DNA of 64,000 bases from Acrocarpospora corrugata (GTDB lineage Bacteria; Actinomycetota; Actinomycetes; Streptosporangiales; Streptosporangiaceae), in the NCBI RefSeq assembly GCF_009687845.1, contig NZ_BLAD01000055.1, positions 857 to 64,856 on the forward strand, given 5' to 3'. Positions 1 through 64,000 of the stretch are shown one piece after another (the first letter of the stretch is position 1; each line of letters opens with the position of its first letter). The notes under the pieces were generated by a model. That model was not told where the DNA came from and did no database searches. It saw only the letters and a program-made list of their open reading frames with translations. Position numbers and translations under genes: made by a program.

Positions 1-344
1 AGGTCGGTGGCCTGGGGGGTGAGGGCGGCGATGCCGCGCTGGGGTTTGCCGCCGAGGCTGATGACGATGTGGTGGTGGATGCCGAGTGTGCCGACGGTGG
101 GGTTGCCCAGGTAGATGATGGTGTGGCGGGCCAGGTCCAGGGCGGCGATGGCGGCGCGGACCGCGACGGTCTTGCCGACGCCGACCTCGCCGGTGATCAC
201 GCCGAGGGCGTGTTCGGCGACGCACCAGGTGATGCGGGCGATGGCTTCGGCGTGGGCGGCGTGCCGGTGGAGCATGCCGGGGGCCAGGTCACGGCCGAAC
301 GGGGTGCGGGTGAAGCCGTAGTGGGCTTGCAGGCGTTCGATCAT
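1..344 (-). CDS. ExeA/TniB-like AAA ATPase of a transposon (partial)
   Basis: Only the first 114 codons are in the window; the gene continues past the left edge. The start (MIERLQAHYGFTRTPF) is typical of the ExeA/TniB family, ATPases that act with a DDE transposase in target selection. A Walker A motif GEVGVGKT lies at about residues 52-59. The ATG overlaps the stop of the upstream small ORF by four bases (ATGA), so it is translationally coupled. It is the last visible gene of a minus-strand operon DUF6431 protein, transposase, small ORF, ATPase. The family call rests on the N-terminal pattern, the Walker motif and the transposase partner. Walker B and the C-terminus cannot be seen. Confidence 0.8.
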   Translation of the reverse strand, partial: MIERLQAHYGFTRTPFGRDLAPGMLHRHAAHAEAIARITWCVAEHALGVITGEVGVGKTVAVRAAIAALDLARHTIIYLGNPTVGTLGIHHHIVISLGGKPQRGIAALTPQATD

Positions 345-607
345 GACTGCTCCTGGTGGCCGGGGCGGGCGTCGGCGGTGACGTCGGTGGCGGCTTGGTG
401 GGCTCGGGCGGCCAGGCCGGGATCGCGGGTGTCGTTGGCGGCGGCGATGCGGGTCAGCAGGTCGGCTTTGGCGGCCTGGTAGGCGGCCTGTTCGTCAGGG
501 TCACGCTGTTCGGGGTGGGTGGTGGTCAGGCGGCGGCACCAGGCCAGCAGGTAGGCGATCTCGGTGAGGGTCGCTGGGGCGGACGGCCTCGGGTCGGTGG
601 GCGTCAT
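341..607 (-). CDS. small hypothetical protein in transposon operon
   Basis: The 88-residue protein is rich in Ala, Thr and Arg, with a predicted helical middle (LTEIAYLLAWCRRL) and no recognisable domain. Both ends overlap their neighbours by an ATGA: its start with the transposase stop, its stop with the ATPase start. This tight coupling makes a real gene likely. It occupies the place where an accessory subunit of the transposition machinery would be expected, but nothing in its sequence shows TniQ-like zinc motifs. Function unknown. Confidence 0.65.
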   Translation of the reverse strand: MTPTDPRPSAPATLTEIAYLLAWCRRLTTTHPEQRDPDEQAAYQAAKADLLTRIAAANDTRDPGLAARAHQAATDVTADARPGHQEQS

Positions 608-2058
608 TGCCGGTCACTGTCCTGTTCGCCTCCGGTGTCGTTGCTGGCGTCGCTGTGGTGGGCGGTGGGGGTGGGGCCGGGATCGGTGTCGCCGGTGCGG
701 GGTGGCGGCCCCGGCTCGAACAGCGCCGAATAGTTGATCTTCTCGGCGAGTCGTTCGTCGTGGGCGGCGCCCATCAGCGCGAGGTAGTCGATGCCGGTCG
801 GCGCGGGTTCGGTGTGCTCGCCGAGTGTCTCGGGCCGGGCCTTGGGGTGGGAGTGGCGTTTGATGGTGAACGGCAGCGCCGCGCCGAAGGAGCGGCCTTC
901 GTAGCGGACCTCGACCAGGTTCAGGTCGAAGGGGTCAAAGACCAGCTCGACTTGCCGTCCGACCAGGGCGGCGTCGACTTGGTAGGTGTTGCCGTGCAGG
1001 GAGACGGTGGCGGTCTTGGCGACCACGCGCAGCTGGCTCCACTTGAACGCCTCGCGCAGCTGGGCCGGGGTCGGGCGGGGCAGTGGCTCGGTGATGCCGT
1101 GCTGCCAGCGTTTCAGCGGCGCGGCTCCGGTCTGGGAGTGGACACGAACGTGGTAGTCGGTCTCGATCCAGGCCACCAGCAGCCGGTTCAGCCCGGCCAG
1201 GTCATCGGCTGCGGTGGTGGCGTCCCCGCCGAACTCGACCAGGAATTGCTCGCGCACGGTGCGGAAGAACCGTTCGATCTTGCCCCGGCCCTGGGGCCGG
1301 CCCGGGGTGGAGTGCACCAGTTTGATCCCCAGGCTGGCGCAGCCGCGCAACAGCCAGGAGTCGACGAACGCCGAGCCGTTGTCGACATAGACGCTGTCGG
1401 GGACGCCGCGGGCGGCCAGTGCGGGGCGCAGCGCCGCCGCGAGGCGGACGACGTCCTCGCTGAAGCCGAACCGGGCGGCCATCACGGCCCGGGAGTGGTC
1501 GTCGATGAAGGCGAACAGGTAGGTCTTGCGGCCGCCCAGCAGCGGGCCGTGCAGGGCGTCGCCGGTCCACAGTTCGTTGGGGCGGGTGGCCTCGAACCGG
1601 CCGAATGCCTCCGTCTCGGCCGCGGGTAGGCCGCCCAGTTCTTCGCGTTCGAACAACCGCTGCAGGGTGCGGGTGGAGGGCGCCCACCCCTGTGCGGCGA
1701 TCATGATGCGGCGGACCTGGGCCGCCGTCCGTTCCGGCTTTTCCCGTTTCAGGGCGGCGGCCAGCTCCAGGACGTGCGCGTCGGTGCGCAGTGGCACCTT
1801 GGCCGGGACCGGGACCAGTGCCTCGAACCCGCCCTCGCGCCACCAGCGCACCCACCGGTCCAGGGTGTTGCGCGAGATGCGCATGGTGTTGCCGAACGGG
1901 TCGGTGTGGGTCGCCTGGGCCAGTGCGCGGGCCCGGACGCCGCGCTGGCGGGTCGACAGGGCCGGGTCGATCAGGTCCTGGATCACTTCGTAGCGGAACA
2001 GGGCCATTCGGCGGGCTCGCTCGGCGCGCCGGCGGGCTTCCTCGTCGGCTTTGGTCAC
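604..2058 (-). CDS. DDE (rve-type) transposase, TniA/IS481-like
   Basis: The 484-residue protein has an N-terminal helix-turn-helix region (about residues 20-135) followed by a retroviral-integrase-fold catalytic core. The DDE triad is visible as D167 in WTGDALHG, D226 in YVDNGSAF and E262 in GKIERFFRTVRE. The C-terminal 200 residues resemble the beta-barrel region of Mu/Tni-type transposases. The GTG start has a GGAGG Shine-Dalgarno five bases upstream. It is followed by a small ORF and an ATPase, each overlapping by four bases, and preceded by a DUF6431 gene; transposase plus ATPase is the layout of Tni/Mu-like elements. The reading frame is intact, so the element may still be active. Confidence 0.9.
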   Translation of the reverse strand: MTKADEEARRRAERARRMALFRYEVIQDLIDPALSTRQRGVRARALAQATHTDPFGNTMRISRNTLDRWVRWWREGGFEALVPVPAKVPLRTDAHVLELAAALKREKPERTAAQVRRIMIAAQGWAPSTRTLQRLFEREELGGLPAAETEAFGRFEATRPNELWTGDALHGPLLGGRKTYLFAFIDDHSRAVMAARFGFSEDVVRLAAALRPALAARGVPDSVYVDNGSAFVDSWLLRGCASLGIKLVHSTPGRPQGRGKIERFFRTVREQFLVEFGGDATTAADDLAGLNRLLVAWIETDYHVRVHSQTGAAPLKRWQHGITEPLPRPTPAQLREAFKWSQLRVVAKTATVSLHGNTYQVDAALVGRQVELVFDPFDLNLVEVRYEGRSFGAALPFTIKRHSHPKARPETLGEHTEPAPTGIDYLALMGAAHDERLAEKINYSALFEPGPPPRTGDTDPGPTPTAHHSDASNDTGGEQDSDRQ

Positions 2059-2114
2059 CTTCGCCTCCTCGATGAGATACGGGGACGGATCCCCATCGAA
2101 GATGACTCAAAGTA

Positions 2115-2165
2115 GTCGATCATGACAGTATGTGGTTGGTGTTGATCGGTCCAGTCATGATCGAC
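2115..2165. repeat. 12-bp perfect inverted repeat at end of DUF6431 gene
   Basis: GTCGATCATGAC at 2115-2126 and its exact reverse complement GTCATGATCGAC at 2154-2165 flank a 27-base loop. The left arm covers the DUF6431 stop codon (2120-2122), and the structure sits just upstream of the transposase start region. It could be an attenuator or weak terminator between the two genes, or a protein-binding site of the element. Confidence 0.55.
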
Positions 2166-2731
2166 GGTGCCAGCAACGTCCCCCGGGTGATCGCGCAGAC
2201 CATCTCCCACCGCGACAACGTGGTGACCGCCGCCGCCCACCGATCCCGCACCGCCTGCATCGCCGCCGCGATCGCAGCCACCGCATCGGCCACCGGCGGC
2301 CCGGCCGCCCCGACCGGGAGTTCGCCCTGCAACTCCACCGCCAGCACCGTAAAAATCTGCCGCACCTGCTCGGCCCGCCCAGCAAACCGGCCCACCCAGC
2401 CGCGCACCGTCGCCACCGCTCGACCCAACCGGCGAGCGACCTGCCCGCAGCCCATCCCCGAGGCCACCGCCAGCAACGCCGAACCGATCACCGCAACCGC
2501 ATCCCGCCGCCGCAACAGCACGCTGACCGGCAACAACACATGAGAGGCCGCGCATCCCGCGCAGCGGGCCCGCCGAGGCCGCAACCGCCAGGCGATCTTC
2601 CCGACACCGAATACCAGCCGCGATCGCGCATACCCCCAAGGCGCCAGCCGTCCCCCACATCCCGGGCACTCCAGCAGCCCGGCCTTCAACTGCCGCTCGA
2701 CCTGCAGCGCATCCTTGCCTACCGTGAGCAC
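2120..2731 (-). CDS. DUF6431-type zinc-ribbon/HTH protein, transposon-associated
   Basis: From the GTG at 2731 the protein has 203 residues. That start is preferred over upstream ones because GGAGG lies four bases before it. A zinc ribbon is formed by C22-x2-C25 and C57-x2-C60, with PWGYARxRL between them. It is followed by the ALLAVASGMGCGQVARRLGR helix-turn-helix and TVRGWVGRFAGRAEQVRQ. This is the DUF6431 pattern, resembling the N-terminal part of ISL3-type transposases but without a catalytic domain. It is co-directional with the transposase operon 61 bases downstream and is probably the element's own DNA-binding regulator or end-recognition factor (inference). Confidence 0.75.
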   Translation of the reverse strand: MLTVGKDALQVERQLKAGLLECPGCGGRLAPWGYARSRLVFGVGKIAWRLRPRRARCAGCAASHVLLPVSVLLRRRDAVAVIGSALLAVASGMGCGQVARRLGRAVATVRGWVGRFAGRAEQVRQIFTVLAVELQGELPVGAAGPPVADAVAAIAAAMQAVRDRWAAAVTTLSRWEMVCAITRGTLLAPSIMTGPINTNHILS

Positions 2732-2750
2732 AGCGCCTCCGTGCGCACCC

Positions 2751-2794
2751 ACGGCCCTCCCGCAGACCCCTGCCAAGGACATCGGGAGGGCCGT
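2751..2794. repeat. 12-bp perfect inverted repeat upstream of DUF6431 gene
   Basis: ACGGCCCTCCCG at 2751-2762 pairs perfectly with CGGGAGGGCCGT at 2783-2794 across a 20-base loop. It lies 20 bp before the GTG start of the DUF6431 gene, so on the minus strand it would be in the leader or promoter. It may be an autoregulatory operator or sit near the transposon end. No poly-T tract follows, so a terminator is less likely. Confidence 0.5.
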
Positions 2795-2888
2795 TGCCGA
2801 TCCCGACGTGTTCACGTTGGCGTCGCACACGAGCGAGGGACAACCCCCGCCGGGCATCCTTTACCGTCCTCATGCCCGACGACGCGAA

Positions 2889-3241
2889 CGGCCCTCTACG
2901 TCCTCACAAGGAAAGTCGTCCAACACTTGGGGCTCACGGTCCTTGATCTCCTGCCCGACGGTGACGACCCCGCTCCTGTCGTCGACCGACTGAGGACCGT
3001 GGCCACCGGGGTGGGCGGCGCGAACGCGGCACGCGAATCCCTTGCCCATCCCGGGTTCCTGAATGGGCTGTCTGGCGGACAGGCGGCAGAACTCATGGAG
3101 ATCGTAGAGTCATTCACGCTTGCCCAGTCAGTACTCTCACCCGAGTCGCGGACCAATCTCGTTGCATCGGTGAAGATCGGTGAGGCCGCTGCGATACGAC
3201 AACTTGAGATCGAGCGCCCGGATGTCAAGCAAAAGACATAA
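2889..3241 (+). pseudogene. C-terminal fragment of an unrecognised protein
   Basis: An open frame of about 118 codons reads like genuine protein (VVQHLGLTVLDLLPDGDDPAPVVDRL, then GGQAAELMEIVESF and SPESRTNLVASVKIGEAAAI) and ends with TAA at 3239-3241. Upstream of about 2889 the same frame turns into antisense of the DUF6431 gene, with no credible start codon or Shine-Dalgarno. The simplest reading is that the transposon inserted into, or recombined with, the 5' part of this gene. The helical C-terminus has no family I can name. A start at an in-frame TTG near 2930 cannot be excluded. Confidence 0.4.
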
Positions 3242-3586
3242 GCCGCGCATCAAATCGCGGCGCATCCATTCCTCCGCGTCATTTTTCTGCGCTCGTAGGC
3301 ATCCGGGGATGGTGTCTTCCCCCTGGCCCCGGCGGAGTCCCGCGTGACCATCAGTGCGTCAGCGGCGAGCTGGTCTGCGCCGATATCATGGTACTGCCCA
3401 GAACCATCGTGACATCCTCATACGCGCAGGACTCAATCCGGAGCTTCGGCGCGGAGACTCGAGTCGGCCCGGCTCCTCAAGGCGCAGGCTGAGGGATCTG
3501 GGCATTTACGTTGACACGGCCTTTTTAAAGCGGCTCTATGTCCTGTTTTTCATAGAGCACGCCACATGCGCCGTTGATTTTGGATA
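3242..3586. other. intergenic region without recognised gene
   Basis: This lies between the C-terminal fragment and the DUF397 stop. The open frame 3354-3659 on the plus strand has no Shine-Dalgarno or recognisable domain and runs antisense into DUF397, so I do not call it. The stretch 3520-3600 is noticeably A/T-richer than its surroundings. Confidence 0.5.
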
Positions 3587-3793
3587 TCAGGGTACGTGGT
3601 CGAATTCTCCAGCCTTGACCCCGTTGAGGAAGGCGTTCCACTCGTCAGGAGTGAAGTAGAGGTGCCCGCCCTGGGGGTTCTTGCTGTCTCGGACGGCGAA
3701 TCCGCCAGCATGCCGCGCGACCTGAACGCAGTTCCCGCCGGTCGAGTCGCTGTATGACGACTTCTTCCACGCGGTCAGATTTGGCTCTTCCAT
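3587..3793 (-). CDS. DUF397 domain protein
   Basis: A 68-residue protein with the full DUF397 signature: W-KKSSYSDSTGGNCVQVA, VRDSKNPQGGHLYFTPDEW and a final FLNGVKAGEFD. In actinomycetes these small proteins are the usual partners of DUF5753 helix-turn-helix regulators (WhiJ-type pairs) and modulate their action. The start codon lies inside the 3' end of the regulator gene (19-base overlap in another frame), so the pair is co-transcribed and probably translationally coupled. The protein is full length for its family. Confidence 0.92.
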   Translation of the reverse strand: MEEPNLTAWKKSSYSDSTGGNCVQVARHAGGFAVRDSKNPQGGHLYFTPDEWNAFLNGVKAGEFDHVP

Positions 3794-4593
3794 TCTTCTG
3801 CCACCTTTGAAATGTATGCTATGGATTCCTTCTTCGTTAGCGCGTCTGCTCGATAGACATCGAACATGCGCCGTACGCGAACCAAGTCCTCAGTGGCTTC
3901 GACCACTTCGCTTCTCAGTGCGTTTCCCAGATATGCGACCTCACCACTGTCGAAGGATGCGATGGCGAACGCCGCATTGAATCGAGCGCATACGTGAGCA
4001 GATGCCGGGATAATCTGAACGATGATCCGGTTGTCACCTTGCTCTGCCAGATGAATGAGATGTTCGAATTGGCTGACCATAACCTTCGGACCACCGACGT
4101 TGTTCCGGAGTACGCTCTCCGCTATGAGCGCCACGAGCGTTGGTGGCTCATCTTCCTTGGTAAGGATGCATTGTCGCGCTATGCGCGCAGCCACCATGTC
4201 CTCTAGGTCGGCATTATGTTCGCCCGCCCGCAGAACGGCTCTGGCGTAGTCTTCCACTTGAAGCAGGCCAGGTATCACAGCGAGCTCAAATGACCACAGG
4301 GCCGTTGCGCGGCTTTCGACTTCCAGCCATCGGCCGAACCATTCTAGAGGTACTACCGCCTTGACGAAATTCTCGCGGAACCTGACAAGCACTCCGCTCA
4401 TGCCGAAGAGGTCGTCAAGCTTCTCCATGTCATCGGTCGTGGGAACACGGCGTCCGGTTTCCCACAGTTTGATCAGGCTCTCACTCACATAAAGCCTGCC
4501 AGCCAGTGCCGTGCGGGACATCCCCTTCGCCTCCCGGGCACGCCGCAATTCCTGTGCCAAGAACATGCGAGCGTTGCCGCCGTTGCCGACCAT
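3775..4593 (-). CDS. XRE-family regulator with DUF5753 sensor domain
   Basis: 272 residues. The N-terminal helix-turn-helix (about residues 10-65) contains LRRAREAKGMSRTALAGRL, SESLIKLWETGRRVPTTD and a DDLFGM tail. Residues 90-265 are the DUF5753 domain (WSFELAVIPGLLQVEDYA, then ILTKEDEPP and a C-terminal VRRMFDVYRADAL). Together with the overlapping DUF397 gene it forms a WhiJ-like regulatory pair; such pairs often control development or secondary metabolism, but the target here is unknown. An ATP-binding protein gene of the RsbW type is divergently arranged next to it, the classic context. The leader carries direct repeats and a palindrome suggesting autoregulation. Confidence 0.92.
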   Translation of the reverse strand: MVGNGGNARMFLAQELRRAREAKGMSRTALAGRLYVSESLIKLWETGRRVPTTDDMEKLDDLFGMSGVLVRFRENFVKAVVPLEWFGRWLEVESRATALWSFELAVIPGLLQVEDYARAVLRAGEHNADLEDMVAARIARQCILTKEDEPPTLVALIAESVLRNNVGGPKVMVSQFEHLIHLAEQGDNRIIVQIIPASAHVCARFNAAFAIASFDSGEVAYLGNALRSEVVEATEDLVRVRRMFDVYRADALTKKESIAYISKVAEEWKSQI

Positions 4594-4596
4594 GAC

Positions 4597-4642
4597 TCGT
4601 TACCTCTCGTTACACCTCAGATCGTGAGGGTTGTAAACCCTC
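4597..4642. promoter_or_regulatory. operator candidates of the XRE/DUF397 pair
   Basis: Two copies of TCGTTAC (4597-4603 and 4607-4613) lie ten bases apart, one helical turn, overlapping the Shine-Dalgarno of the XRE gene. A 17-bp palindrome, GAGGGTT-GTA-AACCCTC, occupies 4626-4642. Both sit directly upstream of the regulator start at 4593, where an autorepressor would bind. The rest of 4643-4900 shows no gene. Confidence 0.5.
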
Positions 4643-4900
4643 CGTGCTCATGAATCGGTCCCATTTCATCATGCTGCCCTGTCAATGTCAGGGGTACCGG
4701 GAACCGAAAACCAGCAGGTGAGCGGGGTTGCCGCACCCTCGCGGCTCCGCCCTTACCCGCAAGGTTGTCAGGAATCTGGCCACGACGATCTGGTCGTCGG
4801 AACCGGCTGGCACATCCCCACGCGACGGCCTCGCATGCTCCTCAGCAGACATCCCAAACCGGACGACAGCCACCTGACCAAAACTAAGGACGGCACCACG

Positions 4901-5452
4901 ATGACCCCCTACCAATTCCTCGGCAGCCTTGAGCTGCCCTGCGAGACAACCGCGGTCCCAACAGCCCGCCATTTCGTCCGCGACGTTCTCACAGGAACCG
5001 GATTCGACCGCATTGACGACGCGGAACTCCTGGTCAGCGAACTGGCGGCAAACTCCGTTCGCCACGTCGGCAGCGGGCTGGCGGTGGCTGTCACTCGCAA
5101 CTTCGCCAACATTCTGATCGAGGTCACCGATTTGGGCTCCCCTACCAGCGCGCCTCACCTCCAACCGCCACCAGACGGCGAAGGACCGGGCGGATTCGGG
5201 CTCGTGCTCGTCGACCAGCTCGCCTCGGCGTGGGGCTCCTACGCGCAGGGCGGCTGCCAGGTGACGTGGTTCACCCTGTCTCACCCCGGCGCCGCCGCGC
5301 TCTGCGGCCAGGGACCGACGACCCACGACCAGGTCTCGGCCCTCTTGCGTTCGGCACGTGGTGTGGCCCGTTCCCTACCCCGCCGCCCGCACGCCGACAT
5401 TCTGCCTGCAACATACCCAGAGTTGGTGGCAACCCTGGGAGAACGATCATGA
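4901..5452 (+). CDS. RsbW-like ATP-binding protein (HATPase)
   Basis: 183 residues from the ATG at 4901, chosen over the upstream start at 4685 because AAGGA precedes it and the GHKL fold begins there. The N box is DAELLVSELAANSVRH (about residues 38-53), the G1 box VTDLGSP and the G2 box GGFGLVLVDQL. This is the single-domain HATPase_c_2 type related to anti-sigma-factor kinases, abundant in actinomycetes and paired with DUF397/XRE genes, as here. The extended C-terminus after WFTLSHP is non-conserved. Its stop overlaps the start of the GntR-like gene by ATGA, so the two are coupled. Confidence 0.88.
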   Translation: MTPYQFLGSLELPCETTAVPTARHFVRDVLTGTGFDRIDDAELLVSELAANSVRHVGSGLAVAVTRNFANILIEVTDLGSPTSAPHLQPPPDGEGPGGFGLVLVDQLASAWGSYAQGGCQVTWFTLSHPGAAALCGQGPTTHDQVSALLRSARGVARSLPRRPHADILPATYPELVATLGERS

Positions 5453-6411
5453 CGGGCCAGGTGAAAGGCCAGATCAGTGCCGGACTCCAGAGGAAGGACG
5501 AGCCTAGCTGGGTCGTTCTGAGCATCCTCTCCCGGGAGATTATGGAGGACCTGGCTCGGCGGATCGAGGATGGGGAGTTCGCCGAGGACACTCGGGTGCC
5601 CGGTGTCCAAGAACTCCGGAACACCTACGAGGTGCCTGGCTCAGTCGTACGGTCTGCCCTGCGGGAGTTGGCCGACCGCAGGTACATCCGTCATGTGCCG
5701 GGCCAGGGCTACATCGTCGGTGTGCCAGGAGCCAGCCCGGTGTCGCCGCGAGACGATGACCCAGGCGCGGTCAAGACGTACGTCATCCGGCCTTGGAGCG
5801 ACCGCCTCCCGATACCTGGCGCCGATGTGCTGCTGACGCGGCGGAAGGCTACCGGCAAGAGCACGACCAGGGAGCGTACAGCCGAAACCGGCCCCCTTCG
5901 CGTTCTCGCCGGCCCTGCTGCCGTCGAGCGAGAGATCGGCATCTGCATCTTCACGCAGGTCGCCGACATCATGGCCGAGCGAATCGACACCGGAGTGTTC
6001 TCCTCCGGCGAGCGGTTCGCCAGCCTGGCCGAGCTACGCCGGGAGTTCACGGTCTCGGACGCCACCGCCCGGAGGGTCCTGCGGGACCTGACCGACCGGG
6101 GCCTGATTCACACGATCCCGGGGCGGGGCACATTCACCGGCCCACCCGATGCCGGGCACCCCCGTCCCCAATATCAGCAGATCGCCGCCGATCTTGCCGG
6201 GCAGATCTATTCGGGCCAGATCCCGATCCACCATGTGATTCCCACGCGTACGAAGTTGAGAGTTCGGTACGGCGTTAGCGATCACACCGTTGGTGAGGCG
6301 ATCAGCCTGCTCAGATCTCTGGGATGGGTGATACGCGCTCTCTACCGCCGCCCTGTGGCCGCGCCTCCCTTTTGCTGGCCGGTGTCGCCGGGCGACCCCG
6401 TCGCGTCATAG
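5449..6411 (+). CDS. regulator with three tandem GntR-like winged helices
   Basis: The ATG at 5449 overlaps the previous stop and is in frame with a longer open frame; coupling supports it. The 320-residue product holds three GntR-type DNA-binding modules. The first is about residues 25-90 (IEDGEFAEDTRVPGVQELR, then VVRSALRELADRRYI and VPGQGYIVG). The second is about 160-225 (IDTGVFSSGERFASLAELR, then ARRVLRDLTDRGLI and IPGRGTFTG). The third is about 235-300 (YSGQIPIHHVIPTRTKLRVR, then EAISLLRSLGWV) and has a degenerate wing. No effector domain (UTRA, FCD, aminotransferase) is present. Classical GntR regulators have one such module and dimerise, so this could mimic a dimer on one chain. Its target is unknown. 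Confidence 0.8.
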   Translation: MTGQVKGQISAGLQRKDEPSWVVLSILSREIMEDLARRIEDGEFAEDTRVPGVQELRNTYEVPGSVVRSALRELADRRYIRHVPGQGYIVGVPGASPVSPRDDDPGAVKTYVIRPWSDRLPIPGADVLLTRRKATGKSTTRERTAETGPLRVLAGPAAVEREIGICIFTQVADIMAERIDTGVFSSGERFASLAELRREFTVSDATARRVLRDLTDRGLIHTIPGRGTFTGPPDAGHPRPQYQQIAADLAGQIYSGQIPIHHVIPTRTKLRVRYGVSDHTVGEAISLLRSLGWVIRALYRRPVAAPPFCWPVSPGDPVAS

Positions 6412-6632
6412 TCGGGCACTCGCTTGTGTTTGACGTGGTTTGTAAGGCGGTACCCGTCCTCTGGGAATCGTAATTGAGATGGATGCGCCTTGCCGGCGAG
6501 GCCCGCCGCCTTAAGTAAGGCTGCTAGTGCTGCTTCCCGATCGCACGCTTTGATGATGGTACTTGCGAGTTCCGCCAATTGGCGCCGTCCGAGAAAGTGG
6601 AGGTGGGTGGCGCCCCCTCCGGGGATTGGCAT
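6342..6632 (-). CDS. possible small hypothetical protein
   Basis: A 96-residue frame with a plausible helical segment (GRRQLAELASTIIKACDREA) and codons that are A/T-richer than the neighbours. It overlaps the 3' end of the GntR-like gene by 70 bases on the opposite strand and has no strong Shine-Dalgarno. A competing minus-strand frame (6524-6793) covers the same bases. The region 6412-6724 otherwise contains nothing I recognise. Confidence 0.3.
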   Translation of the reverse strand: MPIPGGGATHLHFLGRRQLAELASTIIKACDREAALAALLKAAGLAGKAHPSQLRFPEDGYRLTNHVKHKRVPDYDATGSPGDTGQQKGGAATGRR

Positions 6633-6724
6633 TCTTGATAATCTGTATTCTCTTTCGATGGCTTGGTTCTGGAGAGATTGGGATAAGCCGGAGGTGACAT
6701 AGCCAACTCCTCCGGAGGCGTCTG

Positions 6725-8473
6725 ATGATTCGGAAGATGATTCCAGGTAATGGTAGGGTTGGGCATTTTGGGCGGCTGGTCCTCCATCTTCATCTCGGGG
6801 CCATTGTCGGCCTATTTGGCAGCGGGCAGTCCATAGCCTGGGCGAAGGCGGATCCGTACTGTCCTTCGGTTTCGAAGCAGGCTCGGCAGACCTATGACAT
6901 CGACAAATGGTGTGCGGCGGTCAACAAGGACATCCGCGAGGGTCGTGTCCCGGATCTTGCTAAGCGACTGGAGGAGTCGAGGCGGCGTCCAGGAGGTCAT
7001 TCCACGATGCAGTCAGCGGATAGACGAGGGCAGCCAAGTTCAGACAAGACAAGCAAGACGCCTGCTTCTGGTGCAGGCCGGACAGCGAAAGCGGGTTCAG
7101 AAGACCAGAGCCCAGCAGATCGATCCTTGCGGCAATCGGATGGGCAGTCACGACCTGGCAATGGCCAGGGGTGGCCGCTGCAGCCGGTAAAAGTGATCTT
7201 GGATCCCGCCGATAACGAGCGAGAAGGACGTCGTAGAACAGATACTCGGCCAGGGAACCGCAAGAATCAGCGACCACTCCCTGCGCCTATCACCTCGGCC
7301 CCGTCGCTCTCGACGGGCGATCGCCACTCTGAAGCGGACGGTGGTCCTGCTGCACCTGCCGTCAGCGTTGATCACGAAGGCAGTTCAACACCGATTGCCG
7401 GTGGCGCACTTTTCGTCTTCGTCGTGACGATGCTCTCTATGTTGATGCTGCGTCAGCGTCGCTTGCATGCCAATAAAGGAGGTGCATCCCTGGGAATCCT
7501 GGGCGCAGGGTTCAGCGGAAATGCCCGGACCAGCGTTACATCCGCTGTGGAGCCTCCCCACGCCTCCCAGCCGACAATTGATTCGTCCGCTGATGTCACC
7601 ACGACCCTCGACCCGACCAACGTGCAGAGCCCTGAGCCAGATGCCCCGCTTGTGCCGCCGATGGTCGATGTTCCTCGGAAGAACGGCTCACTTGTGGCAG
7701 CGCCTCTGGCCCTGGCAGAAGTTCCGGTTTCTGCGGATTCCCGCAAGGTGAAGGTCGACATCTTGGGGCCGGTGCGAGTGCTGGCGTCCGGGCGGGAGGT
7801 GAGCTTCGGCCGAGCCGAGGGACGAGACATGTTCGCCCTGCTGGCGACGTCCAATGAGGGGGAACTGACCCAGACGATCATCGACACGCTGTGGCCCGAT
7901 GAGGGGGAGCGAGGCGCTCGGCGACTGGAGTCGGCGATTCGGGATGTGAATGCGGCCATGCGGCACGCGACGGGCCTGGCGGCCGAGGTGAGGTTCGTCG
8001 TAAAGACAGGAATGCGACGGCGACTGTCCGCGGCCTACTTCGACGTGGACTGGTGGCGGTTCGAGGATGCCTACCGGCGGGCAAGCTCCACCGCCGATGA
8101 CGCGACACGGATGGAGGCGCTTCGCCTGATGGTGGGCTTGTACCAGGGGGAACTTCTGGATGGTCGTGACGACCTCTGGTGTGTTTCCCCTCGTCAGGCC
8201 GCTATGACGCAGGCGGTGAATGCCGCAGCCCGCTTGGCCGAGTTGGAGCGCAAGACCGATCCTGACCGGGCGTTGGATGTGCTCACGCACGCGGTGGAAC
8301 GAGTCGATCGGCACAGCGAACTGCTGTGGTGCCAACTCATGATGATCCAAGGCGAGCTTGGCCGGCTGCCCGCACTTCGCCGATCCTTCGAGCTACTTAC
8401 CGTTCGGCTGTCGGAGATCGACGCCAAGCCGAGCGCGCCGGCCCGGCAGATCTTCCAGAAGTTTCTGAACTGA
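6725..8473 (+). CDS. membrane-anchored SARP/BTAD transcriptional activator-like protein
   Basis: 582 residues from an ATG with GGAGG six bases upstream. The N-terminus has a hydrophobic segment (about 16-36) ending in AWA, like a signal peptide or anchor. Then come about 185 polar, low-complexity residues and a second membrane segment at about 223-243 (GGALFVFVVTMLSMLML) ending in positive RQRRLHANK. The C-terminal half starts with a SARP winged helix (VDILGPVRVLASGREVSFGR, then IIDTLWPDEGERGARRLESAI) followed by a BTAD helical repeat (LYQGELLDGRDDLW, then LMMIQGELGRLPALRRSFE). The topology puts an extracellular linker outside and the DNA-binding part inside, which suggests signalling across the membrane. 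No NTPase domain is present. Confidence 0.85.
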   Translation: MIRKMIPGNGRVGHFGRLVLHLHLGAIVGLFGSGQSIAWAKADPYCPSVSKQARQTYDIDKWCAAVNKDIREGRVPDLAKRLEESRRRPGGHSTMQSADRRGQPSSDKTSKTPASGAGRTAKAGSEDQSPADRSLRQSDGQSRPGNGQGWPLQPVKVILDPADNEREGRRRTDTRPGNRKNQRPLPAPITSAPSLSTGDRHSEADGGPAAPAVSVDHEGSSTPIAGGALFVFVVTMLSMLMLRQRRLHANKGGASLGILGAGFSGNARTSVTSAVEPPHASQPTIDSSADVTTTLDPTNVQSPEPDAPLVPPMVDVPRKNGSLVAAPLALAEVPVSADSRKVKVDILGPVRVLASGREVSFGRAEGRDMFALLATSNEGELTQTIIDTLWPDEGERGARRLESAIRDVNAAMRHATGLAAEVRFVVKTGMRRRLSAAYFDVDWWRFEDAYRRASSTADDATRMEALRLMVGLYQGELLDGRDDLWCVSPRQAAMTQAVNAAARLAELERKTDPDRALDVLTHAVERVDRHSELLWCQLMMIQGELGRLPALRRSFELLTVRLSEIDAKPSAPARQIFQKFLN

Positions 8474-8493
8474 CGGATCCTGCTGCGGAGCGA

Positions 8494-8523
8494 TGAGGCC
8501 CTGGCGACGATGTCAGGGCCTCA
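8494..8523. terminator. bidirectional hairpin between convergent genes
   Basis: A perfect 10-bp stem, TGAGGCCCTG (8494-8503) with CAGGGCCTCA (8514-8523) and a 10-base loop, lies between the BTAD gene end (8473) and the convergent HTH gene. It overlaps that gene's stop codon. No long T tract follows, which is common in high-GC actinomycetes. Confidence 0.65.
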
Positions 8524-8919
8524 TTCGGCTTCCTCAAGAAGCGCGCCGCGGTCGCGGAGGGCGTACCTCGCGATGTTCGCGGGGGCGACGAGACGGGCGG
8601 GGTGTGTCTGGTAGATCTGGGCCAGCAGGCGGAGCGCGAAGATCGAGGGACGCCGTCCGGAGTCGGGCCACGCCTCGTAGTCATAGAGACGGCTTTCGCG
8701 CAGCGTGCTACGGCCAGGGTCGCGTTGGGCATAGGCCGCGACGACCTGGGTGGCGGTGAGTCCTGTGGCGTAGCGGTACAAGCGAAGCGGACTGAACGGA
8801 TAGTCGAGGCCGAGAACGATGGCGACCTGGTCGATAGTGAACCCTTGTCGACGCAGCAGACGGCCTCGCTGGCGGCACTCGATGAGCGTTTGGTAGCCCT
8901 TACCGGCCACAGTGATCAT
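8521..8919 (-). CDS. small HTH-like regulator
   Basis: 132 residues from the ATG at 8919, preferred to 8970 because GGAAAGGAC lies immediately upstream. The pattern LIECRQRGRLLRRQGFTIDQVA, then PLRLYRYATGLTATQVVAAY and LRESRLYDYEAWPDSGRRPS followed by LRLLAQIYQT, belongs to a common actinomycete XRE-like regulator family. In these a degenerate helix-turn-helix precedes a YDYExWP-type motif. The gene is divergent from the ATP-binding gene at 9192. The partner or target is unknown. Confidence 0.75.
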   Translation of the reverse strand: MITVAGKGYQTLIECRQRGRLLRRQGFTIDQVAIVLGLDYPFSPLRLYRYATGLTATQVVAAYAQRDPGRSTLRESRLYDYEAWPDSGRRPSIFALRLLAQIYQTHPARLVAPANIARYALRDRGALLEEAE

Positions 8920-9191
8920 GTCCTTTCCATGGATAAGTGCGCTGATGGTTCTTGGGATCGGCCGGGGCACGGTAGGCCGGTTGCAGCGAGAGGCTCAAGC
9001 TTCTGGCCGGGATGGTCGACGGGCTGTCACCGGGACCACCGGGGCCGCCATGCACGCTGTTTTCGCAGTTCAGGGGGTTCTTGTGGTGGCGAAGCGGTGG
9101 CGGGCGATGTGGGGATGTGATTCGGGCGGGGAGGTGGTGGATGGTGCTGGCCACTCCCGGAACGGCCGGGGGGTCACGGAGGTGACCATCG

Positions 9192-10577
9192 GTGAATCAC
9201 CACCAACACGGGCAGCAGGCCGAGCACCCCGCCGGACGCGGTGGCGATAAGAAGGCGGTTAGTCCGTCAGCGGACAGGTTTCCGGAACCCTTGCCCCGCC
9301 AGGTGATGCCGAGTATTCGATCTCGACGCATCTGGGGCGACATGCTGTGGCGGCGGACGTTTCCGGGCCAAGGTGATCAAGCCGCACCCGCACGTCGTTT
9401 CGTCAGAGAGCTTCTCCTGGACACTGAGCGGGCTGACGACGCCGAATGGATCGCGGCCGAGTTGGTCAGCAACGCGTTGCGGCACACCCGTTCGAGGGAG
9501 GCGTGCGGGTACTTCGTGGTCGAGGTACTGCGAGGAGTGCATGAAGTGCGGGTCGCCGTCTATGACCTGGGAGGGTACGGCTCGCCCAAGCTGGGCGCGG
9601 CTGCGGCGGAGCAGTTGAGCGAGAGTGGGCATGGCCTGCCGGGAGTCTCGGCGTTGGCGATCAACGTCGGAGTTGGCGGAGACCCGATCAGCGGACATGT
9701 GGTCTGGGCACAACTCGCTCTGAACCCGGCTGAGGAAGCGCACGGGCAAGCCGCACGTCGGAGGGGGAATGCACGACCCCCGGAGATCGACGATCTACAC
9801 GGCCAGGTGGCCTTCGTACCAGATCGCCTTGAGCATGAGCTGGCGTTCGAGCCCGACTCGCGCGACGCTGTACCGCTGAGGGACCAGCTATCCGAGCAAG
9901 CGGAAGTGCCGCCTTCAGGTGATCCGCAGCCAGCTGTCAGGCCGGGAAGGAAGGACGGGCGAGTATCCGGATCCTCCCATGCGGCTACGGGAGGCATCGT
10001 GACCCATGAAGCGGACCAGGTGTCCGCGTACGGGCAGGAGCCGTGGGCCCAAAGAGAGCTGCAATCTCTTCGCCGAGAATGGGGCGACTGGGCATTCTTG
10101 GTAGTGCGCTACCGGTGGATCGCACTGTACGGCGCGAAGGTCATGATGTCAGCTCCGGGTCCGGGCGAATTGCGTGCGGCGCTTCCCCCGGCCGTTGGTT
10201 ACGATCCCACCGCTCCCAGTGGGGCGGCGTCTGATCCGGGTTCCGAGAGCGACGTATCATTTGCAAGATGCCGGGCCTCCCAGGCCGTTGATTCGGTGAA
10301 ATCAAGCGGAATTCTGGCGGGCGGTCATAACGCGCAGGCGGCGTTGCCCGCACGGCGGACGAAAACGGGTTCCTTTGCGGTTGTGGAGAATTCGCGCGAG
10401 AACGCTCAATGGTGGCAGCTGTCTTGGTGGCGCCCCCGCCGACGTGGACGTCAGCCCAGACCTAACAATCGAGCGGACCCCGCTCAGCGGCACGAGTGCC
10501 GGAACCATTCAGGTAAGGAGCCAGGGCGGCATAAGAGACCGGTCCGGCTTGCAGGCCGATCGATCGTCCGGGCTTGA
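9192..10577 (+). CDS. RsbW-like ATPase with long, doubtful C-terminal tail
   Basis: A GTG at 9192 is preceded by GGAGGTGA; part of that Shine-Dalgarno lies in the palindrome GGTCAC-GGAG-GTGACC at 9172-9187. An ATG at 9306 is an alternative. Residues about 60-180 form a GHKL ATPase (N box WIAAELVSNALRH, G1 VAVYDLGGYG, G2 SGHGLPGVS). The frame stays open for 280 more residues. About residues 295-345 (WAQRELQSLRREWGDWAFLV and following) look like a small actinobacterial domain often found at the end of such proteins. The last 110 residues, full of Arg, Ser and Trp, look like untranslated sequence read through an open frame. A frameshift near 10200 would end the protein much earlier. Confidence 0.65.
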   Translation: MNHHQHGQQAEHPAGRGGDKKAVSPSADRFPEPLPRQVMPSIRSRRIWGDMLWRRTFPGQGDQAAPARRFVRELLLDTERADDAEWIAAELVSNALRHTRSREACGYFVVEVLRGVHEVRVAVYDLGGYGSPKLGAAAAEQLSESGHGLPGVSALAINVGVGGDPISGHVVWAQLALNPAEEAHGQAARRRGNARPPEIDDLHGQVAFVPDRLEHELAFEPDSRDAVPLRDQLSEQAEVPPSGDPQPAVRPGRKDGRVSGSSHAATGGIVTHEADQVSAYGQEPWAQRELQSLRREWGDWAFLVVRYRWIALYGAKVMMSAPGPGELRAALPPAVGYDPTAPSGAASDPGSESDVSFARCRASQAVDSVKSSGILAGGHNAQAALPARRTKTGSFAVVENSRENAQWWQLSWWRPRRRGRQPRPNNRADPAQRHECRNHSGKEPGRHKRPVRLAGRSIVRA

Positions 10578-11519
10578 CATCCGGCCCGGAGATGGGGGTC
10601 GATTCATCCGTAGGGGCGAAGCTGATCGACCAGGGGGCACCGGTTCCGTCTTGGAGACGAGGCGGGACCGCTCCTCGGCCAAGGGCCGTGAAGGGGATGA
10701 GCTTCCCGGGTGTCGCTTTCGCTGAGCAGACTCGATCGTCCTCGGAAAGTTCGCTGTCTCGACCGGTGTGGCGTTTTGCCGTTGCAGTCGGTGCGGCGGT
10801 TGAGAGCGACTCATCGGCGGGATCGCATCCTCGCACGTGAGGCCGGTTTCCTGTGATGCGGTGGCTGCCCCGACTCGCCCAAGGGCGAGGTGTGAAATAT
10901 GTGCGCGGCTTCGTCGTGGTGCGACTCCCTGGATCATCTGGCTGTGGTTCCCGCCGTTGACTACTTTCTCTCTCCGTCGCCTGGCCCTCGCCGGCCAGCT
11001 GGCCGGCCCTCGCTCGGTGCGCGGCAGCCTCGTGGCACAGCGGGAGCAGAACCTCGCCCACCCCGGTGACCTCGGGGCTTCATGATCCTCATGGCGTGTC
11101 CGGGCTCACGGTGCGCGTACGTGAGCGACGTCCACGAGTACCCCTGGAGCTTCCCGCGTCCGGGTTATACGTCTGTTCTCCTTGTAGGCGCGTGAACGGT
11201 GATTGGCGTCAATCTGAAACGCCGTAACGCTACGCGTAATCCTATTTGCCAATAGGACAATACGGGGTCGTCCGCTGTCGTTCGGGTAATTCCGTACGAC
11301 CTGCTTCCGTGCGTATGTCAAGCCTACTGGATTGACTTTATCGCGAGGCGCGCGAGCAGTTCATCGGGAGTCTGATTAGGTAAGCCTCTCCAGCCGTGGC
11401 GGCTATAAAAAAAGTCGCGAGTTCGCTTGCAATGGGTGACGACGCGAGACATGGTCGAGCCGCAAACGAAAACGCGCCGGACACACGGGCCGGAACGTAA
11501 CCGGAAAGGGGAACCGTCA
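10578..11519. other. gene-poor control region of the element
   Basis: Open frames here (10462-11061 minus, 10837-11085 plus, 11106-11321 minus, 11324-11527 minus) lack domains and Shine-Dalgarno sequences. Structure is visible instead. An 18-bp perfect palindrome, GCCGGCCAG-CTGGCCGGC, lies at 10990-11007. CCTATT-TGCC-AATAGG is at 11241-11256. GTCGT and ACGAC flank 14 bases near 11270-11300. From about 11160 to 11420 the DNA is clearly A/T-richer than the genes around it. This is the likely promoter, and possibly replication or transfer control region, for the plus-strand operon starting at 11520. Confidence 0.45.
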
Positions 11520-12734
11520 ATGACCATTCACGCCACCGAAATTCGCGCCATGGAAAGCGCGCCCGCCGACCTCGCGGGCATCACCGACACCGACGTTCCG
11601 ACCCACGCCCCGGACATCGCGCCCCACGTCGCCGACACCGTCGCTGCGCCGATGCAGGACGGGCAGGCGGGCGAGGGAACGAACGCCCGTCAGGACGCGG
11701 TGTGGAGGGCGCTGATGGCCAGCCCTGGTGGGTCGGCTACGGAGATTGGGGTCGCGGCCGGGCTCAGCCGGGCTATGACCAGCAAGATCCTTAACGGATG
11801 GGAATCAGAAGGGCGGGTCGTTCGCACTCCGGGCGGCAACGATGGTCCGAACCGAACCCGGACCCCCGACCGCTGGCACCCGATCTCACACGCGCCGGGA
11901 ACCACCGACGAGCACGTTCCGGATGCGGACGAGACTCCCACTGACACGGGCACCCCAGATGACCTTGAGACCGCGACCGAGTCACAGACCGGCCTGGTCA
12001 CTGGCCCCGACCTTAGCGCCGCCACCGACACCGTCCCCCACGAGGTCACCGACAGCAACGTCGGCGACCATCCCGAGGAGGGCGATGCGGAGTCGGCCGA
12101 CGAGCCGTCCGCCTACCTCGACGGGCAAACGGAGCTTGAGGAGGCGACGGACGGGCCGGATGCCGAACATGCCCCGGCGGACGTGATCCCATCCGACGCC
12201 GTACCCGACAGCGAGCCCGAGGTGGGCGCGGACACGGCGCTCGACGAAACGCCGCAGCAGGATGCGGATGAGCCGACGGCGGTCGAGGATCCGGAATGGG
12301 CGCAGGCACGGGCCGAACTGCTGGAGTTGGCCGATCTGATCCTGGGGGCGGTCACCGCCAAGGACGGCAACGATGACGCGGTTATGGCGTTGGGCCGGTT
12401 GGAGATGGCCATGGCGAAGGCGTCTCAGGTGCACCGTAGCGCCCGCGCGGTGCTGACCGGCACCACCAACGCGCCCGTCCGTACGGCACCCCGGCCCGGC
12501 GCGGGTAGCGGTGGGGGAGGGGTCCGTCCGGGGATGCTTCGGGATCGGGTGTTGGGCCATCTGATCGAGCACCCCGGTAAGGAGTTCACCCCGTACGAGA
12601 TCGGGCGCGTTCTGGACGCCTCCTCGGGTGCCGTCGCCAACGCGTTGGACCGGTTGGTCAGTCTGGATCAGGCGCAGCTGACGTGTGAGCGGCCTCGCCG
12701 ATTCGCCGCGCCTACCTCGGCCCTCGGCGACTGA
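11520..12734 (+). CDS. two-winged-helix element protein with acidic linker
   Basis: 404 residues from the ATG at 11520, which has AAAGGGGA upstream. The first winged helix spans about residues 55-105 (AVWRALMASPGGSATEIGVA, then TSKILNGWESEGRV). The second is at about 338-395 (LRDRVLGHLIEHPGKEFTP, then GRVLDASSGAVANALDRLV). Between them lie about 150 residues dominated by Asp, Glu, Thr and Pro, a flexible acidic linker, followed by a helix (ARAELLELADLILGAV). Proteins of this layout occur in actinomycete integrative elements. A DNA-bridging or regulatory role is inferred. It is the first gene of a plus-strand run reaching 17440. Confidence 0.75.
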   Translation: MTIHATEIRAMESAPADLAGITDTDVPTHAPDIAPHVADTVAAPMQDGQAGEGTNARQDAVWRALMASPGGSATEIGVAAGLSRAMTSKILNGWESEGRVVRTPGGNDGPNRTRTPDRWHPISHAPGTTDEHVPDADETPTDTGTPDDLETATESQTGLVTGPDLSAATDTVPHEVTDSNVGDHPEEGDAESADEPSAYLDGQTELEEATDGPDAEHAPADVIPSDAVPDSEPEVGADTALDETPQQDADEPTAVEDPEWAQARAELLELADLILGAVTAKDGNDDAVMALGRLEMAMAKASQVHRSARAVLTGTTNAPVRTAPRPGAGSGGGGVRPGMLRDRVLGHLIEHPGKEFTPYEIGRVLDASSGAVANALDRLVSLDQAQLTCERPRRFAAPTSALGD

Positions 12735-12878
12735 CCGCCCCGGCGGGCGGGTCTGCCACGGCCCGCCCGCCCAGGTCCGGCCCTTGAGCTTGCCCGACCT
12801 GGCTATCCGACAGAAACCCCGCATACCACCCAGTCCGTCATTCACCACCCCGATTCACCTGCCCAAGGAGGCCCTGTC

Positions 12879-13880
12879 ATGGCTCACGAGATTGAGATCT
12901 TCGACAACGGTTCGGCCGGTTTCGCCGCCGCTGGTAAGCCCGGCTGGCATCGGCTCGGTTACACCGCGCCTGGTCCGATGACCGCCGAGGAGCTTCTCAC
13001 GAACGCCCAACTCGCCGGATGGAACGTCCGGAAGGTTCCCGTCGGCGCGGTTCCTGACCCTGTCACCGGTCAGGTCGTCACCGCCGACGAGGACTTCCTG
13101 GTCGTCCGCACCAACCCGGTAACCGGGGAACCCGAACGGTTGGGCATGGTCGGCAAGGACTACAAGGTCGTACAGAACGAGGAGGTCACCGACTTCCTCC
13201 AGACGCTGGTGGACGAGTCGGGAGCCATCTTCGACACGGGCGGCTCGCTGAACGGCGGACGCCGGGTGTTCATCACCATGCGCATGCCCGAGCCGCTCAT
13301 GGTGGGCGGGTTCGACCAGATCGACCTCTACCTGGCCGCGTTCTCCCGGCACGACGGCTGGGGCGCGTTCAGCACGGTTGCGACGCCGGTACGCGTGGTG
13401 TGCGCCAACACCGAACGCGCCGCTCTGCGCAACCACGCCGCCAAGTTCACCGTCCGGCATACCGGCAACATCGCCGGACGGATCGCTGAGGCCCGCGAGG
13501 CACTCAAGCTGACCTGGCGTCATGGCGAGGCGTTCGCTGCCGAAGCCGAGAAACTCCTCGCCACCCCGATGGACCTCAAAGAGTTCCGCCAGTTCACGGC
13601 GGTCCTGCACCCCTTGCCCTCCGACGCCAAGGACCTCACCCGCAAGAACCACGAGTTGGCGATGCGGGAACTGGAGTGGCTGTTCGCGGCGGCTCCGACC
13701 CAGGAGCCCATCCGCAACACGCGGTGGGCCGCTTACAACGCGGTCACCGAGCGCCTGGATCACAAGAGCCCGGTGATCGGCAGCCGCGATGTGAAGGTCG
13801 TTCGCGCCGAGCGTGCCCTGCTGGACGACCACGCCAACACCAAGATCAAGAACCGCGCTTTCCAGCTGCTGACCGCCTGA
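12879..13880 (+). CDS. DUF932 (phage/plasmid-like, TIGR03299) protein
   Basis: 333 residues; AAGGAGG seven bases before the ATG. The signature is clear: FAAAGKPGWHRLG near the N-terminus, EDFLVVRTNP, then VVQNEEVTDFLQTLVDE, GGRRVFITMRMPEP, ATPVRVVCANTERAAL and a final DVKVVRAERALLDD. DUF932 proteins are typical of phages, plasmids and integrative elements. Their function is not established; roles in DNA metabolism have been proposed. Length is normal. It lies between the winged-helix gene and the operon of small paralogues, in the same direction. Confidence 0.92.
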   Translation: MAHEIEIFDNGSAGFAAAGKPGWHRLGYTAPGPMTAEELLTNAQLAGWNVRKVPVGAVPDPVTGQVVTADEDFLVVRTNPVTGEPERLGMVGKDYKVVQNEEVTDFLQTLVDESGAIFDTGGSLNGGRRVFITMRMPEPLMVGGFDQIDLYLAAFSRHDGWGAFSTVATPVRVVCANTERAALRNHAAKFTVRHTGNIAGRIAEAREALKLTWRHGEAFAAEAEKLLATPMDLKEFRQFTAVLHPLPSDAKDLTRKNHELAMRELEWLFAAAPTQEPIRNTRWAAYNAVTERLDHKSPVIGSRDVKVVRAERALLDDHANTKIKNRAFQLLTA

Positions 13881-14064
13881 CAGGTCCCGACAGCGGCGTC
13901 GGTCCACCGGCCTGGACAGGAGGGCGCGGTGGACCGGCACCCCGACCGGCCTGCGTGCTGACCCACCGACGGGCCCTAATCCGCCAGCCCTCATTGGGGC
14001 TCCGTTCGACCCTGCCTGACCCAGGCGGGGCACGGCAACCCGTTCCCAGTACAGGAGAGACCAC

Positions 14065-14529
14065 ATGACCCCGATCGTGAACATGGCCAAGAACCACTAC
14101 ATCCAGGCTTCCTTCGAGTGGTGCGAGGCAACCGGCAAGATCGCCTTCGCTTCCGACGAAGGCGAGGAGGTCCGTGCCGAGGACTTCAACCGCCTGGCCC
14201 TCGCCCAGTTCTCGTGCGTTTGGTGGCGGGATGTGGTCCAGCGGATCGATCACGAAGAACTCGACGGGGCCGAAGCCATCCTGCGTACCCGGCGTGATGC
14301 CGAACGCAGCCTGCTTCGTCGGAGCATCTGCTACGGCGAGTTGTTCGCCCAGGCCATGGAACAGGCCCGCCGTCAGGCGGCCCTGCAGTTCCTGAAGACC
14401 ACCCAGGAACTCGCCGACGCCGTGACCAACAGCGCTCCGTCGTCCCCCCAGCCAGCCATCCCCGCAACCGTCCCCTCAACGTCCGCCGACGACGCGGCGA
14501 CGCAGGCCAGCGGGCGCAATGACACGTGA
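14065..14529 (+). CDS. AQx4WW-family small protein A
   Basis: 154 residues; GGAGA upstream of the ATG. I do not recognise a named family. The core shares two blocks with the next two genes: ALAQFSCVWWRDVV (AQx4WW) and QAALQFLKT (AAxxFL), separated by about 55 mostly helical residues. The N-terminus is HYIQASFEWCEATGKIAF and the C-terminus is a Ser/Pro/Thr-rich tail. No signal peptide or membrane segment is present, so it is cytoplasmic. It begins a tightly packed four-gene cluster downstream of DUF932. Confidence 0.75.
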   Translation: MTPIVNMAKNHYIQASFEWCEATGKIAFASDEGEEVRAEDFNRLALAQFSCVWWRDVVQRIDHEELDGAEAILRTRRDAERSLLRRSICYGELFAQAMEQARRQAALQFLKTTQELADAVTNSAPSSPQPAIPATVPSTSADDAATQASGRNDT

Positions 14530-14590
14530 TCTGAGCCCCAAGCGCCACCCCACCTGCCCCGGATCGTCACTGACCAGAAAGGACCCGCAC

Positions 14591-15193
14591 GTGGACTCCA
14601 GTCCCCCTGGGGAATCTCCCGCCAATGCGCCCGATGAGACCACGCCCGAAGCGACGCCCATAGCGGTTAGCGGCGCGGAGATCAGCCCGAACGCCTGGCT
14701 GCACTCCCGGACGTGCGAGGCGATCGACGGCGCTCGGCGTATCTCCTACGCCTCGGCCGATCAGGCGTGTTCGGTGCTTCAGCGCGGTGATCGCATGACC
14801 TCCGAGGTGTTGTTCAGCGCCGCTCATGCTCAGGCGCTGGACGCCTGGTGGGGGCTGATCGCCGACCAGATCGACTTCAACGAGGCGGTTCCCGATCATG
14901 CGCTGCGCCGGATTCGGTCTTGGGCACGCCGCTATCTGACGGCCGAACCGGCCGCCACCGAGCCCGGAACCCTTTTCGATCACGCTCTCGCCCATGTCTC
15001 ACGCGCTGCCGCCCGCCACTTCCTCCAAACCAGCGGCCGACTGCTCGTCGAACACGCCAACCGGCGTGAGCGTACAGCCCGGGAGCAGGAATCGCAGACG
15101 ACGGCGAAGCGCCAGCAAGCTCCAGACCCCACACCCAGTCCCGGCTCCGGAGACGCAAACGCCCAGGACAGCCACCGAACGGAAAGGACGTGA
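14591..15193 (+). CDS. AQx4WW-family small protein B
   Basis: 200 residues from the GTG at 14591, which has AAAGGA seven bases upstream. An in-frame ATG at 14519 would add 24 residues and overlap the previous gene. It shares AHAQALDAWWGLIA (AQx4WW) and RAAARHFLQTSGR (AAxxFL) with proteins A and C, and also an SW-x4-YL segment (IRSWARRYL) with protein C. An Arg/Gln-rich, probably disordered tail follows. Function unknown. It is coupled by a GTGA overlap to protein C. Confidence 0.75.
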   Translation: MDSSPPGESPANAPDETTPEATPIAVSGAEISPNAWLHSRTCEAIDGARRISYASADQACSVLQRGDRMTSEVLFSAAHAQALDAWWGLIADQIDFNEAVPDHALRRIRSWARRYLTAEPAATEPGTLFDHALAHVSRAAARHFLQTSGRLLVEHANRRERTAREQESQTTAKRQQAPDPTPSPGSGDANAQDSHRTERT

Positions 15194-15783
15194 ACGCCAT
15201 GAGCGGGCCATTCGCGGAACAGACTCCCGACCACACCGCTGCCGCAGCCGCGCGGGGCTTGGGCGCGTATCCACTGCTGACGGCGGCCGAGCACGCGATA
15301 CACGATTACGAGCAGACCGCGCACGACCTTGCGCGCCGGATACTGCGAGGCCAGCGGGTCACCGCACGTCACCTTGTCTCCGGGCTACGCGCTCAGACCC
15401 TGAGCGTCTGGTGGCGCATGATCGCTCGGCACGGCCGGGAAGAAGTTCTCGACCCAGCCCATGTCCTGACGAGGTACGCCTCCTGGATCAGCGGTTACCT
15501 GCTGGGCGACGTCGCGGCCCCCGCCCTGTCCATCGGCGAGGTCATCGCTGACCCTGCCCTCGCGGAGGAGGACTTGGCGCTGATGCACATCGACTGCGGA
15601 TTCGCTCTCGTCCTGAGCTCGGCCGCCCGGGAGTTCCTCGCGAGAGCATCCGGCTTCTCGCCGGCCGGTCTCGCGGAGGGTCTTCCGCCAGATGCCGAAG
15701 ATCCCGCCGACCGGCGAGGGCGTGATGGGTCACAACCGCCGACCGCAGGGCTGACATCTGATGTCGAGGCAGGTCAGCAATGA
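15190..15783 (+). CDS. AQx4WW-family small protein C
   Basis: 197 residues from a GTG overlapping the previous stop; the ATG three codons later (15199) is an alternative. The shared blocks are LRAQTLSVWWRMIA (AQx4WW), YASWISGYLL (SW-x4-YL as in B) and SSAAREFLARASG (AAxxFL). The spacing between blocks is longer than in A because of an insertion around ALSIGEVIADPALAEEDLAL. No known domain. The three consecutive paralogues suggest local duplication and perhaps assembly into a hetero-oligomer (inference). Confidence 0.75.
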   Translation: MNAMSGPFAEQTPDHTAAAAARGLGAYPLLTAAEHAIHDYEQTAHDLARRILRGQRVTARHLVSGLRAQTLSVWWRMIARHGREEVLDPAHVLTRYASWISGYLLGDVAAPALSIGEVIADPALAEEDLALMHIDCGFALVLSSAAREFLARASGFSPAGLAEGLPPDAEDPADRRGRDGSQPPTAGLTSDVEAGQQ

Positions 15784-16196
15784 ACCGGGGCGGCGGCTGG
15801 GTGAACGCGGACGCCACGGCGGCTCTCGGAGGGCAAGACCACGCGCGGGCGGCGGAGGTGGAGTGGTTTCAGATGCTGGCCTGGCGCTGGAACGTCTCGC
15901 AAGCGAAGCAGATCACGGCTGGACGTACACCGAACGGGGTCATCACCACCGCTGAGTGGAGGGGGATGCTGCGGATGGTCGTCATCGATGAGATCCACGC
16001 CGAGAGCGTGGATCTGTCCGAGCCGCTGATCGCGGTACCGGTGCCCAGCGGAGGGCCATTGATCATCGATGGCTGGCACCGCCTTCACAAAGCTCTCAGC
16101 AGCGAAACCGAGACCCTCCGCGCTCACCTGCTGAGCGTGGACGAAGAGCTGACCTGCCGCATGTTCGGTGGGGAGAAGGGCCACGGCTGGCGGTAG
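15780..16196 (+). CDS. ParB-nuclease-fold-like small protein
   Basis: 138 residues; its ATG overlaps the stop of protein C (ATGA). The middle reads IDEIHAESVDLSEPLIAVPV then GGPLIIDGWHRLHKALSSE. That is close to the ParB/sulfiredoxin-fold signature DGxHRLxAA, in which the GxHR motif forms a nucleotide-binding or catalytic pocket. The N-terminal AAEVEWFQMLAWRWNVSQAK and the C-terminus are unfamiliar. It lacks the HTH needed for a partition protein. It could be a small enzyme acting on DNA or a nucleotide; I infer only the fold. Confidence 0.6.
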   Translation: MNRGGGWVNADATAALGGQDHARAAEVEWFQMLAWRWNVSQAKQITAGRTPNGVITTAEWRGMLRMVVIDEIHAESVDLSEPLIAVPVPSGGPLIIDGWHRLHKALSSETETLRAHLLSVDEELTCRMFGGEKGHGWR

Positions 16197-16543
16197 CCCG
16201 GCCCGGTGGCGCAGGTGGTCTGCCCCGGTCACACGTCCTTGGCGTGGTGGCCGGGGCACGCCTCCTGCACTACCGGTCTGCGGTTCAGACATCAGGAGAG
16301 CGGAAACCCCGCAGCGGTGCTGCGCGACCGACTCGAACGGCTCAGGGGCGACTTGCGAGCCGACCAGCCGCTTTGCGTTGATCGTACTGTCACCGCCGTC
16401 ATGGGTCACAACTACCGGCACAGATCTCAACCATGATCGTGAATTGTCAGGTGGAGTACTGGCAGAGTGTCTCCTAGCCGAGTGAGCGCTGACCTGGATG
16501 AGAATGAATCCCAGACAACTGCTTACTCTCCGAGGCGGTCAAC
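16197..16543. other. intergenic region before mrr
   Basis: A 347-base gap in the same-direction gene run. The frame 16206-16436 has no Shine-Dalgarno or domain and is not called. No strong hairpin is evident. The gap is long enough for a separate promoter for mrr, so the endonuclease may be expressed independently of the operon before it. Confidence 0.4.
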
Positions 16544-17440
16544 GTGGCGATTCCTGACTACCAGACGGTGATGCGACCAGTACTCGCACTCCACAGCGAC
16601 CACGCCGAGCATCGCCGACGCGACCTGGTAGCGGCGATCAGCAAGGAATTCCGCCTGACCGGCGCAGAAGAGTCCGAGGTCCTGCCCAGCGGGCAGAACA
16701 CGGTCCGCAGCCGAGTGGAGTGGGCGGTGACGTACCTCGCCAAGGCCGGTTTGCTCGATCGCACCGGCCGAGGGTCGACCCAGATCACCGAACGCGGCCT
16801 AACCGTGCTCAGCGACCACCCGTCCCGGGTGGACAACAACGTTCTGCGCGCCTTCCCGCAATTCCAGGAGTTCCTCGGCCGCAAGCGGGAGACGGTGCCC
16901 GTTCCGGCCGCAGTCGAGGACATCCCACCTCGCGAGGCGATCCCGCCGCTGGTGGACAACTGGCATCGGGCGGTAGCCGCAGACCTGCTCGATCGCCTCC
17001 GCGCCGCACCGCCGCAGTTCCTGGAACGAGCGGTGCTCAAGCTTCTGATCGCCATGGGGTACGGCGGCCCTGTGGGCAGCGTGGTCCATCTCGGCGGCTC
17101 GAATGACGGCGGCATCGACGGATTGATCCGCAAGGACCCGCTCGGCTTGGAGGTCGTCTACGTGCAGGCCAAGCGGTACAGGGAGGACGTTACCGTTCAG
17201 CGGCCGGCTGTGCAGGAGTTCGTCGGCGCCTTGCACGGCAAGCAGACCGACCGCGGCATCTTCGTCACCACCAGCCGCTTCTCGCCGGGAGCGATCGAGT
17301 ACGCCGCCAGTGTGCAATCGCGGATCATCCTGATCGACGGCCAAGAGCTCGGCAGACTCATGGTGGAGTACGGCTGCGGCGTCCAAACGGGCGACACGAT
17401 CTTGCTTAAAGAAGTCGACGAGGATTTCTTCGAAGACTGA
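16544..17440 (+). CDS. mrr: Mrr-type restriction endonuclease
   Basis: 298 residues from a GTG with GAGGCGG upstream. The N-terminal Mrr_N winged helix spans about residues 5-90 (YQTVMRPVLALHSDHAEHRR, then SRVEWAVTYLAKAGLL and TERGLTVL). The C-terminal Mrr catalytic domain shows ERAVLKLLIAMGYGG, the active-site GGSNDGGIDGLI and VYVQAKRY (D and QxK), then FVGALHGKQTDRGIFVTTS. Mrr enzymes cleave DNA carrying foreign methylation. The intact catalytic residues predict activity. It lies in an element that also encodes its own DNA methyltransferase at 30444. Confidence 0.95.
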   Translation: MAIPDYQTVMRPVLALHSDHAEHRRRDLVAAISKEFRLTGAEESEVLPSGQNTVRSRVEWAVTYLAKAGLLDRTGRGSTQITERGLTVLSDHPSRVDNNVLRAFPQFQEFLGRKRETVPVPAAVEDIPPREAIPPLVDNWHRAVAADLLDRLRAAPPQFLERAVLKLLIAMGYGGPVGSVVHLGGSNDGGIDGLIRKDPLGLEVVYVQAKRYREDVTVQRPAVQEFVGALHGKQTDRGIFVTTSRFSPGAIEYAASVQSRIILIDGQELGRLMVEYGCGVQTGDTILLKEVDEDFFED

Positions 17441-17493
17441 GGAACCGCCCCCTTGCCAACCTGTCATCGACGTCTGGCGGGCGCTGTTGCCGC

Positions 17494-18519
17494 TCATGCC
17501 TGAAAATGACCGTCGGATGGCGGAAAACCATTGCTCACCGCATCCGCCGGACGCCCGTCGGGATGGTGGGCGGCTGGCCGGGTGAATCCGATGAGGTCAC
17601 CGCGACGGTAAGAGCTGATCTTGACTGTTTCGCGCCGGTTCGGCGCGTGGATCATCCGGCCCTTGCCGATCACGAGACCGACGTGCCCGGGACCGTCCGA
17701 CTTCATGTTGAAGAACACCAGGTCACCGGGCTGCTCCTCCCCGGCAGGTACGGGTACCCCATGCCGCCATTGATCGGCTGCGACCCTGGGAATGGAAATC
17801 CCGGCCGCCTGGAAAGCGCGCATGGTGAGCCCGGAGCAGTCGAAGGCGTCAGGACCTTCCGCGCCCCATCTGTACGGCTTGCCGAGTTGTGCGTGTGCGT
17901 ACGCGATGACCGCAGCCTCCTGCTCTCCCGGGAGCAGCATCACGCAGGAGCCGGCGAGTCGGTCAACGGTGTATTGGGCGAGCGCCTCCCACTTCGCGTA
18001 CGCCTCGGGGAACGCCGACCGCTGCACGGCCTGTGCCGCCTCCGTCAAGGGAAGGCGCTCCCAGCGAGGCACCTTGACGAGCCGGATGTAGAACTGGCGG
18101 GCCGCGTACGCGGGGTCAAGGATCTGCTCCGCGGTACCCCAGCCATGGGACGGCCGCTGATGGAAAAGGCCGAGCGAATCGAGATGCCCGTACCGCAGGT
18201 TACGCAGGTGGGATTCCTGTAGCGCTGTGGCGACGGCTATCACGGCCGCACGTCCAGGGAGCCCCAGATCCAGGCCGGTCTGAACGATGACGGCGGCGTT
18301 CCCCTGCTGCTCCTCATCCAATTCCGTCACCTGAACAGGTCGAGGCTGCGCGGATGAAGCCGCGACCGGCGAGTTCTCCCGCATGCCTGCTGTCACTGTG
18401 AGCAGACAGCTCCCGCCTCCGGGATGCGCGGAGGTGGTCAAGAGGCTGGTGGCCGCCGCAAGAAAGGCGAGGACAACAAGCAGCAGGAGAACGGCGCCGG
18501 CCGCGGCCGACTTCATCTT
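17494..18519 (-). CDS. SLT + NlpC/P60 peptidoglycan hydrolase of the conjugation module
   Basis: 341 residues from the ATG at 18519 (AAAGAGGTG upstream), much shorter than the maximal frame. An N-terminal membrane anchor or signal (residues 1-30, GAVLLLLVVLAFLAAATSLL) is followed by a transglycosylase-like region (about 75-190: AVATALQESHLRNL, then SLGLFHQRPSHGWG). The C-terminal NlpC/P60 domain (about 215-330) has C in FDCSGL, H in GHVGLVIG and a third polar residue in IHAPN. Two activities on one wall enzyme is the usual form in Gram-positive conjugation systems, where it opens the wall for the channel. It is the last gene of the minus-strand transfer operon. Confidence 0.92.
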   Translation of the reverse strand, partial: KMKSAAAGAVLLLLVVLAFLAAATSLLTTSAHPGGGSCLLTVTAGMRENSPVAASSAQPRPVQVTELDEEQQGNAAVIVQTGLDLGLPGRAAVIAVATALQESHLRNLRYGHLDSLGLFHQRPSHGWGTAEQILDPAYAARQFYIRLVKVPRWERLPLTEAAQAVQRSAFPEAYAKWEALAQYTVDRLAGSCVMLLPGEQEAAVIAYAHAQLGKPYRWGAEGPDAFDCSGLTMRAFQAAGISIPRVAADQWRHGVPVPAGEEQPGDLVFFNMKSDGPGHVGLVIGKGRMIHAPNRRETVKISSYRRGDLIGFTRPAAHHPDGRPADAVSNGFPPSDGHFQA

Positions 18520-18557
18520 GTGGCACCTCTTTCTGCCGAGGTTGGGCCAGTCACCGG

Positions 18558-19427
18558 TCAGGCGGTGAATTCGTCCTGGCCGGGGCGTGTCAGCTGTGGC
18601 CAGGCGTCGGCGAGTTCGGCCAGCCGGAGCCGGGGCTGCTCTTCGCCGATCGGGAGCCAGATTGCTCCGGCTGGCCCGTGGTCCAGACCGGTGTGGACGG
18701 CGGTGGCAACCGGAATCTCGGTGTGGACGAGGAGCTTGCGCAGGTTGGCTTCCCTGGCTCGGCTGGGCAGCCACAGGAGGACGGGCGTCATGATGCCGGT
18801 CGCCTCGGCGAGGCTGGCGTAACCGGGCAGCTTCGCGGTGACCTTGGCGAGCGCTTCGCTCCCCGTGTCGTATTCGAGGAAGAAGTCGATTTCCTTGCCC
18901 TTCTCCCACCAGCGCCCATAGGCGTCGGGCCGGGCGAGGTCGCCCCAGAGCTTGGCGCAGCGGCGTTCCGCCCACCACTGCCTGACCTCGGCGCTGCCGT
19001 CGCTGTGGCGGGCATGGTGGTGGAGGTCGGCGAAGAAGTCGTTGACGCCCACCTGGTGCGCGGCCTTGGTGGAAACCGAGATGGCCATGGCCAGGTCCGG
19101 GTGGTAACCGAGTTCCTTGACCGTGGTGTCCGCCTTGAGGGCCAGCAGTTCAGCTCCCGTACGGCCGAGAACCCAGTGGTGCGGTGCGGAGCCGCCGTAG
19201 GGAGTCCAGGGCCGGAAGCGGGTGATGGTGTGCAGCTTGTGCAGGACTCCCAGGCGGCGCCGGGTGGGCTGGGGGAGGGTGAAGAAGATTCGCTGGATCT
19301 GGTGGGTGGTCAGGACGCGGTGCTCGTACAGGAAGGTGAGGATGTCGTAGTCGCGCGGGGTGAGACGTGCGGCGAGTTCGGCCATGGCGGTGGCGTCGAA
19401 TCGGGGCAGGCCGAGCGGGATACGGGA
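18558..19427 (-). CDS. replication-relaxation family protein
   Basis: 289 residues from the ATG at 19427; GGAGG lies ten bases upstream, and a GTG at 19433 is closer. The N-terminal winged helix (LTPRDYDILTFLYEHRVLTT, then IQRIFF and RRRLGVLHKL) followed by HWVLGRTGAELL matches Replic_Relax (PF13814). The domain is found in plasmid and ICE proteins thought to help relaxases or replication initiation at the origin. The C-terminal region (VNDFFADLHHHAR, then EIDFFLEYDTGSEALAKV) resembles a nuclease-like fold seen in the family. It lies in the transfer operon between the coupling ATPase and the wall hydrolase. Confidence 0.88.
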   Translation of the reverse strand, partial: SRIPLGLPRFDATAMAELAARLTPRDYDILTFLYEHRVLTTHQIQRIFFTLPQPTRRRLGVLHKLHTITRFRPWTPYGGSAPHHWVLGRTGAELLALKADTTVKELGYHPDLAMAISVSTKAAHQVGVNDFFADLHHHARHSDGSAEVRQWWAERRCAKLWGDLARPDAYGRWWEKGKEIDFFLEYDTGSEALAKVTAKLPGYASLAEATGIMTPVLLWLPSRAREANLRKLLVHTEIPVATAVHTGLDHGPAGAIWLPIGEEQPRLRLAELADAWPQLTRPGQDEFTA

Positions 19428-19483
19428 CATGGGCACAGGTCCTCCGAAAACGAGAGTGATCATGGTCGGCGTCGTCGTGAACT

Positions 19484-21958
19484 TCAGGTGGAGGTGCGCG
19501 GGTCCGAGAGGCCCTTCCTGCGTGGGCGCCGTCTGGTTGGCGTGGGTTCGGCCAGGTCAGGGCTGCCAAATCGTTCACGGGACGCCTCTCTGACGGCTTG
19601 CTCACGGCCGGGTGTGATGGGTGGCAGCGGACGGGTTCGGAGGGTGAAGGCGGGCGTCTGCTGGCCATCGACCACCAGGCGGGCGACGGCTTGATAGGCG
19701 CCGAGGTGTGTGAGGTCGTGCGGTGTGATCAACGGCGCGGTGTGGTGTTTGAGGTCGGAGGCGTCCTTCGGTGAGGACGCGAAATAGATCTTGTTCCGGG
19801 CGTCGGCGGACAGCGCTTCGCGGAGGTCGGCGGGAAGCTGGTCCAGATGCTGGTGGGCCAGGACCAGTGAGAGGCGGTATCCGCGCGCCTCGGCCAGGAC
19901 GTCGTTGATGTGGCCGGGCAGGTTCAGGAAGTTGTGGCATTCGTCGATGACCAGGGCGGCATCAGGTCGTTCCTGTTCGGCGAGGCGGGCACGCCGGGTC
20001 GCGGCCTGCCAGGTGTGCGCGAGCAGGATGGAACCGAACAGCCGGGCCGCGTCATCACCGAGAACACCTTTGGGCAGGCGGGCGAGGATCAATCCGCCGT
20101 CGCTCAGGACCTGTCCGATGGGAACCGTGGTGCGCGGGCTGGCCAGAGCTTGCCGGATGAAGGGTCTGAGCAGTACGGCGCGCAGCTTGTTCATCACCGG
20201 CCCGATGACGGAGGCCTGTCCGGCTGGGGTGAGGGAGTGATAGGAGTCCCAGAACCCGGCCAGGAGTTCATCGTCCAGTTGGGCCGTGATGCGAGAGCGG
20301 AAGGCCGAGTCGGTCAGCAGCCGGGGCACCTCGCCGAGGGTGGCGCGGGGGCCGAGCACCTTCGTCAGGGTCAGGCAGGTGGACCGGAGCAGGTCGTCCA
20401 CCCGCGGTCCCCAGGCGGAGGCGAAGCACCGGTGAAAGATGGTGACCAGGGAGTCGACGGCGAAGGCGGGATCGCCGCCCGCGAGGACGTTGATCGAGGG
20501 CGGGCGGCCGGGGGCCTGCGGGTCGAAGACCGCCGTCTTGCGGACTGCGCGTTCGGGCAGCCGGGCCATGATGTCGCGGATGAGATCCCCTTTGGGATCG
20601 ATCACGAGGGCGCCCCGGCCTGCGTGGGCGTCGGCCAGCACCAGGTTGGCCAGGAGCGTCGATTTCCCGACGCCGGTACCGCCGATGATGTGGGTGTGTT
20701 GCCGCCCGTCGGCGACGGGCAGCGCGACCGGACGCGACGGCCCGCTGTCGGTGTCCCCTAGGACCCGCACAGGGCCGTTCACGGCGGTACGGGGTACGGC
20801 GGGTGATGGCGCGATGGGGCGGGCACCCGCGCGTACGATTCCGGGCGCGTCGGCGTCCCAGGGCAGGTGCGCCAGCGCGGCCAGCTCGCCGATCGACAGC
20901 AGGTACCCCGAATCTAGGCGGCGAGAGGCGATGGACCGGAGCAGACGGACGAGCCGGGCGCGCCGCAGGTACTGGTGGCCGGAGGTGTACAAGGCGAAGA
21001 CGCCGGCCACGGTGTGCGCCTGCGCGCGTAGCCAGCTGTCTCTACTCTGGCCGGGCAGTTCGTCCTCGTTGAGGACGGCGACCGCGTATCGGATGGTGAC
21101 CGCGTAGCGAGGCTGGCTCGTCTTGGCCAGGATGGCGCGTACTTGCTCGGCCCGCTCGGGGAACATCCGGGCCAACTCGCCGGGGCGTGAATGACCGGGG
21201 GCCAGTACGAGTTCATCAAGGGCTTGGCCCAGCGCGTTGCCGGATGGCGCGCCGCGCAGCACGGCGGCGGCTCGATAGGCGTGCCGAAGTCGCCTCCCGG
21301 TGATGGGCCTCGCCAGGATCTGGACGATCGCCTGCTGGCTGTCGCGCAGTCCGTTCATCGCGGCGAGGAGGGAACGCACCGGGTCATTGGAATGGTCAGC
21401 CTTCAGGGGGTAGTGCTCGGCCCGGCCCAGGACCAGCCGCCCGCCTGTCGCCCGCGCGGACCCGCCGAACGGCTGGTCAGCTGGCTTCGTCGAGGTGGTC
21501 GCTCCTGGCCAGGCGGCATGAACAGCCTTCTCGACAGTGCCTGCGGGGACGGTCCCGGATACCCAAAGGCGAATTCGCACTCCCGACTCGTCGCCCAAGT
21601 ACTCCCATGCCAGGTGGGATTGGCCGATGAAGAACCGTTTCCAGGCGGGACTGAGCAGGCCGACGAGCTGGCTCCACAGCACAGCCGCCCCGGCGGGATC
21701 GCTGCTCGGTGGGGACGAGATCTCGATGATCCGCGCGCCGGGCGTGAGGTTGGCGTGCCTGATCCAGCCGAGCAGGTAGCGAACGAGAGCGAGCGCCGAT
21801 AGGAGCACCGTGACGGAGATCGCGATACGCGGCGCTTGCCCGACCAGGAGTTCCGGGAGCCGGGTGGGCAGGGTGCGTAGGAAGTCCAAGACGGTCTGAA
21901 CGTCGTCTCCGTCGAGGTCGCACAGCAGGCAGGGCCCGGGTGAAGGACTGATGGTCAC
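19484..21958 (-). CDS. type IV coupling protein-like ATPase (TraD/VirD4 family)
   Basis: 824 residues from a GTG overlapping the VirB4 stop. A membrane helix lies at about residues 45-65 (AISVTVLLSALALVRYLLG). The motor domain has Walker A HIIGGTGVGKSTLLANL, the ALVIDPKGDLI strand and Walker B AALVIDECHNFLNLPG, plus LVLAHQHLDQL (sensor region). This is the layout of coupling proteins that feed DNA into a type IV secretion channel. The N-terminal 400 residues are specific to actinobacterial elements. The positively charged C-terminal tail may bind DNA or the relaxosome. Confidence 0.92.
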   Translation of the reverse strand: MTISPSPGPCLLCDLDGDDVQTVLDFLRTLPTRLPELLVGQAPRIAISVTVLLSALALVRYLLGWIRHANLTPGARIIEISSPPSSDPAGAAVLWSQLVGLLSPAWKRFFIGQSHLAWEYLGDESGVRIRLWVSGTVPAGTVEKAVHAAWPGATTSTKPADQPFGGSARATGGRLVLGRAEHYPLKADHSNDPVRSLLAAMNGLRDSQQAIVQILARPITGRRLRHAYRAAAVLRGAPSGNALGQALDELVLAPGHSRPGELARMFPERAEQVRAILAKTSQPRYAVTIRYAVAVLNEDELPGQSRDSWLRAQAHTVAGVFALYTSGHQYLRRARLVRLLRSIASRRLDSGYLLSIGELAALAHLPWDADAPGIVRAGARPIAPSPAVPRTAVNGPVRVLGDTDSGPSRPVALPVADGRQHTHIIGGTGVGKSTLLANLVLADAHAGRGALVIDPKGDLIRDIMARLPERAVRKTAVFDPQAPGRPPSINVLAGGDPAFAVDSLVTIFHRCFASAWGPRVDDLLRSTCLTLTKVLGPRATLGEVPRLLTDSAFRSRITAQLDDELLAGFWDSYHSLTPAGQASVIGPVMNKLRAVLLRPFIRQALASPRTTVPIGQVLSDGGLILARLPKGVLGDDAARLFGSILLAHTWQAATRRARLAEQERPDAALVIDECHNFLNLPGHINDVLAEARGYRLSLVLAHQHLDQLPADLREALSADARNKIYFASSPKDASDLKHHTAPLITPHDLTHLGAYQAVARLVVDGQQTPAFTLRTRPLPPITPGREQAVREASRERFGSPDLAEPTPTRRRPRRKGLSDPRTST

Positions 21959-23787
21959 AGCGGATCCATTTCGTCGTCTCCGCTGCGGTCAGGGGTTTCG
22001 AGGCTCAGCACAGGAGCGGAGGGGTCATAGCGGTCCAGTTCGGCGAGTTCGGCTGGATCGGTCGTGATGAGCGAGGTTTCACGGGGAGACGCGATGACGT
22101 GAAAGGCGGCGCGGCTCGCTGGACCGGCTATCAGCAGGGCTTGACCCCGCTCGGCGGTGAGGAGGAACTGCCGTTCCCCTTCGGTCAGATCGAAGGCGTC
22201 GCCGATCGTGTGGATTGCCTGCGGTGCCTGGCGCAGCAGGATCTGGCTCGCGGCGTTGGCGACGATGGCCTGACCGAGTTCGGACCCGAGCAGGTCGGCC
22301 GCGTCCTGGGTGACGACCGTCAGTCCGGCCCAGTGCTTGCGGGCCGCTTTGGCCATCCGGTAGAGGAACCGCGCGCCCTCGGGCTCTTTCATCAGCAGCC
22401 AGGCTTCATCGACTACGACAAGCCGCTTTCTGCGGTCACGCGGATTGGCCACCCGGCGCCAGATGGCGTCCAGGGCGAGCAAGGTGCCGACGGCCTTCAG
22501 CTCTTCGGGCAGGTCCCGAAGCGAAAAGACGATCAAATGCCCGGTCGGGGTGGTCGAGGTCGGCCCATCGAAGATTTCGCGGTAAGAGCCGGTCACGTAC
22601 GGCATGAGCTGGCTGGCCAGTTCTCGCCCGTGCTCACCGGCGTCCAAGGCTTCGACCAGGTCAGCCAGCAACGGCGCGGGCCGTGACCATGTGGACGGGT
22701 CGTGGGTGATGCCCGCCGCCTGGTAGGCGGAGGAGACCGCCGCGTCCAAAGCCGCCCGCGCGTGTCCGGTGAGGGGGCTGCCGAGCATGGTTGCGACGAG
22801 GGTCTGCAGGAACAGCGCACGGCGCGTCAGCACGTCGCCGCCCTGGTTGGCGGGCAGATCGAGGGGGTTCCATCGCACGCCGGAGGCGCCGAGTCTGAGG
22901 TGCGTTCCTCCGACGGCTCGGGCCAGGCGGGCGTACTCGTCCTCGGGGTCGACGATGGCGACTTCCACGCCTTGATAGAGCAGGCGCAGAGCTTCGAGTT
23001 TGGTGAAGAAGCTCTTGCCGGCACCGGAACGGGCCAGCACCACCGAGTTGTGATTGTCCTGGGCGTACCGATCCCACACCACGACCCCGGAGCTGGCCGC
23101 GTTCAGCCCGTACAGCACCGCTGTTTCTCCGACTGGGGCGGCGAGGTCGGGTGAGGTGAAGGGAAAGGCCGCGGCGAGGGCGGTGGTGTCGAAGCTGCGG
23201 GTGATGCGCAACGTGTCGCTGGCCAGCGGCAGGCAGGTGGTCCAGCCCTGGAGGGCGCGGAAGGTTGTGGGTTGGGTGTCGAGCAGGAGCGAGGAGGCCA
23301 GCGCCTGCACCCGTTCCGCTTCTGCGATGAGTTGCTCCTGGTCGGATGCGTGAAGAGTGAGATAGAGACCGGTTTTGAACAGGCGGCCGTGGCCTCGGGC
23401 GAGGCTGGCGGCCAGATCGGTGGCGTCGTCGGCAGCCGCCTCGGTCGAGAAGTCCTGTAGGTGGCCCTTTTCGGCGTCGGCGCGGCTGGCTGATTCCAGG
23501 CGGGCCAGCTGACGACGCAATTGCTTTGCCGCCACGGCTTGTGGGATGGGCTCCACGTGCAGGGACACGTCCAAGCGGCCGGGATAGGTGAGCAAGGGTT
23601 CAAGCCAGCCCGCGCCGACCTCACGCGGGTAGCCGACCACGGCGAAGGAGGCGGTGATCCCGTTGGGAAGGGTCACCGAACGTGCCCCGACCTCCAGCGC
23701 ACCCGGGTGGGCGACCGTGCTGAACTCGGATCCACGTTCACGCCGCCGGAACCGCACTCGGGATATCCGTGGTGATTTCAAGGGCAT
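21955..23787 (-). CDS. virB4: VirB4/TraC-family conjugation ATPase
   Basis: 610 residues. The N-terminal third matches the membrane-proximal VirB4 region (FAVVGYPREVGAGWLEPLL, then LDVSLHVEPI). The ATPase core has Walker A LARSGAGKSFFTKLEALRL, VDPEDEYARLARAVGG and Walker B RLVVVDEAWLLMKEPEG, followed by LTVVTQDAADLL. VirB4 energises channel and pilus assembly at the cytoplasmic membrane and is a hallmark of type IV secretion. The start overlaps the PrgI gene by ten bases and the stop overlaps the coupling ATPase start, so the three are translated together. Confidence 0.95.
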   Translation of the reverse strand: MPLKSPRISRVRFRRRERGSEFSTVAHPGALEVGARSVTLPNGITASFAVVGYPREVGAGWLEPLLTYPGRLDVSLHVEPIPQAVAAKQLRRQLARLESASRADAEKGHLQDFSTEAAADDATDLAASLARGHGRLFKTGLYLTLHASDQEQLIAEAERVQALASSLLLDTQPTTFRALQGWTTCLPLASDTLRITRSFDTTALAAAFPFTSPDLAAPVGETAVLYGLNAASSGVVVWDRYAQDNHNSVVLARSGAGKSFFTKLEALRLLYQGVEVAIVDPEDEYARLARAVGGTHLRLGASGVRWNPLDLPANQGGDVLTRRALFLQTLVATMLGSPLTGHARAALDAAVSSAYQAAGITHDPSTWSRPAPLLADLVEALDAGEHGRELASQLMPYVTGSYREIFDGPTSTTPTGHLIVFSLRDLPEELKAVGTLLALDAIWRRVANPRDRRKRLVVVDEAWLLMKEPEGARFLYRMAKAARKHWAGLTVVTQDAADLLGSELGQAIVANAASQILLRQAPQAIHTIGDAFDLTEGERQFLLTAERGQALLIAGPASRAAFHVIASPRETSLITTDPAELAELDRYDPSAPVLSLETPDRSGDDEMDPL

Positions 23788-24725
23788 GCCTCACTGCTGG
23801 TGATCAGTTCGTCGGGGCGGGCGGCGGTGAAGGGATGCCAGCCGCCTGGATCAAGGCATTCGGTCAAGATTCGATGAGCTGCCGAGGCGTCCAGGACGCG
23901 CGTGGTGAGGCCGAGCGCCGCGAGGATGTGCTCGGTTTCGGCGGCACGCCGCAGAACGACGGCAGCGCAGGCATCGCGCCGTACGGCCCGGCGTCCGTTC
24001 GCCGGTTGGTGTTCGCGGAGAACGATGAGCACCTGCCGGGCGAGCAGGTCAGTGGTAGCGCCCAGGTGGTGCAGGAACTCGATGTGCTCCGCCGCGGCGT
24101 GGGTCAAGGCTGGATGGGGCAGGTCCTCGGCGTGCCTCGCGGTCCCGTCGATGAGATGGCCGAGGTCGATCGGCTTGGCTCGGACCAGGATCTGGACCGG
24201 CGCGTCGAGGGAGTTCAGCCATCTGCCGAAGGCGCCGACCAGCGCGTTCTGTTCGCCAGGGGTGCGCAGATGAAAGGAAAGGGTGGAGGTTTCCACCAGC
24301 ACCGCGACGCCTTCGCTCAGTTCCAGAGCTCCGTCGGTACGGATGGCACGGACCGGCAGCCGCAGCGGAGCAGGCAGCTTTCCCCGCAGGCGGCACCACC
24401 TGGGCGGTTCGGCGACTCCCTCCGGTGCGGTCACCAGCCGCTTTGATGAACGTGCGAACACCCAGGCCGCGACGGCGAACTGATCCAGGCTCAGCCCGTC
24501 ACGTCGTCCGAGAGCGAGTGCGGTTCCGACGGCGATGACGGGCAGGAGAAGCGCGGCCAGGATCAGTACGGGGAGCACGTTGTGAAACAGGTAGTAGATC
24601 CCGGCCGCCAGGCCACCGGTCAGGGCGACGATGACCAGCTGCCGGACGGTGAGCCCAAAGGCGATCTTGTCGGGCTGGTCGACGTCGGCGGGAATGCGCG
24701 TGATCAAGGGGTCGTCATCTGGCAC
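23778..24725 (-). CDS. PrgI/SCO6880-like (VirB3-type) membrane protein
   Basis: 315 residues from a GTG with GAGGAG upstream. The N-terminus has the PrgI signature (RIPADVDQPDKIAFGLTVRQ) and two adjacent membrane segments (about 28-48 and 50-70), the VirB3-like topology. The cytoplasmic remainder (RRDGLSLDQFAVAAWVFARS and beyond) has an actinobacterial extension containing PVQILVRAKPIDLGHLIDG, similar to the N-terminal part of VirB4-like proteins. It sits directly upstream of VirB4 with overlapping ends, the expected pairing. Confidence 0.9.
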   Translation of the reverse strand: MPDDDPLITRIPADVDQPDKIAFGLTVRQLVIVALTGGLAAGIYYLFHNVLPVLILAALLLPVIAVGTALALGRRDGLSLDQFAVAAWVFARSSKRLVTAPEGVAEPPRWCRLRGKLPAPLRLPVRAIRTDGALELSEGVAVLVETSTLSFHLRTPGEQNALVGAFGRWLNSLDAPVQILVRAKPIDLGHLIDGTARHAEDLPHPALTHAAAEHIEFLHHLGATTDLLARQVLIVLREHQPANGRRAVRRDACAAVVLRRAAETEHILAALGLTTRVLDASAAHRILTECLDPGGWHPFTAARPDELITSSEACP

Positions 24726-24763
24726 GGGCGCTCCTCAGCGTTCAGGGATAGGCGAGCCCGAGT

Positions 24764-26410
24764 TCACTCGCTGCCCTTTCTCGGTTGGCGGGTTCTGGGT
24801 TGCCGGCGGGGAGGCGGATCCAGGCGCAGCCGGAGCTGGCCGGGCCTGGGCGCCCTGGTCGGCATGCCGGGAAGGCGGTCCTGCACCCATGGCGGCCGGG
24901 GTCGGATCCACGGTCCGGTAGGGGGCGGGGGCGGGGTGGCAGGTAGGGATGTGGCCGGGATTCGCGTCACGGGGAACGGCATCGCCAGCTGGCGGCCACG
25001 GCGGGCTGCCTCCGACGGCGAGGACGCAGAGGTCGAGGGTTTGGCCGGTCTCGCGGGCCGTACCTCAAAGGGCAGGGCGAGCTGTTGCGGGCCTTGCGTA
25101 GTGGGAGCGTGCTTCACGGAATGACCTCCTGGCGGAGCCCCTTGGCGTGCTGAGGTTGCCGGGGTTTGGGGTGGTCGGTGGCTGCGTGGGGGTGCGCTCC
25201 GTGCGGCAGATCCTCGGCGGGTTGCACGGCTGGCGGTCGCCGCGCTGCGGGCTTTGCCCATGGCGGAGCCGAGCGCCCCCATCGTCTTGTAGACGATCAC
25301 CGCTTTCACGACGCGTTTGAGCAGGCTGGGCTGGGCTTGCTGCCAGATGGTGCGCGCCACCCAGCGGGGAATCTTGACCAGCACGAACAAGATCCCGATC
25401 AGGATCAAGGCGTCGAGTGCCCGGCTCACTGTCGACTGTCCCGCCACTACCAGGCCGCTACCGTCGCCGGCGTCCGGGAACGCTTCCCTGGCATCGGTGA
25501 GGAGGGTCTTGAAGGCCAGGACCAACGCCAAGGCCTGGAGCACCTGGATGGCGAGGACACCGGTGAAGCAGCGCCACCACAGGCGCGCCACTCCTTGCGT
25601 TTGCGGCAGCCCGTGGCAGAGCAGCGCGAGCGGCGCGGCCACGATGAGGAACATCAGCAGGGCGACGCGGATGACCGCGATGAAGGCCAGGATGACGCCC
25701 AGCAGTACGGCCACGCCGATCAACAGGACCAGGAACAAGAACACGGTCTGCTGGTCGCCCAGGAGATCGGCGACCTTGCCCGCGATCAGGTTCCCGGCCC
25801 GATTCCCGTCCACCCCCTCGCCGAGCAGCGCACCGACGAGGGCGTTGGCCAGCTGGATGGCGTACTCGCAGAGAGCGAACGAGCTGTTGATCAGGACAGC
25901 CGCCACGCCCAGGCGAGGAAGGACTTCTTTGATCGTGGTCGAGGTTTGCAGGGTGCCGTGCGCCATGATGATGACGCCTCCGGCCAGGACAAACAGCACC
26001 AGCAGCGTGTTGGCGAGGGTCTGGACGTGACCGGAAAGCTCCTGGATGCGGGCCAGCATCGACGGTGGCGGGGTGGACAGCAGGGTCTGCCCGACCATGA
26101 CGAAGGCGGGATTGATCGCGTCGGTGACCAGGCTGGTGAACCATCCGTTCACCGCACGGTTGATCGTGCAGCCGACGTCCATCCAGCCGCACCCATCCGG
26201 AGCGGGTGGCGGGGCGATCGAGCTCACCTGCGGTGATGGTGCGGGTGATGACAGCGAGGGCGTCGGTGACGGACCCGGACTGGCCACGGCTGGGCTGTTG
26301 GCCGCGCCCAGTACGACGATGCCCGTCGTGAGCATGGCTGTCGTGAGTGTGGCCGCGACCCCGGCCGCGATCAGGCGGTGTGGCGGGGACCGACGTCGCG
26401 CGGGGGCCAT
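24764..26410 (-). CDS. VirB6/TrbL-like polytopic channel protein
   Basis: 548 residues from the ATG at 26410, one base after the stop of the pilin-like gene; the longer frame to 26530 lies inside that gene and is rejected. A signal-anchor (about 15-40) is followed by a Pro/Ser stretch and the motif CGWMDVGCTINRAVNGWF. Then come at least six membrane helices between about 130 and 390 (LLVLFVLAGGVIIMA, VFLFLVLLIGVAVLLGVIL, ALDALILIGILFVLV). The last 150 residues are Pro/Arg/Ala-rich and cytoplasmic. Topology and operon position match the VirB6 component of type IV secretion. Confidence 0.85.
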   Translation of the reverse strand: MAPARRRSPPHRLIAAGVAATLTTAMLTTGIVVLGAANSPAVASPGPSPTPSLSSPAPSPQVSSIAPPPAPDGCGWMDVGCTINRAVNGWFTSLVTDAINPAFVMVGQTLLSTPPPSMLARIQELSGHVQTLANTLLVLFVLAGGVIIMAHGTLQTSTTIKEVLPRLGVAAVLINSSFALCEYAIQLANALVGALLGEGVDGNRAGNLIAGKVADLLGDQQTVFLFLVLLIGVAVLLGVILAFIAVIRVALLMFLIVAAPLALLCHGLPQTQGVARLWWRCFTGVLAIQVLQALALVLAFKTLLTDAREAFPDAGDGSGLVVAGQSTVSRALDALILIGILFVLVKIPRWVARTIWQQAQPSLLKRVVKAVIVYKTMGALGSAMGKARSAATASRATRRGSAARSAPPRSHRPPQTPATSARQGAPPGGHSVKHAPTTQGPQQLALPFEVRPARPAKPSTSASSPSEAARRGRQLAMPFPVTRIPATSLPATPPPPPTGPWIRPRPPWVQDRLPGMPTRAPRPGQLRLRLDPPPRRQPRTRQPRKGSE

Positions 26411-26411
26411 G

Positions 26412-26834
26412 TCAGGCACCGACGATCCCCTTGAGGATCTCCACCAGAAGTGGTGCCAGGACGGCCAGGCCGTAGCCGATGGCGGCGTTTCGGACGCACT
26501 TCTTGGCGGCTTCGGCTTCCCCGGGGTCACCCGCGGACGCCATGTATCTGACGCCGCCCACGGTCAGGAAGAGCGTGGCCAGCGCGACGAGCAAGCCGAT
26601 GACCACGTTGCGGAGGTTGTTGATGACCTCGTTGAGCGAGGACGGCGTGGCCAGCACCTCGGCCGCTGCCTGCGCCCAGGCGTTGGCGGCGTGGGTGATG
26701 AGGAGTTGGACCAGAACGCCGAAGGTAAGCCCGCCTGCGATCACTACGGCCGCTAGGAAGACCTTGCGCCGAGAAGTCCGCGTCGCGACCGCTCGTGGTT
26801 CGCGTGCGGGCGAACCGGGTCCGCTCGTTTTCAC
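26412..26834 (-). CDS. VirB2/TrbC pilin-like small membrane protein
   Basis: 140 residues from the GTG at 26834, chosen because GGGAGG lies six bases upstream; the frame reaching 27014 has no such site. A first hydrophobic segment (VFLAAVVIAGGLTFGVLVQL) precedes the typical pair of pilin helices: LNEVINNLRNVVIGLLVALA, then TLFLTVGGVRYMASAGDPGE and CVRNAAIGYGLAVLAPLL. The GGVRYMASAGDPxE loop is characteristic of Gram-positive VirB2-like or TrbC-like proteins. It opens the transfer operon proper. Confidence 0.88.
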   Translation of the reverse strand: MKTSGPGSPAREPRAVATRTSRRKVFLAAVVIAGGLTFGVLVQLLITHAANAWAQAAAEVLATPSSLNEVINNLRNVVIGLLVALATLFLTVGGVRYMASAGDPGEAEAAKKCVRNAAIGYGLAVLAPLLVEILKGIVGA

Positions 26835-27056
26835 TTGCTGCCTCCCATGCGTGTGTTCTTCCGGTGTCCGAGGCAGCGCGGAGGCACCAGCCCGGCGTGG
26901 GTCTGGGTGGGCCTCCTCCTTCGCGGCGGGAAACATGCGGGCGGACCGGTGTGACAGGGACCGGTGGCGTGGTGTGACCCGCGCTGTAGCTGATGCCGTC
27001 CGCGCTGCCTTCACTGAGACAAAGACCAGGCCGAAGGGCCGAGTTCGGACATCGGA

Positions 27057-27072
27057 ACCAGCGGATTTTGCT
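27057..27072. repeat. 16-bp direct repeat, copy 1 (also a hairpin)
   Basis: ACCAGCGGATTTTGCT is repeated exactly, in the same orientation, at 31383-31398. Here it lies in a perfect inverted repeat, AACCAGC-GGATTTT-GCTGGTT, upstream of the transfer operon and just past the 3' end of the sigma-like gene. The 282-base gap 26835-27116 holds no gene. The shared element may be a common operator of transfer and excision, or the hairpin may end the upstream transcript. Confidence 0.5.
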
Positions 27073-27116
27073 GGTTTATGACGCGCCGGATGGCACCTGG
27101 TCCGTCTGGAGGTGGT

Positions 27117-27950
27117 CTACCGGACGGTGGAAAGGTCGCCCAGGTCGCCGTCCATGAGCGCCTGGTAGAGGGCGGCCTCCGCGCGCTGGCGGCGCTTGAG
27201 GATGGTGCAGTAGAGCAGGCCGCGGCTGCGGCAGTAGGTGCTGAGGGGGATGTTCTCCAGCCGGGTCAGCCCGATGAGTTCGGCTTCCTCGGCGGTGATG
27301 ACACCGGATGCGACCGCCCCGGCGAGCAGCAGGTCGGCATGGCCGGCCGGGTAGGACAGCGCCTGCTCGCCCTCGCCGAGTTCGGGAACCGTCAGCAGTT
27401 CGGGCTGCTGGGTGGCGTGGGCGCGCAGGACGGCGAACTGGGTGAGGCGGGACAGCCGCAGCACGGGATGGGACCAGGTCAGGTTGACCCGGACGACGGC
27501 TTCCATGTAGCAGGCCAGCACGTCGGCTTCCAGGTCTTCCCGATCGGCGGTGATCTTGCTGGTGAGGCTTTTGGTGAGCCGGTGCAGCATCGGCAACGCG
27601 AGAGCGACGGCGGCGACCATCCACGCCTTGCGATGAGTGCGAGCCTGACAGATCAGATGCCGCCATACCTCGTCCCGCGTGGTGCGGGAGCATGCGGGGT
27701 GCAGCAGGATCGCTCGCAGCTCATGCAACGGGATGAGCCGGGCGGGGAGCCCGACCCCGAGTTCGGCTCCGTCAATGGAAAGCGGCTCGGGGCCGGCCAT
27801 CAGGAGGTCGAACGCGTGCTGGGCGACATCCAGAGGCAGTGAGCTGGACGGCCGGAACGGGACGGGCGGAACGGTGTCGGAGTCCACGCTGGTCCGGGTG
27901 TCGTTCCCGGAGGCGGTCACGGAGTCGGTTGCGGTGAGGGCGTGAGACAT
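27117..27950 (-). CDS. diverged sigma-factor-like regulatory protein
   Basis: 277 residues; GGGAG five bases before the ATG. The middle (WRHLICQARTHRKAWMVAAV, then DREDLEADVLACYMEAVVRV) resembles a sigma region 2 with altered residues. The C-terminal part (ITAEEAELIGLTRLENIPLS, then YCRSRGLLYCTILKRRQRAEAA) reads like a sigma region 4 helix-turn-helix. The first 70 residues are unfamiliar. Sigma-like proteins occur upstream of transfer genes in actinobacterial elements, and here it precedes the pilin-like gene on the same strand with a 282-base gap. A sigma role is inferred from this pattern and needs a profile search. Confidence 0.55.
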   Translation of the reverse strand: MSHALTATDSVTASGNDTRTSVDSDTVPPVPFRPSSSLPLDVAQHAFDLLMAGPEPLSIDGAELGVGLPARLIPLHELRAILLHPACSRTTRDEVWRHLICQARTHRKAWMVAAVALALPMLHRLTKSLTSKITADREDLEADVLACYMEAVVRVNLTWSHPVLRLSRLTQFAVLRAHATQQPELLTVPELGEGEQALSYPAGHADLLLAGAVASGVITAEEAELIGLTRLENIPLSTYCRSRGLLYCTILKRRQRAEAALYQALMDGDLGDLSTVR

Positions 27951-28613
27951 TGCAGCTCCCGAAAGGGGTGGTCGGTTCGGACGCTGCTCATGCCGCCAGA
28001 GCCCCCGGACAGGAACCGGACAACTTCCGGACGGACATCGGACCGGGCAAAACTCCGCTGATGATCGGGCGATGCTCCGGCACCTTCGATCACCTGCGGA
28101 AACGGGCTCAGGAAGAGCCCGAGGCGGGATACTCCGCGACGACGGCCGTGCGCAGCAGCTCTACGGAACTGGGCGTGAGCTGCGGAAACAGTTCCGGCCT
28201 GGGCAATCAAGTCAAGATTACGGAAACGCGTTCGTCGCTGATCCCAGATCTGCCGGGAACCGCCCCGGCCGTCAGGCGAACAAGGGTTGATCCAGTCGCC
28301 CAGCCGGAACGCTGCTTGACGGGCTGAGATTCTCCGGAGACGCCGGATTGGGCGGGCACGGTTCTCCGGGTATGCCTGGTTCGTCGGGTGGTGGGGTCAG
28401 ATGGTCTTCCCGCATCACTCGAATTACCTTGGGCCAACTTATGTCCATTTGGCCGTTATGCAGCGCTCCTGATCTGTACGTGAAGTGATGCGAATCGCTG
28501 ATCATTTGCTCACGTGCTGAAGGGTTGCCACGGGGCGGCGCTGGTGACACGGGCCCGCAATGGAGGGCCTTCAATGCTTCCACTCTGAGTGACTATCCAA
28601 ATACCCTCTGCTC
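27951..28613. other. divergent control region with repeated GGAAAC motif
   Basis: This 663-base gap lies between the minus-strand sigma-like gene and the plus-strand secreted protein gene. TGCGGAAAC or TACGGAAAC occurs at 28095-28103, 28180-28188 and 28219-28227, with further copies outside the region at 29364-29372 and 29692-29700. Minus-strand frames 27917-28210 and 28272-28583 have no recognisable domain. The region is a candidate for promoters of both directions and for an origin of transfer (inference only). Confidence 0.4.
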
Positions 28614-29150
28614 ATGCGTTTGATGACACTCGCGGCCCTCGCCGCGCTACCTCTATCCACCCTGACCACCACGGCACCGGCTCTGGCCGCCGACCCGACA
28701 TCCAGCGGCTCGTTCAAGGCGTACGCGATCTCCAAGCTCGGCCCGAACGAGGTCGAGGTGACCGGGTCGATTCGCTGCACCTCCGACGACACCGTCACCC
28801 TGGACATCCTCGTCTCCCAGACCGTGACCGGCGCCGGACAGCCCGCACCATCAGGCGGAGCGAAGGCCACGGTGAAGTGCACTCCAAAGATTACGGATCA
28901 CAAGTTCCGGGTGCCCATCACCAAGGACGGACCGCTCAACGACCGACCGGTCGCCATCGCCACCGACATGTTCAACAGCGCGGGCACGAAGATCGCCACG
29001 GACGGGCACATCGCGAGATTCCCCTCCAAAAACCCCGGGCCCTTTTGGCCTTTCCTCCCCGGACAGACGTCGTCCCAACTGCCGCCCCTTCCGTCCGGGC
29101 TGTTGCCGCCGCTCCCGCCGCCAATCCGTGTGCCGGAGGCTGACCTCTGA
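28614..29150 (+). CDS. secreted hypothetical protein
   Basis: 178 residues. A Sec signal peptide is clear: a short basic start, hydrophobic LAALAALPLSTLTTTAPALA and cleavage after ALAA. The mature part (VEVTGSIRCTSDDTVTLDIL, then ATVKCTPKITDHKFRVPITK) has two cysteines and alternating beta-strand patterning like small immunoglobulin-like secreted proteins. It ends in a Pro-rich segment (LPPLPSGLLPPLPPPIRVP). No Shine-Dalgarno is visible, so the message may be leaderless. It lies between the transfer and methyltransferase genes and could be surface cargo of the element. A terminator hairpin follows. Confidence 0.75.
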   Translation: MRLMTLAALAALPLSTLTTTAPALAADPTSSGSFKAYAISKLGPNEVEVTGSIRCTSDDTVTLDILVSQTVTGAGQPAPSGGAKATVKCTPKITDHKFRVPITKDGPLNDRPVAIATDMFNSAGTKIATDGHIARFPSKNPGPFWPFLPGQTSSQLPPLPSGLLPPLPPPIRVPEADL

Positions 29151-29175
29151 GCTGTTACACCCAGGGAAGACCCGG

Positions 29176-29201
29176 GGGCCCGCGCCATACGGTGCGGGCC
29201 C
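29176..29201 (+). terminator. hairpin terminator after secreted protein
   Basis: GGGCCCGCGCC (29176-29186) pairs with GGTGCGGGCCC (29191-29201) around a four-base loop, with one G-T mismatch in an 11-bp stem, 25 bases after the stop codon. The rest of the gap to 29517 holds one more TGCGGAAAC motif (29364) and no recognised gene. Confidence 0.7.
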
Positions 29202-29517
29202 TTGGCGTTGGTGGCGATTCGTCGCGCGCCAGCGGGCCGAGCCTCGGTCGCCCACGCCGCACTGGGCACGAGGATGAGGCGTGAGCCGAACAACTGGCAG
29301 GAGACAGGGTCCCGTTCAGGCTCGACGAACTCTGTCCGCCGAATGTACGAGAAGCGTTTGACCTGCGGAAACGGCAGGAAGGTGGGCCGTGTGACACGGT
29401 GAGGGACAAGCAGGCATGATCGAGCCTTTGCCTGACGGCCTGTCCCACCCGGTGCCTCGCGGCAGGTATTTGGAGGGGTGACAGGGACCGGTGACCCGGT
29501 GATCGGGCCACAACATC

Positions 29518-30447
29518 GTGACCACACATTCTTTCCCGCTCGCCCACCATCCGCTCGCTAGAGACTCCTGGCCCGTCGATCCCTCCGGCGCGAGGGAGGC
29601 AGCCGAGGTTCGCGCGGCTGAGGACGTGGTACGGCGCCGTCTTCCGTTGAGTGTGTGGCTGGCCACCTCCGGCAGCCAGTCCACGCCCGTCTGCGGAAAC
29701 GGCTGCTGCTTCCCCGTGACCAGCGCACTGTCGCGGCACCTGCTGTCGGCCTGCACACGGCTGGGTGAGTCGGTGGTCGACCTCAACGCCACCGACCCTC
29801 ACTTCGCTTCCAGTGCCCTGTCCATGGGGTGTCCCATCACCGCCACGTTCGCCGATACCCGCCTGGCCGACGTGGCCTGGAGGGCCTTGACGCGCGCGCA
29901 CAGCGTCCAGGCCCTACGAGCCGTCGATCTCCGTGTCGCGCGTCCACGGCCGACAAGCACAGATCCGCTCGTAAAAACGCGGCGCGGCACGGCGGCACTT
30001 GTCCTTCTCAGACAGTTGTGCCGAGTCAGCCCTTCGTTCAACGCTGTCGCCGAGGCGGCGGACTTGGGGGTGAGCCACCGAGGTGTCGGCCTGGCCACGG
30101 AGTTGCTGAAGCCAGGCGGGTACCTGGCGGTGGTCACCGGCCTGTACCAAGGGAATGGCCAGGTCGATGACCCGGTTCCGCGGATCATCTCGCAGGCCAA
30201 GCAGGCGGGGCTGACCTACCTGCAGCACATCATCGTTCTGCACGTCCCCGCGCGAGGTGAAGCGACGGCGCCCACGCCGACGGCAGCACTCTCGGATGAG
30301 AGAGAACTTTCGGAATGCCGAGCGCTTCCCGCCAGCACCCGCGTTCACTCCGACCTGCTCATCTTCGTCAAGCTCGCCCCGGCCGGCCCGCCTGACCCTC
30401 CAGGAGAGGACGTGCCCGTCCGGCGGAACGGGAAGGGGTCCCGATGA
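29518..30447 (+). CDS. degenerate DNA methyltransferase-like protein
   Basis: 309 residues from a GTG. It aligns by eye with the methyltransferase encoded immediately downstream: SVWLATSG against SVWATGQQ; VVDLNATDPHFASSALSMG against VVDPMCGIGTTLVEAAHLG; AALVLLRQL against AALVLTSPPYG; LLKPGGYLAVVTG against LLRPGGVAAITVR; HSDLLIF against HEDLLIF. The SAM-binding DPMCGIGTT and catalytic SPPY motifs are both lost, so it should be catalytically dead. The overlapping ATGA with the active gene suggests the two work as a heterodimer, as an accessory or specificity subunit (inference). Confidence 0.7.
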   Translation: MTTHSFPLAHHPLARDSWPVDPSGAREAAEVRAAEDVVRRRLPLSVWLATSGSQSTPVCGNGCCFPVTSALSRHLLSACTRLGESVVDLNATDPHFASSALSMGCPITATFADTRLADVAWRALTRAHSVQALRAVDLRVARPRPTSTDPLVKTRRGTAALVLLRQLCRVSPSFNAVAEAADLGVSHRGVGLATELLKPGGYLAVVTGLYQGNGQVDDPVPRIISQAKQAGLTYLQHIIVLHVPARGEATAPTPTAALSDERELSECRALPASTRVHSDLLIFVKLAPAGPPDPPGEDVPVRRNGKGSR

Positions 30448-31340
30448 ACGCCACGGCGGAGTCCACAGCGGAGTCGACGATGTCGGTCTGGGCGACGGGC
30501 CAGCAGCAGTCCCGTCACCAGCGCAAGGGCCGCTACCTGGCGGACTCGATGAAGCACCCGGCCAAGATGCTGCCCGCCATCGCCGCCACGGTAATCGACA
30601 CCTACAGCGCGTCCGGCGACCTTGTCGTCGACCCCATGTGCGGGATCGGCACCACCCTGGTCGAAGCCGCCCACCTCGGGCGGCGCGGGATCGGTGTGGA
30701 GTTCGAGCAGCGGTGGGGCGAACTGGCGCTTGCCAATCTGGCTCACGCGCGCCGCCAGGGCGCGCCGGGTTCGGGCCGGGTCGTCATCGGAGACGCCCGA
30801 GCCGTCACCGCGCTGCTCCCTGAGGTGGCCGGGCAGGCGGCGCTGGTTCTCACTTCACCTCCGTATGGTGCTGCCACTCACGGCCACGTCCGCTCCAGCC
30901 GCGACAGCGGCCAGCCTGGGGTTCACAAATGGAATCACCGCTATTCGCGCGACCGGGCCAACCTGGCCCATCAGAGCCTGCCCGACCTGCTGGAGGGGTT
31001 CGGCCGCATCCTGTCCGGCTGCGTTCAGCTGCTGCGGCCCGGCGGGGTGGCGGCGATCACCGTGCGTCCGTACCGCGATCGCGGTGAGCTGATCGACCTG
31101 CCGGGCCAGGTCCAGCAGGTCGCCCGGCAGGCAGGGCTATCGCTGGCGGATCGGGTCGTGTGCCTGCTGTGTGGGCTAGGAGAAAACCGGCTGCTGAACC
31201 GGGCCTCCTTCTTCCAGCTTCACGAGGCCCGAAAGGGCCAGGCGCGCGGCTTGCCGATCCACGCCACGGCACACGAGGACCTACTGATCTTCCGCAAGCC
31301 TCCAGCCGAGGCCGGGGATCTCCCGGACGGGGCGCGGTAG
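30444..31340 (+). CDS. DNA methyltransferase (SPPY type)
   Basis: 298 residues. Motif X-like MKHPAKMLPAIAATVID is followed by the SAM-binding motif I (VVDPMCGIGTTLVEAAHLG) and the catalytic motif IV (LVLTSPPYG). Then come LLRPGGVAAITVRPY and a C-terminal HEDLLIFRKP. SPPY is usual for N4-cytosine or N6-adenine exocyclic amino methylases. The order X-I-IV without a long insertion points to a compact enzyme whose target domain is short or supplied by a partner, perhaps the degenerate paralogue it overlaps. No linked cognate endonuclease is adjacent; Mrr lies 13 kb away in the same element. It probably protects or marks element DNA. Confidence 0.88.
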   Translation: MNATAESTAESTMSVWATGQQQSRHQRKGRYLADSMKHPAKMLPAIAATVIDTYSASGDLVVDPMCGIGTTLVEAAHLGRRGIGVEFEQRWGELALANLAHARRQGAPGSGRVVIGDARAVTALLPEVAGQAALVLTSPPYGAATHGHVRSSRDSGQPGVHKWNHRYSRDRANLAHQSLPDLLEGFGRILSGCVQLLRPGGVAAITVRPYRDRGELIDLPGQVQQVARQAGLSLADRVVCLLCGLGENRLLNRASFFQLHEARKGQARGLPIHATAHEDLLIFRKPPAEAGDLPDGAR

Positions 31341-31382
31341 CCCCGTCAGGGGGCAACCGTCACGCGCGTCGTGGCCGTTGTG

Positions 31383-31398
31383 ACCAGCGGATTTTGCT
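31383..31398. repeat. 16-bp direct repeat, copy 2
   Basis: ACCAGCGGATTTTGCT is identical to 27057-27072. In this copy the right half of the surrounding palindrome is degenerate (GCTTGA instead of GCTGGT). It sits 43 bases after the methyltransferase stop and about 250 bases before the excisionase start. Confidence 0.5.
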
Positions 31399-31411
31399 TG
31401 ACGCCAGGGCC

Positions 31412-31439
31412 GGAGGCGGGCGTCGATACCCCCGCCTCC
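31412..31439. terminator. hairpin after methyltransferase gene
   Basis: GGAGGCGGG (31412-31420) and CCCGCCTCC (31431-31439) form a perfect 9-bp stem with a 10-base loop, 71 bases past the methyltransferase stop. It would separate the methyltransferase transcript from the excisionase-integrase pair. The remaining gap to 31650 shows no gene. Confidence 0.6.
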
Positions 31440-31650
31440 GAACCGGTGCCATCGCACGCCGTGGGCCGCTGTGTCCGACCGTACGCCACGCGGCTGGCCA
31501 GCGAACCCAATCGGCATTCCGATGGGCCGGTCCGGGGGCGCAGCGCCCGCCAACTGGCCGTCACACCCATCCCGTGAACGTCGCCGCGCCGACCCCAACC
31601 GGGCCGGGGCCTGGTTACGTGAACGGCCTTTCCTATGGAGGTGATCAGTG

Positions 31651-31938
31651 ATGACGGAAACACCGAAGACACAGGCCACACCGGCGACACCAAAGACGCC
31701 GCACGATCTCGGCAACGCTGACGCGGTGCAGGCGGAGGTGATCGATGTGGTGACCGCCGGTCGGCTGCTCGGCATGGGCCGTACCAAGGCTTACCGGCTG
31801 GCCCAGACCGGCCAGTTCCCTTGCCGGGTGCTGCGTATCGGCGGCCGTTACATGGTCCCCGTCCGTGGGGTGCGGGCGCTGCTCGGATACGCCGACGACG
31901 AAGCCCGTCGCGGCCAAGAGCATGATGAGAAGGGATGA
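31651..31938 (+). CDS. excisionase (Xis), MerR/AlpA-type HTH
   Basis: 95 residues from the ATG at 31651, six bases after a near-perfect GGAGGTGA; a GTG one codon earlier is possible. The core VIDVVTAGRLLGMGRTKAYR, then LAQTGQFPCRVLRIGGRYMV and PVRGVRALLG, is the DNA-binding excisionase fold used by actinomycete integrative elements. It lies six bases before the integrase start, so both are made from one message. Xis would turn the integrase toward excision. Confidence 0.92.
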   Translation: MTETPKTQATPATPKTPHDLGNADAVQAEVIDVVTAGRLLGMGRTKAYRLAQTGQFPCRVLRIGGRYMVPVRGVRALLGYADDEARRGQEHDEKG

Positions 31939-31944
31939 CCCCCG

Positions 31945-33489
31945 GTGGCCAACGGAACCACCTACAAGACCTGCACCTGCCGCGACGAGCAAGGAAAACG
32001 CCTCGGCACCAGCTGCCCGAAACTGCGCCGACCCGGTCGCAGCGGCGAACGATGGAACAGCACCCACGGCAAATGGGCTTACCAGCTGGAGCTGCCCGCG
32101 CACGCCGACGGCAGGCGACGCAACCCGCTCCGGCGTAGCGGATTCGACACCCTTGAAGAGGCCGAGAACGAACTCGACCACGCCCGCGGCCTGCTGGCCC
32201 TGGACGACGACCCCCAGGCGAAACGGAAGATCACCGACCTGATGCTGTCGGTAGTGAAAGACACCAGGAAACTGCCCGACACCGAGGAGGTACGGCGCAA
32301 GGTCCGCACCTGCCAAGACCTCAACCGGCAGATCACCGTCGCCGAATGGCTGCAGGAGTTCCTGGCCCGCAAACGCCGCATCGAAGCCACCACCCGCGCC
32401 GGTTACGCCTCCCACGTCCGCCTCTACCTCACCCCGTACCTGGGAGAAGTCCGGCTGGATCGCCTGCGTGTCTCCGACATCGCGGGCATGTTCGACGCCA
32501 TCGAGGAGTTCAACGACATCATCGCGGTCGAGCGCGCCAGCGGCGACCCGGAACGCGTCGCGAAGGTGAGATACCGGCGGCCGGTCGGGCCTCCCACGAT
32601 GCACCGCATCCGCGCCACACTGCGGCACGCGCTAAACATCGCCATCCGGCAAGACCGGCTGCTGGACTTCAACCCCGCCGCCGTCGTCGAACTCCCACCC
32701 GCAGCCCGGCCCAAACCCGTGGTGTGGACCGAGGAGCGGGTGACCCAATGGCGGGCCGACTATTCGGCCCGTACCGAGGCCGCGCGCCGGATCAAGGCCC
32801 GGGTGGATGTGATCGGCTTCTTCATCTCTGTCCCGCGCCCGTCGCCGGTCATGGTGTGGACACCGGCCCACACCTCGGCGTTCCTGGCCCGCGCCCGCCG
32901 CCACCGCTTGCACGTGCTGTACCGGCTGATCGCTCTGCGGGGATTGCGTCGTGGCGAAGCAGTGGGCCTGCGCTGGCCGGACGTCAACTTCTCGGGAGCA
33001 ACGATCGGCGTGCATTGGCAGATCACCCAACTCGGCTGGCAGCCCGTCCAGGGCAAGCCGAAGACCGACGCCAGCGACCGCGTCATCGCCGTCGACACCG
33101 AAACGATGAAACTTCTCAAGAAACACCGCGCCAGGCAGGCCGAGGAACGCCTCGCCGCGGGCGACGACTGGACCGACAGCGGGTTCGTCTTCACCGATGA
33201 GCTCGGCCGGCCGCTGCATCCGCAGCACGTCACCGACCAGTTCTACTGGCTGGCCTTCGAAGCCCAGCTCCCACCCGTAAGGTTGCACGACCTGCGGCAC
33301 GGCGCGGCGTCCCTCATGCTCGCCGCCGGAGTGGAGTTGAAGATTGTGCAGGAGACGCTCGGCCACGTTTCCTCGACCTTCACCCGCGACACCTACACCA
33401 GCGTCTATCCGGAGGTCGCCGCGGCTGCCGCCGAGTCGACGGCAGCCCTCCTGGCCATTCCCTCCTCACCGGCCCCTCCCCGCGGATAA
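31945..33489 (+). CDS. int: tyrosine site-specific integrase
   Basis: 514 residues from a GTG. An N-terminal arm-binding region (CTCRDEQGKRLGTSCPKL, then WAYQLELPAHADG) is followed by a core-binding SAM-like domain (WLQEFLARKRRIEATTRAGY). The catalytic domain contains R in LIALRGLRRGEAVGLRW, HxxR in LHDLRHGAASLMLAAG, then TLGHVSSTFTRDTYTSVYPE with the H and the nucleophilic Y. This is the pSAM2-like actinomycete integrase type, which recombines with the 3' ends of tRNA genes. The tRNA-Lys 850 bases downstream, 3' end facing the integrase, is the evident target. Confidence 0.95.
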   Translation: MANGTTYKTCTCRDEQGKRLGTSCPKLRRPGRSGERWNSTHGKWAYQLELPAHADGRRRNPLRRSGFDTLEEAENELDHARGLLALDDDPQAKRKITDLMLSVVKDTRKLPDTEEVRRKVRTCQDLNRQITVAEWLQEFLARKRRIEATTRAGYASHVRLYLTPYLGEVRLDRLRVSDIAGMFDAIEEFNDIIAVERASGDPERVAKVRYRRPVGPPTMHRIRATLRHALNIAIRQDRLLDFNPAAVVELPPAARPKPVVWTEERVTQWRADYSARTEAARRIKARVDVIGFFISVPRPSPVMVWTPAHTSAFLARARRHRLHVLYRLIALRGLRRGEAVGLRWPDVNFSGATIGVHWQITQLGWQPVQGKPKTDASDRVIAVDTETMKLLKKHRARQAEERLAAGDDWTDSGFVFTDELGRPLHPQHVTDQFYWLAFEAQLPPVRLHDLRHGAASLMLAAGVELKIVQETLGHVSSTFTRDTYTSVYPEVAAAAAESTAALLAIPSSPAPPRG

Positions 33490-33503
33490 CTCGGGACCGG
33501 CCC

Positions 33504-33523
33504 AGTTCAGACGGAGTTCAGAC
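33504..33523. repeat. 11-bp-period direct repeat after integrase gene
   Basis: AGTTCAGAC occurs at 33504-33512 and 33515-33523, repeating every 11 bases so both copies face the same side of the helix. Immediately downstream of int and on the attachment-site side, it is a candidate arm-type binding site for integrase or excisionase. Confidence 0.45.
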
Positions 33524-33580
33524 TTCGATCCGATCGCCAGAACAGGTGATCAATCGAGGCTGAGCCCGGGTTCCCGACGT

Positions 33581-33608
33581 GGGCCCGCCTCGAAGCCGGG
33601 GCGGGCCC
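33581..33608. terminator. bidirectional hairpin between int and secreted-protein gene
   Basis: GGGCCCGCC (33581-33589) and GGCGGGCCC (33600-33608) form a perfect 9-bp stem with a 10-base loop, between the convergent integrase (end 33489) and secreted-protein gene (end 33665). Confidence 0.65.
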
Positions 33609-33664
33609 GCGTCCATTGGACCGCGAGTGTCGGCGGGTACCGGCGCACGGACAGGCTGGAGCGG

Positions 33665-34021
33665 CTACCGTCTGGTGATCCAGACCGATTCCTCGCAGCG
33701 CCGCGTGACGCCTCTGATGCCGGTGCACATCTTGAACACATCGACGTGGCTGATGTAGGTGCGGTCTTCTCCGCAGCCCCACGCGGCTCCGTTGGAGTCG
33801 GCCACGGTGTAGGTGCCGAGCATGGATGTGGCGTACTCGGCCTCCACGTACAGGTTGTCGGCCTTGTTGTCGCACACCACGATGTGGTTGCGGTCTTCTG
33901 ATACATGAACACTCCCAGCGGTGGTCGCATGGCCCCATCCCGGCGCGGGACCGGTGGCTGAGGCGGGCACGGTGACCATCACGGCAAGGGCAGCCGAGGC
34001 GATGAAGACGCGAACAAGCAC
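33665..34021 (-). CDS. small secreted protein, element cargo
   Basis: 118 residues from a GTG, with a Sec signal peptide (VFIASAALAVMVTVPASATG). The mature part contains four cysteines (VVCDNKADN, AWGCGEDR, FKMCTG, RRCEES), probably two disulfides, and a YVEAEYATSM segment. No known family; small extracellular inhibitor-like or stress proteins in actinomycetes have this form. It lies between the integrase and the tRNA attachment site, so it belongs to the element but not to its transfer machinery. Confidence 0.7.
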   Translation of the reverse strand: MLVRVFIASAALAVMVTVPASATGPAPGWGHATTAGSVHVSEDRNHIVVCDNKADNLYVEAEYATSMLGTYTVADSNGAAWGCGEDRTYISHVDVFKMCTGIRGVTRRCEESVWITRR

Positions 34022-34230
34022 AGCGATCCGTTCCGGAAGGGGCCGTCAAAACGGCTGCCATCCTGAACGAAGTTCCCCCCGGCCTCGGCGCATTGACCGA
34101 GGCTTGGCCGGTGAACAAGCCGGTCGGGGAAGAGCGAGACCCGCGAGCCGCTTCCGGGGGTGTTCTTATGGTCGTCAGATGGGTCTGACTTGACGTGGGC
34201 TGCCCTTATCGATCTTCAGGCGGCACGGCG

Positions 34231-34268
34231 CGTGCCCAGTCCGTGCCCATGAGCAACCAACGAGCAAC
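34231..34268. repeat. paired 11-bp-period direct repeats near the attachment site
   Basis: CGTGCCCA repeats at 34231-34238 and 34242-34249, and GAGCAAC at 34251-34257 and 34262-34268, each pair 11 bases apart. They lie 75-110 bases from the tRNA-Lys 3' end on the element side. The layout fits arm-type integrase sites flanking the crossover core. The rest of 34022-34341 holds no gene. Confidence 0.5.
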
Positions 34269-34341
34269 ACCTTGCGATCTCGCCTCGACAACGAGGTCCC
34301 AAATCGGGAGGAATCGGCAGGTCAAATGGGGTCAAAGGTGG

Positions 34342-34413
34342 TGGGGCGCCAGGGATTCGAACCCTGAACCTACGGATTAAAAGTCCGGAGCTCTGCCGTT
34401 GAGCTAGCACCCC
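34342..34413 (-). tRNA. tRNA-Lys (anticodon TTT), probable attachment site
   Basis: Cloverleaf on the minus strand: acceptor GGGGTGC pairs with GCGCCCC (one G-T pair), D arm GCTC/GAGC, anticodon stem CCGGA/TCCGT (closing A-T) with loop CTTTTAA giving TTT, T arm CAGGG-TTCGAAT-CCCTG, discriminator A. CCA is not encoded. The 3' end points at the integrase, the standard geometry for element insertion. The tRNA is complete because the element supplies or preserves its 3' end. Confidence 0.95.
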
Positions 34414-34487
34414 TTGTGTTGCAGGGTACAGCGAGTCGCAGCGGTCCCGCGACGGGCTTTCCCCGTGATCCAGACTAGCGGCAAGCC

Positions 34488-35642
34488 TCACCGATAGGCA
34501 GGCAGACCCGTCAGCGCCTCTCCGAGAACCAGCGTGTGAATCTCCTCGGTGCCTTCGTAGGTCAGCACCGACTCCAGGTTGTTCATGTGCCGGATGACCG
34601 GATACTCCAAGGTCACCCCATTCGCCCCCAAGATCGACCGAGCCTGTCGAGCAATGTCCAGAGCCGCCCGAACGTTGGCGAGCTTGCCGAAGCTGACCTG
34701 CCGAGGACTGAGCTGCCCAGCGTCCTTCAACCGCCCGAGATGGAGCGCGGTCAGCCCGGCCTGCCCGAGACCGACTGCCATCCAGGCGAGCTTCTCCTGA
34801 GTGAGCTGGAACCCCCCAATGGGCTTGCCGAACTGCACGCGACTCTTCGCATAGTCGATAGCGGATTCCAGACAGGCGCGCCCGGCGCCCACGACACCCC
34901 ACAGAATCCCGAACCGCGCCTCCGAGAGACACGAGAGCGGCCCCTTCAACCCGGTGACCCCAGGAAGAACCGCCGAAGCAGGCAAGCGAACGTCGTCGAA
35001 GTAGAGCGACGACGTGACCGAAGCCCTTAGGGACAGCTTGCGGTGGATCTCAGGGGCGCTGAACCCAGGCGTCGACGTGGGAACCACGAACCCCCGGACT
35101 CCCGAATCCGTCTGCGCCCACACGATGGCGACATCGGCGATCGAGCCATTAGTGATCCACATCTTGGAGCCATTGAGGATCCAGTCTCCCGAAGGGTCCT
35201 GTTTCGCATTCGTACGCATCCCCGCCGGATCCGATCCGTGATCAGGCTCAGTCAGCCCGAAGCACCCGATCGCCTCGCCGGCGGCCATCCGCGGCAGCCA
35301 CTCCTCTTTCTGCTCCTCCGACCCGTACTTCCAGATCGGGAACATCGCCAGCGACCCCTGAACCGACACGAACGACCGCAACCCGGAATCCCCGGCTTCG
35401 AGTTCACGGCAAGCGACCCCGTACGAAACAGCGTCCAGACCCGCGCAGCCGTACCCGGACAAATGCATCCCGAGCATCCCCAGCGACCCGAGCACCGGCC
35501 CAAGCGTCGAAGCGGGGAACGTCCCGTTCTCGAACCAGTCGCCCACTCCGGGCAGCACGTGTTCCCTGACGAAACCCTGAGCCGTGTCCCGGACCATGCG
35601 CTGTTCGGAGGTGAGCTGGTCGTCCAGGTTCAGCAGGTCCAT
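34488..35642 (-). CDS. gcdH: acyl-CoA dehydrogenase, glutaryl-CoA dehydrogenase-like
   Basis: 384 residues from the ATG at 35642 (MDLLNLDDQLT); the frame extends upstream, but the family normally begins here. Features are FGLTEPDHGSDPAGMRTNA and WILNGSKMWITNGSIADVAI (FAD/substrate loops), RVQFGKPIGGFQLTQEKLAW, and the C-terminal SVLTYEGTEEIHTLVLGEAL. The Glu in TYEGT is the catalytic base position of glutaryl-CoA dehydrogenase. It would convert glutaryl-CoA to crotonyl-CoA in lysine or aromatic breakdown. It is the first chromosomal gene beyond the element; substrate assignment is by motif only. Confidence 0.85.
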   Translation of the reverse strand: MDLLNLDDQLTSEQRMVRDTAQGFVREHVLPGVGDWFENGTFPASTLGPVLGSLGMLGMHLSGYGCAGLDAVSYGVACRELEAGDSGLRSFVSVQGSLAMFPIWKYGSEEQKEEWLPRMAAGEAIGCFGLTEPDHGSDPAGMRTNAKQDPSGDWILNGSKMWITNGSIADVAIVWAQTDSGVRGFVVPTSTPGFSAPEIHRKLSLRASVTSSLYFDDVRLPASAVLPGVTGLKGPLSCLSEARFGILWGVVGAGRACLESAIDYAKSRVQFGKPIGGFQLTQEKLAWMAVGLGQAGLTALHLGRLKDAGQLSPRQVSFGKLANVRAALDIARQARSILGANGVTLEYPVIRHMNNLESVLTYEGTEEIHTLVLGEALTGLPAYR

Positions 35643-35727
35643 GGGGTCAGGGTATCCGGGGATCATCGGGGTTGTACCAGGGGCAATCCCGATGTGCATA
35701 GTCCTTATCGCAGGGCAGTCTGAAGAC

Positions 35728-36117
35728 ATGAACGAGATGACTCCCCACGGTTCGGTCAAGCAGCTCCGTCGTCGCAAGGACGGTAAGGTCATCGCCGGAG
35801 TTTGCTCCGGTGTTGGCAACTACGTCGGGATCGACCCCAACATCCTGCGGGTCGGCCTGGCCATCGCGTCGCTCTTCGGCGGCCTCGGTGTCGGCATCTA
35901 CGCGGTGGCGTGGCTGCTCATTCCGGACCAGGACAAGGACGCGTCGATCGTCCAGAATCTGATCGACAACAACAAGGACAACCCGGTCTGGAAGGACACT
36001 CAGGCCAAGGTCCAGGACAAGTGGTCAAAGGCTACGAACCGGCACCAGCCGTCGATGCCCCACGACCCGTACGCCCACCACCCCTACAGCCAGCCCAAGG
36101 CGGACGACAAGCTCTAA
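35728..36117 (+). CDS. PspC-domain membrane protein
   Basis: 129 residues from the ATG at 35728 (MNEMTPHGSVKQLRRRKDGK). The PspC domain follows: VIAGVCSGVGNYVGIDPNIL, RVGLAIASLFGGLGVGIYAV and WLLIPDQDKD, with one or two membrane helices. The C-terminus is polar and His/Pro-rich. PspC proteins sense membrane stress in Gram-negatives; in actinomycetes the domain often stands alone and its role is less clear. The stop overlaps the stop of the convergent MFS gene. Confidence 0.9.
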   Translation: MNEMTPHGSVKQLRRRKDGKVIAGVCSGVGNYVGIDPNILRVGLAIASLFGGLGVGIYAVAWLLIPDQDKDASIVQNLIDNNKDNPVWKDTQAKVQDKWSKATNRHQPSMPHDPYAHHPYSQPKADDKL

Positions 36118-37400
36118 GCAGCCCGGACCTTGGCGATGATCTCCGTACGGGACTCGGTCCAGGTCATGGCCAGCACGGCCGCGGCGGACAGACCGGCTGC
36201 TCCGGCCAGTGCGACCACGGGCTCGGGGCCGAGTTCCTGGGCGAGCGCGCCTCCGATCAGGATGCCGACGCCCTGTGCGGCCAGCAGGCCCGACTGGACC
36301 AGCCCGAACGCCTGCCCCCGACGCTCCGGGGGCACGCACTGCACGAACGCGGCATTGGCCGCGAGCTGGTACGCACCACCGACACCCGACAGAACCCATA
36401 GCAACAGGACGATCTCCAGCGGCGGCCGCATCGCGCAGAGGATCAGCGGCGCGCAGGTCAGCATCGCCATCCACCCCATGGCCCGCAAACGCCCTGATGG
36501 CGTGACGAATCGGCTGAACAGGAACGCTCCAAGGACGGTCCCGGTCGGCATCGCCGCCATCAGTAGCCCGCCGATGACGGGCACGGGTAACCGGCCGTCG
36601 TCCAGTTCCGCCGCGTACGGCACGGCGATCCCCTCCGGAAGCACATAGAAGCCGCACAACCAGGCGAACAGCACCAACGTTCGCAGTCGTCGGTCGCCGA
36701 AGACCAGTTGGGCGCCCGCCCGGGTCATCGTCCACATCGACGGCCGGTTCTCGTCCTCCGGCGTGGGCGCGGCGCGGCGCCGGACCCCGGCGACCAGGAT
36801 CAGCGCCGATCCCAGGAACGTGGCACAGTCCAGCGCCAGCGCCCGGTACGGCCCCAGCCCGGCGATCACCGCCCCGCCGGCGGCGAAGCCCAGCATCTGA
36901 ACCGCCTGGTTCGTCATGTTCTGCAGGGCCGAACCCATGACGTACCGATCGCCTTCCAGGATCTCCGGGAGCAGCGCGGCCCGCGCGGCCGAGAACGGCG
37001 CGCTGAGCAGCACGACCAGGAACACCAGCACGCAGAGCACCGGGAACGGGGTGCCCGGAATCGCCATGATGGCGACAAGACTGGCGCGCAGCAGGTCGCA
37101 CAGGAGCATGACGCGGCGGCGCGGGAACCGGTCCGCCAGCCCGGCGAGCAACGGCCCACCGATGATCGGCGGCAGGTACGTCAGCGCGTAGACGGCCGCG
37201 GTGGCCAGCGGCGACTGGGTACGGTTATAGACAAGAACGGCCAATGCGACCTGGGCCAGTTGGTCGCCCAAGAGCGACATTCCCTGCCCAAGCCACAACG
37301 CCCGGAATTCTCCGATCGCGAGGACTTCGCCGTAGGTTGCCTGGCGTTCGGGCGGACGGCGGTGCCGACCCGGTAGCCGGTCGGGCTTGGTGGCCGCCAT
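36114..37400 (-). CDS. MFS transporter
   Basis: 428 residues with about 12 membrane helices. The motif between helices 2 and 3 is LLAGLADRFPRRRVMLLCDL, and the second half carries FSRFVTPSGRLRAMGW and RRGQAFGLVQSGLLAAQGVG. It resembles the DHA3-like, enterobactin-exporter-type subfamily common next to actinomycete regulators, probably a drug or metabolite efflux pump. The 24-residue N-terminus is basic. It converges with PspC with a four-base stop overlap. Confidence 0.9.
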   Translation of the reverse strand: MAATKPDRLPGRHRRPPERQATYGEVLAIGEFRALWLGQGMSLLGDQLAQVALAVLVYNRTQSPLATAAVYALTYLPPIIGGPLLAGLADRFPRRRVMLLCDLLRASLVAIMAIPGTPFPVLCVLVFLVVLLSAPFSAARAALLPEILEGDRYVMGSALQNMTNQAVQMLGFAAGGAVIAGLGPYRALALDCATFLGSALILVAGVRRRAAPTPEDENRPSMWTMTRAGAQLVFGDRRLRTLVLFAWLCGFYVLPEGIAVPYAAELDDGRLPVPVIGGLLMAAMPTGTVLGAFLFSRFVTPSGRLRAMGWMAMLTCAPLILCAMRPPLEIVLLLWVLSGVGGAYQLAANAAFVQCVPPERRGQAFGLVQSGLLAAQGVGILIGGALAQELGPEPVVALAGAAGLSAAAVLAMTWTESRTEIIAKVRAA

Positions 37401-37494
37401 TTCTCTCCGCTGAGCTTGCAGGACTGCACCTGACAGACCGTGTTCAGTATGTCACCTACAGTGCCTACCGCGCTCGCGAATTGCAACCCCGCGA

Positions 37495-37836
37495 CTACCA
37501 TCCGAGTTCGTGCAGCGCCTCGTCGTCGATGCCGAAGTGATGGGCGATCTCGTGGACGACGGTGATCTGCACCTCTCCGACCACGTCTTCCTCGGTATCG
37601 CAGATCTCCAGAGTGGGATTCCGGTAGATCTCGATACGGTCGGGTAGCATGCCCGAGTACCACTCGCCGCGTTCGGTCAGTGGAATGCCGGTATACAGCC
37701 CGAGAAGTCCTTGTTCGGGCGGATCGTCTACTACGACCACGACAACGTTGTCCATCACCTTGGCGAGCTCTGGCGGGATCGTGTCCAGCGCTTCGGACAC
37801 GAGCTCCTCGAATCTGTTCCGCGAGACCTCGATCAC
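37495..37836 (-). CDS. zincin-like metallopeptidase (PF06262 family)
   Basis: 113 residues. It starts FEELVSEALDTIPPELAKVM and contains LLGLYTGIPLTERG, RIEIYRNPTLEIC and, near the C-terminus, VVHEIAHHFGIDDEALHELGW. HEIAHHFGIDD is the extended zinc-binding HExxHxxGxxD motif of this minimal metallopeptidase family. Physiological substrate unknown. It is divergent from the metallophosphoesterase gene with 38 bases between starts, so the promoters overlap. Confidence 0.93.
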   Translation of the reverse strand: MIEVSRNRFEELVSEALDTIPPELAKVMDNVVVVVVDDPPEQGLLGLYTGIPLTERGEWYSGMLPDRIEIYRNPTLEICDTEEDVVGEVQITVVHEIAHHFGIDDEALHELGW

Positions 37837-37874
37837 AGTGCCAAATCTACTTGGCCCCGGATTTCGGGGTAGAC

Positions 37875-39491
37875 ATGAAGGACGTGGAGCTCACCAACAT
37901 CGTCCGCCGCCTCGCCCAGGGCTGGCTGGCGCGGATCCTGGCGGTCATCATGGTTGCCCTGGCCGGCGCCTGGCTGGGGCTGTCCTTCGGCGCGTCCACC
38001 CAGACCGCCGTCGGTCCCGCCGACATCGGCATGACCCTGCAACCCGCCTGGGGCGGCGAAACAGTGATCGACGTGCGCCCCCTTGGCACGCTCCGATTCG
38101 ACAGCCACAGCGGTCCGATACGGCTGGGCATCAGTATCGAAGCCGTTCATCCCGACGTGGCCCAGCAGATCCTGCAGAATCCGAGATGGGCCGATCGGCT
38201 GCCCCAGACCATCGAGACCGACCTGATCGCCGGCCTCCGCAAGCTGATCATTCGAGCGGTGATCTGCGCGGTTCTGGCCGGATTCCTGACCGGGCTGATC
38301 GTCTTCCGCAAGCTCTCCGCGGCCGCCTGGACCAGCGGCATCGCGCTCCTGTCGGTCGCCGCGCTGGGCGTCACCTCGGCTTTGACCCTCAATCCCCGCT
38401 CGATCTCCGAGCCCAGGTATACCGGTTTGCTCACCGGTGTGCCATCTCTGGTGGGAGACGCCCAATCGATCGTCACAAAATTTTCTGAGTACCGCGGCCA
38501 GCTCGCCAAACTCGTGACAAACGTCTCGCAACTCTACGAAGCAGGCTCAACCCTCCCGATCTATGAGCCCGATCCCGACACCATCCGGGTCCTGCATGTC
38601 TCCGACCTGCACATCAACCCCGTGTCCTGGAACGTGATCCGCTCCCTCAAGGAGCAATTCAAGATCAATATGATCATCGACACCGGCGACATCAGCGACC
38701 ACGGCACCACCGCCGAGAACGGTTTCGTCGAAGAGATCGGCCGCCTCGGCGTCCCATACGTCTACGTACGTGGCAATCACGACTCTCGCGAAACCGAAGA
38801 AGCCGTAGCCAAGCAGGAGAACGCCGTCGTCCTCGACGGAACCTCCGCGGAAATCAAGGGTCTACGCATCTACGGCGTAGGCGACCCCCGCTTCACGCCC
38901 GACAAATCCGTAGACGTCGACTCCGATCCCGTCTCCCTCACCAACCTGGGCCGTTCCCACGCGGTACGGCTCTCGCCCCCCGAATGGCCACGAAGCAGCT
39001 CAACCTCCGCGCCCGACACCATCCCCGCCGACCTCGTGGCCGTCCACGACCCCACCGTCGGCCGTGGTTTCAGCGGCTCGGTGGCCCTTGTGCTGGCCGG
39101 CCACACCCACGCCCGCTCCACCGAACTCCTTTCCACCGGAACCCGGATGATCGTCCAGGGTTCCACCGGCGCGGCGGGCCTGCGGGGCCTCGAACACGAC
39201 GAGCCGACTCCCCATCAGGCGTCAGTTCTGTACTTCAGCAAAGACACTCATCGGCTCCAGGCCTGGGACGACATCACCGTCGGGGGCCTCGGGGAGCAGT
39301 GGATCCAGTGTGAACGTCATATCGAGCCCGAGCCAGGTCGTACAATTTTCCCAGAGCCAGGGAACGTCCCGTCGCCATCGGGAACGATCAGTGGCACGCC
39401 GTCGCCGATCGCTTTGGCAACAAGGGCTCAAGTCCCCTATGCTTCAGAGGTCTCCGACGGAAGACGGCACGGAACAGGGAGAAACCCCTGA
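37875..39491 (+). CDS. membrane-anchored metallophosphoesterase
   Basis: 538 residues from the ATG at 37875. The N-terminal part has membrane helices at about 20-40 (ILAVIMVALAGAWLGLSFG), 118-140 and 150-168. The C-terminal calcineurin-like domain shows VLHVSDLHINPVSW, IDTGDISDHGTTAE, VYVRGNHDS and LVLAGHTHARSTELL, the complete metal ligand set. Proteins of this form are predicted extracytoplasmic phosphodiesterases of Gram-positive bacteria. The last 50 residues (after HRLQAWDD) look non-conserved, and the gene ends one base before tRNA-Glu; the tRNA promoter overlaps this end. Confidence 0.88.
   Translation: MKDVELTNIVRRLAQGWLARILAVIMVALAGAWLGLSFGASTQTAVGPADIGMTLQPAWGGETVIDVRPLGTLRFDSHSGPIRLGISIEAVHPDVAQQILQNPRWADRLPQTIETDLIAGLRKLIIRAVICAVLAGFLTGLIVFRKLSAAAWTSGIALLSVAALGVTSALTLNPRSISEPRYTGLLTGVPSLVGDAQSIVTKFSEYRGQLAKLVTNVSQLYEAGSTLPIYEPDPDTIRVLHVSDLHINPVSWNVIRSLKEQFKINMIIDTGDISDHGTTAENGFVEEIGRLGVPYVYVRGNHDSRETEEAVAKQENAVVLDGTSAEIKGLRIYGVGDPRFTPDKSVDVDSDPVSLTNLGRSHAVRLSPPEWPRSSSTSAPDTIPADLVAVHDPTVGRGFSGSVALVLAGHTHARSTELLSTGTRMIVQGSTGAAGLRGLEHDEPTPHQASVLYFSKDTHRLQAWDDITVGGLGEQWIQCERHIEPEPGRTIFPEPGNVPSPSGTISGTPSPIALATRAQVPYASEVSDGRRHGTGRNP
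39414..39443 (+). promoter_or_regulatory. probable promoter of the tRNA cluster
   Basis: TTGGCA (39414-39419) and TATGCT (39438-39443), 18 bases apart, match the vegetative -35/-10 pattern 48 bases upstream of tRNA-Glu. It lies within the 3' end of the metallophosphoesterase frame. Confidence 0.6.
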
Positions 39492-39564
39492 GCCCCCATC
39501 GTCTAGCGGCCTAGGACACCGCCCTTTCAAGGCGGCGGCACGGGTTCGAATCCCGTTGGGGGCA
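39492..39564 (+). tRNA. tRNA-Glu (anticodon TTC)
   Basis: Acceptor GCCCCCA pairs with TGGGGGC; anticodon stem CCGCC/GGCGG with loop CTTTCAA gives TTC; T arm ACGGG-TTCGAAT-CCCGT; discriminator A. 73 bases, CCA not encoded. Confidence 0.96.
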
Positions 39565-39660
39565 CTGGTTTACCAGGGAAAAAGGCAGGTCGAAGACCTC
39601 CTAGGAACTGGTAAGCTAGACGAGCAGAACAACACGGAAGCGCAAACTTCCGGACATAGA

Positions 39661-39735
39661 GGTCCTGTAGAGCAGTTTGGAGTGCTCGCCACCCTGTCAA
39701 GGTGGAGGTCGCGGGTTCAAGTCCCGTCAGGACCG
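39661..39735 (+). tRNA. tRNA-Asp (anticodon GTC)
   Basis: Acceptor GGTCCTG pairs with CAGGACC; D arm GAGC/GCTC; anticodon stem CCACC/GGTGG with loop CTGTCAA gives GTC; T arm GCGGG-TTCAAGT-CCCGT; discriminator G. 75 bases. Confidence 0.96.
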
Positions 39736-39755
39736 CTCCCGACGCAAGTCGTCGA

Positions 39756-39829
39756 GGTCAGGTAGCTCAGTTGGTACGAGCGACCGCCTGAAAAGCGGTA
39801 GGTCGGCGGTTCGACCCCGCCCCTGACCA
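39756..39829 (+). tRNA. tRNA-Phe (anticodon GAA)
   Basis: Acceptor GGTCAGG pairs with CCTGACC; anticodon stem ACCGC/GCGGT with loop CTGAAAA gives GAA; T arm GGCGG-TTCGACC-CCGCC; discriminator A. 74 bases. Glu-Asp-Phe is a common tRNA order in actinobacteria. Confidence 0.95.
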
Positions 39830-39849
39830 CATTAGTGACCAGCTAAAAC

Positions 39850-39882
39850 GCCCCGGACGGTTTTCGTTCCGGGGCTTTTTTT
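39850..39882 (+). terminator. intrinsic terminator of the tRNA cluster
   Basis: GCCCCGGA (39850-39857) pairs perfectly with TCCGGGGC (39868-39875) and is followed by seven T residues, a textbook Rho-independent terminator 20 bases after tRNA-Phe. Confidence 0.95.
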
Positions 39883-39979
39883 GATCTTCGCTGACCGCCG
39901 AGGTCGACATCGCCGACCGCACCTTCACCGAAGAGGGCTCAGCGGGCCGCAGTGACCAGGGTGCCTGGCCGCGAATGGT

Positions 39980-42952
39980 TCAGGGGCCCCTGGCCGGGAG
40001 CTGGACTCCTCCAAGGCGGTGGACCAGGGCGGCGGCCTCGACCCGGCCGGTCACGCCCAGCTTGGCGAGGATGTTGGACACGTGCACGCTGGCCGTCTTT
40101 GGGCTGATGAAGAGCTCCGTCGCTATCTGGGCGTTGGACCGCCCGGCGGCGATCAGGCCGAGAACCTCGCGCTCGCGTTCGGTCAGGGTGAACTGCGCCA
40201 TCGGATCCGCCGGGGCGGGCACCGGCTCCGCGGGCGGCTTGTCGGTGAGCACCAGCCGGGCCCGCCTGGCCAGGGCGTCGATCTCGCTGGACAGCGGCTC
40301 GGCGCCCAGTCCCGCAGCCAGGCGGGACGCCTCTGCCGCGGCCCGCACCGCTTCGCCGCGATCACCCGTGGCGCACTGCTGCTCCGCCAGCCGGAACAGG
40401 CAGTAGGCCAGCATGTACGGTTCGTCCGCGGCTCGCCACGCCATGACGGCGCCACGCCACTCCTGGCCGGACGGAGGACCGGCCTGGGGGTGCCGGGTCT
40501 GCTCGGCCGTGATCGCCAGGGCGTACCCTCGGGTGGCCGGGGTGATCGCGGGAAACTTGCCGGCCATCGCGACCAGCTGTTCGACGACCTCGGCGGACGG
40601 GACGGCCTCCCGCCTGTCGCGAGCCAGGATCACGCGGTCGACCCCGATCCTGATGCCCAGCCAGATGAGCGGCATGGAGAAGCGTGCCAGCTGGGTGCTG
40701 CCGACGTGCCGCAGCGCCTCCATGATCGTGGCGGTGGCGCCGTCCAGGTCGCCGGCCAGGCGTTTCGCCTCAGCCAGATAGCCGGCCAGCGGATGCAGGA
40801 ACTGGGGCTCGTTGGAGTCGATCACCATGGCCGCCGCTTGCCGACAGAGCCGGGCGGCCTCCTCACCCTGGCCGCTCAGCACGGCGGTCTGCGCCGCTCT
40901 TATGAGCAGCGTTGCGTAGAAAACCCCTTCCGGCTCACTGCGCAGCACCTGCGTGATCGCCTGCCGTGCCTCTTGCCAGCGCCCCATGTTTCCCATGGAC
41001 TCGATCATGTTCCCGGCCAGGTAAGCGCCGGAGGTGCGGACGCTGCCGGCACGTCGAGCCAGCTCCAGACCCGCGTTCGCGCTGTCGATCGCCTCCTGGT
41101 GGCGGCCGAACAGCTCCAACGCGTCACTGGAGTTGATCCAGCCGCGCAGAGCCGTCTCCACCGCGCCGATCCGCTCTGCCAGCCGCACTCCTTGCATCAG
41201 GCTGTCGAGGCCGGCCTCGTCCTCGCCGAGGTACGCCCGAACCGAGCCCAGCGTGATCAGGGCCTCGGCCTGCTCGGTGTGCGCACCCACCGCCATGGCC
41301 ACGGCCACGGCGCGGTCGGCGATGGCCGCGGCCTCCCGCAAGGACCCATCGCGCAGGTATGTCGCGGCGAGCGCGGTCAGCAGCGCGGCATGGGCGTACT
41401 CCGGAGGCTCGGCAGGCAGCAGGTCGAGCGCCGCCCGCAGAATCGAGATGCTCTCGTCATGCTGTCCCAGGTCGAGCAGTGTGCGCCCGACGCGCCACAT
41501 GAGCAGTGCCCGCCGGGAGACCGAGCTGCTTTCGCCCAGTTCGGCCAGCGCCTGGCCCACCAGGGAGCGTGACCGGTCCACCGATCCGGCCCGGTAAGCG
41601 GCATCCCCGGCGTCCGTCAGCACCCCGATCAGGTCGGTACTGGTCAGTTCGGGGGCGTTCGGCACCCGAGCCCAGATTTCCAGAGCCCGCTCCAGATGCA
41701 TGAGCTGCTCGGCCGGCGCATACGCCGCCGACGCCTCGGCCGCCGACAACAGCGCGGGCAGCGCCGCGGGCAGGTCCAGCGCGGCCAGCCAGTGATGGGC
41801 CAGCGACGCCGACGCCTGATCGTCGGCCAGATCGGGCTTGGCCGACAGCGCCCGCGCGTACGCCACGTGCCAACCGGTCCTCTCGCCGGGCAGCATGTCG
41901 TGATAGACCGCGTCCCTGGCCAGGGCATGCCGGAAGGCGTAGCCTTGGCCGCCCTCGTCCACCAGCAGCAGATGGTTCTCCACGAGTTCGCGAAGCGCCT
42001 CGAACAGCGCGGCCGGCTCCATTCCCGCCACCGCCGCCAGGAGGCGCTCGGGCACCTGTCGCCCGGCTGCCGACACGGCCCGGACTAACCGCTGGGCCCC
42101 CGGTGAACGGGCCTCGGCGCGGATCAGCAGCAGATCGCGCAGCGTTGGGGACACCCCTGAGGCACCGCCACCGCCGTTGCGCACAACCTCGACCATCTCC
42201 TCGACCAGGAAGGCGTTCCCCTCGGAACGATCCAGCACCAGGTCGAGCGTGCTGGGGTCGGCGGGCCCGCCGAGGATGGCCGCGACCTGGGCGGCGACCT
42301 CCTCGCGGCGGAACCTGGCCAGCTCCAGTCGATGTGCTTCGCGCATCCGCTCCCACGCGCTCAGCAGCGGGCGCAGCGGATGCCTGCGGTGGATCTCATC
42401 GGACCGGTAGGTTCCCACCATCAGCACCGGTGCCTCGCGCAGGGTCCGGATCAGGTAGGTGAGCAGGTTCAGGGTGGTCTGGTCGGCCCAGTGCAGGTCT
42501 TCCAGCACCAGCATCAGCGGCTGGTCGGCGCTGAGCCGTTCGATCATCCCCAGCACCAGTTCGGGAAGGTGCGCGGCCCGATCGGCGGACGTGCCGGGGA
42601 TCGGCTCCAAGCTGGGCAGCACGTGGGCCAACGGGCCCCGGGCGGGCCCCAGCCATGCGTCCACCTGCTCCGGCGAAGCCGACCGGATCAGTGCCCGCAC
42701 CGCCTCGGCCAGCGGCGCCAGCGGCAGCCCTTCCGGGCCGAGCTCCACACAGTGGCCGGTGAGAGTGCGTAGGCCGGACGTCTCGGCCAGCCGGATCACC
42801 TCGTCGACCAGCCGCGTCTTCCCGATGCCCGCCTCGCCGCCGATAAGCACGAAGCAAGCGTGTCCCGCCCGCACTCTGGCCACCTCAGCCGCCAGGGTCG
42901 CAAGTTCCTCGTGTCGTCCCACGAAGACCGGGCTGACCGCCATCGCGCGCAT
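39980..42952 (-). CDS. LAL-type LuxR regulator with AAA ATPase domain
   Basis: 990 residues from the ATG at 42952; a TTG at 42979 would add nine. The N-terminal ATPase has FVGRHEELATLAAEVARV, Walker A IGGEAGIGKTRLVDEV and Walker B LMLVLEDLHWADQTTLNLL. A long TPR-like helical middle (about 330-890) follows. The C-terminal GerE helix-turn-helix (FTLTEREREVLGLIAAGRSN, then AQIATELFISPKTASVHVSN and [16 protein letters not shown]) is intact. Large ATP-binding LuxR regulators of this kind sense a ligand and activate catabolic or secondary-metabolite genes. No biosynthetic cluster is adjacent. It is encoded next to a second giant regulator on the other strand. Confidence 0.93.
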   Translation of the reverse strand: MRAMAVSPVFVGRHEELATLAAEVARVRAGHACFVLIGGEAGIGKTRLVDEVIRLAETSGLRTLTGHCVELGPEGLPLAPLAEAVRALIRSASPEQVDAWLGPARGPLAHVLPSLEPIPGTSADRAAHLPELVLGMIERLSADQPLMLVLEDLHWADQTTLNLLTYLIRTLREAPVLMVGTYRSDEIHRRHPLRPLLSAWERMREAHRLELARFRREEVAAQVAAILGGPADPSTLDLVLDRSEGNAFLVEEMVEVVRNGGGGASGVSPTLRDLLLIRAEARSPGAQRLVRAVSAAGRQVPERLLAAVAGMEPAALFEALRELVENHLLLVDEGGQGYAFRHALARDAVYHDMLPGERTGWHVAYARALSAKPDLADDQASASLAHHWLAALDLPAALPALLSAAEASAAYAPAEQLMHLERALEIWARVPNAPELTSTDLIGVLTDAGDAAYRAGSVDRSRSLVGQALAELGESSSVSRRALLMWRVGRTLLDLGQHDESISILRAALDLLPAEPPEYAHAALLTALAATYLRDGSLREAAAIADRAVAVAMAVGAHTEQAEALITLGSVRAYLGEDEAGLDSLMQGVRLAERIGAVETALRGWINSSDALELFGRHQEAIDSANAGLELARRAGSVRTSGAYLAGNMIESMGNMGRWQEARQAITQVLRSEPEGVFYATLLIRAAQTAVLSGQGEEAARLCRQAAAMVIDSNEPQFLHPLAGYLAEAKRLAGDLDGATATIMEALRHVGSTQLARFSMPLIWLGIRIGVDRVILARDRREAVPSAEVVEQLVAMAGKFPAITPATRGYALAITAEQTRHPQAGPPSGQEWRGAVMAWRAADEPYMLAYCLFRLAEQQCATGDRGEAVRAAAEASRLAAGLGAEPLSSEIDALARRARLVLTDKPPAEPVPAPADPMAQFTLTEREREVLGLIAAGRSNAQIATELFISPKTASVHVSNILAKLGVTGRVEAAALVHRLGGVQLPARGP

Positions 42953-43274
42953 GCCCGCCACCCTCGCATCTGCCGACAATCCTGTACAGATCCTGATACG
43001 GCAGACACTTTGCTGCCCCTCGTAGCGGGCCTTGCTTGCGCTATATCGGCGTACCCATGAGGGGCATCAAGCGCTGCTGGACGATGCTCCGTTGAGTGCA
43101 CCCCTCGACGGGCAGCTACGCGCGATGCTCTGGGGGATGAGTCCCACGGACGCTCGCGTCCATGCTCAAACGAAGCGGGGTTATGGCTGGCTCCACGAGG
43201 TAGCCTCGAAGCTATGACTGCGAGCCACCGCACACCGCTGGAGATGACCCGGCGGAGATCTTGCGCGCCTTGCC

Positions 43275-43370
43275 GGTGAAGTGGCGTTCGGCGACGCCGG
43301 GATCATGTACTTCAAGGTCGACGAGGCCCAAAAGCTGATCACGATCTTCAACGTGACGTGGGCGGGATGA
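43275..43370 (+). pseudogene. remnant of a RelE-like toxin C-terminus
   Basis: 32 codons ending in TGA read GEVAFGDAGIMYFKVDEAQK then LITIFNVTWAG, which resembles the C-terminal strands of small actinobacterial RelE/HigB-type toxins (a -TYxVxxxxxxVxVLxVxWAG pattern). The upstream part is frameshifted and no antitoxin gene is visible. Other short frames in 42953-43524 (43032-43217 plus, 43181-43510 minus) are not supported. Confidence 0.4.
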
Positions 43371-43524
43371 CAGCGACGGTGACCTGCGTGACGAAATCTT
43401 CTCCGAAACACTCGTTCGGTACGGCTTGAGGTGGCGCGTCTGCCGACCCTTCTACCACCAATCCTGGACCAGTAGACTCGGTGCACGTTGAGGTCCGAAA
43501 TGGGTCGCAAACGGACAAATCTAC

Positions 43525-46500
43525 ATGCCCATCCGGGAGTCCACAGACGTGACTGGGCCAGTCCATCCCGTTCGGCCCGACGGCGAAGGTCCGCCGGCCG
43601 GCGCCGGTTCGCTGCGCCTGCAGATCCTCGGTCCGTTGCGGCTGTGGCGCGATGGCGTCGAGCTGGACGCCGGCCCCCGGCAGCAAGCGCAGCTGTTGGC
43701 GCTGCTCCTGGCGCGAGCGGGCCACCCGGTCAGCACGAGAGAACTGATCGACCTGATCTGGGCCGATGACGCCCCCGCCAGCGCGCTCAACATCATCCAG
43801 AAGTACATCGGGGCATTGCGGCGGGCGCTCGAACCCGCGGTCCCCGCCCGCGCAGCCGGTACCTACCTGCACCGCCGCGGTAACGCGTACGTGTTCAGCG
43901 CCGGCCTCGGCACGCTGGATCTCGTCACGTTCCGGGAACTCCTCGAAGCCGCCCAGGCCGCCCTCGCCCGGCAGGCTCGCGAAGTGGCACTCGACCACTA
44001 CGTCAAGGCGCTCGGCCTCTGGCAGGGCCCCGCAGGGGACGGACTTTCGTATAAATCGCCCGCGGTGCCGATCTTGGCCGCCCTCGACGATGAGTTCTAC
44101 GTCGCCTGCGTGGCAGCGGCCGAACTGGCCGTGTCGCTACATCGACCGGAGTGGGTGATCCCGCCGTTGCAACTGGCCGCGTCGATGGCCCTGTTCCACG
44201 AACCCGTACATGCCAGCCTTGTCACCACCCTCGGTGCCGCTGGACGGCAGGCGGAGGCGCTGTCGGCGTTCCACGCGGTCCGTGACCGCCTTGCCGAGGA
44301 GCTCGGCATCGACCCCGGCCCGGCGCTGCAGGCCGCGCACTTGCGAGTGCTGACGCAGACCCCGAGGCCGCCGGTGGTGACGAACACGGAACGTGAGGGT
44401 GGCCGCACGTCGGCGAGGCGGGCAGCCGGACTGGTCGGCCGGGGCGAGGAGGTCGGCGTGCTGTGGCAGGTCATCGAGGCGGCGCTCACCGGCCGCTCCG
44501 GGCTCGGCGTCGTCGAAGGCGAACCGGGCGCGGGCAAGACGCGCCTGCTGGAAGAAGCCGCCGCCGCCGCGGACCGGCGTGGCGCGCTTGTCGTCTGGGC
44601 TTCCTGTCTGGAAGGCGACGGAACACCATCGATGTGGCCATGGGAGCAGGCGCTCACCATCGTCCTCGACAGCCTGCCCGGGTTGGCGCGCGAGAAATGG
44701 CTGGCGAGCGAACTCGGTCGCCTCCTCGAATCTCGAGACGATGACGCCGCGCCGCCACTTTCCGGCGGCCGCGCCCAGTTCCGCCTGTTCGAGCAGGTCG
44801 TCGCCTTTATCGGCCAGGCCTCGGCAGAACGGCCGTTGCTGCTCGTTATGGACGATCTTCAATGGATTGATGCCACCTCGCTTCAGCTGTTCGGCCACCT
44901 GGCGGGCCGGCTGCCCACTGGCACCGCGATCATCGGCGCTCTTCGCGACCGCGCACCCACACCCGGCTCCGACCTTTCGCGGGTGCTGGCCGCCGCCAGC
45001 CGGCTGCCCAGCCACCGCAGGATCCAGCTTGGCCCGCTCAGCCTGACCGACGTGGCCGAACTCATCCGCCGAGAGACCGGCCACGAACCCGGCGCGGACA
45101 TCGCCCGCAACATCCACGTTCGCACCGCCGGCAATCCGTTCTTCGTCCGCGAACTGTCGCGGCTCCTCAGCGACCGCGGCGCGCTCGGCGACGGCGACGC
45201 GTCGGCCCGGGCCGGGGTGCCGTCCACCGTGCGAGACGTCGTCCGCGATCGTATGACGGGCCTCGACGACAGCGCTCGCCAACTGCTCCGGGTGGCCGCG
45301 TTGATCGGCCGCGACGTCGACCTCGGCCTGCTCGCCCGCGCCGCCGGCGTCGACGTCGCAGAATGCCTCGAATGCCTCGAACCGCTGCGCGCGCTCGGCC
45401 TGCTCGAAACAGGGCCGGAAGACCCGTTCTCGTGGCGTTTCGCGCACGACCTGGTTCGCGAATCGATCACGGAGACGACGGCGCAGCTACCGGCCATCCG
45501 GCTGCACCTGCGTGTCGCGGACGCGCTCGAAGAAAGCCAGGCGGACGACGAGTCCATCACCGAACGCCTCGCCTTCCACCTGTTTGCCGCCGGCCCTCTC
45601 GCCGACCCGGTTCGTACCGTGGAGGCGCTGAAGCGCGCCGGTCGGCGCGCGACGACCAAGCTCGCGTTCGCCGCCGCCGATCGGCACCTGGAAACGGCCG
45701 CCCAGATCGCGCGGACCGCCGGGCTCCCGGAACTCGAGCTCTCCGCCCTCTCGCTGCTCGCCATCGCCCCGCGCCGGCAAGCCGGCTTCGGCGGCACAAC
45801 GTTCGATCTGCTGGAGCGTGCGGAACAGCTCGCCCGCCAACTCGGCCGGGAGGTCGAGGCCGCCGGCCTCCTCTTCGCTCGCCTGTTCGGGGCCTACACC
45901 TTCCTGGAGTGGGACCGCCTACGTCTGGTCCGCCGCCTGTATGAGCAAGGGGAGGCGTCCTCCGATCCGGTCGTCCGTGTGTACGGCCGGCAAGCCTGGG
46001 GCCTGCACCAGTGGGACACCGGCCACATCGGCGCGGCATACCGGTTCTTCAATGGGAACAACCCCGCTCTTCTCGAAGGGGTTGTCTCCTCGCACAGCGA
46101 GACCCCGATCCGGCGTGACGTCTCGGGCGAGTGGCCCGGCTGGCTGGCCGTCCTGACGGCACTACACGATGACGTCGAGAAGGCCGGGGCCATGATCGAC
46201 AAGTGGAACGGCCCCGACGACTCGCTTGCGGTCGCGACCTGGGCCTACTACACCACGATCATCGCTTCGATGGCCGGTGACGCGGGCTGGGTGATACGCA
46301 CGATCGATCGGTGGATGACCGTGGGCACCGGCCACACCGCCGTCCAGCAGGAGCACTACGTGCGGCTGAACTGGTACTGGGCCCGTGCCCTCGTCGGCGA
46401 TGACCCGGCCGGTACGGCGGCGGAGGCCGAACAACTCCTGGCCGAGACGCTGGTCGACCCGCCGAGGTGGGGCGTCGCGTACCACCACGGACTGGTCGCC

Positions 46501-46752
46501 GATATGTGGTTGGCCGCCGGGCTGCCGGACCGGGCGGGCGTCGCTCTCGACAAAGCGGAGCACGCCCTGGAGGCCTACGGCCAGCGGTACGCCGAAGGAC
46601 TGGTCCTGCTGCTGCGGGCGCGCCTGCTGCACGCCTGCGGCGAACCCGACGAAGTCGTACGAGCCGCTGCCGAAAAGGCCCGCGACCGGTCCAGCGAATG
46701 TGAGTCGCACCTTTTCGCCCGCCGCGCCGAGAGGTTCCTCGCCGATCTTTGA
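43525..46752 (+). CDS. SARP-type regulator with BTAD and AAA ATPase domains
   Basis: 1075 residues. The N-terminal SARP winged helix spans about residues 30-120 (LQILGPLRLWRDGVELDAG, then TRELIDLIWADDAPASALNI and YIGALRRALEP). The BTAD domain is at about 128-270 and ends FHAVRDRLAEELGIDPGPAL. The ATPase begins GLVGRGEEVGVLWQVIEAA, with Walker A VVEGEPGAGKTRLLEEAA and Walker B LLLVMDDLQWIDATSLQLFG. The C-terminal half is TPR-like. This is the AfsR/BTAD-AAA architecture used for pathway-specific or global control of secondary metabolism. Targets are unknown; no biosynthetic genes lie next to it. Confidence 0.93.
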   Translation: MPIRESTDVTGPVHPVRPDGEGPPAGAGSLRLQILGPLRLWRDGVELDAGPRQQAQLLALLLARAGHPVSTRELIDLIWADDAPASALNIIQKYIGALRRALEPAVPARAAGTYLHRRGNAYVFSAGLGTLDLVTFRELLEAAQAALARQAREVALDHYVKALGLWQGPAGDGLSYKSPAVPILAALDDEFYVACVAAAELAVSLHRPEWVIPPLQLAASMALFHEPVHASLVTTLGAAGRQAEALSAFHAVRDRLAEELGIDPGPALQAAHLRVLTQTPRPPVVTNTEREGGRTSARRAAGLVGRGEEVGVLWQVIEAALTGRSGLGVVEGEPGAGKTRLLEEAAAAADRRGALVVWASCLEGDGTPSMWPWEQALTIVLDSLPGLAREKWLASELGRLLESRDDDAAPPLSGGRAQFRLFEQVVAFIGQASAERPLLLVMDDLQWIDATSLQLFGHLAGRLPTGTAIIGALRDRAPTPGSDLSRVLAAASRLPSHRRIQLGPLSLTDVAELIRRETGHEPGADIARNIHVRTAGNPFFVRELSRLLSDRGALGDGDASARAGVPSTVRDVVRDRMTGLDDSARQLLRVAALIGRDVDLGLLARAAGVDVAECLECLEPLRALGLLETGPEDPFSWRFAHDLVRESITETTAQLPAIRLHLRVADALEESQADDESITERLAFHLFAAGPLADPVRTVEALKRAGRRATTKLAFAAADRHLETAAQIARTAGLPELELSALSLLAIAPRRQAGFGGTTFDLLERAEQLARQLGREVEAAGLLFARLFGAYTFLEWDRLRLVRRLYEQGEASSDPVVRVYGRQAWGLHQWDTGHIGAAYRFFNGNNPALLEGVVSSHSETPIRRDVSGEWPGWLAVLTALHDDVEKAGAMIDKWNGPDDSLAVATWAYYTTIIASMAGDAGWVIRTIDRWMTVGTGHTAVQQEHYVRLNWYWARALVGDDPAGTAAEAEQLLAETLVDPPRWGVAYHHGLVADMWLAAGLPDRAGVALDKAEHALEAYGQRYAEGLVLLLRARLLHACGEPDEVVRAAAEKARDRSSECESHLFARRAERFLADL

Positions 46753-46761
46753 TCGTACGGC

Positions 46762-47655
46762 TCAGCCTTCGGTGTGGCCGATCATGACTTGCGTTCGACG
46801 GGTGATCAACCAGCCGAACGCGGTCGCCGTGAAGAACATGACAATGCCGTACACCGCGCCCGGGATGGCGATCTCGGCGCTGTTCAGCAGGCTCGGGGTA
46901 AGCGCGATGGTGATGGCGAGCGCGGTGTTGTGGATGCCGATCTCGAACCCGGCCGCGGTGGCCGCGCGGTGGTCGACACCGGTCAGGCGCGGTACGCCGT
47001 ACCCGGCCAGCATGCTCACGATGTTGAAAGCCAGCGCGGCCAGTCCGACCGAGATGAAATAGCCGACGAGGTTCTCCCGCTCTCCGTACAGCACGGCGGA
47101 GATGACCGTGAGCAGGACCACGACTGACAGCACCCGGACGGGGAGGTTGAGCCGCCGTGCCACCTGCGGCGCCCACGCGCGCAGGAGCATTCCGATCGCG
47201 ACCGGCACGAGCACCATTACGAAGATCTGCTGGATCTTGTCGAACTGCAGCCCGAGGGAGGCTCCACTGGGGAGGAAGTATCCGGTGGAGAGGTTCACCA
47301 CGATCGGCAGGGTGGCCACGGCCAGCACCGAATTGATCGCGGTGAGCGTGACATTCAGCGCGACGTTTCCGCCGAACAGGTGGCTGAACAGGTTGGCCGT
47401 AGGGCCGCCGGGCGACGCCGCGACCACCATCAGCCCGACCGCCAGCTCCGGCGGGAGCTGGAAGGCGAGCACCAGGCCGAAGCAGATCGCCGGCAGCAGC
47501 ACGATCTGGCACAGCAGGGCGACCACGACCGCCTTCGGGTACTGGCCCATCCGCCGGAAGTCGTCCAGGGTCAGACTGAGGCCCAGACCGAGCATGACGA
47601 TGCCGAGGGCGTAAGGCAGACTGGCAAGGATCAACGGGGAATCCATGACGGACAT
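46762..47655 (-). CDS. bile acid:sodium symporter (BASS/SBF) family transporter
   Basis: 297 residues with about nine membrane helices. The family sequence VAASPGGPTANLFSHLFGGN, followed by ALNVTLTAINSVLAVATLPI, contains the sodium-site region. The second repeat is FEIGIHNTALAITIAL, then IAIPGAVYGIVMFFTAT. Such proteins import organic anions with sodium; bacterial substrates vary (bile acids, pantoate, others), so none is assigned. It converges on the SARP gene with nine bases between stops. Confidence 0.92.
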   Translation of the reverse strand: MSVMDSPLILASLPYALGIVMLGLGLSLTLDDFRRMGQYPKAVVVALLCQIVLLPAICFGLVLAFQLPPELAVGLMVVAASPGGPTANLFSHLFGGNVALNVTLTAINSVLAVATLPIVVNLSTGYFLPSGASLGLQFDKIQQIFVMVLVPVAIGMLLRAWAPQVARRLNLPVRVLSVVVLLTVISAVLYGERENLVGYFISVGLAALAFNIVSMLAGYGVPRLTGVDHRAATAAGFEIGIHNTALAITIALTPSLLNSAEIAIPGAVYGIVMFFTATAFGWLITRRTQVMIGHTEG

Positions 47656-47759
47656 TCTCGGGCATTAGTCGTTGTTCCAGGGCTGACATCGCGCCGAGTG
47701 GCTGTTCGCCTGACCGTTCAGCGGGCGTTTGCACCGGCGGACACCTTTGCGGTCATCGG

Positions 47760-48266
47760 CTAGGACTCGTAGAGGTCCGTCTCGGTCAGGGCCGGGCTGC
47801 CGTGGTCGGAGCGTCCCAGGCGGGCCGCGGAACCGAACATGGGTCCACGAGCGCGCCGGATCCCGGCGAACCGTCCAAACCCGAGCGACTTGGGCACGTC
47901 GTCGTAGACGGCTTCCATGCCACCCTTGATCGAGTACGTCTCGTGCCAGAAACCGGTGCCGCCCGAGTCTCGCAGGAAGTCCAACCACCACTCCCGATGC
48001 GGCTCGGACCGGGCGAAGGCGAGCAGCGACGGCAGGTCCCGCCAGTACTGGCGCATCCCCATGTTCATCGGGAAGAACGAGTAGTACACGGGCTCGTGCA
48101 GCAGCAGCCCGTCCGGCTTGCCCGCGACCGATTCACTAATTTTCCGGCCGAAGCTGAAGAAGGTCCGGATCCCGTACAGACGATTCACACGCATGCCTAG
48201 GTACAGGACCATGAGGTCTGGATAGGCGGACAGATCGACGGTCTGCCGGTTCACGCGAGTTGGCAT
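47760..48266 (-). CDS. DUF4188 (monooxygenase-like) protein
   Basis: 168 residues; GGGAG seven bases before the ATG. The order is DLMVLYLGMRVNRLYGIRTF, then LLLHEPVYYSFFPMNMGMRQ, YWRDLPSLLAFARSEPHREW and GTGFWHETYSIKGGMEAVYD. This matches DUF4188, a dimeric alpha-beta barrel family related to phenylacetaldoxime dehydratase and small monooxygenases, where the WHETY segment is conserved. Substrate unknown. It stands alone between the transporter and a region of gene remnants. Confidence 0.8.
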   Translation of the reverse strand: MPTRVNRQTVDLSAYPDLMVLYLGMRVNRLYGIRTFFSFGRKISESVAGKPDGLLLHEPVYYSFFPMNMGMRQYWRDLPSLLAFARSEPHREWWLDFLRDSGGTGFWHETYSIKGGMEAVYDDVPKSLGFGRFAGIRRARGPMFGSAARLGRSDHGSPALTETDLYES

Positions 48267-48390
48267 TCAACGCTCCCAATGGCTCGGGTTATGCATGCTC
48301 AGGAGCCTCAACGTACAAATGCGAACTTGACCAGTACTGAACGAAAGGCCGACGGTAGTGAACGGCGACTTCCCTGCGCCGGTGGACTGG

Positions 48391-48531
48391 TCAGGGCTGC
48401 TCCGTCAGGATGCGGTTCAGGTGGTAGTCCAAGGTGCGCCGCACGTCCGCTCGGGTGCGGCGCCGGTGCAGCAGGTCGAGCCCGAGCCCGGTCACGCCGC
48501 CGACGAGCAGGTCCGCCTCCCGGGCTGCGTC
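48391..48531 (-). pseudogene. C-terminal remnant of a TetR-family regulator
   Basis: The last 45 codons of a minus-strand frame read AREADLLVGGVTGLGLDLLH then RRRTRADVRRTLDYHLNRIL, a typical TetR ligand-domain end. Upstream the frame becomes Arg/Pro-rich nonsense and no helix-turn-helix is present. It abuts a plus-strand membrane fragment at 48537. Confidence 0.4.
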
Positions 48532-48536
48532 GGTCG

Positions 48537-48644
48537 AGGGCCCTGTGGTGTTACGTCGTCGCCGTCGCGGCGGCGGTCGTCGCGTTCGCGGTGATCGCCG
48601 TCCTGGACACTCGGCGCAAGAGGGCGATGTCCGCCGCCGGATGA
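48537..48644 (+). pseudogene. C-terminal remnant of a membrane transporter
   Basis: The last 35 codons of a plus-strand frame read YVVAVAAAVVAFAVIAVLDT then RRKRAMSAAG and stop. This is one membrane helix plus a basic tail, as at the end of an MFS exporter. Nothing upstream continues the protein. With the TetR remnant it marks a rearrangement or deletion scar; the rest of 48267-48850 holds no intact gene. Confidence 0.35.
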
Positions 48645-48850
48645 TCCCGCGACGGCTCCGCGTCCGAGGCGCCGGACAACGTGGGGCTCCGAGCGCGCCG
48701 GACCACAGATCCACCGCGATCAGCCGCACACTGCATCATGGGAGCCTCGCTGGCTCCGGATGATCACGGTTGCAAGCGGTGAGACAGTAGCCGGGGTGCC
48801 GGCAGGTGAGACGTGCGTCAAGAGATCAGACGAACCCTGGCGATGTTTCC

Positions 48851-49093
48851 CTACTCACCAGGCAGATGCTCGGCGTCCTTGGGTGCCTTCCGGGCCCGCC
48901 GTAAAGCAAGTAGCTGACCTCCGGCCAGGACAACGGCCAGAGCAAAGGTCACAGGCATGTACCACGAGGTGTTGGTCATCGCGTCGCCCACGAGGACATA
49001 GCTCACGAGTAACCAAACTAGGAACACGCCAAACAGCACGTAGTTCACCAACAGCCGGAGCTGGCCGGAATTCGGTTCTGATCGTTCCGCCAT
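48851..49093 (-). CDS. small two-helix membrane protein
   Basis: 80 residues from the ATG at 49093, which has GGAGG eight bases upstream. Two hydrophobic segments (LLVNYVLFGVFLVWLLVSYV and MPVTFALAVVLAGGQLLAL) are followed by a basic RRARKAPKD tail. No family recognised. It is divergent from the TipA-like regulator gene, which may control it (inference). Confidence 0.65.
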   Translation of the reverse strand: MAERSEPNSGQLRLLVNYVLFGVFLVWLLVSYVLVGDAMTNTSWYMPVTFALAVVLAGGQLLALRRARKAPKDAEHLPGE

Positions 49094-49299
49094 GAAGTCG
49101 CCCTCCACCCCGTCCGGGGACAATGTGCCTTACTAGATCAATAAACCAGACAAACCCTTTGTTGACCATGGCTGGTTGGGAGTCCGGACTGCAACTGATC
49201 ACTGTTCGTACGTTCCCCGCTTGACCTTGCCGTTACGTCAACATCTACCGTCGGGGACGAACCGGAAGAACCGGCTCGGTGATGGCAGGGGGGCAGGCG

Positions 49300-50085
49300 A
49301 TGGGATGGTCGATCGCGCAGGTGGCGCGGATGTCCGGGGTGACATCAAGGACCCTGCGCCACTATGACGAGATCGGGCTGCTGACGCCTGCCTGGGTCGG
49401 CGGTAACGGCTATCGCCACTACGAGGAGGATCAGCTGCTGCGGTTACAGCAGATCCTGGTGCTACGGGAGCTCGACCTCGGTCTCGCCGAAATCAAGGAG
49501 ATCGTCGACCGGCAAACCGACCCGGTGGCGGCATTGCGCGAACACCATCGGCGGCTGCTGGGGGAGCGCGACCGGCTGGACGCGGTGGCCCGCATGGTGG
49601 CTCGCACCATCACCGAACTCCAGGAGAGCAAAGGGAAGGGCGGCATGTCCAAAATCAGCAGGCCGGAGAATCTGTTCGAGGGGTTCGACGGAGTGCGGTA
49701 CCGCGCGGAGGCCCGTGAACGGTGGCCGGAGCATTGGGAGCAGTCCGGGCAGCAGGAGCTCCTGGACACCCTGACTCCGCAGAAGATCGACCACATGCAG
49801 CAGGAGGCAACGGCGGGAATGATCCGGATGGCCGACCTCATGGCCGCCGGCACACCCACCGACGACCCGGCGGTCTTCACCGAGCTCGACGCACACTACC
49901 GGCACATGTGCCGATTCTGGACGCCGACGGCGGCGGAGTACGCGTACTTGGGCCAAATGCAGGTCGACGATGAGCGGTTCAGGGCGAACTACGAGCGGAT
50001 CGCCGAGGGCCTGGCCGTGTACATGCGCGATGCCATGGCCGCATATGCGCACGCTCGGCTGAGCTCGGTCAGCGAGACCGAGTAG
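49300..50085 (+). CDS. MerR-family regulator with TipAS domain
   Basis: 261 residues from the ATG at 49300; a GTG at 49279 is possible. The MerR helix-turn-helix (WSIAQVARMSGVTSRTLRHY, then DEIGLLTPAWVGGNGYRHYE) and dimerisation helix (VAALREHHRRLLGERDRLDA) precede the TipAS ligand domain (ENLFEGFDGVRYRAEARERW, then FWTPTAAEYAYLGQMQVDDE). TipAS domains bind thiopeptide-like and other hydrophobic antibiotics, so a drug-responsive role is likely. As in tipA, an internal ATG (MSKISRPE, about residue 116) could give a TipAS-only protein. Confidence 0.93.
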   Translation: MGWSIAQVARMSGVTSRTLRHYDEIGLLTPAWVGGNGYRHYEEDQLLRLQQILVLRELDLGLAEIKEIVDRQTDPVAALREHHRRLLGERDRLDAVARMVARTITELQESKGKGGMSKISRPENLFEGFDGVRYRAEARERWPEHWEQSGQQELLDTLTPQKIDHMQQEATAGMIRMADLMAAGTPTDDPAVFTELDAHYRHMCRFWTPTAAEYAYLGQMQVDDERFRANYERIAEGLAVYMRDAMAAYAHARLSSVSETE

Positions 50086-50168
50086 AAGAGGCCCAAGATG
50101 TCGGCGACTTCGCTTGCCTCGCCGATATTCGGATGCATTCGCACTAATCCCTACCAGACAATTCCCAG

Positions 50169-51290
50169 GTGGCTGACCTGGATTTCTTCGTCGATCTGAT
50201 GATCACGGGCACGGTGCTGGGCCTTGATCACACCAGCGAGCTGGTGGATGTCGAGAAGGTGCTCGGGCGGGACAGCACGGTTGAGGTGTATTCAGGGATG
50301 ATCTCCAACTTCGGTCTGGTCGAGTTTGGCTGGTGGCGGGATCGACCTGAGGACGCGTGGCGGGTCAACTACTTCGGAGCCCAGACCCAGCGGCTGTCAT
50401 GGCTTGCCGATGAGAATCAGATCGAGACCAGCCTCGTCGACCGCTACGGCCAATTCCGGCCCCGCCTGGACTTTGGTGAACTGCGCGATGCCGTGCAGGC
50501 GCGAGGGTTCGCGTTGGAAGAGCGTCCATCGATCAATGACGGTCTTGCCGAGTATGGGGAGCCCACCTCGAGGATGGGTCTTCTTGTGGTGTCGGACCCG
50601 GAGGAGTGGGATGAACCGCCCGGGACCGTACTCAAGATGCTGGGGCCAGGAGGCCGGAATGCCTGGCTGCCGTTCCAAGGACGTGAGCAGGCGTTCAAGA
50701 GCAACGCCAACCACCTGTTGACCTTGCCAGAACCGGCCCTGGTTACCTGGCTGGACAAACGCGAACCCCACGAGGAGCCCGTACGAACCGATTGGTGGGC
50801 CTATCTTCGGAACGTGGTCGCTCGCCGCACCGGAGGAACACCCGCAGAGAACGCACGGTGGCGGCTACTCGGCTTCGCTCTCGACCGCCACGCGGCACAA
50901 CGGGGGATCGACACCGCGGACGAGGCGGCCGCCGCCCTGGTCGTCTCACTCATCAAGGCCCGTGACCTGCGCGTGGCTGTCGAGCTGCCGACGATGGATG
51001 AGGCGGTGGAGCGTTGGCTGACAGCCACGACGACCATGGCGAATGCCACGCGCCTGTGCGCCGAACGGCCCCTCGACCCAGCTGAGATCCGGCTATCCCG
51101 CCGACTACGAAACCAGATTCACGTCATTCAACCTTGCTTGCCCTATATCGCGTCCGCTGCCCTGGCCGATGAACTGCGGGCCTGGATCGAACTCAAGCAC
51201 TCGCTACTTCGATGGCCTGTCGCGGACATCACGTCGAATGGCCTGGGCGGCAGCGCTGAGGCGTCCCAGCTCGGTCCAGTTAAAGGTTAA
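50169..51290 (+). CDS. hypothetical protein
   Basis: 373 residues from a GTG. The N-terminal 110 residues (LDFFVDLMITGTVLGLDHTS, then STVEVYSGMISNFGLVEFGW) have the feel of an SMI1-like or immunity-type domain, in which a small alpha-beta protein starts with a tryptophan-rich strand. The middle is PSINDGLAEYGEPTSRMGLL. The last 160 residues are helical (ARWRLLGFALDRHAAQR, then IHVIQPCLPYIASAALADEL). I do not recognise the whole. Solitary, 83 bases after the TipA-like gene and same strand. Confidence 0.7.
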   Translation: MADLDFFVDLMITGTVLGLDHTSELVDVEKVLGRDSTVEVYSGMISNFGLVEFGWWRDRPEDAWRVNYFGAQTQRLSWLADENQIETSLVDRYGQFRPRLDFGELRDAVQARGFALEERPSINDGLAEYGEPTSRMGLLVVSDPEEWDEPPGTVLKMLGPGGRNAWLPFQGREQAFKSNANHLLTLPEPALVTWLDKREPHEEPVRTDWWAYLRNVVARRTGGTPAENARWRLLGFALDRHAAQRGIDTADEAAAALVVSLIKARDLRVAVELPTMDEAVERWLTATTTMANATRLCAERPLDPAEIRLSRRLRNQIHVIQPCLPYIASAALADELRAWIELKHSLLRWPVADITSNGLGGSAEASQLGPVKG

Positions 51291-51418
51291 GGTCGGGTTC
51301 GGTCGTGTAGCGACCGAACCCGACTGCCGAAAGATCGAGCTCGGCATCGGGGTCTTACCGCGCGCGGTGGCGCGCTGTAGTCATCCCGGGCTTTCCTGTC
51401 TGGCCTCGTTCTATGGCG

Positions 51419-53311
51419 TCAGGGAGTCGTTTTGCGGACTCCATAAGGCTCGAAGTCATAGACTGTGTTGTTCACCTGAAGTCCGTCGACCGCGCCGATG
51501 AAGGCGTTGCCACTGCTCTTGCTGAACCCCAGGCTGTAAGTGATCACCGCGTCCGGCAGTGCGGTCTTGAGGTCGGCGAACGAGCATGGAGTAATCAGGG
51601 TGCAGTTGATCAGGCTGCCTGTCGCGCCAGTGGCGTACCACTTGCTGCCGGCCGCGCTGGCGTCGTACTGCTGCCAGGTGTTAGGGAGCCGGACCGCAGG
51701 GGCCGACGGGCTGATAGAGCTGTCGGGCAGGTAGACCAGAGTCGTGTCGTCCACCGAGCCCACATTGGGATCTGCCTCAATGTTGATGCCTGGCAGGGAG
51801 ACCCCCGACATGGAGTTGGTGCCTGCGTACACCCAGTACTTCAGGGTGGTGAGGTCGTTGATCGGCAGCTCTGCGAAGTTCGTCTCGTTGCCAAAAGCGA
51901 TCTTGTCTGTGCCGTCACCGACGATGATTCCCAAGCTGCCGATGCCGTACGGCGGTGGCACATCGGCCGCAGGGTTACTCGTACTGCTGCGGCCGTCCGG
52001 GCCAACACGGTTGACGGCGTTCGGGGTACCCGAGGTGTTGCGTCCGATGACGCCCCACTTCTCGGCGGAACACAGGGCCGGGCCTGCCGGTCCAGTCGCG
52101 CCCGTCGGTCCTGCCGGTCCGGTCGAGCCGTCGGCGCCTGCCGGGCCTGTCGCGCCCGTAGGGCCAGCGGCACCTGTCGCGCCTGCTGGGCCTGTCGCGC
52201 CGGTTGCACCTGCTGGTCCTGCGGGACCGGTCGAGCCGTCGGCGCCTGCCGGGCCCGTGGCCCCCATGGGGCCGGTCGCACCCGTCGGTCCTGCCGGGCC
52301 GGTGGGGCCTGTTGGTCCTGCCGGTCCCGTTGAGCCGTCGGCGCCTGCCGGGCCTGTCGCGCCCGTGGGGCCAGTGGCACCTGTCGCGCCTGCTGGGCCG
52401 GTTGTGCCGGTTGCACCTGCTGGTCCTGCGGGGCCGGTTGAGCCGTCGGCGCCTGCCGGGCCCGTGGCGCCGGTTGGGCTGGCCGCGCCGGTGGGGCCTG
52501 CTGGGCCGGTCGCGCCGGTGGCGCCTGCCGGGCCCGTGGCCCCCATGGGGCCGGTCGCACCCGTCGGTCCTGCCGAGCCGGTTGCACCTGCCGGTCCGGT
52601 AGGACCGGTCGAGCCGTCGGCGCCGGCCGGACCCGTCGTACCCGTGGGACCTGCCGGTCCTGCGGGGCCGGTTGTGCCATCGGTGCCTGCCGGACCTGTG
52701 GGACCCTGCGCGCCGGCCGGGCCTCTCGTACCCGTGGGACCTGCCGATCCTGCCGGACCGGTCGAACCATTGGCGCCCGTCGGTCCGATCGCGCCGGTCG
52801 CACCCGTGGGACCTGCCGGTCCGGTTGAGCCGTCGGCGCCTGCCCGGCCCCTCGCGCCCCTCGGTCCTGTCGCGCCTCTCGCGCCCGTCGGTCCCTCTGG
52901 TCCTACTGGGCCTCGTAGTCCGTCATAGCCCCTCTCGCCCACGGGGCCTTCCGGCCCACTCGGACCGCGCAGCCCGCGGGGTCCGCACCAACCGCGCGGA
53001 CCGCGTCCGCATTTACAGCACCTGCTTTTACACCTGGAAGATCTGCACCTGGAGCACCTCTCCCTGCAGTGGCCCGTCGCATGGATGGGCGACTTTCGGG
53101 AGATGACATTGAGATGACGGGCCAGAATTGCCTCGCCACCATTGACATGTGAAGCCAGGTAAATAGCCTCCGGTTTCCTCGCGGTGGCGTCTGCCAGCGT
53201 CTGGCACGATACTGCGAGAAAAGCCCCGGCTATGGTGGCCGCAACGCCAAAAGCTTGGAAATGCCTACCAGGATACATGCTAAGGAAGCCTCTTTTGTCG
53301 ATATGGTTCAT
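51419..53311 (-). CDS. secreted collagen-like protein with cysteine-rich neck
   Basis: 630 residues (an ATG at 53278 is an alternative start). A signal sequence ([19 protein letters not shown]) is followed by about 40 residues and a cysteine-rich basic segment ([20 protein letters not shown]). About 310 residues of Gly-X-Y repeats follow, rich in GPAGATGPTG units. The register is broken once, where Ser replaces Gly in GAASPTG. The C-terminal globular domain (about 200 residues, from [10 protein letters not shown] to [10 protein letters not shown]) has an unknown beta-rich pattern. Triple-helix formation is expected. The neck cysteines could cross-link the three chains. It is probably a surface or spore-coat fibre. 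Confidence 0.88.
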
Positions 53312-53549
53312 TTTGCTCTATGTCTTTCGAGATCCCGAGGAAGAGACCCTCGTCATACTCGAGTAGCGATCGCCGGAAAATACCCAGAAGACGCGCCGAA
53401 ATTCGCCGAATCAGCCAGTGAACGTCAAGTTCGTAACATGGCGATGGAAAAGCCTGGGCGGCGATACCTCCGGCCTCGCGCTTTGTATAAAGACGCGCCA
53501 ACGCGGGAGGCGCAGCCTTCACCCGTACAGAAACCAGTACGAATGAAGG

Positions 53550-54674
53550 TCACACACTCCGTTTCAAGGAAGAAAGTCCCGGTACGGGCACGGCGCACGT
53601 CTCGCACTGGCATTCCACAATTTGGCAGAAGCCGTTGGCGTCGACGTTCTGGATGAACACCACTGAGCTGCTGGGATCCAGGTCAACCGTGCCCGGGAAG
53701 GCGGCGACGATCTGATGCACGCCTGCGGCGAGAGTCCCAACAGTCAAAGTGGCTTGGCCGTTGGCGTCGAGCGGAGCCGTACCCAGACTTACCGCGTCCG
53801 CGAAGAATTCGACCGGCCCAGTGGGAGCAGCCGTGCCCACAGACCTCACCGTCGCGACGAAGGTGATCGGGGTTCCCTGGCTGATGGCGCACGTCGAGTT
53901 CAGCGTGGTCGTCGTCGTCCTGGCAGGCTCAACCTGGCACAGGGACCGGGTGACCGTGTTCGTGTCCATGGTGACGGCACCGTTGCGGGCCAGGACGCGG
54001 CCGTTCACGTTGACGCCGGTGGTCAGGGTGATCGAGGCCAGCGCGAGGATGTTCCCGGCCAAGCTGGAGTTGGTTCCCAGCGTGGCCGAACTGCCGACCT
54101 GCCAGAAGACGTTGCACGCCTGAGCGCCCCCGGTGAGGGTCACGGTGCTGCCGGACGCGGTGGTGAGGGTGGAAGCGGCCTGGAAGATGAAGACCGCGTC
54201 CGGGTCTCCCCCCGCGTCGAGGGTCAGGTTTCCGGTGATCCCGAAGGTGCCCGCAGCGGAGTTGTAAACCCCCGGCGTCACGACGGTCCCGCCGAGTTCT
54301 GTCGGAATGGTGGCGTCGGGAAGCTGTCCCGCGGCGTCGTCGTAGGCGATGGTCAGGTCGTCCTGGGCGTCCGCGGCGGTGACGTCGGCCGCGTGGATGG
54401 CTCCGATGACAAGTCCGGGCGGAAAGCCCGTCACCGCCGACCCCGGGCTCACGCCGAGATCCCCGGTGACAATGGTGGGATTGGTGTTGGTTACGGTGCT
54501 CCCGGCCAGAACCGCGAAGTTCGCGGCCGTGCCGAGCGGCACCAGCGTCGCCGCACTCGCGGCATGTGGTGTCGCGACGAGAACCCCCGTCGCGACCACG
54601 GTGGTGAGAACCCCCGCAAGCCAGGAACGAGCGATATTTCGCGGCACAACGCGAGGATGACTGGCGTCTACCAT
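53550..54674 (-). CDS. ice-binding-fold (DUF3494) protein with Ig-like domain
   Basis: 374 residues from the ATG at 54674, with a Sec signal peptide ending SAASA-type (ATPHAASAATLVPLG). The DUF3494 beta-solenoid spans about residues 45-235 (TAANFAVLAGSTVTNTNPTI, then VTGDLGVSPGSAVTGFPPGL, NLTLDAGGDPDAVFIFQAAS, ACNVFWQVGSSATLGTNSSL). An Ig-like Big_5-type domain (about 245-345: CAISQGTPITFVATVRSVGT, then PTGPVEFFADAVSLGTAPLD) follows, and a Cys-containing tail (CQIVECQCETC). In many soil bacteria this fold serves adhesion rather than ice binding. Co-directional with the collagen-like gene downstream. Confidence 0.9.
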   Translation of the reverse strand: MVDASHPRVVPRNIARSWLAGVLTTVVATGVLVATPHAASAATLVPLGTAANFAVLAGSTVTNTNPTIVTGDLGVSPGSAVTGFPPGLVIGAIHAADVTAADAQDDLTIAYDDAAGQLPDATIPTELGGTVVTPGVYNSAAGTFGITGNLTLDAGGDPDAVFIFQAASTLTTASGSTVTLTGGAQACNVFWQVGSSATLGTNSSLAGNILALASITLTTGVNVNGRVLARNGAVTMDTNTVTRSLCQVEPARTTTTTLNSTCAISQGTPITFVATVRSVGTAAPTGPVEFFADAVSLGTAPLDANGQATLTVGTLAAGVHQIVAAFPGTVDLDPSSSVVFIQNVDANGFCQIVECQCETCAVPVPGLSSLKRSV

Positions 54675-54935
54675 AATCTTATCCTTTTCCTTTGGTATTC
54701 CCCGTCCAGGCGGATTACCGATTATTCGCATTCCTGCTGACTCTACGCACGGACGGAGTCGTTCTCGTTGTACGACATACGTCCAGATGTCAGCGGTGCA
54801 GACTCGCCCGGCACATAGATGCAGATAAGCAATCCGGCCTAGACCATTCCCGAGAATGCAGATCTTTCCGTACCATGCCAGGCAATACCGATATACGGGG
54901 TACGCGGTCTCTCGCCGTCGGCGCCGGGGTCCCTA

Positions 54936-55574
54936 TCAGCTATCGGTGGCTAGTTTGAGCAGTCCAGTCTCATATGCGACCGCGACCGCCGCCGCCCGGT
55001 CATTCACCTTGAGCTTGGCGAAGATATGCAACATATGCGTCTTAACCGTCGCCTCGGTAATAAACAGTTTCGCCGCGACCGCCCGATTGGTCGCGCCACG
55101 GGCGATGAGCCCGAGCACCTCAAGCTCCCGGCGGCTCAGCGTCTGCCGCTCCGGCGCGCGCATCCTGTCCATCAGCACGCCGGCCACCGACGGCGACAGC
55201 ACCGTCTCGCCGCGGGCCGCAGCCTGCACGGCCCGGCGCAGATCGGCGCGTGGGGTGTCCTTGAGCAGATAGCCGGTGGCCCCCTGCTCGATCGCGGGCA
55301 GGACATCGACGTCGTCGTCGTAGGTAGTCAGGACCAATATGTGGATGCCAGGCGTCTGCTCCCGTAACCGCCGGATGACCTCCGCGCCGCTCATCTTCGG
55401 CATGCGCAAATCCATGAGCACGACATCGGGGTTGGTCCGCAGGGCGACGGCCAGTGCTTCCGGCCCGTCGGCCGCCTCACCGACGACCTCGAACGCGTCG
55501 TCGTTCGTGAAGATCCCGCGCAGCCCGTCGCGGACGACCGGATGGTCATCCACGATGATCATACGAATCGGCAT
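54936..55574 (-). CDS. NarL/FixJ-family response regulator
   Basis: 212 residues. The receiver domain has the acidic pair in IIVDDHPVVRDGLRG, the phospho-acceptor in DVVLMDLRMPKMSG, the T in VLVLTTYDDD and the K in GYLLKDTPRADL. The C-terminal LuxR helix-turn-helix (LSRRELEVLGLIARGATNRA, then VAAKLFITEATVKTHMLHIF) is complete. The ATG lies one base after the stop of the histidine kinase gene, so the pair is translated together. The DUF3494 and collagen-like genes follow on the same strand and are candidate targets by position. Confidence 0.95.
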   Translation of the reverse strand: MPIRMIIVDDHPVVRDGLRGIFTNDDAFEVVGEAADGPEALAVALRTNPDVVLMDLRMPKMSGAEVIRRLREQTPGIHILVLTTYDDDVDVLPAIEQGATGYLLKDTPRADLRRAVQAAARGETVLSPSVAGVLMDRMRAPERQTLSRRELEVLGLIARGATNRAVAAKLFITEATVKTHMLHIFAKLKVNDRAAAVAVAYETGLLKLATDS

Positions 55575-55575
55575 G

Positions 55576-56814
55576 TCACAACGAATTTCTGGAGCTGTCG
55601 GACTCGGCGGGAATAGCCGGGACTGTGGCAGAGATCCCCGTACCCTGGCCGGGGGCTGTCTCGATCTCGAAGCTCCCGGCCAGGCGGATGACCCGCTGAC
55701 GCATCCCGATGAGGCCGAAACCGCCCCCGTTCGAGGATCCCGCCGCCTCCCGGATGAAGCCGGAACCGTCGTCACGTACGTCCAGGGCCACGACATCCTC
55801 CATGTACGACAAGGTGACGGCGACCCGGCTGGCCGAGGCATGCTTGCCCACGTTGACCAGCGCCTCCTGCGCCACCCGCAGCAAGGTGGTCTCCACCTCC
55901 ACATGCAGCGGCCGAGCATCGCCGGTGGCCAGCACGGCGACCGGTACGCCAGTGGCCTGCGACCATTTCGCGGCGATGTCCTCAAGAGCGGCCGCGAGCT
56001 GGGCCTCCTCCAGCGGCGCCGGACGCAACGCCTCAACCGAGCGCCGGGCTTCGGTCAAGCTCTCCCTGGCCAACATGCGCACCTTGTCGAAGCGCGAACG
56101 AGCAGCGGGTACGTCGTCGATCGCGTCCTCGGCGGCCTCGACCTGGGTGATGATGGCGATCAGACCCTGCGCGATCGTGTCATGGATCTCTCTGGCCATC
56201 CGCTGCCGCTCGCCGAGCACACCCGCCTCACGGGCGCGGGTCAGCAGCTGGGCCTGCAGATTCGCATTCTCCTCCGCGAGCGCGGTCAGCCTGACGCCGG
56301 TCTTCCGCAACTGCGCGATCATCACTTTGCGGTTCTCGTTCTGATCGCTGATGGTCTGCGTGACCAGGCCGATCGCCGAGGCGACCAGCACCGCCAGCAG
56401 GAAGGAGAAGACCATCTCGCTCGGGGTCCGCCCAGACTCGGGGCGCGCGCCGACCAGTACGACGGCGGTCGCGGCCACCCCGCCGTACGCCCACCGCCCA
56501 GGCAGCAGCATGAAGGACTGGATGAACGTTCCGATGCCTGTCACCGTGAACAGCGGGTCGATTCTGATCAGCACCCCGATGACGGTGAGCATCACCACAA
56601 AATAGATGATCACCACTGTCGGCCGTACGAGCCGGCCGGGGCGCGACGTGACCATGAACCGGTGCCAGGCACCGGCGAACAACGCCAGGGCCAGCACCTC
56701 CAGCCGCCAGTCCCGCAGCAGGGCGAACACCGTCGGCAGCAGGATGAACAGGTACGGCAGGGCGGGATAAACGCGGTCCCATCGCGTGACGTCGGAACGG
56801 TTGCCGGCTACCAC
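55576..56814 (-). CDS. DesK/NarL-type sensor histidine kinase
   Basis: 412 residues from a GTG. The N-terminal region has about five membrane helices (YPALPYLFILLPTVFALLRD through EMVFSFLLAVLVASAIGLVT). A coiled segment (RLTALAEENANLQAQL) leads to the HisKA_3 phosphorylation box ERQRMAREIHDTIAQGLIAI, with His in EIHDT, and a HATPase (LLRVAQEALVNVGKHASASR, DVRDDGSGF, GGGFGLIGMRQR). No extracellular sensor domain is present, so the signal is probably sensed in the membrane. It forms an operon with the response regulator. Confidence 0.95.
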   Translation of the reverse strand: MVAGNRSDVTRWDRVYPALPYLFILLPTVFALLRDWRLEVLALALFAGAWHRFMVTSRPGRLVRPTVVIIYFVVMLTVIGVLIRIDPLFTVTGIGTFIQSFMLLPGRWAYGGVAATAVVLVGARPESGRTPSEMVFSFLLAVLVASAIGLVTQTISDQNENRKVMIAQLRKTGVRLTALAEENANLQAQLLTRAREAGVLGERQRMAREIHDTIAQGLIAIITQVEAAEDAIDDVPAARSRFDKVRMLARESLTEARRSVEALRPAPLEEAQLAAALEDIAAKWSQATGVPVAVLATGDARPLHVEVETTLLRVAQEALVNVGKHASASRVAVTLSYMEDVVALDVRDDGSGFIREAAGSSNGGGFGLIGMRQRVIRLAGSFEIETAPGQGTGISATVPAIPAESDSSRNSL

Positions 56815-57042
56815 CGAAACACCCTGATGGCAACCATGACGCCCAGAGTAACCGGGAACATCGCCTGGACCGCGGGTACGCGGTACCGGGCATCGATCTC
56901 GATGACTGTCATGTTTCGAGAATCACCGGCGGGCGAGGTTTCCGAAATCCACCAAATGGTTGATGACGGTCGGACCAAACGGCTCCGGCCCGCTAGTGGA
57001 TCATCCGCACCGACAGTGGAAAAGCCGATATCTTGGGCTGCC

Positions 57043-57351
57043 GTGACTCCCTCTGACGCTCACCTCGATGAGCTGATCGCACAGGCGATCGTTGATGCCT
57101 ACGACGAGCACGAACAGCTCTCCGGCTTTCACGTCATGATCGAGGAGAATCTCGCCCTGCCATTCGAGACGAACATGCTGGGCGTCCCGGTCACCGTCAA
57201 GAAGATTGAGCTCCGGTCGGGGACCGGTATCGCCGTGATCTGTCACCGCGGTGCACATCGCCAAGCCGTCGACATCCTCGACCTTCCCCTGCCCGAGCCT
57301 CGTCCGGCCGGGGCCGAGTGGATCGACGCGTACCGGCGCTGGGCCGGGTGA
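57043..57351 (+). CDS. CcbP-like calcium-binding protein
   Basis: 102 residues from a GTG. The order DELIAQAIVDAYDEHEQLSG, then FHVMIEENLALPFETNMLGV, VTVKKIELRSGTGIAVICHR and LPEPRPAGAEWIDAYRRW matches the CcbP calcium-binding family (known from cyanobacteria), including the acidic EHEQ...IEENL segment and the final WIDAYRRW. It ends four bases before the next gene. A role in calcium signalling is known only for the cyanobacterial protein; here it is inferred from family. Confidence 0.8.
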   Translation: MTPSDAHLDELIAQAIVDAYDEHEQLSGFHVMIEENLALPFETNMLGVPVTVKKIELRSGTGIAVICHRGAHRQAVDILDLPLPEPRPAGAEWIDAYRRWAG

Positions 57352-57355
57352 GCAC

Positions 57356-58525
57356 GTGAGCGAATATCAGTACTACGAGTTCCTGGCCGTCGACCGTCCG
57401 CTGACCAAGGAGCAGCAGGCCGAGGTTCGCGCCCTGTCCACCCGCGCCAGGATCACCGCCACCAGCTTCACCAACGACTACCAGTGGGGCAATTTTCGTG
57501 GCCGCCCGCAGGTGATGATGGAGCGCTACTACGACGCCCACCTCTACCTCACCAACTGGGGCACCCACCAGGTGATGCTCCGCCTCCCCGCCGCGCTGCT
57601 GGACCTGGCCGCTGTCGAGCCCTACTGCGTCGGCGACCAGGTCACCGCGTGGACCTCCGGTGAGCACCTGATCCTGGATCTGACCAGCCAGGAGGAAGAG
57701 GAGTACTGGGAGGAGGACGTCGAACGTTCACTGTCGGCGATCGTCGGGGTCCGCGCGGAGCTGGCCGCCGGCGACCTGCGTCCGTTGTATCTGGCCTGGC
57801 TGTCCGCCTACGGAACGTGGGAGCGAGACGAGGACGCCTTCGACTACGCCGAGGAAGACGAGCTGGAACCACCCGTTCCGCCGGGGCTCGGCTCCCTGAC
57901 CGCAGCGCAGCGTGCGTTGGCCGATTTCCTGCGTCTGGACGAGGATCTGCTCGCCGTCGCGGCTGCGGCCAGCCCGGTGGCACAAACCGTGAATCCTGAC
58001 CGGGCCGTTCTGCGCGCCTGGATTCGCGACCTGCCCGTGGATCGGAAGGACGCACTGCTGCTGCGGGTCGTCGAAGACGAGGTCACCCGGGTGCGGCTCG
58101 AACTGCTCGCGGCGTTCCGCGGCGAGAGCGAGACCGCGGCGGTGCCGCAGCCGGGCCGTACGGTCGCCGAACTGCTGGACGCCGCCGCCAGTCGCCGCCA
58201 CGCCCGCGAGGAGCGGGAAGCCGCCGTTCGCGCGGAGCAGCAGGCGCGCCGTGAACGCGAACGCGTGGCAGCCCGTGAGCGCCACCTCGACCAATTGGCT
58301 CAGGACGTTGAATCGGCCTGGGCGCGGGTGGAGTCCCTCATCCACACCAAGAAACCCCGCGACTACGACGAGGCCGTCACTCTGCTGCGTGACCTGCAAG
58401 CTGTCGCCTACCGCGCTGATCACATCGGGACGTACACCGAACGCTTCACCCACCTGCGGGAACGGCACCTGGGCAAGCCCAGCCTGATCAAGAGGTTCGA
58501 CAACGCCGGGCTCATCCCGGACTGA
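57356..58525 (+). CDS. hypothetical protein with C-terminal coiled coil
   Basis: 389 residues from a GTG four bases after the CcbP-like stop. The N-terminal half (EYQYYEFLAVDRPLTKEQQA, then WGNFRGRPQVMMERYYDAHL, TNWGTHQVMLRLPAALLDLA and DVERSLSAIVGVRAELAAGD) is a recurrent actinobacterial domain without known function. The middle carries very acidic stretches. Residues about 275-330 (RRHAREEREAAVRAEQQARR and on) form a charged coiled coil, followed by YDEAVTLLRDLQAVAYRADH. Relatives are often next to SWIM zinc-finger genes; here the partner is a calcium-binding protein. Function unknown. Confidence 0.75.
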   Translation: MSEYQYYEFLAVDRPLTKEQQAEVRALSTRARITATSFTNDYQWGNFRGRPQVMMERYYDAHLYLTNWGTHQVMLRLPAALLDLAAVEPYCVGDQVTAWTSGEHLILDLTSQEEEEYWEEDVERSLSAIVGVRAELAAGDLRPLYLAWLSAYGTWERDEDAFDYAEEDELEPPVPPGLGSLTAAQRALADFLRLDEDLLAVAAAASPVAQTVNPDRAVLRAWIRDLPVDRKDALLLRVVEDEVTRVRLELLAAFRGESETAAVPQPGRTVAELLDAAASRRHAREEREAAVRAEQQARRERERVAARERHLDQLAQDVESAWARVESLIHTKKPRDYDEAVTLLRDLQAVAYRADHIGTYTERFTHLRERHLGKPSLIKRFDNAGLIPD

Positions 58526-58539
58526 TGGGCGCAACATGA

Positions 58540-58563
58540 CCGAAAGTGTCCCGAAACTTTCGG
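58540..58563. promoter_or_regulatory. palindromic operator candidate upstream of xylanase gene
   Basis: CCGAAAGT (58540-58547) and ACTTTCGG (58556-58563) are perfect inverted arms. The right half also forms the 13-bp palindrome CCGAAA-C-TTTCGG (58551-58563). GAAA/TTTC palindromes are known upstream of actinomycete xylanase genes. It lies about 390 bases before the xylanase start and just after the hypothetical gene. The rest of 58564-58949 has a promoter but no gene. Confidence 0.55.
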
Positions 58564-58711
58564 CTGTATCAACCCTGCTTTGGATGCCCAAAAGAGGCTT
58601 TCATAGGCCGACTCTGAACTTGATCAACTAATCATGCTCGCTGAACTGGCAAAACATCAATTCCAGCACCCCTTTATCAAGATCAAGTTTCCGATATATT
58701 TCTGAAAGTTG

Positions 58712-59942
<1,231 letters not shown>

Positions 59943-59959
59943 CCCTGAAATAGATGTGT

Positions 59960-59989
59960 GGGCGCGGTGGCTTATGGGCTGCCGCGCCC
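59960..59989. terminator. hairpin after xylanase gene
   Basis: GGGCGCGG (59960-59967) pairs with CCGCGCCC (59982-59989) across a 14-base loop, 17 bases after the stop codon. A perfect 8-bp stem without a T tract. Confidence 0.65.
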
Positions 59990-60089
59990 CACTCGGGGGA
60001 TGCTTCACCCGGTATGGCCCAGATCGCTGGGCCACCAAGCCCGTACGCCCAGATCCCGTACCAGCGCGGGAACCAGCAGAGACCGCACC

Positions 60090-60960
60090 CGACCATGACG
60101 CCTTTCTCAGCGGAAAGCGCGGCACGCAGGCGCTTGACCGTGTCCTGCGCGGCGTCACTGTCCGGCGCGTCACGCAACGTCGCCTCCACCAGCCCATCGA
60201 CGATCCGCGTCTCCGCCACGCCCTCGACCCCCCGCGCCGCCTCCGCCACAGCCGCGGCCCGCCCGGCCGGCGCGACGATGACCGCAGGCTGCCCAGAACC
60301 CCCGGGAAAGTGCCTGCTCAACGTCGCCTGCGCCGCCACCGACGGCGCATCGTTCACAAAAGTCTCATCCAGCGGTACGCCTCTCGCGTTCAACTGCGGC
60401 GCGAAAAGAGCGAGCCCGACGGCGGCAGCACAGTCCCGATCCAGAGCCGAAGCGGATGCTGATCGACCAAGGCGGCCACCCGCCGCCAAATCCCACTGGC
60501 CTCAGCCCGGTACGGCTTCGCCGGCCACAAAGCCGCACGATCCAGCAGAACAAGAACAGCAGGCAGAAAGGTGAGCGCGCTGAGCGCCGCACACACACGA
60601 TGCCGATGGCGCCCACCGGCCCGAGCGCACGATTGTTGGTCAGGCTGCTGAGCAGCAGCGCCAGCGCCACCGTGGCCGCACTGGCGACGATCGGCGCGAA
60701 CGAACGCCGCAACGCGACGCGGCCCGCGGCGAAGCGGTCGCCCGTCGCGGCCAGTTCCTCCCGGAAACGGGCGGTCAGCAGCAACGCGTAGTCGGTGGCC
60801 GCGCCGATGACCAGGATGAACAGGATCCCCTGCACCTGGCCGTCGACCCGGACGACGCCACGGTCGGCCAGGACGTACACGACGGCGTAGGCCAGGCCCA
60901 GCGCGAAGACCGCGCCCATGATGATGACGAGAGGCAGCAGCAGACTCCCGCCCTCCGCCT
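60090..60960 (-). pseudogene. broken MMPL-family transporter
   Basis: Three minus-strand frames together give MMPL (RND-like lipid transporter) sequence. The first is about 60960-60590 (VFALGLAYAVVYVLADRG, then GAATDYALLLTARFREELA, the conserved GxxxDY motif). The second is about 60610-60430 (ALSALTFLPAVLVLLDRAAL). The third is about 60440-60090 (FAPQLNARGVPLDETFVNDA, then AVIVAPAGRAAAVAEAARGV). At least two frameshifts separate them, and both ends are missing, since a full protein has about 700 residues. It is a decayed gene between the two glycoside hydrolases. Confidence 0.8.
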
Positions 60961-61024
60961 AGCTCAGTGATCAGGAACTCGATGTCCTGACCCTGTCTTC
61001 GGGTGCGTGGGCTGAATGGTTGCA

Positions 61025-61237
61025 CTAGCGACGGCGGGCCACCAGGGTCGTTATCAACAGAGCCACCACAAACACCGCTCCGAGAGTGAGCAGCAGGCGT
61101 GCTATCAGGAGATTCAGGTTGCCCAGGGCGCTGATCACCGGTGTTTCCGGCGCGACATACAAGACCACCATCCACAGCAGGCCGATGACCCATGAAGACA
61201 TCGTCGCTATGACCAGCCAGCGTCTGGAACTATTCAT
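61025..61237 (-). CDS. crgA: CrgA-like small membrane protein
   Basis: 70 residues from the ATG at 61237 (GGGAG four bases upstream). Two membrane helices flank a short loop: SSWVIGLLWMVVLYVAPETP and LNLLIARLLLTLGAVFVVALL. The GLLWMVVLY...LGNLNLLI pattern is that of CrgA (PF06781), a cell-division inhibitor that interacts with the septum machinery of actinomycetes. The usual basic N-terminus is very short and the genomic context is not the standard one near pknB, so this is probably a paralogue. Confidence 0.6.
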   Translation of the reverse strand: MNSSRRWLVIATMSSWVIGLLWMVVLYVAPETPVISALGNLNLLIARLLLTLGAVFVVALLITTLVARRR

Positions 61238-61460
61238 CGGACTCCCTGTGCGACGTCTTCCTGGCCCGAACATGACACAGGAGCGTGTGCGCCGGCGTGT
61301 GCATCCGACCACGCTGATGGATGTTTCATTTATCCACCGAAACGTTCTGTCCGTGACATGGCCTGTTGGGAAAAGCGCGGCCGAATCTGTTGCTTCTGGG
61401 TGTGACCGGACCTACGTTGACGCCACTCCAGCCGAATCCGAACCGCGGAAACGTCGAAAT

Positions 61461-61482
61461 ATCGTCGAAGCGCTTCGACGAT
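61461..61482. promoter_or_regulatory. 22-bp perfect palindrome upstream of GH12 gene
   Basis: Each arm is ATCGTCGAAGC read inward, giving a gapless 22-bp palindrome with centre GAAGC-GCTTC. LacI-family operators have this form with a central CG. It lies 58 bases before the GH12 start codon, in the promoter or leader, so a LacI-type repressor of cellulase expression is a plausible ligand. A related GTCGAAATATCGTC lies just upstream. Confidence 0.65.
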
Positions 61483-61540
61483 GCGGATTCGACAAGACGG
61501 CGCCCGCCGTCAGCAAGGACAGCAACGGGAGAGGAAGATC

Positions 61541-62233
61541 ATGCACAGAACGCTACGTCTCTTCGTTCCGGCCTCCATGCTCGTAGTGCTCGTCGGGCTG
61601 CTCGCCCAGCCGGCCCAGGCGGCCGTCTGGTCCTCGTCGGCCCAGTGGGGCACCTGGACCAACAGCGGCTTCACCCTCTACAACAACATCTGGGGCGGCG
61701 GCGCGGGCCCGCAGACGATCTGGGCGAACTCCGCGAGCAACTGGGGCGTCTGGGCGAACCACCCCAACACCGGCGGCGTGAAGTCCTACCCCAACGTCAG
61801 CCGGAACGTGAACCGCCGGATCAGCGCCCTGACCACCGCGACCAGCAGCTTCAACGTCACCGTCCCCGGCGGCGGCGCGTACGCGACGGCCTACGACATC
61901 TGGTGCGACGGCCACACCTACGAGATCATGCTCTGGATGAACAAGACCGGCCCGGTCGGACCGCTCGGTTCACGCCAGACCACGGCGACGGTCGGCGGCC
62001 ACTCCTGGGACATCTACCGCGGCTCCAACGGCTCCAACCAGGTGTTCTCGTTCGTGAGCCGCGGCAACGCGAACTCGGGCACCGTGAACATCAAAGCCAT
62101 CCTGACCTGGCTCAGAACCAGCAACTGGTTCGGCGACGTGACCCTGGGCGACGTCCAGTTCGGCTACGAGATCACCTCATCCAGCGGCGGCATGGACTTC
62201 CGCACCAACAGCTACTCCCTGTCGACCAGCTGA
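61541..62233 (+). CDS. secreted GH12 endoglucanase
   Basis: 230 residues from the ATG at 61541 (GAGAGGAAG upstream); the frame start at 61481 lies inside the palindrome and is rejected. A signal peptide (LVVLVGLLAQPAQA) is followed by the GH12 beta-jelly roll: WSSSAQWGTWTNSGFTLYNN, IWGGGAGPQTIWANSASNWG, the nucleophile Glu in YEIMLWMNKTGPVGPLG and the acid/base Glu in FGYEITSSSGGMDF. No carbohydrate-binding module is attached. GH12 enzymes cleave beta-1,4-glucan or xyloglucan. It lies about 1.6 kb from the GH11 xylanase, so the two likely act on plant cell walls together. Confidence 0.95.
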   Translation: MHRTLRLFVPASMLVVLVGLLAQPAQAAVWSSSAQWGTWTNSGFTLYNNIWGGGAGPQTIWANSASNWGVWANHPNTGGVKSYPNVSRNVNRRISALTTATSSFNVTVPGGGAYATAYDIWCDGHTYEIMLWMNKTGPVGPLGSRQTTATVGGHSWDIYRGSNGSNQVFSFVSRGNANSGTVNIKAILTWLRTSNWFGDVTLGDVQFGYEITSSSGGMDFRTNSYSLSTS

Positions 62234-62319
62234 CTGGGCGAGCGTGATCGCTGAGCGTGGCTGCGCAGGTCATCAGTCGATACCGCGCAGCCACCGGGCA
62301 GCCCGCGAAAGAGATCGGC

Positions 62320-62991
62320 CTAGAGATCGTCTGCCGGTTGTAGGTGGGGGTTGAGTTCGAAGGTTCGCCAGATTCGGCCGATGGTCGATTTTGACAGGCC
62401 GCTGTGCTGGGCCATGGTGGCGCGGGACCAGCGGGAGGCGTTCTTGGGGGACTCCTGGGTGGTGGCGATGATGACCTGTTCGACCTGTTCGGGGGTGATG
62501 GTGGTCGGGCGGCCGCGGCGCTGGCGGTTGGCGAGGCCTTCGAGGCGGCGGCGGACGAAGCGGTTGCGCCATTTGGAGACCGTGTCGGCGTGGATGCCGA
62601 GGTCGGCGGCGACGTCCTCGTTGCTTTTGCCTTCGGCGCAGGCCAGCAGGATTCGGGCGCGCAGGCCGATGCCGGCCGCGGTGCCGTCGGCGCGGGACCA
62701 TTCGGCGAGTTGGGCGCGTTCCTGGTCGGTGAGGCCGATGTGGACTTTGGGGCGGCCGGGGCGGCCGGTGTCGATGAGGCCGGTCAGGCCGGCTTTGGCG
62801 AAGCGGGCGCGCCATTTGCCGACCGTTATCCCGGTGATGCCGAGGTCGGCGGCGATGCGTTCGTTGACGGCTCCGGGTTCGGCGCTGCGCAGCACGATCT
62901 CGGCGCGCATCGCAAGGGCGGGTACGGAGTCGTCCTGGGACCAGCTGATCAGTTGCTCGCGCTCCTCATCGGTCAGGTCGAGTTTGGTCAC
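62320..62991 (-). CDS. IS630-derived DNA-binding protein without DDE domain
   Basis: 223 residues from the GTG at 62991, which has GGAGAG seven bases upstream; a longer frame to 63021 lacks this. It contains two tandem copies of the IS630-type N-terminal module. The first is about residues 1-70 (LTDEEREQLISWSQDDSVPA, AADLGITGITVGKWRARFAK). The second is about 80-150 (LTDQERAQLAEWSRADGTAA, AADLGIHADTVSKWRNRFVR). A Tnp winged helix follows (TPEQVEQVIIATTQESPKNA, GLSKSTIGRIWRTFELNPHL). The protein stops where the catalytic domain would begin. Either a truncated transposase or a domesticated regulator. No terminal inverted repeats were recognised. Confidence 0.75.
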   Translation of the reverse strand: MTKLDLTDEEREQLISWSQDDSVPALAMRAEIVLRSAEPGAVNERIAADLGITGITVGKWRARFAKAGLTGLIDTGRPGRPKVHIGLTDQERAQLAEWSRADGTAAGIGLRARILLACAEGKSNEDVAADLGIHADTVSKWRNRFVRRRLEGLANRQRRGRPTTITPEQVEQVIIATTQESPKNASRWSRATMAQHSGLSKSTIGRIWRTFELNPHLQPADDL

Positions 62992-63412
62992 GGGAAAGCT
63001 CTCCAGTCGCATCCACTGCACGACAAACTAATTTCGTGCGGTATCAATGGACGCACTGATGTGCGTCGCGCGACCAGAGCCATTGCCTGTCGAGAAAACC
63101 GGAGTAGTGGTCCTGCCCGGCGCGGGCCAACGTATTTTCCGGTCGAATTCCGACGCATTATCCGGTCTAATTATGGCGCGTTAGTCAGTGGTGTGATTTA
63201 CGTCACACTCGCCTTCGTCGGGTATTGAACAGGCGGCCTGCGCGAGGCGTCTAGCTGCGAGAACGCCGATATTTATCACTATTCACGAATGCCTCACACC
63301 ATTATCCGAATAACTTCCGAAACATGTTCCCGGTCTTGTAGCGTCTGGCTGTTCCTTTACTGACGCATGGGGCGCAAGTGACGTCCCACGACAGACCTGG
63401 GGTTACGGCATC
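62992..63412. other. intergenic region upstream of the protease gene
   Basis: About 420 bases between divergent genes. The only clear element is the Crp-type palindrome at 63192-63207. The stretch 63240-63330 is A/T-richer and probably carries the protease promoter, but no clean -35/-10 pair stands out. Confidence 0.5.
63192..63207. promoter_or_regulatory. Crp/GlxR-type binding site
   Basis: TGTGA-TTTACG-TCACA matches the consensus TGTGA-N6-TCACA exactly, with one further symmetric G-C pair on each side. It lies 206 bases upstream of the protease start codon. Actinobacterial Crp-family regulators recognise this palindrome. Confidence 0.65.
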
Positions 63413-64000
63413 ATGAAACGCACTCTCATTGTGGGCGGCATCAGCGCGGGCCTGCTGGCCTCCGCTCTCGTCTCCTCCCCGGCCCAGGCCGGCGACGAAG
63501 TCCCGTCGGTCATCCTGGCCAACACCAACCTCGCCGCGCGGCAGGTCGCCGCGTTCTGGTACGGCGAGGCCAAGGCCAACCTGACCGGCGCCACGCCGTA
63601 CAACGTGGAGACCAAGGTCGTCGCCAAGCACGTCTCGACCGGTGGGCCGGCCGCGGACAGCAAGCCGGGCACGGTCCCGGCGATCGGCGACGAGAAGAAG
63701 AGCACCAGCAAGTCGAAGAACGTCAACCTGCCCAAGACCACGGGCAAGGTGTTCTTCATCGGCGCCGACCACAAGCCGCACTGGTGCACGGGCACCTCTG
63801 TCCAGTCGGCTTACCGCAACCTGGTCGCGACCGCCGGCCACTGCGTGTACGACACCGAGAGCAACAAGGCGACGCTCGACAAGTGGGTCTTCATCCCCGG
63901 GTACTACGAGGGCAAGACTCCGTGGGGCATCTACGTCGGTAAGCAGGGCTTCACCCACTACGACTACGACGTCTACGAGGACGGCGACCGCGACTACGCG
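63413..64000 (+). CDS. secreted trypsin-like serine protease (partial)
   Basis: 196 codons are visible; the gene runs past the right edge. A Sec signal peptide (KRTLIVGGISAGLLASALVS, then SPAQA) is followed by a propeptide-like region with Ser/Lys-rich KKSTSKSKN. The catalytic domain begins GKVFFIGADHKPHWCTGTSV and contains the active-site His in LVATAGHCVYDTESN. Then come WVFIPGYYEGKTPWGIYVGK and a DYDVYEDG stretch probably approaching the catalytic Asp. This is the chymotrypsin-fold, V8-like family of secreted actinomycete endopeptidases. The catalytic Ser is beyond the window. Confidence 0.9.
   Translation, partial: MKRTLIVGGISAGLLASALVSSPAQAGDEVPSVILANTNLAARQVAAFWYGEAKANLTGATPYNVETKVVAKHVSTGGPAADSKPGTVPAIGDEKKSTSKSKNVNLPKTTGKVFFIGADHKPHWCTGTSVQSAYRNLVATAGHCVYDTESNKATLDKWVFIPGYYEGKTPWGIYVGKQGFTHYDYDVYEDGDRDYA

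Follow-up and report, generated by a model that had tools for sequence, protein, structure and literature searches.

Four small genes, here called A to D, may together with the winged-helix and DUF932 genes upstream of them form an establishment or maintenance module of a family of T4SS-type integrative and conjugative elements (ICEs) found in Streptosporangiaceae, situated near the transfer region; this reading is put forward tentatively, as possible rather than probable. The genes lie in the stretch of Acrocarpospora corrugata DNA that was analysed, 64,000 nucleotides in length (the window). The proteins A, B and C, anciently diverged paralogues with a predicted four-helix fold, would most likely be soluble adaptor subunits that bind one another, D or both. 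D, a minimal protein of predicted ParB/Srx fold, would probably bind nucleotide through its GxxR (DGWHR) P-motif and thereby serve as a switch. Acting with the winged-helix protein and DUF932, A-D would most likely help the ICE, whether incoming or excised, to become established or to persist around the time of conjugation, through protection, processing or regulation of its DNA.

At the head of the module is the gene for P0006 (11520-12734, forward strand), a MarR-like winged helix with a long linker (MarR_2 PF12802, 7.2e-9), followed on the same strand by that for the DUF932 protein P0005 (12879-13880; PF06067 1.2e-60, TIGR03299 7.2e-66, PHROG 1221). As had been claimed, a DUF932 gene thus precedes A, and its product is a full-length member of DUF932/TIGR03299 (phage/plasmid-like protein), scoring well above curated cut-offs (205.6 bits vs 23 for Pfam; 222.5 vs 110.7 for TIGR03299). 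Just 3' of its stop codon lies a GC-rich inverted repeat (13898-13938, forward strand; arms 13898-13909 and 13927-13938), which is terminator- or attenuator-like. The four open reading frames follow, all on the forward strand: A (P0001, 154 aa, ATG start, 14065-14529), B (P0002, 200 aa, GTG start, 14591-15193), C (P0003, 197 aa, GTG start, 15190-15783) and D (P0004, 138 aa, ATG start, 15780-16196). These positions and sizes, and the close spacing of the genes, agree with the preliminary description: B/C and C/D overlap by 4 nt each and 61 nt separate A from B, while an alternative longer B frame from the ATG at 14519 would overlap the stop codon of A. Downstream are a gene for an Mrr-type type IV restriction endonuclease (16544-17440, forward strand; Mrr_cat 1.4e-34, Mrr_N 1.9e-24, PADLOC mREase_IV 1.3e-65) and, on the reverse strand and converging on the module, the Replic_Relax (MobC-type) relaxase gene of the ICE (18558-19463; PF13814, 2.3e-45).

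A, B and C are true paralogues of one unnamed family, here termed WW, as judged by sequence comparison. The motif AQx4WW is present in all three as claimed (AQFSCVWW, AQALDAWW, AQTLSVWW), as is AAxxFL (AALQFL, AARHFL, AAREFL), which lies 58, 60 and 77 residues away, within the claimed range of about 55-85; the motif common to B and C had been given as SW-x4-YL, but its actual spacing is SW-x3-YL. In single BLASTP comparisons the pairs B-C, A-B and A-C gave E-values of 2e-9, 2e-7 and 4e-4, and across 70 aligned WW domains selected by profile the two tryptophans are kept in 67/70 and 70/70 rows and the phenylalanine of AAxxFL in 69/70, so the likeness goes beyond chance. The core of B was modelled by AlphaFold as four helices (pLDDT 92.6, pTM 0.85). 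No fold family was prominent when the WW model was compared with the PDB by Foldseek (best E 0.078) or VIA-align (best Z 9.3, to TRiC, where the tool's guide for helical bundles is about 13), and the WW profile found zero matches among PDB sequences at E up to 10. The preliminary description knew of no named family for these proteins, and this holds: A-C gave no match above curated cut-off or at E <1e-3 in Pfam, NCBIfam, PHROG or PADLOC, and 30 WW members searched against Pfam and PHROGs gave single-member matches only, at E 0.01 or worse.

WW appears to be a lineage-restricted family, its undescribed status being judged from family libraries, as it has no name that could be searched for in the literature. 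Of 345 Streptosporangiales genomes searched by profile, 30 have WW proteins, with only marginal matches outside the Streptosporangiaceae. Across the class, where 10-12 candidates were scored per genome so that misses are possible, a first profile found WW in one of 394 genomes (the source genome) and a broader one in 12, two of these within the same family (the source genome and G022) and ten marginal (E 4.6e-5 to 7.9e-4). The ten were treated as chance matches, nine covering 45-46 residues of frames that are 1,058-1,095 aa in length and one containing internal stops. No relatives of B and C were found on plasmids, nor of B in viral contigs.

The gene order DUF932-A-B-C-D is kept in 12/12 loci that hold A, B and C (D being truncated in L024), although ten of the 12 belong to one genus, two of them to one genome, and they are not 12 independent cases. 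This agrees with the preliminary description, in which A-B-C with D form one operon-like run behind DUF932 in a mobile element. Three genera have ICEs that carry the triplet in this order, and two more have two copies or a variant third copy. The copies are, however, not the product of a local or recent triplication, as had been proposed, because the tree clusters them by position: the A clade has 18 rows (support 96/92) and the C clade 16 (99/98), and the B rows form a group with only moderate support (87/94 with 17 rows, 88/64 with 20), in a tree of 113 alignment columns for which the program warned of long branches meeting. Together with the kept order, this sorting identifies A-B-C as an old, co-inherited triplet. 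A-D are also under purifying selection (dN/dS <1 in 9/9 locus pairs tested), which counts in favour of the establishment or maintenance reading. Distance correlations across ten loci, counted for the main reading, are highest among A, B and C (r 0.90-0.96), lower between these and D (0.77-0.83) and lowest between all four and DUF932 (0.71-0.76); linkage alone could explain those among A, B and C.

A prospect raised beforehand, that homologues might occur singly and outside any conserved operon, was for the most part not realised: 12 loci keep A-B-C together, but a single WW gene is present in the stretch in L025, L026, L112 and L113. In five further loci there are two WW genes, or the third is a different one. 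Three copies are thus not required, which counts against the main reading, as does the occurrence of WW and D each without the other among the stretches examined. Such variation would also suit a selfish, addiction-type small module, or dispensable cargo that shares a conserved spot without joint function. WW copy number ranges from 1 to 4, D precedes WW in L112 and L113, broken copies occur (A of L024 and L103; D of L024), and one of the 30 WW members weakly matches the addiction-module antidote model PF21716 (E 0.033). This explanation is nevertheless highly improbable in view of the order of A-B-C fixed in 12/12 loci, the purifying selection and the co-inheritance, and no toxin or antitoxin family in Pfam or NCBIfam matched A-D of the window.

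D had been described as a ParB-fold-like protein with a DGWHRL motif, and its predicted structure supports this although D matches nothing in Pfam at E up to 1. The AlphaFold model has a pLDDT of 81.8 overall and >90 in the core. Among the 34 VIA-align matches listed, all are ParB, Noc, KorB, PadC, Srx, SerK, SbnI or uncharacterised structural-genomics entries (Z 2.2-6.2); Foldseek matches are weak (best E 0.069), with one unrelated acetyltransferase among the 50 listed. The best PDB sequence-profile match is SbnI (E 0.02), over IDGxHR, and the D, G, H and R of the DGWHR motif are present in 36/36 members, the W in 35/36. The agreement of the VIA-align matches with the P-motif places D in the ParB/Srx fold, and its predicted standing as a distant, divergent member of the ParB-CTPase fold superfamily (ParB-N, Noc, KorB, PadC; SerK/SbnI; sulfiredoxin) is supported, with Z <8 and the Foldseek E weak. 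D differs from these relatives in having only 138 aa, no Pfam match and its own W-x-W...A segment ahead of the fold core, and in being encoded alongside WW proteins in this ICE family. A canonical ParB of the ParABS type, which has an HTH and a C-terminal dimerisation domain, was rejected on account of the size of D and its lack of any ParB Pfam match. A kinase role like that of SerK/SbnI was also considered, as D has the DGxHR loop in common with these proteins, which have a catalytic glutamate; no such role is claimed for D.

Members of the ParB-CTPase fold that are very short and have a single domain are reported in phages, in the part of PMC12704722 available, where R-to-A mutants of the GxxR motif serve as the nucleotide-binding negative control; as the same P motif is concerned, its invariance in D is counted in favour of a nucleotide switch. 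Should the module prove to be a device for establishment or defence, D would bring to the question raised in the available part of that paper a ParB-fold protein that stands alone and has a defined operon context, and DUF932, a widespread gene of mobile elements with no function assigned in the libraries searched, would gain a testable set of partners. A tblastn search of annotated phages and plasmids found no D; 17 viral contigs carry relatives of D, mostly distant and without a WW profile match.

In a sample of 200 genomes that includes the source genome, 6/6 DUF932 genes at 81-100% identity are followed by WW, in favour of the main reading, and members of the close clade that neighbours WW share 81-90% identity with the DUF932 of the window. 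Six loci with DUF932 at about 46% identity or less showed no WW or D by profile; distant matches (24-26%) still lie near WW in L102 (24%) and near D in L131. A P0006 homologue is found upstream of DUF932 in 18/19 DUF932-WW loci, the window included, the contig of the remaining one (L109) starting at DUF932. In the distant members L115 and L117 the WW domain is fused C-terminal to a MarR-like domain, and L112 has wHTH genes, a VWA_CoxE gene, D and WW together. In 16/19 loci, compared with 1.3 expected in shuffles, the first 75 nt after DUF932 hold a hairpin ahead of A, with arms of 10 nt or more and no more than one mismatch. It suggests that A-D may be transcribed separately from DUF932, and a module that is not simply one transcript counts against the main reading. 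Sigma-70-type promoters, the only type searched for, were not found in 11200-14600, and an Rfam search returned tRNAs only.

The conserved wHTH gene, the wHTH-WW fusions, the gene company in L112 and the hairpin count in favour of a regulatory module, in which WW proteins would partner the winged-helix protein as subunits, D would sense nucleotide, and ICE genes for excision, transfer or replication would come under control. Such a role is considered somewhat unlikely: no DNA-binding domain is recognised in A-C themselves (a weak Lsr2 match was given by a single member of the 30), no conserved operator was identified, and the fusions occur in distant members only. For establishment or maintenance, the same fusions count in favour, as does the company of DUF932 on plasmids, where 12 stretches viewed contain ParB-like genes (8/12), DUF4192 (5/12), SSB (4/12) and a co-directional MobF relaxase gene at most 5 kb downstream (5/12); counted against it, no relaxase is in view in 7/12 and two of the other five (H1 and H2) are close relatives.

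The mobile-element setting proposed earlier is borne out by genes for a Replic_Relax relaxase, VirD4-like, VirB4-like, PrgI and NlpC/P60 proteins and a tyrosine integrase. With integrase, relaxase, coupling protein and VirB4 all present, the element qualifies as a T4SS-type ICE, its excision and transfer being predicted from these genes. PF13814 is listed as relaxase superfamily MobC in the available part of PMC5357655. No repeat of at least 14 nt of 34300-34413, as a left attachment site, was found elsewhere in the 64,000-nt window. The relaxase gene converges on the module in 19 of the 20 loci that have WW, then D, and a relaxase match, which is counted for the main reading; the exception, L123, is a decayed remnant in which pieces of relaxase lie on both strands. 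The distance from D to the relaxase match is 1.2-5.1 kb in 16/17 loci measured. This neighbourhood favours a role in DNA conflict or in establishment near the relaxase.

The leading-region islands of conjugative plasmids (PMC11541004, in the part available), which carry anti-defence and establishment genes first behind oriT on the transferred strand, may be comparable. Among the plasmid stretches viewed, DUF932, ParB-like and SSB genes cluster near a relaxase gene on two related plasmids, DUF932 and ParB-like genes lie near MobF on a third, and the ICE module likewise adjoins a relaxase gene. Beside A-D, by contrast, no SSB gene is seen. The available main text of PMC11541004 does not contain the string DUF, none of the papers searched combines DUF932 with 'leading region', and those that name DUF932 do so outside title and abstract.

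The genes beyond D could also point to defence or inter-element competition, in which WW and D would sense or signal and a nearby nuclease (PDC-S14 in relatives, Mrr in the window) would cut, restricting phages or rival elements. In 17 relatives DUF932, WW and the stretch between D and NlpC are in view, and 15 of them have a homologue of PDC-S14, a candidate defence gene of PADLOC, in that stretch; all five members compared with PADLOC match PDC-S14, and the other ten were called by a profile built from four of those five. The gene stands among the reading frames listed between D and the relaxase gene. The rapid evolution of C (mean identity 48% vs 86% for DUF932; dN/dS of third WW copies up to 0.81) is also in keeping with conflict, and the adjacent PDC-S14 and Mrr genes suit a defence role at least as well as the main reading, against which they count. 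Defence is nonetheless rather unlikely. PDC-S14 is a separate gene at the tail of the transfer operon, on the strand opposite to A-D and not co-transcribed with them; L100, L024 and the window lack it, and in L103 it lies 3.2 kb from D; 7/15 profile matches cover the N-terminal half only; A-D have no match in PADLOC; and the module was found in one bacterial family only in the searches made.

RAMA domains read modified DNA. In a far stronger version of the establishment reading, A, B and C would be obligate, non-interchangeable subunits of a hetero-oligomeric helical assembly gated by nucleotide-bound D, a new conjugation-linked machine on incoming ICE DNA beside the relaxase; DUF932 and PDC-S14 or Mrr, as a modification-sensing nuclease, would be associated parts. 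This stronger version is very unlikely. At E 1e-5, no Mrr homologues were found in the 46 loci searched. The Mrr gene of the window occupies the stretch where most relatives have PDC-S14, and is a neighbour of the conserved module and not a part of it.

The three WW genes, encoding proteins with AQ-x4-WW and AAxxFL motifs, lie on the plus strand at 14065-14529 (A), 14591-15193 (B) and 15190-15783 (C), and are followed on that strand by D (15780-16196), the gene for a ParB/Srx-fold-like protein, with 4-nt overlaps at B/C and at C/D. Upstream, a plus-strand MarR-like winged-helix gene (11520-12734) precedes a plus-strand DUF932 gene (12879-13880), which in turn precedes A. The preliminary description had regarded A, B and C as paralogues of no named family, and both points are borne out. 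Pairwise BLASTP establishes the paralogy, with E values of 2e-9 (B-C), 2e-7 (A-B) and 4e-4 (A-C). Searches of A to D against Pfam, NCBIfam and PADLOC returned no family above noise, the strongest being NCBIfam LapB, which A matched at E 0.01 and far short of the LapB cut-off, and D had a single PHROG match of unknown function (E 4e-5). Thirty diverse WW members searched against Pfam and PHROGs agreed, giving single-member matches alone at E 0.01 or worse, and the WW family is unnamed. Just downstream of DUF932 is a GC-rich inverted repeat (13898-13938), conserved as a hairpin 3' of the DUF932 stop in the window and 15 other loci (16/19 in all, against 1.3 expected); its arm sequences vary among loci yet remain complementary.

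To the right of the module are minus-strand genes for NlpC/P60, Replic_Relax (PF13814), VirD4-like, VirB4-like (P-loop TraG) and PrgI proteins, together with a sub-threshold TrbL match, and a tyrosine integrase gene (31945-33489) is found near tRNA-Lys (34339-34413). PMC5357655 assigns PF13814 to the relaxase superfamily MobC. Because integrase, MobC-type relaxase and VirD4-like/VirB4-like genes occur together, the host element is, judged from gene content, an integrative and conjugative element (ICE) with a type IV secretion system. The left end of the ICE is out of view. A search of the window turned up no attachment repeat. Inside the ICE near the integrase is a gene resembling N6/N4-type DNA methyltransferases (30444-31340), its match covering just the end of the Pfam model, and at the window's left edge there is a minus-strand TniA-like transposase gene (604-2058; rve, Mu-transpos_C) accompanied by further minus-strand frames.

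The operon is conserved. Among 46 loci fetched, 37 had a WW match, and the order DUF932-A-B-C-D was found in the window and eleven of these loci (L021, L024, L096-L100, L106, L107, L109 and L110); the contig of L109 starts at DUF932 and L106 carries a second C. A-B-C order was invariant in all 12 loci with all three genes, ten of which are in genus g7 (L097 and L098 sharing one genome), one in the window's genus (g1) and one in Herbidospora (g15). L024 is a decaying element in which A is frameshifted and D truncated; its shortened D gene runs on into an integrase-like tail (L024:6273-7321). Of the variant arrangements, A-B-D occurs in another genus (L105, L108 and L103, whose A is broken) and A-B-D-C'-D in L022 and L023. 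A single WW gene accompanies D in L025 and in L026, which lacks DUF932, and D comes ahead of WW in L112 and L113. Other stretches hold WW but no D (e.g. L101, L102, L104, L111 and L114-L117, some of these on contig ends), and L127-L135 hold D but no WW. Since loci with one WW gene exist, an obligatory hetero-trimer cannot hold for the family as a whole; within the A-B-C lineage it may.

A tree of 73 WW domains (113 columns) sorts copies by position, with an A clade of 18 rows (96/92), a C clade of 16 rows (99/98) and a more weakly supported cluster of B rows, and the window and Herbidospora copies pair inside each positional group (100/98, 100/99, 100/96). The divergence of A, B and C thus predates that of these ICE lineages, and the local triplication proposed earlier does not stand. 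The genes are inherited together, with co-varying distances (r 0.90-0.96), and are under selection, dN/dS being below 1 for every A-D comparison across nine locus pairs (first WW gene 0.10-0.37, second 0.18-0.46, third 0.18-0.81, D 0.09-0.46; DUF932 0.04-0.21). Over 10 loci C changes fastest, with a mean identity of 48%, followed by A (57%), D (64%), B (66%) and DUF932 (86%).

In a 200-genome sample of the order, a search with B listed 12 genomes, including its own and five with weak or unrelated frames; relatives with a whole or partial neighbourhood were present in six others, one being Herbidospora cretacea NBRC 15474 (Streptosporangiaceae). A 16-domain WW profile detected the family in 30/345 genomes of the order, all within the window's family (10/70 genera), and a broader profile found no convincing member beyond that family in 394 genomes of the class. 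As far as tested, the WW family therefore appears confined to one bacterial family. Replic_Relax at E 1e-40 or better occurred in 71 genomes of a 200-genome sample and D in 18, so that most of these ICEs lack WW genes, while D is spread more widely than WW. DUF932 genes 81-100% identical to the window's were followed by WW genes in 6/6 cases (its own included), and profiles found neither WW nor D at six loci whose DUF932 had about 46% identity or less. DUF932 matches at 24-26% do, however, lie close to WW in L102 and close to D in L131.

The B core, modelled from six sequences (three from the window, three from Herbidospora), is predicted with confidence as a four-helix fold (pLDDT 92.6, pTM 0.85; helices 4-35, 42-67, 72-88 and 99-135), with AQ-x4-WW in helix 2 and AAxxFL in helix 4. 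The best Foldseek match to known structures had E 0.078 and VIA-align rows were assorted bundles, so no kinship is claimed for this fold. The model of D, from 13 sequences, is confident in its core and bears out its earlier designation as ParB-fold-like: the 34 VIA-align rows listed are ParB/Srx/SerK-type or uncharacterised proteins, the best being SerK 5x0g (Z 6.2, rmsd 2.1, 69 aligned), where Z < 8 may reflect common arrangement alone. A single-sequence search of the PDB with D found nothing; its profile matched SbnI best (E 0.02), across IDGxHR. The D, G, H and R of the P-motif segment DGWHR are kept in 36/36 members, and D represents a divergent offshoot of a fold already known. PMC12704722 reports that the ParB/Srx fold binds CTP, ATP or GTP, the negative controls being mutants with R-to-A in the GxxR P motif, and that very short single-domain phage proteins also have this fold. 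D is a candidate nucleotide-binding protein, and the WW proteins may assemble with one another and/or with D.

The relaxase gene converges on the module in the window and in 19/20 of the fetched loci where WW is followed by D and a relaxase match is in view; the exception, L123, is a degraded remnant whose fragments lie on both strands. The relaxase match is 1.2-5.1 kb from D in 16/17 measured loci and 7.7 kb away in L026. The favoured but tentative reading is that the module helps to establish or maintain the ICE around transfer. A close rival is that the module acts in defence with its neighbour between D and NlpC, a gene of the PADLOC candidate type PDC-S14 in 15/17 relatives with DUF932 and WW (e.g. 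L021, L022, L025, L097, L110), also present in L125 and L126 (contigs starting at a WW gene), and replaced in the window by a Mrr type IV restriction gene. PADLOC matched 5/5 members tested, with a RAMA domain above cut-off in 4/5 and a weak GIY-YIG match in one; the other ten were found with a profile built from four of these five, and 7/15 match its N-terminal half only. The N-terminus of this gene type is GIY-YIG-like. No such gene occurs in L100, L024, L026 or the lineage-2 loci. Equally close is a regulatory role with the winged-helix protein, with which two fusions are consistent, each joining an N-terminal MarR-like winged helix to a C-terminal WW domain (L115:7928-8725, L117:2062-2895). 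The ICE at L112, which has winged-helix genes as well as D and WW, carries a VWA_CoxE protein (L112:4096-5928) in DUF932's position. Taken as a whole, the module counts as another version of the accessory/establishment modules that ICEs carry, and not as a proven novel type of system.

On plasmids, DUF932 keeps company that is partly similar to that of the ICE module. Among 12 chosen stretches, of which eleven are actinobacterial and one is labelled Variovorax, ParB-like genes were present in 8, DUF4192 in 5 and SSB in 4; a co-directional MobF relaxase gene lay within 5 kb downstream in 5, two being close relatives, and the other 7 had no relaxase within the stretch viewed. Among 60 of 111 plasmid records listed, DUF932 was 2.4 kb or less from the record end in 11/20 Streptomyces rows (H29-H34, H36, H38-H40, H65). 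A telomere-proximal DUF932 would fit a gene that enters end-first; the one record examined, H5 (= H30), is linear, with a ParB-like gene near DUF932.
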